From positions 1 to 36,991 of the forward strand of contig JAKOZM010000178.1 in NCBI GenBank assembly GCA_029779995.1: 36,991 nt of DNA, in the 5' to 3' direction. Position 1 is the first letter of the stretch. Every line of letters starts with the position of its first letter. The notes beneath the pieces were generated by a model that made no database searches, had not been told where the DNA came from, and saw nothing but the letters and a program-made list of their open reading frames with translations. This DNA comes from Actinomycetes bacterium (GTDB lineage: Bacteria > Actinomycetota > Actinomycetes > S36-B12 > UBA10799). A program made the position numbers and the translations under genes. Positions 1 to 36,991 of this stretch are shown piece by piece.

Positions 1-134
1 TGGTACACCTGATGCAACGCCACCAGCTGTTGGGCGTGGATGAACCCGATCATCGCCTCCGCGGCCTTCGCCACCTCGAGCGGGTCACCGTCGGGCAGCA
101 TCGCCTCCCACGCCGCAACCATCAATTGATCCAT
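1..134 (-). CDS. Partial N-terminus, possible DUF222/HNH endonuclease-type protein
   Basis: Only the first 44 codons are present; the gene runs off the left edge. The reading starts MDQLMVAAWEAMLP and continues with an amphipathic helix ending FIHAQQLVALHQVY. Such an Ala/Glu-rich helical start with an 'AQQL.AL' segment resembles the N-terminus of actinobacterial DUF222/HNH endonuclease proteins, but this is a weak resemblance. The ATG at 134 is preceded at six nucleotides by TACCAT, a good -10 box, so a leaderless mRNA starting on this ATG is likely. It diverges from dnaX. A different helical protein is quite possible. Confidence 0.45.
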   Translation of the reverse strand, partial: MDQLMVAAWEAMLPDGDPLEVAKAAEAMIGFIHAQQLVALHQVY

Positions 135-140
135 ACCCCA

Positions 141-146
141 ATGGTA
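141..146 (-). promoter_or_regulatory. -10 box of a leaderless promoter for the left-edge gene
   Basis: TACCAT on the minus strand ends six nucleotides before the ATG at 134. This matches the TANNNT plus 6-7 nt geometry of leaderless actinobacterial transcripts. No Shine-Dalgarno sequence is seen. Confidence 0.45.
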
Positions 147-365
147 GAACGCACGTACGACAAAACAGTCCGCCCAACAAGTACTGTGGACAGACACGAG
201 CACAACCCACAAACCTCAGGACGACACATCAAGGCCCGGCGCGCCTCGCACGCAGCACGGGATGGACGAGGGGTGGCGCTCGTCGCTCAACCCTTTCGGG
301 CAGGGGAAGACGATCATTTGGGCGGCGACTGGGGAGAACCGTGCTCGCCTGTCCGACCCGCGCCG

Positions 366-371
366 TAGTCT
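366..371 (+). promoter_or_regulatory. -10 box of a leaderless promoter for dnaX
   Basis: TAGTCT ends six nucleotides before the GTG start of dnaX at 378, and no Shine-Dalgarno sequence precedes that codon. The interval 147-365 between the divergent genes holds no other feature I can support; I looked in particular for the SRP RNA gene, which often lies here, and its conserved core is absent. Confidence 0.5.
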
Positions 372-377
372 GGGGCA

Positions 378-2210
378 GTGGCACTCGCCCTCTACCGGAA
401 GTACCGACCAGGCCGCTTCGATGACGTCATAGGACAAGAGCACGTCACGGAGCCCTTGAAGCGCGCCATCGACAGCGACCGCGTGCATCACGCCTACCTG
501 TTCTCCGGTCCGCGCGGGTGCGGCAAGACGTCCAGCGCTCGTATCCTCGCCCGGAGTCTCAACTGCGAGAAGGGGCCGACGTGCGAGCCGTGTGGGGAAT
601 GTGACTCGTGTGTCGCCTTGGCCCCCAACGGGTCGGGCAGCCTCGACGTGATCGAGATGGATGCTGCCACCCATGGCCTGGTCGATGATGCCCGGGAACT
701 GCGAGAGCGCGCCATGTTCGTCCCCGCGCAGAGCCGGTACAAGATCTACATCATCGACGAGGCCCATCAGCTGGGGCCCGGCGCCGCCAATGCCCTGCTC
801 AAGCTGATCGAGGAACCTCCGGAGCATGTCCGATTCGTCTTCGCGACGACGGAGCCGGACAAGATCATCGGGACGATCCGTTCTCGGACCCACCATTACG
901 CTTTCCGCCTCGTCCCGGCCCGCACCTTGGCCAAACACCTCGCCGGCGTGTGCGCCGCTGAGGGCGTTCCAGCCGAGCCTGCGGCGCTGGCCCTGGTCGC
1001 CCGGGCCGGAGAGGGCAGCGTCCGGGACTCCATGTCCATCCTGGGACAACTTGTCTCCGGGACGGGCCCAGACGGTCTGACCTACGAGACCGCCGTGCAG
1101 CAACTCGGTGTCACCGACGCCTCGCTGCTCGATGATGTGACGCTGGCCATCGCGGCCGGAGACGTGGCCCGGCTGTTCGTGCGGATCGGTGACGTGGTGG
1201 ATTCCGGCCATGACCCCCGCCGATTCGTCACCGACCTGCTCGAACGCTTCCGCGATCTGCTGGTCCTGCACGTCCTGGGTGTGGACAAGGCGGCGCAGCT
1301 CGTGGACCTCCCCGAGGACCGGCTGCCCGAGCTGCACGAGACGGCGCAGGGTTTCGGCCGGATGGAACTCAACCGCATCGCGGACGCCCTGTCCGACGCG
1401 TTGAGCGAACTGCGCGGCGCGACGGCACCCCGGCTGCACCTGGAGCTGTTGATGTCCGAGGTCTGCCTGCCGGCCGGCGCGAACGACCAGTTGGATCTAC
1501 TGGCCCGCCTGGACCGGCTCGAGCGCCGCCTGGAGACCGTGGCGGGGCGTGCTGCCGCGGCACCGGTACCGGCCCCCGCGCCACCAGCGCAGCGGCCGGT
1601 TGCCCCCACGGCAGGCCCACCCCCTGACGCACCGACGCCGAAGGTCCCACCGGCTGCAGGCGGGCGCCGGGCGCCGGGCCCACCACCAGCCTCCGGCTCG
1701 CGACAGCCCCCGACCCGTCCCCAGCCCTCCTCCCCCGCGACTGCCCCCCCGGCCGCACACCTCAGTCTGGTTCCTCCGGACAAAGCCCCGACTGACGTGC
1801 TGCTGGACAAGGTTCTGGCGCTGTGGCCGCGCGTCCTGGACCGTGTGCGAGAGAACTCCCGGGTTGCCTTCCTGCTGGTCCGCGACACCCGGCCCGTCTC
1901 ACTGAGCAACAGCATCCTGACGCTGACCCAGGCCAATTCCGGGGCCATGGCCGCCTTCACCCAGGGCGGGCACGCGGAGCGGGTCCGGCAGGCGATTCTG
2001 GATGAGCTCAAACTCGACCTGACGGTTGAGATGACCCTCGGTGATGCGCCGCCACCCAGTGCGTCCAAGGTCCCGCCACCCGAGCCGGAACCCGAGGACG
2101 ACCTGCCCAGCGAGGACGACGAGGCGATCGTCTCGACAGCCGAGTCAGGTCTCGAGCTCCTCCAGCGTGAGTTGGGTGCCCGCAAGATCACTGAGTTCGA
2201 GGCCGAGTAG
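378..2210 (+). CDS. dnaX: DNA polymerase III subunit gamma/tau
   Basis: Clamp-loader ATPase that loads the beta sliding clamp and ties the polymerase cores together at the replication fork. The AAA+ domain shows Walker A GPRGCGKT (residues 44-51), a zinc-binding cysteine cluster (C63, C69, C72, C75, C78) and Walker B with DEAH (127-130). The clamp-loader core is followed by a Pro/Ala-rich linker (about 395-465), a tau-type C-terminal domain and an acidic tail. At 610 residues it is a normal actinobacterial tau-like length. I see no evident slippery heptamer for a shorter gamma form. The start is GTG 378, which gives [11 protein letters not shown], the usual N-terminus, behind a leaderless -10 box. 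recR follows after 2 bp, so the two are co-transcribed. The usual ybaB/ebfC gene between them is absent. Confidence 0.97.
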
Positions 2211-2212
2211 GC

Positions 2213-2824
2213 ATGTACCTGACGTCTTACGAAGGCGCGCTCCAGGAGTTGATCGACCGCCTGCAGCGCCTCCCGGCGGTCGGGCCCAAAGGTGCACAGC
2301 GCATCGCCTACTACCTGCTCGAGGCCGAGCGCGAGGACGTCGAGGCACTGGCCACCGCCCTGCTCGCCGTCAAGGATCGGCTCAGCGTCTGTCGTGTGTG
2401 CCACAACACCGCCGAGGGTGAGTTGTGCCGGATCTGTCGTGATGACACTCGTGATCCCACGGTGCTGTGCGTTGTGGAGGAGCCGAAGGATGTCATCGCG
2501 ATCGAGCGGACGCGGGAGTTCACCGGCAAGTACCACGTGCTGGGCGGAGTGCTGGACCCCATGCGCGGCATCGGACCAGACCAGTTGACCATCACTTCCC
2601 TCTTCGCACGATTGTCGGACGGGACGGTGACGGAGGTCATCCTGGCGACCGACCCGAACACCGAGGGTGAGGCCACCGCTGCGTATCTGGGACGGCAACT
2701 GGCGTTGATCGGTGTGACAGTGACACGGTTGGCCAGTGGCCTACCCATGGGGGGCGATCTTGAACTGGCCGACGAAGTGACGCTCGGACGAGCATTCGCA
2801 GGACGAAGGAGGATCGATGAGTGA
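2213..2824 (+). CDS. recR: Recombination mediator protein RecR
   Basis: RecR works with RecO and RecF to load RecA on gapped DNA. The protein has 203 residues, the standard length. It has an N-terminal helix-hairpin-helix ([16 protein letters not shown], about 17-32), a four-cysteine zinc finger (C60, C63, C72, C75) and a Toprim domain with VVEEPKD (about 87-93) and [12 protein letters not shown] (about 145-156). The typical C-terminus [23 protein letters not shown] is intact. It begins 2 bp after dnaX and its stop overlaps the next gene by 8 bp, consistent with one operon of dnaX, recR and the DUF5063 gene. Confidence 0.97.
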
Positions 2825-3395
2825 CCTACCCGGCGATGAGGTGGCCCTGACCGCAGCGGCCACCCCTGAGGACTCCGTGGCTGAGCAGCTGTGCAACGAC
2901 CTGGCCAGCGGTGTCCAGGAGTTCATCCGGGCTGTGGAGGTCGTCGCCGCGGGCGCCCTGCAGGACACGGCCATCTCCGTATTACTGATCCACACCGCGG
3001 AGTTGGCCGCGCGCGGAGCCCGGCTGGGTGCGCTCACCGACATCGTGCCGGAGGGCCGCTACGAGCCGGACAACGGCCTCGAGCCGGAGGTGGACGCCCT
3101 GCGGATGCGTCTCGCGGAGGTCTTCGCCCACGCAGACACCTACCACTCGGTGGACGACCCGTATTTCCCGGCGCCGGAGATCGTGGAGTCGAGCCTGTCG
3201 TCCGATCTCAGCGGCATCGTCAGCGACCTGCTGCACGGTCTGGGGCACTACCAGGCAGGCCGGTCGATCGAAGCTCTGTGGTGGTGGCAGTACGCCTATC
3301 TGTCGAGCTGGGGTGAAGAGGTCCTCAACGCTCAGGCCGCTCTGCGGTCACTGGTGGCGCATCTGCGTCTGGATCTGGAGTCACAGGTCGGCTGA
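2817..3395 (+). CDS. DUF5063 domain-containing protein
   Basis: A 192-residue soluble protein of unknown function. The central and C-terminal region, with HSVDDPYFP (about 109-117), [14 protein letters not shown] and [25 protein letters not shown], is characteristic of DUF5063, a family that commonly follows recR in Actinobacteria. The start ATG 2817 overlaps the recR stop and has a strong Shine-Dalgarno (GAAGGAGG, 2805-2812). The last 71 nt overlap the 3' end of the convergent YheT-like gene, so the two transcripts are antisense to each other there. Its conserved position suggests a link to repair or replication, but no function can be read from the sequence. Confidence 0.85.
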
Positions 3396-4314
3396 CCCGG
3401 GTCAGGAAGTCCACGATCACCGGCACGTACCACGGCACTTGACCCTGCCCGTGGAAACCGACATGGCCACCATGCTCGGTGAGGATGAGGTCCACCGTGG
3501 GCAACGCCTCCCAATCGATGAGCTCGTACGGTCCCACGGGAATCATCGGGTCGTCCTTGGCATGGATCACCAGCAGCGGCACCTCCACCTGGGGCAAGAA
3601 GCGCTGGCTGGAATTGACCGCGTAGTACTGCGCCGCGTCACGCCAGCCGTGCCGGGGGGCGGTGATCGCGCTGTCGAAATCCGGGATCGTCTTGGCTGCC
3701 AACACCGCTTGCCGTTCCTCCGGCGTGTACCGAGCGCCCGGCCGTAGCACCTCGTCTTTGAGCCGGCCCACCAGGAACTTCTCGTACAGCCCGAACATCC
3801 TGCGGTGAAGGTGCTCGGCCCCGACCGTCAGGTCCAGCGGCGCCGACACCGAAACCCCCGCAAGTACCCCCGGCGTGTGCTCTCCCAGCAATTTGATCGT
3901 GGCGTTCGCGCCCAGCGAGTACCCGACCACGGCCGTTGGTCGGCCGATCCAGTCGACCACCGTGCACAGATCCTGGGTCTTGCCCCCGTGATACATCCCG
4001 GCGCAGTACTGTCCTGAGACTCCCGCCCCCCGCAAGTCGACCCGCGCGACGGGGAACCCCGCCGCCAGCAGCCCCGCTGCGGTCACGCGCACATAGTCCG
4101 ATTCGGCGCTCCCGCCGAGCCCGTGGACGAGCAGAACCGTGGGCAGGTCCGCTGCACCGTCATTGCTGAAAACCGCCAACCGGTCGCCGTCGCCGAGATC
4201 GACGAGGTCCATCCGCGATGCCGGCAGCGTCACCCGTGGGGGCAGGATGCGGCTGCGTGTGGTCTGCAAATGGTGGTTGCGCCAGCCACGGCGAGGAATG
4301 AACTCGGTACTCAC
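3325..4314 (-). CDS. YheT-family alpha/beta hydrolase
   Basis: A 329-residue alpha/beta hydrolase of the YheT/COG0429 type; substrates of the family are poorly defined, with esterase or lipase-like activity on acyl esters reported for relatives. Visible elements are the N-terminal 'GWRNHHLQTTRSRILPP' typical of YheT, oxyanion region HGLGG (64-68), nucleophile elbow GYSLGAN with S133, acid loop IHAKDDPMIP (D254/D255) and catalytic EHGGHVGF (H284). No signal peptide. The start is GTG 4314; no clear Shine-Dalgarno or leaderless -10 box supports it, so the exact start is uncertain. The last codons after about residue 306 form a Pro/Asp-rich tail encoded antisense to the DUF5063 gene. Confidence 0.85.
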   Translation of the reverse strand: MSTEFIPRRGWRNHHLQTTRSRILPPRVTLPASRMDLVDLGDGDRLAVFSNDGAADLPTVLLVHGLGGSAESDYVRVTAAGLLAAGFPVARVDLRGAGVSGQYCAGMYHGGKTQDLCTVVDWIGRPTAVVGYSLGANATIKLLGEHTPGVLAGVSVSAPLDLTVGAEHLHRRMFGLYEKFLVGRLKDEVLRPGARYTPEERQAVLAAKTIPDFDSAITAPRHGWRDAAQYYAVNSSQRFLPQVEVPLLVIHAKDDPMIPVGPYELIDWEALPTVDLILTEHGGHVGFHGQGQVPWYVPVIVDFLTRVSRPVTPDPDADAPPVTAERPER

Positions 4315-4422
4315 AGCATCAGCCAGCGTCGTGCCACCCCCTCAGTATTCCCGCATACTCGCCCAGCGCACGAGGCGTACGCCGGTCGTGTTTCGTCGTA
4401 CGCTGAAGACTAGGAGGCGACA

Positions 4423-4848
4423 GTGTCAGCAATCGTGTGGCTCATTGCAGCGGTGCTGCTGGGCATTCTCGAGGTCTTGAGCCTCGACTTCGTGCTCATC
4501 ATGCTGGCCGCCGGTGCCCTCGCGGGAGCGGGCGCCGCGGCTCTGGGCGCCCCGTTGATCGTCCAAGCCGGAGTCGCCGCCGGCGTGGCCGTCGTGGGCA
4601 TTTTTGCGGTGCGTCCTATCGCCTTGCGCCATCTGCGCTCCGGCCCCGCCGCCTTGACAGGGGTGGATGCTTTGATCGGGCAGAAGGTCGCTGTGCTCGA
4701 AGAGGTGACACCGAGCGCTGGACGGGTCAAACTCAGCGGTGAGATCTGGTCGGCGCAACTTGAGGAGGGATGGGACACCCTGCCCGCCGACAGTACAGGG
4801 ACCGTCGTTGAAATCCGCGGAGCGACCGCCATCATCCGCCCGTACTGA
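4423..4848 (+). CDS. NfeD-like membrane protein
   Basis: A 141-residue membrane protein with hydrophobic helices at about 3-20, 24-45 and 47-65, then a soluble C-terminal OB-fold domain (about 80-141, from ALIGQKVAVLEEV to TVVEIRGATAIIRPY). This is the short NfeD type, which partners SPFH/stomatin proteins in membrane microdomains. The partner is the next gene, 9 bp downstream. The start is GTG 4423 with AGGAGG at 4412-4417 as Shine-Dalgarno. Confidence 0.88.
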   Translation: MSAIVWLIAAVLLGILEVLSLDFVLIMLAAGALAGAGAAALGAPLIVQAGVAAGVAVVGIFAVRPIALRHLRSGPAALTGVDALIGQKVAVLEEVTPSAGRVKLSGEIWSAQLEEGWDTLPADSTGTVVEIRGATAIIRPY

Positions 4849-4857
4849 GGAGAAGCC

Positions 4858-5748
4858 ATGACCGGACCCATTGCCGGAGTCGTTGTTGTACTGCTCGTTC
4901 TGCTCTTCATCGTGATCGTGCTGGCCAAGACGGTCCGGATCGTGCCGCAGGCGCAGGCCTGCGTGGTCGAGCGGCTCGGCCGGTACAGCCGCACCCTGCA
5001 CGCCGGGCTGCACATTCTGATCCCCTTCATCGACCGGATCACGTCGCGTTTGGACCTGCGCGAGCAGGTGGTGACTTTCCAGCCGCAGCCGGTCATCACT
5101 GAGGACAACCTGGTTGTGAGCATCGATTCGGTCATCTACTTCCAGGTGACTGATCCCAAGGCAGCGACCTACGAGATCCAGAACTACATCTGGGGTGTTG
5201 AGCAGTTGACCGTCACCACCTTGCGCAACGTGGTCGGCAGCATGGACCTCGAGGCGACGCTCACCTCACGTGACTCCATCAACAGCCAGTTGCGCGGTGT
5301 CCTCGACGAGGCGACCGGCAAGTGGGGGATCCGCGTGAACCGCGTGGAGCTCAAGGCCATCGATCCGCCGCCCAGCGTGCAGGAGTCGATGGAGAAGCAG
5401 ATGCGTGCCGAGCGTGACCGGCGCGCCGCGATCCTCACAGCCGAGGGCGTGAAGCAGTCCCAGATCCTCACCGCCCAAGGTGAGCGGGAAGCGGCCATCC
5501 TGCAAGCCCAGGGTGAGCAGCAAGCGGCCATCCTGCGTGCCGACGGTGAGGCGCAGGCCGTGGCGATGGTCTTCGGGGCGATCCACACCGCCGACCCCGA
5601 CCCCAAACTGCTGGCCTACCAGTACCTGCAGGCGCTCCCGCAGATCGCTGCCGGCGACTCGAACAAGGTGTGGGTCGTGCCTGCGGAGTTGACCGCTGCC
5701 CTGGAGAGTTTCAGCAGCGCCTTCAAGCGGGACACCCCCAACACCTAA
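4858..5748 (+). CDS. SPFH/band-7 protein (paraslipin/QmcA type)
   Basis: A 296-residue stomatin-like membrane scaffold. It has one N-terminal transmembrane helix (about 5-23), then the SPFH domain starting VRIVPQAQACVVERLGRYS and running through ITEDNLVVSIDSVIYFQVTD to about residue 190. A C-terminal Glu/Gln/Ala-rich coiled coil follows, built from a repeated ILxAxGExxAA unit (about 195-240). Family members oligomerise under the membrane and organise microdomains; with the preceding NfeD gene this is the classic pair. The stop TAA overlaps the stop of the convergent lipoprotein gene. Confidence 0.92.
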   Translation: MTGPIAGVVVVLLVLLFIVIVLAKTVRIVPQAQACVVERLGRYSRTLHAGLHILIPFIDRITSRLDLREQVVTFQPQPVITEDNLVVSIDSVIYFQVTDPKAATYEIQNYIWGVEQLTVTTLRNVVGSMDLEATLTSRDSINSQLRGVLDEATGKWGIRVNRVELKAIDPPPSVQESMEKQMRAERDRRAAILTAEGVKQSQILTAQGEREAAILQAQGEQQAAILRADGEAQAVAMVFGAIHTADPDPKLLAYQYLQALPQIAAGDSNKVWVVPAELTAALESFSSAFKRDTPNT

Positions 5749-6638
5749 GGGGCCAGCGTGTACTGCTGGAAGAACTCCCACATGAGGGTGCTGGCAGTCA
5801 CGGACTGTGTGGTCTTGCCCAGCGTCGGCTCGATGGCATCGGCCACGAAGGGTGACGCCCCCGGCCAGGTATGACCGGCGCCCTGCACGCGGTAGAACTT
5901 CACATCGGCGTTGTCCGTGCAGGCGGCCCACTCGGTCAACCGCACATCGCCACCGATGCGCTCGACCGAATCGGTCTGGCACCCGTTGTGGTTGGCCCAG
6001 TCGCGCATCGCCGCAGGCACCGCCGGAAGGTCGAACGCCTCCGTCTCGCCCTGTGGCTGGCCTCCCCGGAAGGGCACGACGGGGTCCTTCGTGCCGTGGA
6101 AGTAGATGATGGGCGCCGGTGCTGCCTTTTCGCACGGCGGCGCGAACAGGGTCAGTGCGACTCCCCCGAAGGCCGCGAACTTGCGGTCGGGGGCGCAGGC
6201 CAGTGCGAATGTCAGCGCTGATCCCATGGACATCCCCGACGCGTAGAGCCGGCTCGGATCAGCGCAGGGCACAGCGTCATAGACAGCCTTGAGGTAGTCG
6301 GCGTCGGTGCCCCCCAGGATGTCCCAGCGCCCATCCACGGCATTCGGCGCGACGACGATGAACCGTCCTGCTTCAGCCACCTGGTCGAAACCGGTCAGCA
6401 GCAGCTGCTGCTGGGCGTTCGAGCCCCGGCCGTGGAACGTGAAAACGACCGGCGAAGGGTTCTGCACCTCCCGGGGAATGTGCAGCAGGAAGGAGCGCTT
6501 CCCGACCTTGACCTCACGGGTGCCACTGGCGCCGGCGTCGCACGGGGCCGGTGTCGGCGACGGACTGGCTTCGGTGCCTGAAGAGCATGCGGCGAGAACG
6601 AGGGCGGCGATCAGCAGGAGGGACCTCTTCACACGCAT
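5745..6638 (-). CDS. Secreted PHB depolymerase/feruloyl esterase-like lipoprotein (LpqC-like)
   Basis: A 297-residue alpha/beta hydrolase exported as a lipoprotein. The N-terminus MRVKRSLLLIAALVLAACSS is a signal peptide with lipobox LAAC (Cys 18), followed by a Ser/Thr/Pro linker. The hydrolase part shows VVFTFHGRGSN (oxyanion region, about 63-73), nucleophile elbow ASGMSMGSALT (about 153-163), IIYFHGTKDPVVPF (acid loop) and GAGHTWPG (catalytic His), as in the polyhydroxybutyrate depolymerase/LpqC family. It probably cleaves esters outside the cell; the natural substrate is unknown. The paired cysteines in the mature part (CDAGAS, CADPS, CAPD, CEKA, CQTD, CTDN) fit an exported disulfide-bonded enzyme. 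Confidence 0.85.
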   Translation of the reverse strand: MRVKRSLLLIAALVLAACSSGTEASPSPTPAPCDAGASGTREVKVGKRSFLLHIPREVQNPSPVVFTFHGRGSNAQQQLLLTGFDQVAEAGRFIVVAPNAVDGRWDILGGTDADYLKAVYDAVPCADPSRLYASGMSMGSALTFALACAPDRKFAAFGGVALTLFAPPCEKAAPAPIIYFHGTKDPVVPFRGGQPQGETEAFDLPAVPAAMRDWANHNGCQTDSVERIGGDVRLTEWAACTDNADVKFYRVQGAGHTWPGASPFVADAIEPTLGKTTQSVTASTLMWEFFQQYTLAP

Positions 6639-6681
6639 AAGTCTGGCGCACGCTCAGCCCAGCATGTGATTGCCTACCACA

Positions 6682-7650
6682 ATGAGCCAACTCGCCATGT
6701 TTGTCTCGGGGCTGCCCCAGCACCGCGTCACGACATTGACGCGCGAGCACGCCAGCGCCGTGGCCGACGTGGTAGGCGAGATGGAACTGTCCTACTTCGG
6801 CCGTTCGGAGACCAACCCACCTGAGATCATCGGAATGCTCAATGCGCCGGAACTGCGGGGCACTCAAGGGACCGCTGGTGTGTGGTCGCAGGGGCGGCTG
6901 GTGGCCGTCCTGCTGGCCTACGACGCCTTGGAACATGAGCAGGGCCTGTTCCTGGACGTGTTCGTGCGTCTGGCAGGGGATCGCCGGCAGATCATCGACC
7001 GAATGCTGTTGGCAGCACGAACCTACGCAGACTCACTGTCGGCGCGCCATGACTGCTGGCTGAAGTCGGACAACTTCGTCGGCGACACCGACATGGTGGC
7101 GGCATTGGCCGCCGACGGCTACCACCAACACCGTGAGTACCTGCGCATGCGGATCGACTTCACCGGACCTCCGCTGGTGCCCACCCTGCCGCCGGGTCTG
7201 CAGGCGAGCCCTATGACGGACGCCGACTGGCCCGCCATCCATGCCGTGCTGACGCGCGCGTTCCGTGACCACTACGACTCCCACCCACTGCCGCTGGACC
7301 TGTTCCAGGCAGGTTTGGACCGAGCAGTCAATGACATGCAGATGTGGCGGTTGATCTATGACGGTGCGGATCTGGTTGGCGTGCGGATCAGTAGTACGCG
7401 CTACGCGCCGCACGGCCTGGGCTATGTCGACTCCCTCGGCGTACTGCCGCAATACCGGGGGCGCGGGATCGCGACGTACCTTCTGCGTGATGCCTTCGCC
7501 ATGGATCAACGCGCCGGAATGGTGGGGACGGCCCTGCACTGTGATGCCACCAACCTCACCGGAGCCACGCGGTTGTACGAGGCGGTCGGGCTGCGGGAGG
7601 ATCAGCGCTACACGGCTTGGCGCGCCAGAATCGGGCATCCCGCGCGGTGA
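6682..7650 (+). CDS. Two-domain GNAT acetyltransferase
   Basis: About 322 residues with two GNAT folds in tandem. The N-terminal half (about 10-160) is degenerate; the C-terminal half carries a clear acetyl-CoA loop, LGVLPQYRGRGIATYLL, and the terminal beta strand ATRLYEAVGLREDQRYTAWR. The layout resembles mycothiol synthase-like MshD relatives and tandem GNAT proteins of Actinobacteria, but nothing identifies the acceptor. ATG 6682 is preferred; a TTG at 6670 would add four residues, and neither has a good Shine-Dalgarno. It diverges from the lipoprotein gene, 43 bp away. Confidence 0.85.
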   Translation: MSQLAMFVSGLPQHRVTTLTREHASAVADVVGEMELSYFGRSETNPPEIIGMLNAPELRGTQGTAGVWSQGRLVAVLLAYDALEHEQGLFLDVFVRLAGDRRQIIDRMLLAARTYADSLSARHDCWLKSDNFVGDTDMVAALAADGYHQHREYLRMRIDFTGPPLVPTLPPGLQASPMTDADWPAIHAVLTRAFRDHYDSHPLPLDLFQAGLDRAVNDMQMWRLIYDGADLVGVRISSTRYAPHGLGYVDSLGVLPQYRGRGIATYLLRDAFAMDQRAGMVGTALHCDATNLTGATRLYEAVGLREDQRYTAWRARIGHPAR

Positions 7651-7721
7651 CGGAGGTGACTGTTCGCCTACCCGTCGCCCAGCGTTCATGCGGGTATCTG
7701 CGAATTCAGATTCAGGTTAGG

Positions 7722-7727
7722 CACAAT
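7722..7727 (+). promoter_or_regulatory. -10 box of a leaderless promoter for the ArsC-like gene
   Basis: CACAAT (A at position 2, T at position 6) ends six nucleotides before ATG 7734. No ribosome binding site precedes that ATG, which supports a leaderless start here rather than the longer in-frame reading upstream. Confidence 0.4.
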
Positions 7728-7733
7728 CTACCC

Positions 7734-8381
7734 ATGACCCGTGACCCCCAGGTGGAAGTGCAATTGCGAAACGTGGTGGACGGCCTGGTGAACCACACCC
7801 AGGGCGCCATCCCCCGGCAGGATCTGTCGGCGCTCGTCGACCAGCTCTATGACGAGATGTCCGCAACCGCGACCATCCAGACGTTCCTGCCCGTGCTCGT
7901 GGGCAGAGCTGCCCTGGCGAAGGTGTCGGGATCAGTGCAGCAGGCTCAGGCCGATCTGCGGGATCGCCCCGAGGTACTCATCGTCTGCCAGGAGAATGCC
8001 GGGCGATCGCAGGCCGCCGCCGCCCTCTTCCGCCATTACGCACCGGGACTGCTGTTCGTGGAGTCGGCCGGCCTGATGCCCGCCGACCGCGTCCTGCCCG
8101 GCGTCGTGGACGCGCTGGCGGCCCATGGCGTGCACCTGATCGATGAGGCCAAAGCCCTCGAACCGGAGATGCTGCAGCGGTCCTCCCATCTCATCGTGAT
8201 CGGTGACGCCGACCTGGAGGGCACCCATTGGGACCTGCCCGTACTGGACGGCGCTTCACCGGCGGAGGTCGCCGACGTGCTGGTCGACATCGACCTGCGT
8301 GTGCGCGAGGCCCTGACCGAGTGGTTTCCGGACTTGGACCTCGCGCATCCCGTCATGCAGGGCGTGGCTGACCCCGTGTGA
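7734..8381 (+). CDS. ArsC-like low-molecular-weight phosphatase/arsenate reductase with helical N-terminal domain
   Basis: A 215-residue protein. Residues 1-75 form a three-helix domain ending ATIQTFLPVLVGRAALAKV, as found at the N-terminus of some actinobacterial arsenate reductases. Residues 78-210 are the low-molecular-weight phosphatase fold with P-loop VLIVCQENAGRSQAAAAL; C85 and R91 make the CX5R signature, and HWDLPVLDG supplies the downstream acidic loop. Reduction of arsenate or removal of phosphate from a protein are the family activities; the motif CQENAGRS is closest to arsenate reductase (usually C.HNAGRS). No arsR or arsenite exporter lies nearby, so the role is open. The reading frame extends upstream to 7617, but overlap with the GNAT gene and the -10 box favour ATG 7734. 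Confidence 0.75.
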   Translation: MTRDPQVEVQLRNVVDGLVNHTQGAIPRQDLSALVDQLYDEMSATATIQTFLPVLVGRAALAKVSGSVQQAQADLRDRPEVLIVCQENAGRSQAAAALFRHYAPGLLFVESAGLMPADRVLPGVVDALAAHGVHLIDEAKALEPEMLQRSSHLIVIGDADLEGTHWDLPVLDGASPAEVADVLVDIDLRVREALTEWFPDLDLAHPVMQGVADPV

Positions 8382-8391
8382 CGAAGGCGCG

Positions 8392-9909
8392 CTACTGCGG
8401 GCCGGCCATCCGCTTCTGCCCCACCGGAACCCAGTCGAACGTGCGCGTCACGGCCTGCTGCCAGCGGTTGTACAGCCAGTCCGCCTGCTTCTTCTCCATC
8501 TCGGGCACCCAGCGCTTGCCCTCGACCCAGTTCGCACGCATGTCGTCAGCACCCTCCCACGCTCCGACGGCCAGGCCCGCCGCATAGGCAGCTCCCAGAG
8601 CAGTCGTCTCGATGACCTGTGGGCGGATCACCGGCACCCCCAGCAGATCCGCCTGGAACTGCATGAGGGTTTCGTTGAGCACCATGCCTCCGTCGACCTT
8701 TAGCGTTGTCAACTTCACTCCGCTGTCAGCCTCCATGGCCTCGATCACCTCCCGCGACTGGTAGGCCGCCGCCTCCAGGGCAGCCCGCGCGATGTGCCCC
8801 CGGTTGATGAAGCGGGTCAGTCCCACGATGGCCCCGCGGGCGTCACCTCGCCAATAGGGGGCGAACAGTCCGCTGAACGCCGGCACGAAGTAGCAGTCGC
8901 CGTTGTCTTTGACTCCTTTGGCCAACTCCTCGACCTCTGCGGCCGACGAGATGAGCTGCAGGTTGTCGCGCAGCCACTGGATGAGGCTGCCGGTCACCGC
9001 GATGGAACCTTCCAGGGCGTACACGGCAGGCTCTTCGCCCAGTTTGTAGCAGACAGTTGTCAGCAGACCGTTCTGACTCAGCACCTTCTCCGTGCCCGTG
9101 TTGAGCAGCAGGAAGTTGCCGGTTCCGTACGTGTTCTTCGCCTCCCCGGGACTCAGGGCGGCCTGCCCGAACGTCGCCGCCTGCTGGTCGCCCAGGATGC
9201 CCGCGATGGGGACGCCACGCATCGAGGCGGGACTGCGGACCTCGCCGTACACCTCCGACGAGCTGCGGATCTCGGGCAGCATCGACTCCGGGATTCCCAT
9301 GGCCGCCACCAGTTCCGGGTCCCACTGCAGGGTGTCCAGGTCCATCATCAGCGTTCGGGAAGCGTTCGAGGGGTCGGTGACGTGCACGTCACCGCCAGTG
9401 AGGTTCCAGAGCAGCCAGGTGTCGATCGTGCCCATCAGCAAGTCGCCAGCCTCGGCCTGCGCCCGGGCTCCGGGCACGTTGTCCAGGATCCAACGCACCT
9501 TCGGTCCGGAGAAGTAGGTGGCCAGCGGCAGCCCCGTGGTCTGCCTGAAACGCTCCTCCCCGACCGTCTCCGCGAGCTCGTCACAGATCGCCTGCGTGCG
9601 AGTGTCCTGCCAGACGATGGCGTTGTAGATCGGCCAGCCCGTGTGCCGGTTCCACACGACCGTGGTCTCGCGCTGCTGGGTGATCCCGACCGCCTTCACA
9701 TCGGCCAGTGACAGGTTCGACCGCGCCAGTGCGCTACCCATACACTCGCGCACATTGCGCATGATCTCCTTGGGGTCGTGTTCGACCCAGCCGGCCTGCG
9801 GGAAGATCTGTTCGTGCTCCACCTGGTGGCTGGCCAGCGGGGTCCCCGACTCGTCGAAGAGGATCGCCCGACTGGATGTGGTCCCCTGGTCGATCGCCAT
9901 TACCGGCAT
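8392..9909 (-). CDS. glpK: Glycerol kinase
   Basis: ATP-dependent phosphorylation of glycerol to glycerol 3-phosphate in the cytoplasm. At 505 residues it is full length. FGGY-family elements are clear: [19 protein letters not shown] at the N-terminus, [62 protein letters not shown], and the C-terminal [23 protein letters not shown] 9909 has GAGGAG nine nucleotides upstream. No glpF or glpD is in the window. The upstream region carries a 22-bp palindrome that may be an operator. It converges on the ArsC-like gene with 10 bp between stops. Confidence 0.97.
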
Positions 9910-9933
9910 GAATAGTTCTCCTCACGTTTCACT

Positions 9934-9955
9934 CTGGTTTAGAACCCTAGACCAG
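9934..9955. promoter_or_regulatory. Candidate operator palindrome upstream of glpK
   Basis: A 22-bp imperfect palindrome with half sites CTGGTTTAG and CTAGACCAG, 25 bp upstream of the glpK ATG. Size, symmetry and position fit a repressor binding site of the glpK promoter (for example of a GlpR or IclR-type regulator), but no regulator gene is in the window. Confidence 0.4.
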
Positions 9956-9968
9956 GGCGCTCGCGATT

Positions 9969-10025
9969 TCGCCTTATCGGCACCCCTCGGGACGCTGGTT
10001 CGGCCAAGGGGTGCCGATAAGGCGA
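9969..10025. repeat. 57-bp intergenic palindrome with perfect 19-bp arms
   Basis: The arms 9969-9987 and 10007-10025 are perfectly complementary (core CGCCTTATCGGCACCCCT and its reverse complement), with a 19-nt loop that holds a small TGG/CCA stem of its own. It lies between the divergent genes glpK and the VOC gene, so it is not a terminator for either. A REP-like or miniature mobile element, or a site for a dimeric protein, are the options. Confidence 0.75.
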
Positions 10026-10086
10026 TGGTCTTTGTCAGGACCCGGCAGTACGGTGGCGATGTTCACCCGAGGAGAGGATGCACACC

Positions 10087-10863
10087 ATGCGCTACCCGAA
10101 CGGCCTGTTCGGCTGGATCGATCTGATGACCCGCGACACCGCCGCGGCCACCCGCTTCTACGAGGGTCTCTTCGGCTGGAGCCACGTTGACCTGCCCACC
10201 CCCATGGGGGTGCCCTACACGCAGTTCTTCAAGGATGGCCAACTCGTCTGTGGCATGAGTCCGATGATGCCGGGTGTTCCCGAGTCCGTCGGCGCCTTCT
10301 GGAACTCGTACGTCATCGTCGAGGATGCAGAGGCGACGATTGACCGCGTCCTGCCTGCCGGAGGCAGTGTCCTCATGGGACCCGATGACGTCATGGATCA
10401 GGGCCGGCTGGCCATGATCGCTGATCCAACCGGTGCCACCGTCGGACTGTGGCAGCCAAACCAGCACCAGGGAGCCGATGTCTTCAACGTTGCCGGATCC
10501 CTGACCTGGAACGAGTTGCAGACCCGCGACATCGACGCAGCACTACCCTTCTACGCAGCGGTCTTCGGCTGGGAGTGGACCGACGGGCCTGACGACGGCT
10601 ATCACATCGCCAACCTGCCGAACAAGCCCGGCGACGACAAGACCAATGCGGGAGCCATGAGCACCCCTCCGGGCGTACCAGCGGAGGCCCCCAATGTCTG
10701 GTCGGTCTACTTCGCGGTCGATGACTGTGATACCTCGGTAGCTGCCGCGCAGGGGCTGGGCGGCAGCGTGTTCCTGCCTGCCATGCAGATGGGCCCGGGC
10801 AAATTTGCCGGCCTCATGGATCCGACCGGCGGGATGTTCTTGCTCGGCTCGTTCGGGGGCTGA
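10087..10863 (+). CDS. Double-VOC (glyoxalase-fold) protein, copy 1
   Basis: A 258-residue protein of two VOC domains: residues about 5-118 (FGWIDLMTRDTAAATRFYEG ... GLWQPNQH) and about 130-258 (WNELQTRDIDAALPFYAAVF ... LMDPTGGMFLLGSF). Each has the strand-helix start 'D...A..FY...FGW' and the C-terminal 'DPTG' strand of the vicinal oxygen chelate fold. It resembles the mycobacterial CFP30B/CFP32 group; the substrate is unknown. ATG 10078 sits directly on GGAGAGG (10071-10077), too close to use it, so ATG 10087 is chosen. It is a paralogue of the gene at 12831 (same domain order and long shared motifs). Confidence 0.88.
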   Translation: MRYPNGLFGWIDLMTRDTAAATRFYEGLFGWSHVDLPTPMGVPYTQFFKDGQLVCGMSPMMPGVPESVGAFWNSYVIVEDAEATIDRVLPAGGSVLMGPDDVMDQGRLAMIADPTGATVGLWQPNQHQGADVFNVAGSLTWNELQTRDIDAALPFYAAVFGWEWTDGPDDGYHIANLPNKPGDDKTNAGAMSTPPGVPAEAPNVWSVYFAVDDCDTSVAAAQGLGGSVFLPAMQMGPGKFAGLMDPTGGMFLLGSFGG

Positions 10864-10877
10864 GCCACGTAGCAGTT

Positions 10878-10909
10878 GTGCGGCCCACCCGGATTCGGAT
10901 GGGCCGCAC
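10878..10909. terminator. Bidirectional terminator-like hairpin
   Basis: Stem GTGCGGCCCA (10878-10887) pairs perfectly with TGGGCCGCAC (10900-10909). It lies between the convergent VOC and DUF11 genes and could stop both. The flanking T-tract is weak (CCTGTTTGAC on the plus strand). Confidence 0.65.
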
Positions 10910-10922
10910 GCCTGTTTGACTG

Positions 10923-12713
10923 CTAGACTTTGGGCTGATTCGGCTTCAGGGTGAACCGCTTCACCTTGCGGAAGGCGTGGTATTCGTCGGTGGCCGGTGC
11001 GAACCAGACCACCTTCACCTTGACGGGGTATTGGGACTTCGAGATGACGCGGAACGAACCATTCTTACGGACCTTGACCCGGCAGTAGGAGAGTTGGCCT
11101 GCCGCTTTGGGCCTCGAGATCTTGCACAGTGCCCGGACCTGCACGTCGCGGCAGCCCTGGATCACCGCCACACCCGGTATCCGGGTGACCCCCGTTGGGC
11201 AGGTGCGTGCCTCTTTCGTCACGCCCACCACGTCCTCGGCCCGGTTGTTCGCCGGATTCGGGTCCTTGGAGGTGGCGTCCACGACTGCCACGTTCACGAT
11301 CTGACCGCTGGCCGCCACCGTCTTGACGACCACAGTGATGACAGAGGAGGCCCGCGGTGCCAGCGGCTGGGCGAGATCGCAGGTGATCACCTGGTTGGCA
11401 TGCTGACACGTCCAGCCGGGTCCTCCCGCGCTGACGTACTCCAACTCGGCCGGCAGTGTGTCCTTCACCGACACCCCGTAGGAGGTACCTGGACCATTGT
11501 TCGTCACAGTCAGGGTGAACGTCACCTCTTCTCCCACTCGCACCGAAGCCGGGGTGTGTGACTTGGTGATCCCCAGATCAGCATCGGGACCGGTGACGAC
11601 CGCCGTGTCCTCGTCCGTGACGGGAGGCTTGTTGCCCGGAGGTTGTCCGGTCGCTCGCGCGATGTTCGTGACGCGGCCGGACTCCACGTCCGCCTGCGTG
11701 ATCGTGTACAGCCCCGTGCACGTGGTCTTCTCGGCCGGTCGCAAGACCGCGGGGATCGCAGGGTTGCAGGTCAGATTCGCCAACTTGGGATCGGTGACAA
11801 CCACGTCGCGCAGCGTCACGTTCCCCGTGTTCGTGGCCACCAGGGTGTAGTTGATGACCTGCCCGACCTGTGTATAGGTCTGCGGATCGGCCCGCTTCAC
11901 GATGTCGATGGCCGGCCGCACGTCGCCCGGGACGGTCTGACTGTCGGTGTCCGTCACGTCCGCGCCCTTCGGCGGTGTGCCTTTGGTGAACGCGGTGTTA
12001 TCCACCACACCGGCGTCCACGTCGGCCTGCGTCACGGTGTAGGAGCCGGTGCACGTCATCGTCGCTCCGGGGGCCAGCGACGACCCCAGCGCGGGGCTGC
12101 AGGGCACATCGAGTTGCCCGAGCTTCGGATCGGTGATCTGCACGTTTGTCAAGGTGACGTTACCGGTGTTCGTCGCGACCAGACGGTAGGTGATCTTGTC
12201 ACCGGGCTTGGAATAGGGCGATCCGCTCGTCACAGTCTTGCGGAGGTCGACAGCAGGGGTCCGCACTGCCGTCAGCACTGGAGTCGTTGTTCGCACCTCG
12301 TTGCGGACGCCGTTCCACCCGAAGGCCTCGAACTGCGCCTGATAGAGGTTGCCGCGATCGATGTCGCTCTGCTTGATCCGATAGGTCGCGGTGCACGTGA
12401 AACTGTCGCCCACCGGGAACTCGGCCTTGGGGTTGTCATGCGACGGACAACCCGCCGAGAACGTCACGTCCGGGTCGGAATTGGCCAACCCCGCCCTGGT
12501 CAGATTGAACTGACCTGAATTGGTCGCTGTGATCCTGAAGGTGATCACCTGGCCCACTGTGTCAAACGTCGTCACATTCGCCGGGACGGTTGCCAGTTCA
12601 ATGTTGATATTGAACTGATCAACCGCCGACGCCACAGCGATCCCCGGAAGGATCATGACCGCCGCCACCATCGCCGCAACAAACCGCCCAAAACCCCGCA
12701 AGACCCTCATCAT
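10923..12713 (-). CDS. Secreted DUF11-repeat surface protein
   Basis: About 596 residues. A signal peptide (MMRVLRGFGRFVAAMVAAVM, cleavage likely after ASA near residue 30) is followed by a degenerate repeat (about 31-150) and three DUF11-type beta-sandwich repeats at about 154-265, 266-375 and 376-490. The repeats share 'G..I.Y.LVATNTGNVTL..V.VTDPKL' and 'C.G.YT.TQADV..G.V.N.A...G.PP'. A Cys-containing C-terminal domain (about 500-596, basic) ends without an LPXTG signal or transmembrane helix. It is likely a cell-surface or released adhesin-like protein. A longer frame starts at 12761, but ATG 12713 fits both the signal peptide and a leaderless -10 box (TACGTT, six nucleotides upstream). 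Confidence 0.85.
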   Translation of the reverse strand: MMRVLRGFGRFVAAMVAAVMILPGIAVASAVDQFNINIELATVPANVTTFDTVGQVITFRITATNSGQFNLTRAGLANSDPDVTFSAGCPSHDNPKAEFPVGDSFTCTATYRIKQSDIDRGNLYQAQFEAFGWNGVRNEVRTTTPVLTAVRTPAVDLRKTVTSGSPYSKPGDKITYRLVATNTGNVTLTNVQITDPKLGQLDVPCSPALGSSLAPGATMTCTGSYTVTQADVDAGVVDNTAFTKGTPPKGADVTDTDSQTVPGDVRPAIDIVKRADPQTYTQVGQVINYTLVATNTGNVTLRDVVVTDPKLANLTCNPAIPAVLRPAEKTTCTGLYTITQADVESGRVTNIARATGQPPGNKPPVTDEDTAVVTGPDADLGITKSHTPASVRVGEEVTFTLTVTNNGPGTSYGVSVKDTLPAELEYVSAGGPGWTCQHANQVITCDLAQPLAPRASSVITVVVKTVAASGQIVNVAVVDATSKDPNPANNRAEDVVGVTKEARTCPTGVTRIPGVAVIQGCRDVQVRALCKISRPKAAGQLSYCRVKVRKNGSFRVISKSQYPVKVKVVWFAPATDEYHAFRKVKRFTLKPNQPKV

Positions 12714-12719
12714 GCCTGG

Positions 12720-12725
12720 AACGTA
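12720..12725 (-). promoter_or_regulatory. -10 box of a leaderless promoter for the DUF11 gene
   Basis: TACGTT on the minus strand, six nucleotides before ATG 12713; no Shine-Dalgarno is present. It decides the start over the upstream in-frame ATG at 12761. Confidence 0.5.
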
Positions 12726-12818
12726 CCAATCTTTACGATACTCATAAGCAAGTCGTTTCAATCGGTGGATATCTCGCGGAACAGGCGATCGGCGACCTCT
12801 CCGAAGGCCCCTGTAACA

Positions 12819-12824
12819 TAGCCT
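12819..12824 (+). promoter_or_regulatory. -10 box of a leaderless promoter for VOC copy 2
   Basis: TAGCCT ends six nucleotides before ATG 12831; no ribosome binding site is visible. VOC copy 1 is different: it has a leader and a Shine-Dalgarno. Confidence 0.5.
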
Positions 12825-12830
12825 CTAGGC

Positions 12831-13607
12831 ATGCTCTATCCCCACGGCATGGTCGGCTGGATCGACACGTTCACCTCCGACACCGACAAGGCCAAGGCGT
12901 TCTACGAGGGCCTGTTCGGCTGGCAGGCGTACGACCGCACCGACCACATGGGGGCCCACTACCTGCAGTTCTATCTCGATGGCCAACTCGTCGCAGGGAT
13001 GAGCGAGATGCCCGCCGAGATGGCCGCCGAGGGGCTGCTCCCCCAGTGGGTCTCCTACGTGTTGGTTGAGGATGTGGACGCCGCTTGCGCGCGCACGCGC
13101 GAGGCCGGAGGTCAGGTCATGCTGGCCCCCACAGATGTCACCGATCAGGGCCGCTTGGCCAATGTCATGGACCCGAGCGGAGGGATGTTCGGGGTCTGGC
13201 AGCCGTACGCCCATGAGGGTGCGGATGTCTTCAACGCCCCCTGCACCCTGACCTGGACGGAACTGCAGACGCGCGACCTCCCGGCCGCGCTGCCCTTCTA
13301 CGAGCACGTCTTCGGTTGGGAGTGGGTTGACGGGTCCACACCGGACTACAAGGTCGCACTGCTGCCCACCAAACCCGGCGAGGACAAGGCCAACGCGGGG
13401 GCCGAGCCCATGCCACCCAATGTGCCTGAGGAGATTCCAGCCGTCTGGCAGGTGTACTTCGCCGTGGACGATGTGCTGGGCACCGTCGAGGATGCCCTTG
13501 CGCTCGGGGGCAAGACGTTCGTCAAGGCCACACAGAACGCCGGGAGTGTGACGGCCGGCATCCTGGATCCCAACGGGGCTCGCTTCATGGTCGTGGGCAC
13601 CCGCTGA
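12831..13607 (+). CDS. Double-VOC (glyoxalase-fold) protein, copy 2
   Basis: A 258-residue protein with two VOC domains, about 3-117 (VGWIDTFTSDTDKAKAFYEG ... GVWQPYAHEG) and about 129-258 (WTELQTRDLPAALPFYEHVF ... ILDPNGARFMVVGTR). It is the same length as copy 1 and shares blocks such as DGQLV.GMS.M, D..DQGRLA and GADVFN....LTW.ELQTRD. The two are therefore ancient duplicates flanking the DUF11 gene, not a recent copy, because the DNA has diverged. Substrate unknown; family members bind a metal or a small ligand in the paired-domain cavity. Confidence 0.88.
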   Translation: MLYPHGMVGWIDTFTSDTDKAKAFYEGLFGWQAYDRTDHMGAHYLQFYLDGQLVAGMSEMPAEMAAEGLLPQWVSYVLVEDVDAACARTREAGGQVMLAPTDVTDQGRLANVMDPSGGMFGVWQPYAHEGADVFNAPCTLTWTELQTRDLPAALPFYEHVFGWEWVDGSTPDYKVALLPTKPGEDKANAGAEPMPPNVPEEIPAVWQVYFAVDDVLGTVEDALALGGKTFVKATQNAGSVTAGILDPNGARFMVVGTR

Positions 13608-13681
13608 GGGACAACGTGAGAGTCACGTTAGGTCCGCGCTCGACACCTTGACCCGGCTTGGGGGAGGTGAAGGATGGACCC

Positions 13682-14017
13682 ATGTTGGCCAAGCGCGCAG
13701 TATCCGTGGTCGCCGCCTCCGCGGTGTTGCTCGGTCCCGGCGCCGTCCAGGCTCAGCCTGCGCCTGAGCAGCTCGTGCAAGCGGTCGCCGACTCAGCGGC
13801 GCAGACCTACCGGCAGGCACGGGCCCGAATCCTGAGCCGCTACCACGACCGGACTGCGGCAGCCCAGGATCGACTGGCGCACGCAACCGACCGGGACGGC
13901 GCGTGGTCGCAGTACAGACGGTCGACGCGCCAGGCCCGAGACGATGCCAGCGCGGAGCTGGAACGGGCCCGATCCGCGTTTCGGGCCACCGTCGCCGCCG
14001 CCCGACAGGGTCACTGA
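13682..14017 (+). CDS. Small secreted helical protein, unknown function
   Basis: A 111-residue protein not recognised as a known family. Residues 1-25 are a signal peptide (MLAKRAVSVVAASAVLLGPG, cleavage near VQA|QP). The mature part is a highly charged Ala/Arg/Gln-rich helix (AETYRQARARIL-like segments, RSTRQARDDASAELERARS), likely coiled coil, without cysteines. ATG 13682 has GGAGGTGAAGG at 13663-13673 as ribosome binding site; the longer TTG-start reading at 13658 would include that site and is rejected. Codon use is like the neighbours. Confidence 0.65.
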   Translation: MLAKRAVSVVAASAVLLGPGAVQAQPAPEQLVQAVADSAAQTYRQARARILSRYHDRTAAAQDRLAHATDRDGAWSQYRRSTRQARDDASAELERARSAFRATVAAARQGH

Positions 14018-14034
14018 ATCCTCCGGTCAAGGGG

Positions 14035-14157
14035 TCACCCGGGTAGTATCGCGCCCATCACGGCAGCGCCTTCCAGCAAACCGATCAGCTCACGGTCGCC
14101 CATGAGATCGCCGACAGTTCCGCGCTCCCTGATGTTGATCTTCACGGCCCCAGCCAT
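14035..14157 (-). CDS. Possible 40-residue small protein
   Basis: A minus-strand ORF reading MAGAVKINIRERGTVGDLMG and ending GLLEGAAVMGAILPG. The composition is protein-like, and the 'TVGDL..D.E..GLLEG' pattern recalls the short 'TVGELLADPAA..VLE' motif at the C-termini of some hydrolases, so it may be a remnant or a real small protein. No good ribosome binding site or leaderless -10 box supports it. It occupies the gap between the two small secreted protein genes. Confidence 0.25.
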   Translation of the reverse strand: MAGAVKINIRERGTVGDLMGDRELIGLLEGAAVMGAILPG

Positions 14158-14218
14158 TCCCACCCGGCGAATCGTCGGTTACCTTGAAACGTATGCCCAT
14201 GCTCAGGGAGGTCCGGCC

Positions 14219-14908
14219 ATGACCCGGAAACTGTCAACACGGATCATCTCACTCGGGGCGGCACTGGCCGGACTGGCGGCCATGACCGCCGTCACCGCGC
14301 CCACCGCGACGGCGGACGAAACCGTGGTCAAACGGGTTGGGGCAACCATCATCTATAAGAACGTCGCCCACCCCACGCGCCCCGGCAACTGCGGGTCCCT
14401 CGTGATCCTGGAGTGGACAGACCCTCAGGTGGAGGGGTTCACACCGACGGGCTGGACCGGTCACTATTTCTTTGGCCCTCCAGAAGCACGCGTCGAGAAG
14501 ACCATCACCGGGACGCCACCTTTCCACAACACGCTGGACATAGTGAGTGTCAACTTCTACGCGACCGGCGGCGCCAATTGGTTCTCGGTCGGTTGGAAGT
14601 CTCGTGCGGCCAGCCCGGCGGCCGGATATCCCCTTGACTGCTCAGACCAGGTCGCCACCCTGCAGGGGTTGTACGGCACGCAAGCGTGGGTGGATGTCAC
14701 CGGGACCGTCTCTGCGTCGTCCACCGCCGAGTGCCTGAAGGCCCGCGATCAATACAAGTCCGCCCAAAGCAAGGTCAAGGAGTTGCGCCGGGATCTGCGC
14801 AAGGCCAAGTCCGAGGCGAGGAAAGACAAGATCCGCAGCCGGCTGAAAGCCGCCATCCAGAAGCGGGCGCAGTCCAGCGCTGCCTTGGGCAAAGCCTGCA
14901 ACGGCTGA
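14219..14908 (+). CDS. Secreted protein with C-terminal coiled coil, unknown function
   Basis: A 229-residue protein not assigned to a family. The N-terminal signal peptide (MTRKLSTRIISLGAALAGLA ..., cleavage near TATA|DE at about 33) is followed by a beta-rich domain (about 35-165) with two cysteines (in GNCGS and DCSD) that could form a disulfide. The tail (about 168-229, ECLKARDQYKSAQSKVKELR onwards) is a very basic coiled coil between two more cysteines. ATG 14219 follows GGGAGG at 14206-14211; the longer ORF from 14102 has no signal-peptide logic. It is probably exported and may bind the anionic wall through the basic tail (inference). Confidence 0.65.
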   Translation: MTRKLSTRIISLGAALAGLAAMTAVTAPTATADETVVKRVGATIIYKNVAHPTRPGNCGSLVILEWTDPQVEGFTPTGWTGHYFFGPPEARVEKTITGTPPFHNTLDIVSVNFYATGGANWFSVGWKSRAASPAAGYPLDCSDQVATLQGLYGTQAWVDVTGTVSASSTAECLKARDQYKSAQSKVKELRRDLRKAKSEARKDKIRSRLKAAIQKRAQSSAALGKACNG

Positions 14909-14915
14909 AACCAGG

Positions 14916-16022
14916 TCAGCAGGGAGTCGCCTGGGGGGCCAACAGGTCCGAGACCACGCGGCCGATCTCATCGGTCTCCAGCAGGAAGCCGTCGTGGCCG
15001 AAGGGGGATTCCACGACGTCGAGGTCCACTGCGAGCTCGTCGGCGATCTGCTGCTGTAGGTACAGCGGGTAAAGCCGGTCGGAGGTGATACCCACGACCC
15101 GGGTGGGCACCTCGACCTCGCGCAGCGCGCCCAGCCCGCGGCCACGGTACACATCGTGCAGGGCCATCGCATCGGACAACGACACATAGGTGGCAGGATC
15201 GAATCGTCGTTCGAGCTTGCCGGCCTGGTGGTCGAGGTAGGACTGGACCGCGAACCGGCCGTCGGCCAGGGCGTTCTCCCCCAACTGGTGGTCGCGGCCG
15301 AAGCGGGCGGCAAGCTCCCGCTCGGTACGGTACGTCAGGTGCGCGATGCGCCGGGCGATGCCCATCCCTCTCACCGGCGCGCGGCCGGTGTCGTGGTAGT
15401 CGCCGCCCTGCCAGTCCGGATCAGCCCTGATCACGTCGATCTGGACGTTCTGGGTCGCGATCTGGTCCGCGGTCGCCGACGCCGAAGTCGCCATCACCAG
15501 GGCCGTGCCCACCCGATCAGGGTGCTGCACGATCCACTCCAGCGTGCGCATCCCGCCCATCGAACCGCCCATGACGGCGGTGAAATGCTCGATGCCCAGC
15601 GCGTCGGCCAGAGCCACTTCCACAGCGACCTGGTCGCGGATGGTGATCCGCGGCCAGCGCGATCCGTACGCCCGGCCGTCCGGGGCGATACTCGACGGAC
15701 CGGTCGTGCCCTGACAACCCCCGAGCACATTCGACGACACCACGAACCAGCGGCGGGTGTCGATCGCCTTGCCCGGACCGATCAGCTCATCCCACCAGCC
15801 GGCAGTCGGCTGGCCGGGGGCGGTCGGCCCGGCGGCATGCGCGTCACCGGTCAAAGCGTGCTGAACGAGCACCGCGTTGTTGCCGTTGTAGACGCCCCAG
15901 GTCTCGTACGCGACGCGCACCTCCGGCAGCCGCTCACCCAGATCCAGACCCATGGGGCCCAGGTCCGCGAACTGCCGCCCCGCCACCGGATCTCCTGGGC
16001 GCCAGCCGCCGGAGGTGCTCAT
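14916..16022 (-). CDS. metX: Homoserine O-acetyltransferase
   Basis: Converts homoserine and acetyl-CoA into O-acetylhomoserine, the substrate of the MetY enzyme encoded just upstream. The 368-residue protein is full length. It shows the alpha/beta hydrolase elements of MetX: NAVLVQHALTGDAHAAG (oxyanion loop, about 49-65), CQGTTGPSS, nucleophile elbow GGSMGGM with S154, 'VVGITSDRLYPL' (acid Asp) and ESPFGHDGFL with His 343. Its ATG lies 2 bp after the metY stop, so the two genes are translationally coupled and share the metY attenuator. Confidence 0.95.
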   Translation of the reverse strand: MSTSGGWRPGDPVAGRQFADLGPMGLDLGERLPEVRVAYETWGVYNGNNAVLVQHALTGDAHAAGPTAPGQPTAGWWDELIGPGKAIDTRRWFVVSSNVLGGCQGTTGPSSIAPDGRAYGSRWPRITIRDQVAVEVALADALGIEHFTAVMGGSMGGMRTLEWIVQHPDRVGTALVMATSASATADQIATQNVQIDVIRADPDWQGGDYHDTGRAPVRGMGIARRIAHLTYRTERELAARFGRDHQLGENALADGRFAVQSYLDHQAGKLERRFDPATYVSLSDAMALHDVYRGRGLGALREVEVPTRVVGITSDRLYPLYLQQQIADELAVDLDVVESPFGHDGFLLETDEIGRVVSDLLAPQATPC

Positions 16023-16024
16023 CG

Positions 16025-17341
16025 TCAGGCCTGCTTCGCTGCCCGGAACCCGGCGTCGAGGTCGGCCAGGATGTCGTTGATGTTCTCGATCCCGACGGCC
16101 AGCCGGACCAGCCCCGGCGTCACGCCGGCGGCCACCTGCTCCTCGGGACTCAGCTGAGAGTGAGTCGTCGAGGCCGGGTGGATCACCAGGCTGCGCACGT
16201 CACCGATGTTGGCGACGTGGCTGTGCAGTTCCAGCGCCTCCACGAAGGCTTGCCCCGCCTCGACACCGCCGGCGATCTCGAAGGCCAGGACGGCGCCGGT
16301 GCCCTTCGGCGCGTACTTGCGGCCCGTCTCGTACCAGGGGCTGCTCGGCAGGCTCGCGTAGTTGACCCCCAGGACCTCGTCGCGGGTCGTCAGCCACGTC
16401 GCGACTGCCTCCGCGTTCTGCACGTGGCGCTCGATGCGCAGGCTCAGCGTCTCCAGACCCTGCGCCAGCAACCAGGCGTTGAACGGCGCCACCGCGGCAC
16501 CGAGGTCGCGCAGCAGCTGCACCCGGGCCTTGAGGATGAACGACAGGTTCGCCCCGAACTGCGATCCGACTCCGAGGTCCCGGGCGTAGACCAGGCCGTG
16601 GTAGCTCGGGTCGGGCTCGTTGTAGTTCGGGAAGCGCTGCGGATACAACGCGTAGTCGAACGTGCCCCCGTCGACGATCACGCCGGCGACCGCCGTCCCG
16701 TGCCCGCCGATGTACTTGGTGGCCGAATGCACGACTACGTCAGCACCCCACTTCAGCGGCTGGATCAGGTACGGGGTGGCCACCGTGTTGTCCACGATCA
16801 GCGGGACCCCGACCTCGTGGGCCACGGTGGCGACCGCCTCGATGTCGAGGATGTCATTCTTCGGGTTCGAGATGCTCTCCCCGAAGAAGGCCTTCGTGTT
16901 CGGCTGCACGGCCGCCCGCCAGGACTCGGGATCGGCCGGGTTCTCGACGAAGGACACCGTGATGCCGAACTTCGGCAGGGTGTAGTGGAACAGGTTGTAG
17001 GTGCCGCCGTACAGGCTCGGGCTGGAGACGATGTGATCGCCCGCCTCGGCCACGTTGAGGATCGCCAACGTCTCGGCGGCCTGGCCACTTGCCACCAGCA
17101 GGGCGCCCACACCGCCCTCGAGTGCCGCGATGCGGTCCTCCACGGCGGCCTGCGTCGGGTTCATGATCCGCGTGTAGATGTTGCCCAGTTCCTTGAGGGC
17201 GAACAGGTTCGCGGCGTGGGTGGTGTCGTTGAAGGTGTAACTGGTGGTTTGGTAGATCGGCAGGGCCCGCGCATTGGTTGTCTCATCGGGGGTCTGACCT
17301 GCGTGGATCTGCTTGGTTTCGAAGGACCAGGCGTCGCTCAT
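16025..17341 (-). CDS. metY: O-acetylhomoserine aminocarboxypropyltransferase/sulfhydrylase
   Basis: PLP enzyme that makes homocysteine (or methionine) from O-acetylhomoserine and sulfide (or methanethiol). 438 residues. Cys/Met-metabolism PLP signatures are present: YTRIMNPTQAAVEDRIAALE (about 56-75), ASGQAAETLA (84-93), IVDNTVATPYL (about 182-192), HSATKYIGGHGT with PLP lysine K209, and the C-terminal VRSLVIHPASTTHSQLSPEE. ATG 17341 gives the standard N-terminus and has AAGGAA as Shine-Dalgarno; the frame runs on upstream to 17548, but that reading crosses the terminator and leader peptide and is not real. First gene of the metYX operon. Confidence 0.95.
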   Translation of the reverse strand: MSDAWSFETKQIHAGQTPDETTNARALPIYQTTSYTFNDTTHAANLFALKELGNIYTRIMNPTQAAVEDRIAALEGGVGALLVASGQAAETLAILNVAEAGDHIVSSPSLYGGTYNLFHYTLPKFGITVSFVENPADPESWRAAVQPNTKAFFGESISNPKNDILDIEAVATVAHEVGVPLIVDNTVATPYLIQPLKWGADVVVHSATKYIGGHGTAVAGVIVDGGTFDYALYPQRFPNYNEPDPSYHGLVYARDLGVGSQFGANLSFILKARVQLLRDLGAAVAPFNAWLLAQGLETLSLRIERHVQNAEAVATWLTTRDEVLGVNYASLPSSPWYETGRKYAPKGTGAVLAFEIAGGVEAGQAFVEALELHSHVANIGDVRSLVIHPASTTHSQLSPEEQVAAGVTPGLVRLAVGIENINDILADLDAGFRAAKQA

Positions 17342-17405
17342 CGGGATTTCCTTTTCGTTGTCGGGTCGGTACCTGTGGGGGAGGTAGTCCGGACGCGGGC
17401 GGCAC

Positions 17406-17436
17406 CGAAAAGAAAGCCCCGGACTCTTCGCCGGGG
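17406..17436 (-). terminator. Intrinsic terminator of the metY attenuator
   Basis: On the minus strand CCCCGG (17436-17431) pairs with CCGGGG (17422-17417) across an 8-nt loop and is followed by CTTTCTTTTC, a good U-tract. It lies in the 5' leader between the leader peptide and the metY ribosome binding site, so it must be passed for metYX expression. Confidence 0.8.
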
Positions 17437-17467
17437 AACGTAAGTGGACGTCGCTCAGGCCCCGACG
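17429..17467 (-). promoter_or_regulatory. Antiterminator pairing of the metY attenuator
   Basis: CGTCGGGG at 17467-17460 (inside the last codons of the leader ORF) can pair over 8 bp, one of them G-U, with CCCCGGCG at 17436-17429, the 5' arm of the terminator. The two structures exclude each other. A ribosome stalled on the Cys/Met codons upstream would leave the antiterminator free; one that reaches the stop codon would cover it and let the terminator form. Confidence 0.65.
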
Positions 17468-17511
17468 GCGGACATCATTCGACAACACATACACATGTGG
17501 CGGATGTTCAC
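17455..17511 (-). CDS. Cys/Met-rich leader peptide of metYX
   Basis: An 18-codon ORF, GTG start at 17511, TGA at 17457-17455, reading MNIRHMCMCCRMMSAVGA. Seven of residues 6-13 bear on sulfur: M6, C7, M8, C9, C10, M12, M13. A Shine-Dalgarno AGGAAGG lies about seven nucleotides upstream. The ORF ends about 20 nt before the terminator and its last codons form the antiterminator. Cysteine-rich leader ORFs controlling sulfur genes by attenuation are known in Actinobacteria (shown in mycobacteria for polycysteine ORFs); here both cysteine and methionine codons are in the stalling window. Confidence 0.75.
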   Translation of the reverse strand: MNIRHMCMCCRMMSAVGA

Positions 17512-17523
17512 CGTGAGTCCCTT

Positions 17524-17563
17524 CCTGACGTTGCGTCGAGTGTGCCACAGGTGGCTGGGGCTG
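17524..17563 (-). promoter_or_regulatory. Candidate promoter of the metY leader transcript
   Basis: On the minus strand a TCGACA-like -35 is followed after 17 bp by CACACT, a possible -10, just upstream of the leader peptide ribosome binding site. The spacing is right but both hexamers are imperfect. Confidence 0.3.
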
Positions 17564-17583
17564 TCGAACGAGGGGTGGGCCAG

Positions 17584-17817
17584 CTACTCCTCGATGCGCA
17601 GGCCGACATGGCTGCGCTCCAGCTCCTGGTATAGCAGGCGGATCCGGCGATGTGCCTCGATCGGCGTGATCTTGCCGGCCGTCTCGAGTGCACAGACGTA
17701 CGCCACGCGCTGCGCAAACTCCTGCAGATTGGAGTCGAAGGCCAGATTCTCCGGCGTGAACTCCCCCTGGAAGGTCGCCTTCGGGGCCAGGAAGGACTCG
17801 CGGTCATCCTCAGTCAT
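17584..17817 (-). CDS. DUF7219-like small conserved protein
   Basis: A 77-residue protein. The block GEFTPENLAFDSNLQEFAQR, continuing V.Y.C.LETAGKI.P.EA...I..L...L (residues 18-70), closely matches a small conserved protein family best known from cyanobacteria (DUF7219). It is predicted to be a short all-helical soluble protein with no signal peptide. Function unknown. ATG 17817 lies 1 bp after the stop of the upstream gene (TGA-C-ATG), so it is translationally coupled to the propeller-like protein. Confidence 0.65.
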   Translation of the reverse strand: MTEDDRESFLAPKATFQGEFTPENLAFDSNLQEFAQRVAYVCALETAGKITPIEAHRRIRLLYQELERSHVGLRIEE

Positions 17818-17818
17818 G

Positions 17819-18538
17819 TCACTCCAGCACCCTCAGAGCGCCACGGCCGTCGCGGTTGTCCAGCGCCACCAGCCATTTACCCTGCGCAGTGCGGGCGAGT
17901 CCCTCCGCTTTGGGCAGACCCAGCGGGATCTGGGGGCCGCCAAGTGGACCGAAGCACTGATCCTGGTCGCTGAGCAACCACACCTGGTCGTCATGGACGG
18001 TGACGTCTGAAACGTCCGACAGGTTGACCTCCCAGGAGGCCAGAGCCACCAGCTCTCCCGACGGTGGCGGAGACCACTTTCCGGGCAACGGATCGCCTGC
18101 GCTGAGTTGGCCAGGCAGTCCGAACTCCAGGATCACCGCCGGCTTCTTCTCCTTGACGACGTAGACCCGCTCATTGCCGAAGAAGAGACCCTCGCCGTGG
18201 GAGTTGGGGTCTTTGCGCCAGGCCTTACTCAATCCTTTGAGATCCACTACCAATCGCCACCAGCCCATCACAGCCTGCTTGGCCAGGTCCACAGCCACGA
18301 GCAGGGCCGGCTCCTCGCACAAGATGGCCACCAGGTCATCGCAGACGTGTTCCACTGCCTCGAACTGCCCGGTGTCGGACGGGGCACCAGGCAGTCTGGC
18401 CACGTTGAGGGTCTTCCACTGCCCGGGCCGGCCATCCCAGGGGCACCACGCGAGCACCGGCTTGGCATCGCCCACGATCACGAGGGACTCGCCAGCGAAG
18501 CAGGCTCCGCTGACCTCGGCGATGGGCGCGTCGTACAC
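17819..18538 (-). CDS. Propeller-like protein, SdiA-regulated/esterase-like type
   Basis: A 239-residue soluble protein without signal peptide. It consists of repeated beta-strand segments, e.g. SGACFAGESLVIVGDAKPVL, HGEGLFFGNERVYVVKEKKP and VTVHDDQVWLLSDQ, then AEGLARTAQGKWLVALDNRDG. These 'EGL....G.lyvv.E' and 'EGla....gk.lva.DN' motifs recall the SdiA-regulated and phytase-like esterase propellers, but the assignment is tentative and no catalytic residues are evident. GTG 18538 has TAGCCT seven nucleotides upstream (leaderless). It forms an operon with the DUF7219-like gene. Confidence 0.5.
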   Translation of the reverse strand: MYDAPIAEVSGACFAGESLVIVGDAKPVLAWCPWDGRPGQWKTLNVARLPGAPSDTGQFEAVEHVCDDLVAILCEEPALLVAVDLAKQAVMGWWRLVVDLKGLSKAWRKDPNSHGEGLFFGNERVYVVKEKKPAVILEFGLPGQLSAGDPLPGKWSPPPSGELVALASWEVNLSDVSDVTVHDDQVWLLSDQDQCFGPLGGPQIPLGLPKAEGLARTAQGKWLVALDNRDGRGALRVLE

Positions 18539-18545
18539 GGCACTC

Positions 18546-18551
18546 AGGCTA
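18546..18551 (-). promoter_or_regulatory. -10 box of a leaderless promoter for the propeller-like gene
   Basis: TAGCCT on the minus strand, seven nucleotides before GTG 18538, with no ribosome binding site between. Confidence 0.4.
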
Positions 18552-18591
18552 GTGCCTTTCAGCGGTGTTCGGCGTCCGCTTGTGGACCGGG

Positions 18592-19059
18592 TTAGAGCTC
18601 AAAGAGCACCGTGATCGGACCGTCGTTCGTGAGACTCACCTGCATGTCGGCGCCGAAGCGGCCGGTCTCGACCTGCGCTCCGGCCCCCCGCAGAGTCGCG
18701 ATGAAGGTGTCCACCAGCGGCTCGGCGACATCACCGGGGGCAGCTGCGTCCCAGGTCGGGCGGCGACCCTTGCGCGTGGTCGCGTACAGGGTGAACTGGC
18801 TGATCACCAGTAGCGGCAGTCCCAAATCGGCGGCGGACACCTCAGCGGGTCCACCCGGCGCCAGACAGCGGTCTGGGAAGCGGTCCCGGTCGAAGAGTCG
18901 GGCATCGTGGACCTTGGCCGCCAAGCGCGCGGCCAACTCGGGGGTATCGGTATGGGTGACCCCAACCAGCACCACCAGGCCAGGACCGTCGAAGGCCCCG
19001 AGGACCGTGCCGGCCACGCCCACGCTGGCCCCGTTGGCCCGCTGAACCAGTGCGCGCAT
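18592..19059 (-). CDS. dtd: D-aminoacyl-tRNA deacylase
   Basis: Hydrolyses D-aminoacyl-tRNAs (D-Tyr and others) in the cytoplasm and so keeps D-amino acids out of proteins. The 155-residue protein has the DTD signatures MRALVQRA...SV.V.G at the N-terminus, [31 protein letters not shown] (SQFTLY, about 87-92) and the C-terminal [14 protein letters not shown], where the Gly-Pro motif lies in the active site. Its ATG overlaps the stop of the preceding gene as TGATG, so it is translationally coupled to the VD-repeat gene. Confidence 0.95.
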
Positions 19060-19727
19060 CAGGGGGTGGGCCGGCGCACCACACGCCCGGCGATCCGGGT
19101 GGCCGCCCCGGGCAGCGTACGGATGGAACCGACGGTGTTAGAAGCCAGCGCCCCGGTCAGGTTCGCGGTGTCGAGATCAGCGAGCACATCGGCCATGAGG
19201 GCGTTCATGTCGACCTTCTCCAGCACCTTCTCCAGGGTGACGCGCTGTACCAGCACGTCCATGTCCACCTCGGAGAGCACCATATTCATGTCGACCCGGG
19301 AGAGTAACTCGGCGGTGGTCTCCGGGCCCACGGTCGCCAAGAATTGTGCGGCCTGCTCGGCGCGCTGCGCCTGCCGGTTCCGGAACTGTTGGTCCAGTGT
19401 CGTCAGCCAGTCGTGCAGTGCGCGGATCGGACGGCCTGTGAGCTGCATGCGAGAGGCTGCCGCGGAAGCCTCGTTGACCCGGTGCTCGAGGTCTGCGACG
19501 ACATCGAAAAGAGCACCCTGTAGGGCTGCGGCCAACGTCGCGGTAGCCCCGGGCAGCGCAGCCAGGAGGTCCGCGACCGTGATGACATCCTCACGTCGTG
19601 GCGTGGGCTCGTGGTCGAACAGCCGCGAGCGCGTATACCCCGACGCCAGCCCTGCGATCCCCAGGCCGAGTTCCGACCACCGCTCCACCTCGTCGAACAC
19701 AGCCCCGCTGAAACCCGGCCTACCCAT
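19059..19727 (-). CDS. Protein with VD-repeat tail, unknown function
   Basis: A 222-residue protein. The N-terminal two thirds are helical (about 40-135, Ala/Leu/Gln-rich). Residues about 140-190 contain a repeated unit of roughly 8-12 residues built on 'VDM/VDL': [42 protein letters not shown]. Such VD-repeats occur in membrane-associated actinobacterial proteins of unknown role. There is no clear transmembrane helix, and the tail [12 protein letters not shown] is basic. GGAGG lies only one nucleotide from ATG 19727, so the true start is uncertain. Coupled to dtd by TGATG overlap. Confidence 0.55.
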
Positions 19728-19745
19728 GCCTCCATGATGCCTCGA

Positions 19746-20747
19746 CTACTGCGGGTCGACCTCCAGCAACTCCCCCTTCTGCACGTCGACCCGGACCGTG
19801 TACTGCGGACCGAGCGCTGCGGCCAGGTCATTGACGTCCGGTGGCTGACCGCTGCCGATGATCCGCGCGTCGACAGCAGTCCCTTGCACGTCCACCCCCA
19901 TGACCGTGAACCGGGTCCCGGCCACCCACTGTTTGGTGGCCTCCAGTGCCCGCTGCTCACTGTTGGTCGACTGGATGTACTGCCAGGTCTGCAGGCCCAA
20001 GGGGATAGCCAGCACAACCAGAGCAGCGATCACCACTCCCAGGACCCGGCCCCGGTTGAGGTCCACCACGCGGGTGGCCGTGCTCCCGTACTGGGCAAGT
20101 CCGAACACGATGATGCCCGCAGTGATCATCGCGATGACGTTCGTGGCGAACAGGATCAGGGCCCGCACGGATTCTGACCACTCCCCCTCGGCGGCCGTGA
20201 TGCCGACCACACACATCGGGGGTACCAGGGAGATGGCGATCGCCACGCCGGGCAAAACATCGGACAGATCCTTACGCATCATGCCGATGGCCGCGACAAA
20301 ACCCACAGCCAAGGCCACCAGCATGTCGACGAGACTGGGGGTGACCCGGCCGGCGATCTGCGTGTTGGCCATGAGGTCGGCGTTTCGGGGGATGAACACG
20401 CTCATGATGGCGCCGATGCCTGCCGCTGCCAGAGCCCCCACCACGACTCCGGCGATGGCCCGGCTGAGCCGCTGCCAGACGCCCACGACGGTGGCCAGGG
20501 CCACCCCCATAATGGGAATCCCCAGAGGTGCCACGATCATCGCGCCGATGACGGTCGCGGTCGAGTCGGCAACGATGCCCCCGCTGGCGATGATCGATGA
20601 GAGGACGAGCAGCAGTCCGAATCGCTGGAACTTGTAGACGGCATCACTCTGGTCGAGGAACAACTTGCCCTCGAGTTCGTCCAACGAGCAGCGGTCGGAG
20701 GCCCTCCCCACCAGGATGGCCCCAACGGTCCACGTGCGTGTGCTCAT
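19746..20747 (-). CDS. DUF389 family membrane protein
   Basis: A 333-residue integral membrane protein of the DUF389 (TIGR00341-like) family. At least six hydrophobic helices are visible (about 44-62, 66-90, 92-118, 137-160, 163-185, 198-220, 232-255), with the family blocks FGLLLVLSSIIASGGIVADS, ATVIGAMIVAPLGIPIMG and LPGVAIAISLVPPMCVVGIT. A soluble C-terminal domain follows (about 262-333). Function unknown; transport is suspected for the family. ATG 20747 lies seven nucleotides from TACCAT (leaderless); an in-frame ATG at 20756 would add three residues. Confidence 0.88.
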   Translation of the reverse strand: MSTRTWTVGAILVGRASDRCSLDELEGKLFLDQSDAVYKFQRFGLLLVLSSIIASGGIVADSTATVIGAMIVAPLGIPIMGVALATVVGVWQRLSRAIAGVVVGALAAAGIGAIMSVFIPRNADLMANTQIAGRVTPSLVDMLVALAVGFVAAIGMMRKDLSDVLPGVAIAISLVPPMCVVGITAAEGEWSESVRALILFATNVIAMITAGIIVFGLAQYGSTATRVVDLNRGRVLGVVIAALVVLAIPLGLQTWQYIQSTNSEQRALEATKQWVAGTRFTVMGVDVQGTAVDARIIGSGQPPDVNDLAAALGPQYTVRVDVQKGELLEVDPQ

Positions 20748-20783
20748 GGCGATCATGGTAGGGCTGCGTTGCTCCGGGCGAGG

Positions 20784-20926
20784 GGTTCAAAGATCCGCAC
20801 CGTGAGGGTGCTGGACAAGGGCCTCTGCGCAGTTTTGACCCTCTATGACTGGACGAAAGGCGCAAAACGGGCGCCTGAAGGGTTAAAACTCCGCATCGTG
20901 AGCGCCGTCGTGCGGATCTTTGAACC
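20784..20926. repeat. BIME-like composite palindromic element with four alternating units
   Basis: Outer arms 20784-20800 (GGTTCAAAGATCCGCAC) and 20910-20926 are perfect 17-bp inverted repeats. An inner pair, 20831-20842 and 20879-20890 (AGTTTTGACCCT/AGGGTTAAAACT), matches in 11 of 12. All four segments are versions of one unit, roughly GGGTTMAAA..TCCGCA with GTGAG after the two plus-strand copies, in the order plus, minus, plus, minus. It lies between the divergent DUF389 and MFS genes and ends 16 bp before the MFS -10 box. Confidence 0.8.
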
Positions 20927-20942
20927 GCGCGGCGGCCGCACC

Positions 20943-20948
20943 TAGGCT
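20943..20948 (+). promoter_or_regulatory. -10 box of a leaderless promoter for the MFS gene
   Basis: TAGGCT ends six nucleotides before ATG 20955; no Shine-Dalgarno is present. It sits next to the composite palindrome, so binding there could affect it. Confidence 0.5.
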
Positions 20949-20954
20949 CGTGGC

Positions 20955-22313
20955 ATGACCCTGGCTTTCACCTCGCGGGCGGGACGCGGCGCCCTTGCGG
21001 CGAGCATCGTCGCCAGCGGCATGGCATTCCTGGACTCCAGCATCGTCACGGTGGCCGCGCCACACATCGCGGCCGACCTCGGCGGCGGTTTCGCAAGTAT
21101 GCAGTGGGTTGTGGACGGCTATCTCCTGACGTTGGGGGCCCTCGTCCTGGTCGGCGGGGCGATGGGCGACCTGCTAGGCAAGCGGCGGGTCTTCATCGCG
21201 GGCACCCTCTGCTTCGGGGTTGCCAGCGTGCTATGCGGACTGGCGCCCACCATGCCCGCCCTGATCGGCGCTCGAATGGCCCAGGGTGCCTGCGCCGCCT
21301 TCATGGTGCCGACCAGCCTGGCACTGCTCAATGCCGTGTTCGCCGACGCCGACCGCGGACGGGCCATCGGTGCCTGGTCGGGACTGTCAGGGGTGTTCAC
21401 TGCCCTCGGGCCGTTTGCTGGGGGCTTGCTCGTGGACACGTTCAGCTTCGGTTGGCGCCTGGCATTCCTGCTCAACATCCCACTCACAGCCGCGGCGGTA
21501 TGGCTGGCCCTCAAGTTCGTCCCGGACCTGCCGGGCACCGGTGCCACCGTGCGATCCGTGGACTGGCGCAGCGCCGTAGTGGCCACCCTCGGCCTGGGTC
21601 TCGTAGTGGGACCGCTTATCGACCGTGGCCCGTGGACGCTGCCCCTCGTGCTGCTCGGAGCCACGCTGCTCGTCGTGTTCGTGCTCCTGCAACGACGCCC
21701 CGCACAGGTGATGATGCCGCTGGCCCTCTTCGGTATCCGCAGCTTCAGCGTGGCCAATCTCGTCACGTTTGTCGTCTACGGGTCCTTCACCGCCGGCCTG
21801 TTCCTCGTCACCGTGTACCTGCAGGTCGGCATGGGGTTCTCAGCGCTGGTCGCCGGCGCGAGTGGCCTGCCGATCACGATCTTGCTGATGCTGCTGTCGT
21901 CGTGGATGGGCGGCCTGGTCGGACGGTACGGGCCACGGTGGTTTCTCACCGGGGGACCCATCGTGATGGGCGCGGGACTCTGGTGGCTCGGGCAACTGGA
22001 ACCCGGTGACAGCCTCTGGACGACCGTCCTGCCGGCCATGGTGCTCTTCGCCGCCGGACTGGTGCTAGTGGTCGCGCCCGTGACAACTGCGGCGCTCGGG
22101 GACATCGGCCCGGAGCAGTCCGGAACCGCGTCGGGGATCAACAATGCGGTGGCCCGAGTCGCCGGACTCATAGCGATCGCCGTCCTGCCCGCGCTGGCCG
22201 GGATGGGCGAGGACGGTGTTACGGGCTATGGGCGCGCCCTCGTGCTGGCGGCCGCCATGTGCGCGGCCGGCGGGCTGATCGCAGCGTTCGGCTTCCGCAG
22301 TCACCAGGCATGA
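20955..22313 (+). CDS. MFS drug-exporter-like transporter, DHA2 (14-helix) type
   Basis: A 452-residue membrane transporter. The opening FLDSSIVTVAAPHIAADLGG followed by QWVVDGYLLTLGALVLVGGAMGDLLGKRR (about 25-77, including the GDLLGKRR loop-2/3 motif) is typical of DHA2/EmrB-type proton-coupled efflux pumps. Motif C-like GPFAGGLL is at about 155-162. Around 13-14 hydrophobic helices can be counted. Its substrate is unknown; related pumps export antibiotics, dyes or disinfectants. No TetR-type regulator adjoins it; instead the upstream region holds the palindromic element. A strong hairpin follows the stop. Confidence 0.9.
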   Translation: MTLAFTSRAGRGALAASIVASGMAFLDSSIVTVAAPHIAADLGGGFASMQWVVDGYLLTLGALVLVGGAMGDLLGKRRVFIAGTLCFGVASVLCGLAPTMPALIGARMAQGACAAFMVPTSLALLNAVFADADRGRAIGAWSGLSGVFTALGPFAGGLLVDTFSFGWRLAFLLNIPLTAAAVWLALKFVPDLPGTGATVRSVDWRSAVVATLGLGLVVGPLIDRGPWTLPLVLLGATLLVVFVLLQRRPAQVMMPLALFGIRSFSVANLVTFVVYGSFTAGLFLVTVYLQVGMGFSALVAGASGLPITILLMLLSSWMGGLVGRYGPRWFLTGGPIVMGAGLWWLGQLEPGDSLWTTVLPAMVLFAAGLVLVVAPVTTAALGDIGPEQSGTASGINNAVARVAGLIAIAVLPALAGMGEDGVTGYGRALVLAAAMCAAGGLIAAFGFRSHQA

Positions 22314-22317
22314 GAAA

Positions 22318-22343
22318 CCCCCCGGCGCAGACGCACCGGGGGG
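22318..22343. terminator. Bidirectional terminator hairpin
   Basis: CCCCCCGG (22318-22325) pairs perfectly with CCGGGGGG (22336-22343) around a 10-nt loop, between the convergent MFS and SHOCT genes. Confidence 0.7.
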
Positions 22344-22357
22344 CTCACCAGCCTGGT

Positions 22358-22735
22358 TCAGGAAGCCAGCGCCTTCGCCTTCAACTGCTCGAACTCAGCG
22401 TCGGAGATGACTCCCTTGTCGTGCAGTTCTTTTGCCTGTGCGATCTGCGCGGTCGGGTCGGTGTTGGCCGACACCGAACGGATGTACTCCGCCTGTGCCT
22501 GCTGGATCTCGGCAGCCTGAGCAGCCGAACGCTCGGCCATTCCCTTGCCACGAACGATGATGTAGATCAGGCCGGTCAGCCACGGAATGATGATCAGAGC
22601 GACGATCCACACCGCCTTCCACCAGCCACTGAGCTTGTGATCACGCATGAGGTCGCCAATGATCACGAAGACCAGGATCAAGTACGCCATGAACAGGAAC
22701 GCAAGCAGAATTGCTTGCAGGACATCGCCGTCCAT
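22358..22735 (-). CDS. SHOCT-domain membrane protein (PLDc_N-like)
   Basis: A 125-residue protein. Two transmembrane helices (about 8-27 and 38-60, with GWWKAVWIVALIIIPWLTGL) form the short PLDc_N-like module. A Gln/Ala-rich linker and a C-terminal SHOCT motif (about 98-123, AQAKELHDKGVISDAEFEQL) follow. SHOCT marks small membrane or oligomerising proteins of unknown role. ATG 22735 has AAAGGAGA as ribosome binding site; the longer frame to 22918 reads antisense through the terminator and the acidic gene and is rejected. Confidence 0.85.
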   Translation of the reverse strand: MDGDVLQAILLAFLFMAYLILVFVIIGDLMRDHKLSGWWKAVWIVALIIIPWLTGLIYIIVRGKGMAERSAAQAAEIQQAQAEYIRSVSANTDPTAQIAQAKELHDKGVISDAEFEQLKAKALAS

Positions 22736-22788
22736 ATTTCTCCTTTTGTAGGTTGCTAAGGCAAGTTTAGGCGGTGCGGACCTGGGTA

Positions 22789-22818
22789 ACGGCACCCCCG
22801 TCGTGGGGGGTATGCCGT
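22789..22818 (-). terminator. Hairpin downstream of the acidic protein gene
   Basis: ACGGCA-CCCCC (22789-22799) pairs with GGGGG-TA-TGCCGT (22805-22818) around a short loop, 9 bp after the stop of the acidic gene. No strong U-tract follows on the minus strand. Confidence 0.5.
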
Positions 22819-22826
22819 CTTGCGCC

Positions 22827-23075
22827 CTACTCGGCCTCGAAAACCTCGACCTCGTCCACGACCACCTCGGCATTGCCGTCTGCATCGACGGCCGTGATCG
22901 TCTCCTCCACGAAGCCACTGCCGTCGGGCTCGATCACCTCGACGATGTCGTCGATGACGGCCTCCCCGGTCTCCAGATTCACTGCGGCGATGATCTCTTC
23001 GGCCACGACGCTGCCATCCTCGGTGAGGTCCTGGGTGTACGCCTCCACGACCTCGATGTCGTCGTTCTCGCTCAT
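22827..23075 (-). CDS. Small acidic protein without any basic residue
   Basis: An 82-residue protein, MSENDDIEVVEAYTQDLTED at the N-terminus. By count it has 27 Asp/Glu and no Lys, Arg or His, and no Cys or Trp. It holds two diverged copies of a unit of about 29 residues: DGSVVAEEIIAAVNLETGEA followed by VIDDIVEVIE, and DGSGFVEETITAVDADGNAE followed by VVVDEVEVFE. The alternating pattern suggests beta hairpins. ATG 23075 has a strong AAGGAGAGG ribosome binding site, which argues for real expression. Family not recognised; roles such as a cation-binding, DNA-mimic or chaperone-like protein are guesses. Confidence 0.7.
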   Translation of the reverse strand: MSENDDIEVVEAYTQDLTEDGSVVAEEIIAAVNLETGEAVIDDIVEVIEPDGSGFVEETITAVDADGNAEVVVDEVEVFEAE

Positions 23076-23151
23076 GCACCTCTCCTTTGGCTGGGGATGG
23101 GTCGAACCTACCCCGAACACAGCCATGTCGCCTGACGACTGGCGCCTGGGC

Positions 23152-23766
23152 CTAGGCGGTGAAACTGGCGAGTACCTGCGCCTCAATCTCGATGGCCGCA
23201 GGGGCGAGATCCAGCGTCGCCTCGGCCATTGCCGCTGCCCGCATCATGGGTGCGTGCTGCGCGGGGCCGGGGTCCTGCACGCTGCGCACCTGGACCGTCC
23301 CCAGGTTGAGTGTGTCGGCGTAATCCTGGGCCCGGACCACCGCATCCCGCAGAGCAGCCTGCCGTGTGTCCCTTTCGACCTGGGCGCGGGTCGCCGGCGT
23401 GAGGTGCCATTCGATGTCATGGACCGTGAGGTCCTCGGCGAGTGCCACAGCCCCCACCTCACTGAAGTCGGTGAAGGTGGCCCTGATTCCGACAGACGCC
23501 GTATGAATCAGCGGCAGTTGCTCACCCTGCTCATTCCAGGGCCGGTGGGCGCTGACCTGGACTCGATCAACGGAGAAGCCCTCGAGCGCCCCCCGCCACT
23601 GGAGGTGCTCGAGCCCCTCGCGGACACGCTGCACGGCGTGGCTGACCTGTGTCTTCACCTGTGTGGCCTCGGCGCCGTCGAACGTGACCGCCGCGTGGAC
23701 GGTCGCTCGCTCAGGAGCCACAGTGGTGTGCGCTGCCCCACGCACTTCGATCGTGATGTCGGCCAT
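23152..23766 (-). CDS. SIMPL (DUF541) domain protein
   Basis: A 204-residue protein with the SIMPL/DUF541 pattern: an opening strand ITIEVRGAAHTTVAPERATV, a helix with VQRVREGLEHL, the strand DRVQVSAHRPW, and the C-terminal AALRDAVVRAQDYADTLNLG followed by VQVRSVQDPG and IEIEAQVLASFTA. It has no signal peptide, unlike many periplasmic SIMPL proteins, so it is probably cytoplasmic. Function is unknown for the family. ATG 23766 has TGGAG nearby. Separate from the acidic gene by 76 bp. Confidence 0.82.
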   Translation of the reverse strand: MADITIEVRGAAHTTVAPERATVHAAVTFDGAEATQVKTQVSHAVQRVREGLEHLQWRGALEGFSVDRVQVSAHRPWNEQGEQLPLIHTASVGIRATFTDFSEVGAVALAEDLTVHDIEWHLTPATRAQVERDTRQAALRDAVVRAQDYADTLNLGTVQVRSVQDPGPAQHAPMMRAAAMAEATLDLAPAAIEIEAQVLASFTA

Positions 23767-24043
23767 GCGCTCCAGTGTGACGTGCGGGGTTTCAGCGGCT
23801 GTTACTGACTAGGGCGTGTCTGTCAGAGGCAGGGACATATTGTGCGCCCCACTGCCATCTTCAGGACTGGTACAGCCCACCGCCGATCAGGTCGCGGCGT
23901 GGTCATCGAAGATCGGCCCCCCGGCCACGGCGCCCCATACCCCAGTCGGCAGGCTTCGAGGGGTCGCACCGCAGACCCGAGGCGAACGCGATGAGATCTG
24001 CGCGAAGCCATCCTCGGCACGCCACGTCCGCCAGCCAGGCCGT
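23767..24043. other. Intergenic stretch without a supported gene
   Basis: 277 bp between the starts of SIMPL and the stop of ung. Short ORFs exist on both strands but lack ribosome binding sites and family features. A weak inverted repeat, GCCGATC and GATCGGC, lies near 23882-23921. No clear ung terminator is seen. Confidence 0.5.
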
Positions 24044-24709
24044 CTAGGGCAGCGACCAGTCCACCGCCTGCCCACCCTGACTGACCAGGGCCTCATTGGC
24101 CCGCGAGAAGGGTCGCGACCCGAAGAATCCGCGGTGGGCACTCAGCGGGCTCGGATGTGCGCTGGTCAGCACTGGGACTCCCCGCTGCCGCAGGATGGGG
24201 GTCAACGTCTGCGCATCGCGTCCCCAGAGGATCGCGACCAGTGGTTTCTCCCGGGCGGCCAGAGCCCGGATGGCGTGCTCGGTGATCGGCTCCCAACCCT
24301 TACCCCGGTGGGATGCCGACTGTCCAGGGGCAACCGTCAGCACTCTGTTGAGAAGCACCACACCGCGCTGGGCCCACGGCCGCAGATCCCCCGTGGACGG
24401 CCGCGCAACGCCGAGATCGGCGACCAGCTCGCGGTAGATGTTGTCCAGGCTCGGGGGTAGCGGTACCACCTCCGGCGCGACGGCGAAAGACAGTCCGATG
24501 GGGTGACCGGGCGTCGGGTAGGGATCCTGTCCCACGATCAGCACCGACGCCGCGGCGAAGGGGTAGGTGAAGGCCCGCAGAACGTCGGGACCCGCGGGCA
24601 GGTACGCGGGTTGGCTGCGCAGGAAGGAGCCCATGGCCCGGATCTGGGGTTCCACCGTCCGCAGAGCCTGCGCCCAACCGGGGTCGATGATCTCGTCCAA
24701 AGGCTTCAC
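24044..24709 (-). CDS. ung: Uracil-DNA glycosylase, family 1
   Basis: Removes uracil from DNA at the first step of base excision repair. 221 residues. Visible motifs are the water-activating loop [14 protein letters not shown] (Asp 62), LSFAV, '[15 protein letters not shown]', [10 protein letters not shown] and the Leu-loop [16 protein letters not shown] with the catalytic His. The start is GTG 24709 with GGAGG six nucleotides upstream; the frame is open to 24946, but that part is antisense-of-frame to cydC and has no homology. It lies 34 bp after cydC and may be read from the same transcript. Confidence 0.95.
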
Positions 24710-24743
24710 GACGGCCTCCCACCGTGGCCGATCCGGAGGAGCT

Positions 24744-26348
24744 TCACCGGACAACCACGTGTTCGTCGAGCCAGGCGATCGGCTGGTGGGATACGACGAT
24801 GACGGTCTTCCCCCGGCTGACTGCCTCGACGGTGGACAGGACCGCAGCAGCGGTGGGCGGGTCCAGATGCTCCGTCGGTTCGTCCAGCAGCAACACGTCG
24901 TGATCGGCCAGGACCGCCCGAGCCAGTCCGAGTCGTTGGCGTTCACCGCCGGACAGCGTCGCCCCGTGCTGACCGACCGACCGGTCGAGGGCCATGTCCA
25001 GTTCCACGGCGGCCAGGGCCGCTAGCAACTCGTCATCGGTGGCATCCGGCTTGGCCATCCGCAGGTTGGCGGCCACATCGGCGTCGAAGACGTGCGGAAC
25101 CTGGGCGGTCCACAGCACGACCCCGCGCACGGCATCGCCACTGGCGTCCGCAATCTCCAGGTCTCCCAGCTGGGCCTGGCCCTGGTACCCGAGGAAAGCC
25201 GCCAGGACATTGAGCACGGTCGACTTCCCCGACCCGGACGGGCCCATCAGCCCGATCCGCCTGCCGACCGGCGCGTCCAGAGTCACCCCGGACACCGCGA
25301 CCGGTCCGGTGGGGTACGCCGCGGCCATGTCGACCAGTGACACAGCCGATCCGTGCGGTGCCAGCGTGCCGTCCATCACCGGGGGTGCCGCGTCGAGGAT
25401 CTCGACGAGCCGGTGGGCCGCCGCTCGCACGCGGATCGCCGCCAGGGCGCTCGGAGCCAGTACCGCCACCGCCTCGTAGGCCGCCAACGGCAGCAGCACC
25501 AGCACCGCGAGATTGACCCCTGCCAGCTCCCTCGACCGCACAGCTGGGACCGCGACGAGGATCATCCCGATCACGGCCGCACCCTGGAAGACGATGCCCA
25601 ACGCGCTGGACAGCGCGGACCCCACCGCCGTCTTGCGCATGGCCGTCGTCAGTTCAGCATCGATGTCCGCGATGCGCCGGCCGTACTCGTCGTCAGCACC
25701 CAGGACCATGAGTTCGGGACCGGCGTGCAGCGCGGTCAGCACGTCACTGGACAACGCGGCCTGCAGGGGCGCCTGGGCGGCCTGACCCCGGCCGGCGGAC
25801 CAGATGATCAGCGCCGGCACGACGATGCCGCCGAGCAGGAGCGCGACCGCCAGCACGATGCCGGAGGCGGGCAGCAGCCAGGCCGCCAGCATCACCGAGC
25901 CGGTGCCGACCAGGATCGCGGAGAAGATCGGCAGCATCACCCGCAGACTCAGATCAGTCATCGTCTCGACGTCGTCGACCATCCGGCGCAGCAGGTCCCC
26001 ACGCTTGAAGGCGGGAAGACCGGCTGGCGCCAGCGGGATGAGGCGTTCGTACATCTTCACCCGCAAGCCGACCAGCGACCGGAAGGCCGCCTCGTGACTG
26101 ACGAGCCGCTCGGCGTAGCGGAACACCCCCCGTCCGATGCCGAAGGCACGCACCGACACCACCGCAACCTGCAGGAACAAAATGGGGGGCTGCTGCCACG
26201 CCCGGGAGATCAGCCAGGCACTGGCAGCCATCAGGGCCACCGACGAACCGAGCGCCAGCGCGCCGAGCACGGCGGCCAGCCACAACCGGCCCGATGCCGG
26301 GTGATAGAGCTCGCGCAGGCGTTTGACCGCCGGATCCCGCAGAATCAT
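24744..26348 (-). CDS. cydC: ABC transporter CydC, heterodimeric cysteine/glutathione exporter subunit
   Basis: A 534-residue half-transporter: six-helix membrane domain (about 20-300) and ATPase domain (about 340-534). Walker A is GPSGSGKST, signature [14 protein letters not shown], Walker [13 protein letters not shown], and the H-loop VIVVSHQ. CydDC exports thiols and binds haem, and is needed to assemble cytochrome bd oxidase. No cydA or cydB lies in the window. ATG 26348 has no good ribosome binding site; it overlaps the stop of a 10-codon mini-ORF that itself overlaps the cydD stop. Confidence 0.88.
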
Positions 26349-26377
26349 CGGGGCACCGCCACGCCGTGCGCACTCAT
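26345..26377 (-). CDS. Ten-codon mini-ORF bridging cydD and cydC
   Basis: ATG at 26377 overlaps the cydD stop (ATGA); the [13 protein letters not shown] ends at TGA 26347-26345, which overlaps the cydC ATG (CGATGATT). It could pass ribosomes from cydD to cydC, which lacks its own Shine-Dalgarno. This is only a reading of the overlaps. Confidence 0.35.
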   Translation of the reverse strand: MSAHGVAVPR

Positions 26378-27987
26378 ACGCCCACCCCCACCGACAGGGT
26401 CTCGTCGGCGATGTCGTTAATGGCGCTGCGGTGACCCACGACGATCACGGTCGCATCGGTGTGTGACAGGACGTCCAGGATCGCTCGCTCGGACTCGGGG
26501 TCGACGCCGGCCGTTGGCTCATCCAGCATGAGCACTCGCGACTGGCGCAGCAGGGCCCTGGCCAAGGCGATCCGCCGCGCTTGGCCGACGCTCACGGGCC
26601 GCCCGCCCTCGCCGATCATCGTGTCCAGCCCTTCGGGCAGGGTCTGCACCCAGGATGCGAGCCGGGTGGTGGCCAGGACGTCGGCGACGTCCAGATCAGC
26701 GCCCATGGTGAGGTTCTCGCGCAGACTCGCGGGCAGTAGCTGCGGGCTCTGTGGAACCCACGCCACCTGCGCCCACCAGCTGCGCACGTCGACGTCCGCG
26801 AGGTTCTGCTCACCGATCCAGACGCTGCCGCCCATCGGCGGCAGAAAGCCCAGCAGGGCGTTGAGAACGGTGGTCTTACCCGCTCCGGACGGTCCGTTGA
26901 TGACGGTGATCCGGCCGGCGGGGATGGTTGCGGACAGACCGGTGAGGATCGGCTGGTCGTATCCGAGTGTGAGATCGGCCAGCCGCAGATCGACGTCCGG
27001 GTCGATCAGGGTCGCGATGCCGGTACTGGGCGGCGACTGTTCCATGATGGCGAACACCCGGTCAGCGGCCTGAGCTCCTTCGGCGGCCGCGTGGAAGTGC
27101 TGGCCCACCATGCGCAGGGGCAGGTACACCTCGGGCGCCAGGATGAGGACCGTCAGACCCGCCATCAGAGTCATGTCCCCGGCGACCAGCCGTACCCCGA
27201 TGGATACCGCGATCAGGGCGACCGACAGCGTGCTCAACAGCTCCAGGACCAGGGCGGACAAGAACGTGATCCGCAGCACCCCCATGGTGGAACGTCGGTG
27301 CTCCTCACCCACGGTGCGGATCTGTGCGACCTGGTGCGCAGCGCGGTTGAAGGCCTTCAGCGTCGGCAGCCCCTCCACGACATCCAGGAAATGGTTGCCC
27401 AGCACGGACAGCCATCGCCACTGCCGGTCCACCCGCGCCTGGCTGGCCCAGCCCACAAGGACCATGAACACGGGGATCAGCGGAACGGTCAGGGCCACGA
27501 TGACCGCCGCCAGCACGTCCTGAGTCAGGATGGCCACCCCGACGATCAACGGCACAGTGACCGCCAGCACGAGCTGGGGCAGGTAGCGCGCGTAATAGGC
27601 CTCCAGACCGCCGATCCCGCGCACCAGCAGCTGGGCGAGCTCGCCCGTGCGCTGGCTGCTGAGCCACGCCGGGCCGAGGCTCATCATGTGTTTCCAGGCC
27701 GCCATCCGCAGTTCGCTCATGGCGGTCGCCGCGGTGCGGTGGGCCAACCATTCGGCCACGAAGGCGGTGAGGGCCCTGGCCAGGATCACGAACCCGAACT
27801 GCACCACCTGCGCCATGACCGCAGGCAGGTCCTGGCCCTGCGTGAAGACCCGCACGATGATGCTGGCCAGCAGCCATGCTTGCGCCACGATCAGCAGCGC
27901 CTGCAGGGTCTGGATGACCGTACTGGCCAGCAGGAAAGCGCGGGTTGACCGGGCGTACTTCAGAAGTCGCCGGTCGAATCCACGCAC
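26374..27987 (-). CDS. cydD: ABC transporter CydD, heterodimeric cysteine/glutathione exporter subunit
   Basis: A 537-residue half-transporter with a six-helix membrane domain (about 15-290) and a C-terminal ATPase: Walker A GPSGAGKTT, Q-loop VPQSPQ, signature VSVGQARRIALARA and Walker B VLMLDEPTAGVD. The signature motif is VSVGQ instead of LSGGQ, so this half probably contributes a degenerate catalytic site, while CydC keeps the canonical LSGGE. The N-terminal 'DRRLLKYARSTRAFLLASTV' is typical of CydD. GTG 27987 lies 4 bp after the stop of the small membrane protein gene, so the three genes form one operon. Confidence 0.88.
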   Translation of the reverse strand: MRGFDRRLLKYARSTRAFLLASTVIQTLQALLIVAQAWLLASIIVRVFTQGQDLPAVMAQVVQFGFVILARALTAFVAEWLAHRTAATAMSELRMAAWKHMMSLGPAWLSSQRTGELAQLLVRGIGGLEAYYARYLPQLVLAVTVPLIVGVAILTQDVLAAVIVALTVPLIPVFMVLVGWASQARVDRQWRWLSVLGNHFLDVVEGLPTLKAFNRAAHQVAQIRTVGEEHRRSTMGVLRITFLSALVLELLSTLSVALIAVSIGVRLVAGDMTLMAGLTVLILAPEVYLPLRMVGQHFHAAAEGAQAADRVFAIMEQSPPSTGIATLIDPDVDLRLADLTLGYDQPILTGLSATIPAGRITVINGPSGAGKTTVLNALLGFLPPMGGSVWIGEQNLADVDVRSWWAQVAWVPQSPQLLPASLRENLTMGADLDVADVLATTRLASWVQTLPEGLDTMIGEGGRPVSVGQARRIALARALLRQSRVLMLDEPTAGVDPESERAILDVLSHTDATVIVVGHRSAINDIADETLSVGVGV

Positions 27988-27991
27988 GCCC

Positions 27992-28441
27992 TCAAGGGTA
28001 CGGCGGCACGTCCTGCTCGGCTGCGGGACCGTCGGAGGTCAGCGGGTCAGGCTCGCGCAGAAGACGGCGCACTGCGGCACGCGCAACCAGCAGAGCCAGG
28101 ATGAGGCCGGTGACGGCGAAGAAGCCGCCGAGGCTGACCTCGCCCCTGAAGACCACTGCGATGATCTCCAGCACCACGAACTTGCTGCCCACCAGCACGG
28201 CCCACAATGCCAAGCCGGAGGCGAGCTTGCCAGCCGGTGTGACGGCGGCCTTGAAGCGACCCTTGGCCCGGTTCTTGATCACCACGACCACTTCCAGGAC
28301 AGCTTTGAGGATCACGGCTGTCAGCAGCGACATGGTGAAGGTCTCCGAGATGACTGCCGGGATGTATTCGATGGCCAGGTTGAGCACCACGACGTACACG
28401 AACACGTCCACGATGTCCGCAGTATTGATCTTGGCCCTCAT
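27992..28441 (-). CDS. Small membrane protein, unknown, first gene of the cydDC operon
   Basis: A 149-residue protein with about four hydrophobic helices (about 9-28, 37-55, 75-95, 100-122) and a Pro/Asp-rich cytoplasmic tail (about 130-149). No family recognised. It precedes cydD with 4 bp spacing and is transcribed first. ATG 28441 has TACTCT six nucleotides upstream (leaderless) and no ribosome binding site. A role linked to the exporter is suggested only by the operon. Confidence 0.75.
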   Translation of the reverse strand: MRAKINTADIVDVFVYVVVLNLAIEYIPAVISETFTMSLLTAVILKAVLEVVVVIKNRAKGRFKAAVTPAGKLASGLALWAVLVGSKFVVLEIIAVVFRGEVSLGGFFAVTGLILALLVARAAVRRLLREPDPLTSDGPAAEQDVPPYP

Positions 28442-28447
28442 TGCAGC

Positions 28448-28453
28448 AGAGTA
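28448..28453 (-). promoter_or_regulatory. -10 box of a leaderless promoter for the cydDC operon
   Basis: TACTCT on the minus strand ends six nucleotides before ATG 28441 of the small membrane protein gene. Confidence 0.5.
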
Positions 28454-28474
28454 CGGCGAGGTCAGTGGGTGGCG

Positions 28475-29650
28475 TCAGGCCCGTTCCTCGGACGTCACCG
28501 CGACGGGCACCCGGTGCTGCAGGATCACTGCTGCCAGCGGGAACACAAGCACTGACAGGGCGCCGGCGCCGACCAGGGCGGCGGCATTCTCCGGGCCCAT
28601 CAGGCCGGATTCCAGACCCACTTCGGACAGTGCCACCAACAACGGCAGCGCGGTGGCAGTCAGGAAGACCATCTGCCAGCGCTGCATGCGGTCGAGGTGT
28701 CCGCGGTAGACGAACAGCGCCGGCAGTCCGCGCACGAGCAACAACAGGGCGAAGAACAGCAGTAGTCGCAGCGGGTTCTCCATGATGGAGTCCACATCGA
28801 GCTTCATCCCGGAGGACACGAAGAAGATAGGGATGAAGACCCCATAGCCGACCGCCTCCAGTTTGCGCTCCAGGGTCTCCACCTCGGCCGGCGCCCACTG
28901 CCGCAGGACCACACCGGCCAGGAACGCTCCCAGCACCACGTCCAGACCGAAGTCATCGGCGACCAGCACGAGCCCGGACAGGATGACCAGGGTCCAGCGC
29001 AAGGACGTCTGTCCCGTGGCGTCCTCCGGCATGGCCAGCCGCTCACCCCAGCCACGGCGCTGAACCTGGCGTATCACCATGAGCACCACGAAGGTGGTCA
29101 GGCCCATGCCGAGCAGCGCCAGCAGTCCGGTCAGGGGTCCGCTTCCGCTGAGGAGCAGCGCCATGGCCACGATGGGCAGGAACTCCCCTATCGCGCCGGC
29201 CGCGAAGATGAACGGTCCGAGCGGGCTGGCCATGATGCCGCTGTCGCGCATGATGGGCAGCAGCGTGCCCAGGGCGGTGGTGGTCAGGGCCACTGCGATC
29301 GCAAGGAAGTCGTTGACGATGCCCGCCTGCCACAGCAATGCCGTGACAGCCAGGGAGATGACGGCGCTGATGAGCCAGGCCCGCAGGCCCAGCTTGCCGG
29401 GCGGCTGTCGCATGAGCTTCAGGTCCAGTTCGTAGCCAGCGAGCAGGAAGAGGAACGACAGCCCGAGTGTTGACAGCAGGTCCACGTCCTCAGGGGTGGC
29501 CACCCCGAGCCCCTGCTGTCCGATCAGCACGCCGCCGGCCAGCATGAAGACCACCGCGGGGATCGCCAGTCTGGGCATCAATCGGGCAAGCAACGGAGCG
29601 AGAGCCGCGATGATGATCACGAAGAACAGCGACGTCAACTCGGAATCCAT
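28475..29650 (-). CDS. Cation:proton antiporter, CPA2 (KefB/KefC-like) type
   Basis: A 391-residue integral membrane protein with about 12-13 helices. The N-terminus (LARLMPRLAIPAVVFMLAGG ... LLSTLGLSFLFLLAGYELDL) and the core segments ALTTTALGTLLPIMRDSG and DFGLDVVLGAFLAGVVLRQW match the CPA2 Na+/H+ exchanger family. The C-terminal TrkA-N domain of KefB/C is absent, so it is the short type. It probably exchanges K+ or Na+ for protons. ATG 29650 has CACAGT six nucleotides upstream. It lies 54 bp downstream of the CPA1 gene. Confidence 0.88.
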   Translation of the reverse strand: MDSELTSLFFVIIIAALAPLLARLMPRLAIPAVVFMLAGGVLIGQQGLGVATPEDVDLLSTLGLSFLFLLAGYELDLKLMRQPPGKLGLRAWLISAVISLAVTALLWQAGIVNDFLAIAVALTTTALGTLLPIMRDSGIMASPLGPFIFAAGAIGEFLPIVAMALLLSGSGPLTGLLALLGMGLTTFVVLMVIRQVQRRGWGERLAMPEDATGQTSLRWTLVILSGLVLVADDFGLDVVLGAFLAGVVLRQWAPAEVETLERKLEAVGYGVFIPIFFVSSGMKLDVDSIMENPLRLLLFFALLLLVRGLPALFVYRGHLDRMQRWQMVFLTATALPLLVALSEVGLESGLMGPENAAALVGAGALSVLVFPLAAVILQHRVPVAVTSEERA

Positions 29651-29656
29651 GCGCCT

Positions 29657-29662
29657 ACTGTG
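29657..29662 (-). promoter_or_regulatory. Possible leaderless -10 box of the CPA2 antiporter gene
   Basis: CACAGT on the minus strand, six nucleotides before ATG 29650. It matches only A2 and T6, and no Shine-Dalgarno is seen. Confidence 0.3.
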
Positions 29663-29704
29663 CCCGAGGCCATCCTCTGGCAGTGATCAGCCCACCGCGT
29701 TGTC

Positions 29705-30928
29705 CTACACCGTCTCGGGCGTGGGGCGGCCTGCCCGCCGATCCAACGTGCGCAGCACCTGGGATGCAGTGACGCCATGCACCCCGATCGAAACCAGCAC
29801 GGCGAACGCCACCGTGGCCCAGATGAGGTCCCCGGCCGGGAAGACGGCGTGGGTCATGGCGTAGGCGACGTAGTAGAACGACCCGATGCCCCGCACCCCG
29901 AAGAAGGCGATCGTGCGCCGTTCCGATCCGAGCATGCCGCTGCCAGTCATCGCCAACCAGCCGGTGAGGGGACGAACGATCAGGGCGAGCAGGATGCCCC
30001 AGGCGGCCGCCGCCGGGGTGAGCGCGGCGAGCAGCCCGCCACCGACGAGGTACCCGAAGCCCAGCAGCAGAGCCAGGGTCAGCAGGCGCTCGATCTGACC
30101 GATGAACTCGTGCAGGACCCGGTGGTACTCATGGCCGTGTTCACACGCCCGGATGGTCACGGCGGCACAGAACACCGCGAGGAACCCGTAGCCGCCGACC
30201 AGTTCCGCGAATCCGTAGGCGATGAAGACCGCGCTGAGCGCGACGAGGGCCTCCGCGGTTTCCGCGAACCGCAGCGCCGCAGTCGGCGCCCGAAAGGCCA
30301 ATCGGCCCAGGATCTGACCGATCACCCAACCCACGCCCACGCCCAGGGCGACTTTGCCGGCGAGCTCCCAGCCGACCCACCCCCACCCCAAGGCGCCTGC
30401 GGTCAGCAGGATCGCGGCATGCACGAAGGGGAAGGCAAGGCCGTCGTTGAGGCCCGCCTCGGAGGTCAGGGCGAAGCGCACCTCGTCCTCGCTGTCGGGG
30501 TCGTCGGTGGGCTCCCCGACCTGGACGTCGGAGGCGAGTACCGGGTCGGTCGGCGCCAGCGCAGCCCCCAGCAGCAGGGCCGCTGCCAGCCCCACACCCA
30601 GCATTCCCCACGCCAGGACAGCAGCCACCGCGATGAACAGCGGCATGCCTATGCCGAGCAGCCGCCACGTGCTTGCCCACCCCCGCCAGGAGAGCGGCCG
30701 GTCCAGGGCCAGACCGACTCCCATCAGAGCCACGATCACGCAGACCTCGGTGAGGTGCTCGACGAGATCGGGATTCAGGGTCGGCGCGGGGCCACCAGGG
30801 AACTGCGCCGCGAGAACACCGACGGTGACGAAGATGATGGCTGGGGACACTGGCAGTCGCGACACGAGGCGGGGCAGGATCGCTGCACACAACAAAGCCA
30901 ACCCGGCCAGGGCGTAGACGGCGCTCAT
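29705..30928 (-). CDS. Cation:proton antiporter, CPA1 (NhaP) type
   Basis: About 407 residues, 12-13 hydrophobic helices. The NhaP/NHE signature is visible: ALAPTDPVLASDVQVGEP (about 125-142) and FALTSEAGLNDGLAFPFVHA (about 153-172), where the Asp of LNDG is the conserved ion-coupling residue; FFGVRGIGSFYYVAYAM lies in a late helix. It likely exchanges Na+ for H+ to control pH and sodium. The short C-terminus lacks a regulatory domain. ATG 30928 is preferred; GTG 30937 would add three residues. Operon with the CPA2 gene is possible. Confidence 0.9.
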   Translation of the reverse strand: MSAVYALAGLALLCAAILPRLVSRLPVSPAIIFVTVGVLAAQFPGGPAPTLNPDLVEHLTEVCVIVALMGVGLALDRPLSWRGWASTWRLLGIGMPLFIAVAAVLAWGMLGVGLAAALLLGAALAPTDPVLASDVQVGEPTDDPDSEDEVRFALTSEAGLNDGLAFPFVHAAILLTAGALGWGWVGWELAGKVALGVGVGWVIGQILGRLAFRAPTAALRFAETAEALVALSAVFIAYGFAELVGGYGFLAVFCAAVTIRACEHGHEYHRVLHEFIGQIERLLTLALLLGFGYLVGGGLLAALTPAAAAWGILLALIVRPLTGWLAMTGSGMLGSERRTIAFFGVRGIGSFYYVAYAMTHAVFPAGDLIWATVAFAVLVSIGVHGVTASQVLRTLDRRAGRPTPETV

Positions 30929-30953
30929 CGCGAACACCCCGATGGACGTGCAA

Positions 30954-30991
30954 CGGCCCCGGTAGTCCGTCGGTGGGAGCTACCGGGGCCG
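30954..30991 (-). terminator. Terminator hairpin after the hemerythrin gene
   Basis: CGGCCCCGGTAG (30954-30965) pairs perfectly with CTACCGGGGCCG (30980-30991) around a 14-nt loop, just past the stop of the hemerythrin gene at 31007. The U-tract is weak. Confidence 0.65.
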
Positions 30992-31006
30992 CACATGCGC
31001 GAGGAT

Positions 31007-31585
31007 TCAGCCTGTCGTGCGGCCGGACAACGCGTCGCGCAGCCGGTCCACCATGCCGACGCCCGGGCCCACCAGCTTGTGGAACAGCTCGCTGTGCGGA
31101 GCCTGCGGATGCGGTCGGGTGGGGGCGATCTTCTCGGCCATCTCGACCTTGCCGCGCAACTCCACCAGCGTCTCAGCGGGAATAGCTGCGCGCATCTTCG
31201 GGAACTGCCCTGACTCCTCGTCTGACACGTGATCGGCCGGCACCTCCTGGATGCGGGATACACACCGCGGGAACTGCGGGTCCGACACGTCGAGGCCCTC
31301 CAGCTGCTTGAGCAACTCCTCAAGCTCCTGGTGCTCCGCCTTGTCGTGCTCGACATCCTGCTTGCCGTCCTCGAGGTACTGCTCCATGGCCGGGTAGACG
31401 TACATCTCCTCGGCCACCGAGTGCTTGATCAGCATCGCGATGACCTGGTCAGCGATATCGCGCGCGTTGGGCTGCTGCTCGGGCTGGGCGATCTGATCCA
31501 GTAGCGACTCCACCTCACGGTGCTCGCTCATCAGCAGGTCGATCACGTCCTGTTCCTCGGACGGCAGGTGCGGAACTGCGCTCAT
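31007..31585 (-). CDS. Hemerythrin HHE-domain protein
   Basis: A 192-residue cytoplasmic protein. A four-helix bundle domain (about 12-145) carries the HHE metal ligands: LLMSEHREVESLLDQI, IKHSVAEEMYVYPAM, HDKAEHQELEELLKQL and ADHVSDEESGQFPKM. It is thus a likely di-iron protein that senses or stores oxygen or scavenges NO or peroxide; single-domain actinobacterial homologues are stress-linked. ATG 31585 has AGGAGGG as ribosome binding site; the longer frame to 31609 includes that site. It diverges from the DUF4190 gene. Confidence 0.88.
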   Translation of the reverse strand: MSAVPHLPSEEQDVIDLLMSEHREVESLLDQIAQPEQQPNARDIADQVIAMLIKHSVAEEMYVYPAMEQYLEDGKQDVEHDKAEHQELEELLKQLEGLDVSDPQFPRCVSRIQEVPADHVSDEESGQFPKMRAAIPAETLVELRGKVEMAEKIAPTRPHPQAPHSELFHKLVGPGVGMVDRLRDALSGRTTG

Positions 31586-31684
31586 GGGTATCCCTCCTAT
31601 GGGTGACATCCAGTGTTTTCCCCGCGCGGGCCATCACATACCGCCCGGGCCTCGACACCCGCACTGAATGTCCGGCGTTCTACC

Positions 31685-31690
31685 GGGTAA
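31685..31690 (+). promoter_or_regulatory. Possible SigB-type -10 element before the DUF4190 gene
   Basis: GGGTAA lies 31 nt before ATG 31722 and resembles the GGGTA(T/C) -10 box of actinobacterial SigB/SigH-type promoters. A GTTT -35 box is not evident at the right distance. Confidence 0.3.
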
Positions 31691-31721
31691 TGGTCGACCA
31701 CCTTCGACACAAGGAGTCGAC

Positions 31722-32195
31722 ATGTCCTATCAAGCCCCTGACCCCTACCAGCCTGGTGTGCAGAACCCGCCACCCCCGCGGGTGGTCCACGACAGTGACC
31801 CCACGCCCCCCCGGGTCATGCAGGACCCCGTCTACGAAGAGCGCATCCGTCCTGCCAAAACCTCCGCCGCCGCCGCGTTCGCCTTGGTCTTCGGCGTCTC
31901 AGCGATCATCACCGTTCTCACGGTGCTCCTCGGGCCATTGGCGATCGTCCTGGCCATCATCGGAATCATCCTGGGCATCGTCGGGATCCGGAACTCGAAA
32001 CGGGTCGGCGTGACCGGCAAGGGAGTGGCGATCGGCGGTCTGGTGCTCAGCATCCTGGCGCTGTTGCTGGGCGTCGCCCTGGCCGCCGGCATCACGTTCT
32101 ACCTCAATGATGAGCAAGCCGTGAACCGGATCGAGCAGCAGGTGGAGAACCTGCGCGACCAGCTGCCGGACAACGTCAACATCCCGCAGCCGTAG
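31722..32195 (+). CDS. DUF4190 membrane protein
   Basis: A 157-residue protein. The N-terminal 55 residues are Pro-rich and disordered (MSYQAPDPYQPGVQNPPPPR). Two transmembrane helices follow (about 49-85 and 95-120) around the DUF4190 core AFALVFGVSAIITVLTVLLG ... IGIILGIVGIRNSKRVGVTGKG. The tail (about 123-157) is an extracytoplasmic helix with EQQVENLRDQL. Function unknown. ATG 31722 has AAGGAG at 31711-31716; the longer frame from 31668 is rejected. Topoisomerase IB follows 8 bp later. Confidence 0.85.
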   Translation: MSYQAPDPYQPGVQNPPPPRVVHDSDPTPPRVMQDPVYEERIRPAKTSAAAAFALVFGVSAIITVLTVLLGPLAIVLAIIGIILGIVGIRNSKRVGVTGKGVAIGGLVLSILALLLGVALAAGITFYLNDEQAVNRIEQQVENLRDQLPDNVNIPQP

Positions 32196-32203
32196 TTGCT
32201 CTG

Positions 32204-33142
32204 ATGCCCCGGCTCCGGCGCGTCGACCCCACCTCCAACGGATGGACCCGACGCCGCCGGGGCCGGGGTTTCGCATATCTGGATCACGAGGGTCAGCGGC
32301 TGTCCCCAGAGGATTCCGCGCAGTGCAAGGCGCTAGTGATCCCGCCTGCCTGGGTCGATGTCTGGATCTCTCCGCACCCCAACGGGCATATCCAGGCCGT
32401 CGGTACCGACGAGGCAGGTCGGCGCCAGTACCTCTATCACCCGCAGTGGCGTGAGCAGCGCGACGCCGAGAAGTTCGACCGAGTGCTCGACTTCGGCCGC
32501 AGTCTGCCGGCGGCCAGGAAGCTCGCCGAAAGGCACCTGGCGCTGCCCGGCATGCCGTTTGAGCGCTCCCTGGCCGCCGCGTTCCGGTTCCTGGACCTGG
32601 GAGGTCTACGGGTGGGCGGGGAGGCTCACGAGGGGACGGGTTTGGCGACCTTGCGCCGCGATCACACGAGCACCCGACACGGCGTGATCAGGCTGCGCTT
32701 CACGGGGAAGTCCGGCAAGGACCACGACCTCATCATCGATGATGCCGAGCTGCTGGCGGTGGTACGCACCCTGCTGCGGCGGCGCGGCGGGGGCGAGGAG
32801 TTACTGGCCTACAAGAGCGACGGCGTCTGGCGCGACGTGACGAGCGCGGACATCAACGCCTATCTGTCCCAGATCGGGGTGCTGGGCACCGCCAAGGACT
32901 TCCGCACCTGGCAGGCGGGCCTGCGGGCACTGAGCCAGCTGGCCGGCGCCGACGGATCGAAACGGGCAGTGACGCAGGCGATGCAGGCCGCCGCCGAGCA
33001 TCTCGGCAACACCCCTGCGATCGCCAAGAACTCCTACGTGGATCCGCGCCTGGTGCAGGCGTACTGGGACGGTGACCTGCCCGATCATGATGCGGAGCAA
33101 CTGCACGAGTGGGAGCCCGCCCTGTTCGAGGTGCTCGGCTGA
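32204..33142 (+). CDS. DNA topoisomerase IB
   Basis: A 312-residue poxvirus-like type IB topoisomerase that relaxes supercoils by a transient 3'-phosphotyrosyl nick. Catalytic elements: DLGGLRVGGE (Arg, about 131-140), RFTGKSGKDHDL (Lys on the beta hairpin), KDFRTWQAG (Arg, with Gln at the place where some homologues have His or Ala) and NTPAIAKNSYVDP with the nucleophile Tyr 278. The N-terminal GFAYLDHEGQRLSPEDSAQC and PPAWVDVWI are also typical. Often found with stress or DNA-repair genes in Actinobacteria. No own ribosome binding site is clear, so it is probably coupled to the DUF4190 gene. Confidence 0.93.
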   Translation: MPRLRRVDPTSNGWTRRRRGRGFAYLDHEGQRLSPEDSAQCKALVIPPAWVDVWISPHPNGHIQAVGTDEAGRRQYLYHPQWREQRDAEKFDRVLDFGRSLPAARKLAERHLALPGMPFERSLAAAFRFLDLGGLRVGGEAHEGTGLATLRRDHTSTRHGVIRLRFTGKSGKDHDLIIDDAELLAVVRTLLRRRGGGEELLAYKSDGVWRDVTSADINAYLSQIGVLGTAKDFRTWQAGLRALSQLAGADGSKRAVTQAMQAAAEHLGNTPAIAKNSYVDPRLVQAYWDGDLPDHDAEQLHEWEPALFEVLG

Positions 33143-33501
33143 ACACCACCGCCACAGCGCTTCTGAGGAGCTGGTTCCTGGGCGTCCTGGTGGTCGGCCT
33201 GGCCTGCCGACACCTGCGTCGTTTCGTCGGCGGCTGAGTGTGAGGGTGGGGTGGACCAGGTGCCAAGGGTTTGCGTGGCCGCCGTCGACTCGTGTCCAGA
33301 TCTGGTTGGCGCGCGACCAAGATCAACCAAATCCGCGGAGACACGCCGCCCTACGAAATGTCTCGTTCACGGCGCGTCGCTGGTTCGATTTGATCTTGAG
33401 CGGGCACTTTTCAACCAGATGGGGCGAAGCGCGCGGTAGGCCTCCAATCGACAAGGCCTTACGAACCGGCGAAATGCCCGCTCAAGTCCCAGGACTGCAA
33501 G
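33143..33501. other. Intergenic stretch with hairpins, no supported gene
   Basis: Roughly 360 bp after the topoisomerase stop. A perfect 12-bp inverted repeat, CTTGAGCGGGCA at 33395-33406 and TGCCCGCTCAAG at 33475-33486, encloses 68 bp with further short complementary segments. A small plus-strand ORF (33109-33237) overlapping the topoisomerase end would encode a peptide with one membrane-like segment but lacks support. The T-loop-like GGTTCGATT at 33382-33390 does not fold into a tRNA. Confidence 0.5.
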
Positions 33502-33536
33502 AAGGTCCCCCTCCGCATCTGCGGAAGGGGACCTTT
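33502..33536 (-). terminator. Strong terminator hairpin of the DUF3618 operon
   Basis: AAGGTCCCCCTCCGCA (33502-33517) pairs with TGCGGAAGGGGACCTT (33520-33535), with one mismatch, and extends outward by CAAGAA/TTCTTG pairing with a bulge. It lies 18 bp after the stop of the DUF3618 gene. Confidence 0.7.
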
Positions 33537-33553
33537 CTTGGGGCAGGCAGGTT

Positions 33554-34090
33554 CTACTGCTTCACGGTCTCTTTGACCTGCTCGGCGCCGGACTTGGCCT
33601 CCTGCGCCACCTCCTGCAGAGCCTGCTTGCCGCTCTCCTGAGCGGAGGCGACGACATTCTGCGCCGTCTCCTGCAGCGGCTTCACGACGTCACTGTCGAC
33701 GGCCTTCTGCACCACATCCTGCTCCTTCTGCGATGCCGGCAGCAGCGATCCGATCAACCATCCCACCGCGAAGGCTCCCAGGCCCACCGCCAGCGGGTTG
33801 CCCTGCGTGGTGCGCCGGGCCCGTGTCGGTACTTCGCTGACAGTGTCCCGGGCCGAAGCCACGGACTCCTTCGCGGAGGAGACTCCGGAGTCGGCCGAAC
33901 CCATGATCTTGTCCTTCACCTGCGTCACTGAATCCTTCATCCTCTCGGCGCTGCGGTTGGCCATCCCACTGGGGCTGACCTTCTCCTGCAACGCATCGAC
34001 GTTCTCCTTGAGATCCTGGCGTGTGCGCTCGATCTCCTCTTGAATCTCTTCAGGGGTACTACCGGTGCTACTGCTGCTGCTCATGCTCAT
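33554..34090 (-). CDS. DUF3618 membrane-anchored protein
   Basis: A 178-residue protein. The N-terminal GSTPEEIQEEIERTRQDLKE plus NVDALQEKVSP (about 10-41) is the DUF3618 motif. A long helical stretch rich in Ser/Ala/Val/Lys follows, then one transmembrane helix (about 100-117, AVGLGAFAVGWLIGSLLPAS) and an amphipathic LEA-like C-terminal helix (about 120-178). Such proteins line the membrane under stress; biochemical function is unknown. Its ATG overlaps the stop of the holin-X gene (ATGA), so it is the last gene of a coupled three-gene operon. Confidence 0.85.
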   Translation of the reverse strand: MSMSSSSSTGSTPEEIQEEIERTRQDLKENVDALQEKVSPSGMANRSAERMKDSVTQVKDKIMGSADSGVSSAKESVASARDTVSEVPTRARRTTQGNPLAVGLGAFAVGWLIGSLLPASQKEQDVVQKAVDSDVVKPLQETAQNVVASAQESGKQALQEVAQEAKSGAEQVKETVKQ

Positions 34091-34515
34091 GACTGTCCTT
34101 TCAACGTGTCCGCAACGTCCTTGATGCTCTCGACCGTGCGCTCAGGCTTGGGGTTGACCTCAGCGATCTTCTTCTTGCCCTTCGAGAAGAGCACGCCCGC
34201 CACGATCAGCCAGATGACTGCCACGATGAAGTAGCACCAGGCGAGATCGATGTCGAACAGACGCTGCAGACCCTCAGCGGCCGCCAGGGAAAGCAGGATC
34301 AGCGCCACGGCCGACAGGGCGCCGGCCATGGCCATCATGGCGGCGCCAACCATGGCTACCGAAGCTTCCTGCTTGATCTCTGCGCGGGCTAGAGCCACCT
34401 CTTGCCGGAAGAGGCGGGAGGTATCCTCGGTCAGGTTCGAGATCAGCTCCGACAGCGGCTGTTCCGGGGACGGTGTCTGCTTCTCCCGGACGTCGATATT
34501 GTCCGCGTTACTCAT
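34087..34515 (-). CDS. Phage holin family protein (actinobacterial holin-X type)
   Basis: A 142-residue membrane protein. A soluble helix (about 18-50, SELISNLTEDTSRLFRQEVA ... RAEIKQEA) is followed by two transmembrane helices (about 52-80 and 90-112, with AWCYFIVAVIWLIVAGVLF) and a Lys-rich cytoplasmic tail. This is the DUF1469/Phage_holin_3_6 type, a chromosomal gene in most Actinobacteria and not evidence of a prophage. It overlaps its neighbours on both sides by ATGA, so expression is tightly coupled. Confidence 0.87.
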   Translation of the reverse strand: MSNADNIDVREKQTPSPEQPLSELISNLTEDTSRLFRQEVALARAEIKQEASVAMVGAAMMAMAGALSAVALILLSLAAAEGLQRLFDIDLAWCYFIVAVIWLIVAGVLFSKGKKKIAEVNPKPERTVESIKDVADTLKGQS

Positions 34516-35240
34516 GACTTGTCCCGGCGAACCTGTCCGATGCTGGTGCCGGTCTCGGGCAGAACCTCGCCCACCCCGATCGGCTGGTCACTCTTCGGGT
34601 AGGCCGACTCAGAGTCGAAAGCGCGCTGCTGCAGCGGACCGGTCGAGCCGGCCAGCGTGTCCGTGCGCTCCCCAGTCAGGTGGGCCTCCGTCGGGATTCC
34701 AACGGCGGGCTGCATCGAGGCAGCCTCCGGCTCCAACACCGGCATGCCAGGCAGGTTGGCCTCACGCCGGTCGATGGTGCCCGACGTCTGCTTCGACGTG
34801 TTGTCGCGGGCGACCGACACGGCGCTGCGGGTCACACGGCCCACCAGGAAGCCCAGCGCAGCGGCGCTGAGCAGGAACACCACGGGGCGCTGCCGAGCGA
34901 AGTCTTCGACCTCAACGAGCACGTCGCGCGGCTCGTGGGTGTCGATCCACTGCGACAGTTGCCGGGTGCGGCTGGCAGCCTCGCCTGCAAGGTTCGCAAC
35001 GGTGCCCTGACCGGACTGGGCCGTCTGGTCGAGCTCGTCGCCGATCTCGCGGATGCTGGAAGCGAGCTTGCTCTTCTGCTCCGAGAGCTGTGTCTTCACT
35101 TCCTCCGCGACGTCGGAGGCGACATGTCGTGTCTGCTCCGAAGCGGTCTGGGCTACCGAGCGAGCCTGCGTCGCAGCCTCCTCCTTCGCCTGCTGCACGG
35201 TGGATTGTTCGGTGTCAGTGGTCGTAGTCATCGAGTCCAC
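34512..35240 (-). CDS. Membrane-anchored coiled-coil stress protein
   Basis: A 242-residue protein, first gene of the operon. Residues about 5-115 are a Gln/Ala/Glu-rich coiled coil (STVQQAKEEAATQARSVAQT and following). One transmembrane helix lies at about 127-145 (RPVVFLLSAAALGFLVGRVT), and a disordered Pro/Gly/Glu tail follows. It resembles YqjD-like or DUF883-like membrane-anchored proteins, but the family was not clearly identified. The start is GTG 35240, seven nucleotides after AGGAG; ATG 35231 is an alternative. The frame stays open to 36683, but that part is antisense to the next gene and not coding. Confidence 0.75.
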   Translation of the reverse strand: MDSMTTTTDTEQSTVQQAKEEAATQARSVAQTASEQTRHVASDVAEEVKTQLSEQKSKLASSIREIGDELDQTAQSGQGTVANLAGEAASRTRQLSQWIDTHEPRDVLVEVEDFARQRPVVFLLSAAALGFLVGRVTRSAVSVARDNTSKQTSGTIDRREANLPGMPVLEPEAASMQPAVGIPTEAHLTGERTDTLAGSTGPLQQRAFDSESAYPKSDQPIGVGEVLPETGTSIGQVRRDKS

Positions 35241-35276
35241 AGGGGAACTCCTTTCTGTGGTGGTTACGAGCGATCG

Positions 35277-35282
35277 ATACCC
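35277..35282 (-). promoter_or_regulatory. SigB/SigH-type -10 element of the DUF3618 operon
   Basis: GGGTAT on the minus strand, with GTAT 15 nt upstream (consensus GTTT-N14-16-GGGTAT), and 36 nt before the GTG start at 35240. It fits a stress sigma factor promoter. On the opposite strand GGGTAG at 35346-35351 may serve the divergent gene. Confidence 0.4.
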
Positions 35283-35378
35283 CCCCGGACGCGTGACATA
35301 CGCCGATGTGGTCTGCACCACTGTGCGCATGGCACTACGGCACCGGGGTAGTCGATGGCTACGGAAAGGAGATTCAAA

Positions 35379-36473
35379 TTGGATTCCGTAGGACAAGAAG
35401 CATTGGATCGCGTCACCGGAGCTGTGCAGAAGTTGGCTGGCTCGGTGACGGGCCAGGAGACCTTGCAGCGCGAGGGCCGGTTGCACAGCGACAAGGCTGA
35501 CAGCGCCCGTGAGGCACGTATCGCCGCTGATCGGGCTCAGGCCCAGGAGGAGCTGGCTGAGGCGACCGAGGAGCAGCGCGAGGCAGCCAGTGAGCGTGCC
35601 CGCCTGCTCGAAGAGAAGGCCAGGCAAGAGGAAGAGGCGCGGATTTCGCGCGAAGAGAACAAAGAGAAGGAACTGATCAACGAGCAGACCGAGCGTGCCA
35701 AGGGCATCGCCGACGCTGACGCTGCGCGGGCTCAAGAGAGCGCCCACAAGCAGGAAGTGGATGCTGCTCGCACGAAGACCGACGCGCGCCGTCGTGCCGC
35801 CGACCTTGGGACCGAGGCCGATCGTGAGCGTGAACGAGCGCAGGCTTTGGATCCCGAGGTGTCGGAGAACTCGTTCACCCAGCGCTGGCTCAGTCGTGGC
35901 CTGCAGGTCACGCGTTTGCCGCTGACAGCGGTGGAGCGCGTCACCCGCCGGGCGGACAGCGAATGGCCTCCGGCCGTCGGCTTCCGCAAGGTCGAGTCGT
36001 CGGTGTGGCAGATGGCCGGCGGACTTCTGCGCAATGAGGAGCTGGTGCGGCGAGGAAAAGCCATCCAGGCGTCTACTCGCAGCGTGGAGCGGGCCGTCGA
36101 CCGCGAGGCCCAGGCGCAGCGCGTCGAGGCTGAGGGTGAGGCCAAGGCGCAGGCGAAGGCTGAGCAGGCCCGTCAGGCCGAACAGAAGGCCAAACGCAGC
36201 GCGCAGGTCCGCAAGGAAGAACTTGAGCGCCGCGAGCAGACGCGCCAAGAGAAGGTGGAGAAGGAAGCCGCAGCCAAGAAGGACGCGGCCAACAAGCGCG
36301 CGGCCAAGGCCGCAGAGGGTCGGCAGAATCGGCGCCGCACCGATGCGCTGGCCGACGCCACCCAGAAGGAGAAGGCTGCTGCCGAGAAGGCGGCCGCCGC
36401 TCACAAGGAGCAGAACGTGGTCGAGCTTGACCGCGAGATCGCAAACTCCCGCAGGAACCGCAAGAGCAGTTAA
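35379..36473 (+). CDS. CsbD-like/coiled-coil stress protein ('IF2-like' actinobacterial type)
   Basis: A 364-residue hydrophilic protein. The N-terminus (about 1-45, VTGAVQKLAGSVTGQETLQR plus EGRLHSDKA) resembles a CsbD-like stress module. A long charged coiled coil follows (about 45-160). A middle segment (about 165-245, SFTQRWLSRGLQVTRLPLTA ... KVESSVWQMAGGLLRNEELV) matches the globular part of mycobacterial proteins misannotated as IF2-family translation factors. A Lys/Glu/Ala-rich coiled coil (about 250-364) ends the protein. The start is TTG 35379, seven nucleotides after GGAAAGGAG (35363-35371); the ATG at 35355 precedes that site. It has no GTPase motifs, so it is not an initiation factor. 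Confidence 0.7.
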   Translation: MDSVGQEALDRVTGAVQKLAGSVTGQETLQREGRLHSDKADSAREARIAADRAQAQEELAEATEEQREAASERARLLEEKARQEEEARISREENKEKELINEQTERAKGIADADAARAQESAHKQEVDAARTKTDARRRAADLGTEADRERERAQALDPEVSENSFTQRWLSRGLQVTRLPLTAVERVTRRADSEWPPAVGFRKVESSVWQMAGGLLRNEELVRRGKAIQASTRSVERAVDREAQAQRVEAEGEAKAQAKAEQARQAEQKAKRSAQVRKEELERREQTRQEKVEKEAAAKKDAANKRAAKAAEGRQNRRRTDALADATQKEKAAAEKAAAAHKEQNVVELDREIANSRRNRKSS

Positions 36474-36484
36474 TCCGTAGGTGG

Positions 36485-36522
36485 GAAACCGTCGTTCCGG
36501 CATTTGCTGGGGCGGCGGTTTC
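36485..36522 (+). terminator. Terminator after the CsbD/coiled-coil gene
   Basis: GAAACCGTCG (36485-36494) pairs with CGGCGGTTTC (36513-36522), one G-U pair, followed by TTGCT. It begins 12 bp after the stop. Confidence 0.65.
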
Positions 36523-36575
36523 TTGCTGTGGCTCACCTCTACCGAATCCTCGCGGGGTTTGCTCAGCTGCCCGGC

Positions 36576-36788
36576 ATTCGGCACAAGGTGCGATCCTACG
36601 CGGCGTGTCGTAGCAACAAGTGCCCAATCACCGCACGCAACCCCCAGCCACCCACCAATTCGGCACAAGGTGCGATCCGCCACGGCGTGTCACAGCAACA
36701 AGTGCCCAATCACCGCACACAACCCCCAGCCACCCACCAAATCGGCACAAGGTGCGAACCCCCGCGGCGTGTCACAGCGACAAGTGCT
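36576..36788. repeat. 82-bp tandem repeats with palindromic core, about 2.6 copies
   Basis: The word TCGGCACAAGGTGCGA recurs at 36578, 36660 and 36742, an exact 82-bp period. Each unit has a core of about 46 bp, starting GGCACAAGGTGCGA and ending AGCAACAAGTGCC, whose ends are an imperfect inverted repeat (GGCAC...GTGCC). A 36-bp spacer (CAATCACCGCAC, then CAACCCCCAGCCACCCACCA) separates the cores. The third unit is cut after its core. Short ORFs across the array are just repeat translations. The rest of 36523-36879 has no supported gene. Confidence 0.85.
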
Positions 36789-36879
36789 GGCTGGTTTGCG
36801 CCTGACTTCGCGATAGAGATCGGCGTGTCGATCAGACAACATCCGGCGGGTCCTCCAACCACAACAGGAGGATCAGAAG

Positions 36880-36991
36880 ATGTCCGAGAACGAGCCCATC
36901 AGCGGGTCGAGGAAGCGCCGTGCGAAGCGGTTCTTGAGCCCGTCGTTGAAGTACGAGATCTGGCTGCAGTTGGTGCGGCAGGAGGCCACGG
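36880..36991 (+). CDS. Partial transposase-like protein (OrfA/HTH type), start only
   Basis: Thirty-seven codons at the right edge: a basic start (MSENEPISGSRKRRAKRFLS) followed by PSLKYEIWLQLVRQEAT. The pattern 'KR.RF.SPS.KYEIWLQL..QEAT' is that of the N-terminal helix-turn-helix of IS-encoded OrfA proteins, where the next helix carries the recognition motif. ATG 36880 has ACAGGAGGA at 36864-36872. The gene continues outside the window, so an insertion sequence or a stand-alone HTH gene cannot be told apart. Confidence 0.5.
   Translation, partial: MSENEPISGSRKRRAKRFLSPSLKYEIWLQLVRQEAT

Follow-up and report, generated by a model that had tools for sequence, protein, structure and literature searches.

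Introduction

How is the methionine gene pair metYX of this actinobacterium switched, and which sulfur amino acids does its leader read? Upstream of metY the window (the whole stretch of DNA analysed, 36,991 nucleotides) carries a short reading frame rich in Cys and Met codons, followed by a hairpin with a U-rich tail, which a first-pass annotation had taken for a complete attenuator answering to both amino acids. The second gene of the pair we presume to be metX on grounds of gene order and general knowledge. The sulfur substrate of MetY is sulfide, and cysteine is a linked sulfur pool and not its direct substrate, so that the earlier phrase that the leader would sense both input and product of the pathway is loose and is better read as naming two sulfur amino acids, a lack of which raises the need for homocysteine.

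Canestrari et al. reportedly described polycysteine leaderless sORF attenuators in mycobacteria in 2020. In the parts of PMC13236596 and PMC9094748 that cite these systems they resemble the locus described here in having a short Cys-rich ORF before sulfur genes, but by the title of that study they are leaderless and poly-Cys, whereas the frame in the window is led by a Shine-Dalgarno-like sequence, mixes Cys with Met and precedes a U-tailed terminator. Candidate Cys leader peptides were also listed in 2005 for the cys operons of Mycobacterium and P. acnes and for cbs of B. longum (PMC1262725). These are likewise actinobacterial leader ORFs with Cys codons near the stop, but the sections of that paper that concern them report no conserved terminator hairpins, and no conserved RNA structures are reported there before methionine operons. 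The closest case is metL of S. lividans, the predicted leader peptide of metNIQ (MSTTSDRTPATEATTTPGARCMCRRMCAF; PMC8079986, Table 4). Going by the portion of the paper that treats it, metL shares with the window the actinobacterial origin, the short ORF before methionine genes and the mixed cluster of Met and Cys codons, but lies before a transporter, is leaderless and has no typical Rho-independent terminator. Its authors describe it as dependent on methionine and draw attention to its methionines and threonines. Leaders that mix Cys and Met codons are thus a kind already predicted.

Results and Discussion

The leader of metYX

The coordinates of all features are compiled in Table 1. In the nearest relatives another gene than that for DUF7219 seems, by eye, to lie upstream of the leader.

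Table 1: Features of the metYX leader and the neighbouring genes in the window.
Feature	Position	Strand	Basis and remarks
metX (presumed), homoserine O-acetyltransferase-like (alpha/beta hydrolase)	14916..16022	minus	Pfam PF00561
metY, O-acetylhomoserine sulfhydrylase	16025..17341	minus	Pfam PF01053, E 7.6e-134; name from family and gene pair
Terminator hairpin CCCCGGCGAAGAGTCCGGGG, then CTTTCTTTTC	17436-17417	minus	6 G-C pairs, 8-nt loop; fold -11.8 kcal/mol
Antiterminator 3' arm CCCCGGCG, overlapping the terminator 5' arm	17436-17429	minus	pairing, covariation
Small inner hairpin GACGT/ACGTT, enclosed by the antiterminator helix	17437..17452	minus	arm-to-arm fold -16.3 kcal/mol
Antiterminator 5' arm CGTCGGGG, within the last ORF codons	17467-17460	minus	pairing, covariation
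Control codons 6-13, Met Cys Met Cys Cys Arg(CGA) Met Met	17473..17496	minus	7/8 Cys/Met
Leader ORF MNIRHMCMCCRMMSAVGA, 18 codons	17511-17455	minus	GTG start, TGA stop; homologous ORFs in six relatives
Shine-Dalgarno-like AGGAAGG	17526-17520	minus	8 nt ahead of the GTG start; sequence
Small DUF7219 (PF23856) gene	17584-17817	minus	directly upstream of the leader

Read on the minus strand from 17511 to 17455, the leader ORF is GTG AAC ATC CGC CAC ATG TGT ATG TGT TGT CGA ATG ATG TCC GCC GTC GGG GCC TGA, with three Cys and four Met among codons 6-13. Across the six frames of the 37-kb window it is the sole site with at least six Cys/Met codons (at least one of them Cys) per eight codons; such a stretch occurred in one of 100 dinucleotide-shuffled windows and one with seven in none, which bears out the clustering pointed out at first. 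A short ORF in which codons for amino acids of the pathway cluster, as in attenuators of the trp/his type, is thus evident from the sequence, and its translation is predicted. The start at GTG 17511 is putative and has a Shine-Dalgarno sequence; ATG 17496 is an alternative, near which none was seen. The Shine-Dalgarno-like sequence 8 nt before this putative GTG start would speak against a leaderless start of the kind proposed for the mycobacterial polycysteine sORFs. A comparison of the peptide (padded with two Ala to 20 residues) with NCBIfam matched 0 families, including NF042934, NF042936 and NF042933 (cis_reg_atten or Cys-rich leader peptides), and the cut-off of NF042934 was reached by two of three tested leader peptides from relatives without the SAM-IV riboswitch.

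A gap of 18 nt separates the ORF from the terminator hairpin, which is the only terminator-like site in 17330-17830 (shuffles average 0.3). As the first-pass annotation had claimed, the last part of the ORF is able to pair with this terminator's 5' arm, by eight pairs of CGTCGGGG with CCCCGGCG, one of them G-U. Since CCCCGGCG serves as 3' arm of the antiterminator and as 5' arm of the terminator, the two structures are mutually exclusive, and the U-tailed terminator stands before a structural gene as in known attenuators. The folding stability of the leader is not unusual against shuffles (z 0.12) and plain folding is uninformative, so that the case rests on arrangement and covariation and not on energy.

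Folding with a ribosome on the leader

The leader was folded for every ribosome position along the ORF, with the covered bases masked, at equilibrium and leaving kinetics aside, using three footprints of 12, 15 or 17 nt beyond the first base of the P-site codon. The free RNA forms the terminator with a probability of 0.82. At the 15-nt footprint the model gives 0.95-0.99 with the A-site at codons 2-5, then 0.19 at Met6, 0.17 at Cys7, 0.65 at Met8, 0.81 at Cys9, 0.45 at Cys10, 0.00 at Arg11 and 0.19 at Met12, and again 0.85-0.99 from Met13 to the stop. Folding with and without the leader occupied, a check proposed along with the original claim, thus came out in its favour: in the model the terminator is lowered at codons 6-12, fully at Arg11, and restored at the stop. 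That a stall at scarce Cys-tRNA or Met-tRNA would free the antiterminator holds in part. The predicted effect is strongest at Cys7 and codons 10-12 and a ribosome at the stop codon would block the antiterminator, but a stall at Met8 or Cys9 would barely act, with the terminator still at 0.64-0.81. Met13 is badly placed, as with two of the three footprints a ribosome halted at this codon overlies the antiterminator arm. The values depend on the footprint at Met12 (0.00-0.75, with 0.75 at 17 nt), Cys10 (0.05-0.80) and Met13 (0.22-0.85, with 0.22 at 12 nt).

When the spacer from the control codons to the terminator was shuffled, 0 of 200 sequences matched the observed swing, although 47 of the 200 likewise take the terminator to at most 0.05 somewhere in codons 6-12. 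Seven control leaders of another type with strong hairpins showed no swing at their Cys/Met codons (0/7), so the pattern is not made by the method.

Conservation of the ORF and the helix

In one order, 106 of the 166 genomes had a metY match with an E value of 1e-150 or better; of 296 genomes drawn from the class, 145 had one at 1e-190 or better. From genome contigs 80 metY loci were kept. The nearest metY is 90% identical over its full length (G027); another reaches 91% over 338 residues only (G028). Six relatives carry a homologous short ORF, with the following peptides from the aligned start (GTG written as M): MVVMCCCRMTGVAGA (L169), MDVMCRCRMTGVAGA (L081), MVVMCCNRMFQVARA (L094), MDDMCCCRMQQVTGA (L119), MNTTQRMRAVVGA (L131) and MISASMQRMLSAVRAATCACVRTP (L133). 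Cys codons stand at the homologous place in four of the six. The other two, L131 and L133, have Gln for the last Cys codon of the window, L131 being free of Cys altogether, yet both keep CGA-ATG and the helix and have a SAM-IV riboswitch. The hexamer CGAATG (window 17476-17481; Arg CGA, then Met) is invariant in all seven aligned leaders. Internal Met codons number four in the window versus one or two in the relatives, and Met8 and Met13 have no counterpart there.

The alignment of these seven leaders was built on sequence alone, without structure. Within it 91.4% of the cells of the antiterminator helix pair, compared to 37-54% for slid helices, and six of the ten helix pairs show compensatory change on both sides, which 2 of 500 shuffles reach; the percentage paired and the covariation score were each reached by 0 of 500. 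Further pair types in the helix showed no excess over shuffles (312/500 reach it), the pair of columns 47/85 fails in four of seven rows, and the window does without the two outermost of the ten pairs. RNAalifold, unaided, predicted nine of the ten. The second proposed check, an alignment of leaders before metY, therefore found both a conserved ORF and a covarying helix, and together with the on and off states of the ribosome scan this is what the predicted arrangement of ribosome-mediated attenuation would look like. The word complete needs qualification: all parts are in the window, but none of the six relatives showed a U-tailed terminator that overlaps the helix (55-nt folds, by eye). L133 has a hairpin and then CTCTTTT at a distance.

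A covariance model of the element was searched in the 166 genomes of the order with strict filters, 27 candidates being scored per genome. It returned six strong matches (E about 1e-13 or better), all of them metY leaders already in the model. Some of the weaker matches also lie at metY leaders (G088:C90, E 0.03; G048:C7, E 0.14). Of the matches next after the six, those at the nine loci L280-L288 and at G028:C263 appear, by eye, in or beside longer reading frames and were taken as chance.

The SAM-IV riboswitch in related leaders

All six aligned relatives have a SAM-IV riboswitch (RF00634) just upstream of the uORF, and it was also found in 27 of 40 other metY loci scanned. The window is without it: an Rfam search gave neither SAM-IV nor any other match, and 17300-17700 stayed empty even when E values up to 5 were admitted. 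A tree of 117 MetY proteins places the window in a supported clade of 56 rows, of which 42 are SAM-IV-positive, 8 unlabelled and 6 negative, the last including the window and two odd contigs (L023 and L030). The row nearest to the window by path is the SAM-IV-positive L081, and no supported fork joins both. The simplest reading of these sequences is that the aptamer was lost in the lineage of the window.

In order to compare leaders with and without the aptamer we surveyed 229 distinct metY leaders, forming 168 clusters that share a 60-mer. The metY matches behind them were sampled in part (30 loci and 60 regions, then 23 new loci, some of them repeats, and 80 regions) and leaders below 200 nt were dropped (L027, L066, L067 and L152 are that short). 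A fuzzy pattern called SAM-IV in 138 of the 229, and cmscan agreed in 60 of the 60 loci run. Candidate Cys/Met uORFs were present in 54 of the 138 leaders with SAM-IV and in 29 of the 91 without, the 29 including the window and likely chance ORFs (e.g. L023, L232, L244, L245), all of which were counted. As a strand control, an initial set of 143 leaders was scored under a similar criterion, and 74 of them carried such an ORF in forward versus 16 in reverse direction.

Met codons were counted after the start nearest to the Cys cluster, a definition chosen post hoc, after the first survey data. At least two non-start Met codons occur in 15 of the 29 uORFs without SAM-IV (window included) but in 1 of the 54 from leaders that have the aptamer (Fisher p 8e-8; p 0.003 in a one-sided rank test), and 11 of the 29 have none. 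With one leader per shared-60-mer cluster and the window excluded the contrast is 13/27 versus 1/28 (p 1e-4), and when two repeated leader types are each counted once, again excluding the window, it is 5/19 versus 1/28 (p 0.03). As it shrinks in this way on thinning of kin, the link between Met codons and the absence of SAM-IV is only suggestive, and Met codons may have replaced the aptamer in leaders without it.

A number of other loci (L002, L004, L006, L009, L014, L083 and others) show SAM-IV followed by a uORF with a run of Cys codons (e.g. MCCCRM) upstream of metY. In 29 of 54 leaders the motif AGGTC occurs no more than 20 nt ahead of the start of the uORF (in one of them, L088, it is the aptamer's own strand), compared to 3 of 138 before the metY start. 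As AGGTC repeats the 5' strand of the aptamer helix P1, the aptamer may gate translation of the uORF. We sketch, as a tentative and somewhat doubtful extension, that in ancestral metY leaders of these actinobacteria SAM-IV stood together with a uORF sensing Cys, whose Shine-Dalgarno GAGGTC (a repeat of the P1 strand) may have been gated by the aptamer, and that lineages in which the aptamer was lost or is lacking, that of the window among them, gained Met codons in the uORF, one ORF then reading both amino acids. The SAM-IV and Cys-uORF leader of the relatives suggests a two-input logic on metYX.

Proposed mechanism and alternatives

Our main reading, to which we give a probability of about 0.7, is that metYX is controlled by ribosome-mediated transcription attenuation, through a leader that senses charged tRNA-Cys and probably charged tRNA-Met and has an aptamer-bearing ancestry. 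When both charged tRNAs are plentiful, the ribosome would reach the stop codon and cover the antiterminator 5' arm, and the U-tailed terminator would halt transcription. When Cys-tRNA is scarce (or Met-tRNA, at Met6 or Met12), it would stall upstream of this arm, the end of the ORF would pair with the terminator 5' arm and RNA polymerase would read into metYX. The Met input would thus come mainly through Met6 and Met12. The switch probably arose from a leader with a SAM-IV aptamer followed by a uORF, the aptamer having been lost in the lineage of the window; its role may have passed to the additional Met codons together with the terminator. In the six relatives the helix may target Rho or translation. 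Of the earlier interpretation, which is partly supported, the mechanism was largely right and the history incomplete. The mixed sensor it proposed holds better for its Cys half: the aligned relatives offer no counterpart to Met8 and Met13, so Cys sensing is better supported and the confidence placed in Met sensing was too high.

Three other explanations, which do not exclude attenuation in all their parts, have to be weighed against this one. The most serious is that stalling at Cys alone matters and that Met is incidental, belonging to a Cys-CGA-ATG stretch that owes its conservation to something else, for instance slow decoding of CGA or the RNA sequence itself. The invariance of CGAATG even next to the two Gln codons would suit it, as would the choice of CGA for the Arg codon before Met in 32 of 37 uORF cases versus 0 of 18 in metY genes (kin unthinned), the poor placing of Met13 and the small effect of Met8 in the ribosome model, and the candidate uORFs that have neither SAM-IV nor a non-start Met (11/29). 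We nevertheless hold a Cys-only attenuator to be rather unlikely, given the four internal Met codons of the window against one or two in the aligned relatives and the higher frequency of non-start Met codons in leaders without SAM-IV.

The other two concern the hairpin. The conserved helix might act on Rho-dependent termination or on translation of metY, the terminator of the window being secondary. The six relatives, none with an overlapping U-tailed terminator by eye, point that way, and so do published descriptions of actinobacterial Cys leader ORFs without conserved terminators (PMC1262725) and of translation attenuation acting on mycobacterial cysteine genes (PMC13236596). In the window, however, the arms of terminator and antiterminator overlap exactly and the ribosome scan switches the terminator, and we consider this explanation improbable for the locus. 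More improbable still is that the hairpin simply terminates the DUF7219 transcript coming from upstream, with metYX under a downstream promoter of its own and the ORF a mere decoration. The DUF7219 gene does end at 17584 on the same strand and a simple promoter scan found nothing upstream of the leader ORF, but the same scan found nothing between the hairpin and metY either, the hairpin begins 148 nt past the DUF7219 stop and beyond the leader ORF, and ORF and helix are kept before metY in six relatives with SAM-IV upstream.

The exchange of one sensing system for another before related genes has a parallel in the hisS family, where a T-box gave way to a leader peptide (PMC2965389); in the part of that study concerned, switches from T-box or riboswitch to leader peptide between phyla are mentioned as well. 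The hisS case differs from our proposal in concerning histidine, Firmicutes and a T-box rather than a riboswitch. Within the portion of the open-licence PubMed Central literature covered we found no report of SAM-IV joined to a leader peptide or uORF, and against that literature the new elements are SAM-IV with a homologous uORF in the relatives and its absence here. If attenuation by Cys and Met is correct, metYX would be a compact case in which a single leader peptide combines signals from two sulfur amino acids, all parts of the switch being legible in the sequence. The lineages would also form a natural experiment, the same gene standing under aptamer and Cys uORF in some and under a Cys/Met uORF alone in others, and their comparison makes the exchange of metabolite sensing for sensing of tRNA charge directly testable.

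Further observations on metY leaders

The hexamer CGAATG is strikingly conserved in the window and in the leaders of many relatives and could be a slow codon or an RNA motif. A conserved complement to it was considered and is unconvincing (13 of 37 leaders versus 8 of 37 shuffled). The Cys codons of the metY candidate uORFs are mostly TGT (162/216), compared to 3 of 14 in seven reading frames of the window.

A different clade of metY leaders without SAM-IV (L007, L015, L017, L130, L159 and L165-L168) encodes peptides of the RRxVDLxRVASQMC type with Met codons, in most cases with a GC-rich hairpin downstream. That these leaders use the same antiterminator as the window was tried as a candidate and is unsupported: at equilibrium none was found in the seven examined, 0/7 swinging at their Cys/Met codons (lowest 0.92). 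In L166 the terminator falls to 0.65-0.68 at codons 2-6, away from its Cys/Met codons. Minimal ORFs also occur before metY, namely MFRRMCR in L028 (Demequina), MSRRMCR in L029 (Cellulomonas) and MFTCRMCR in L059, and by eye these are possibly leaderless.
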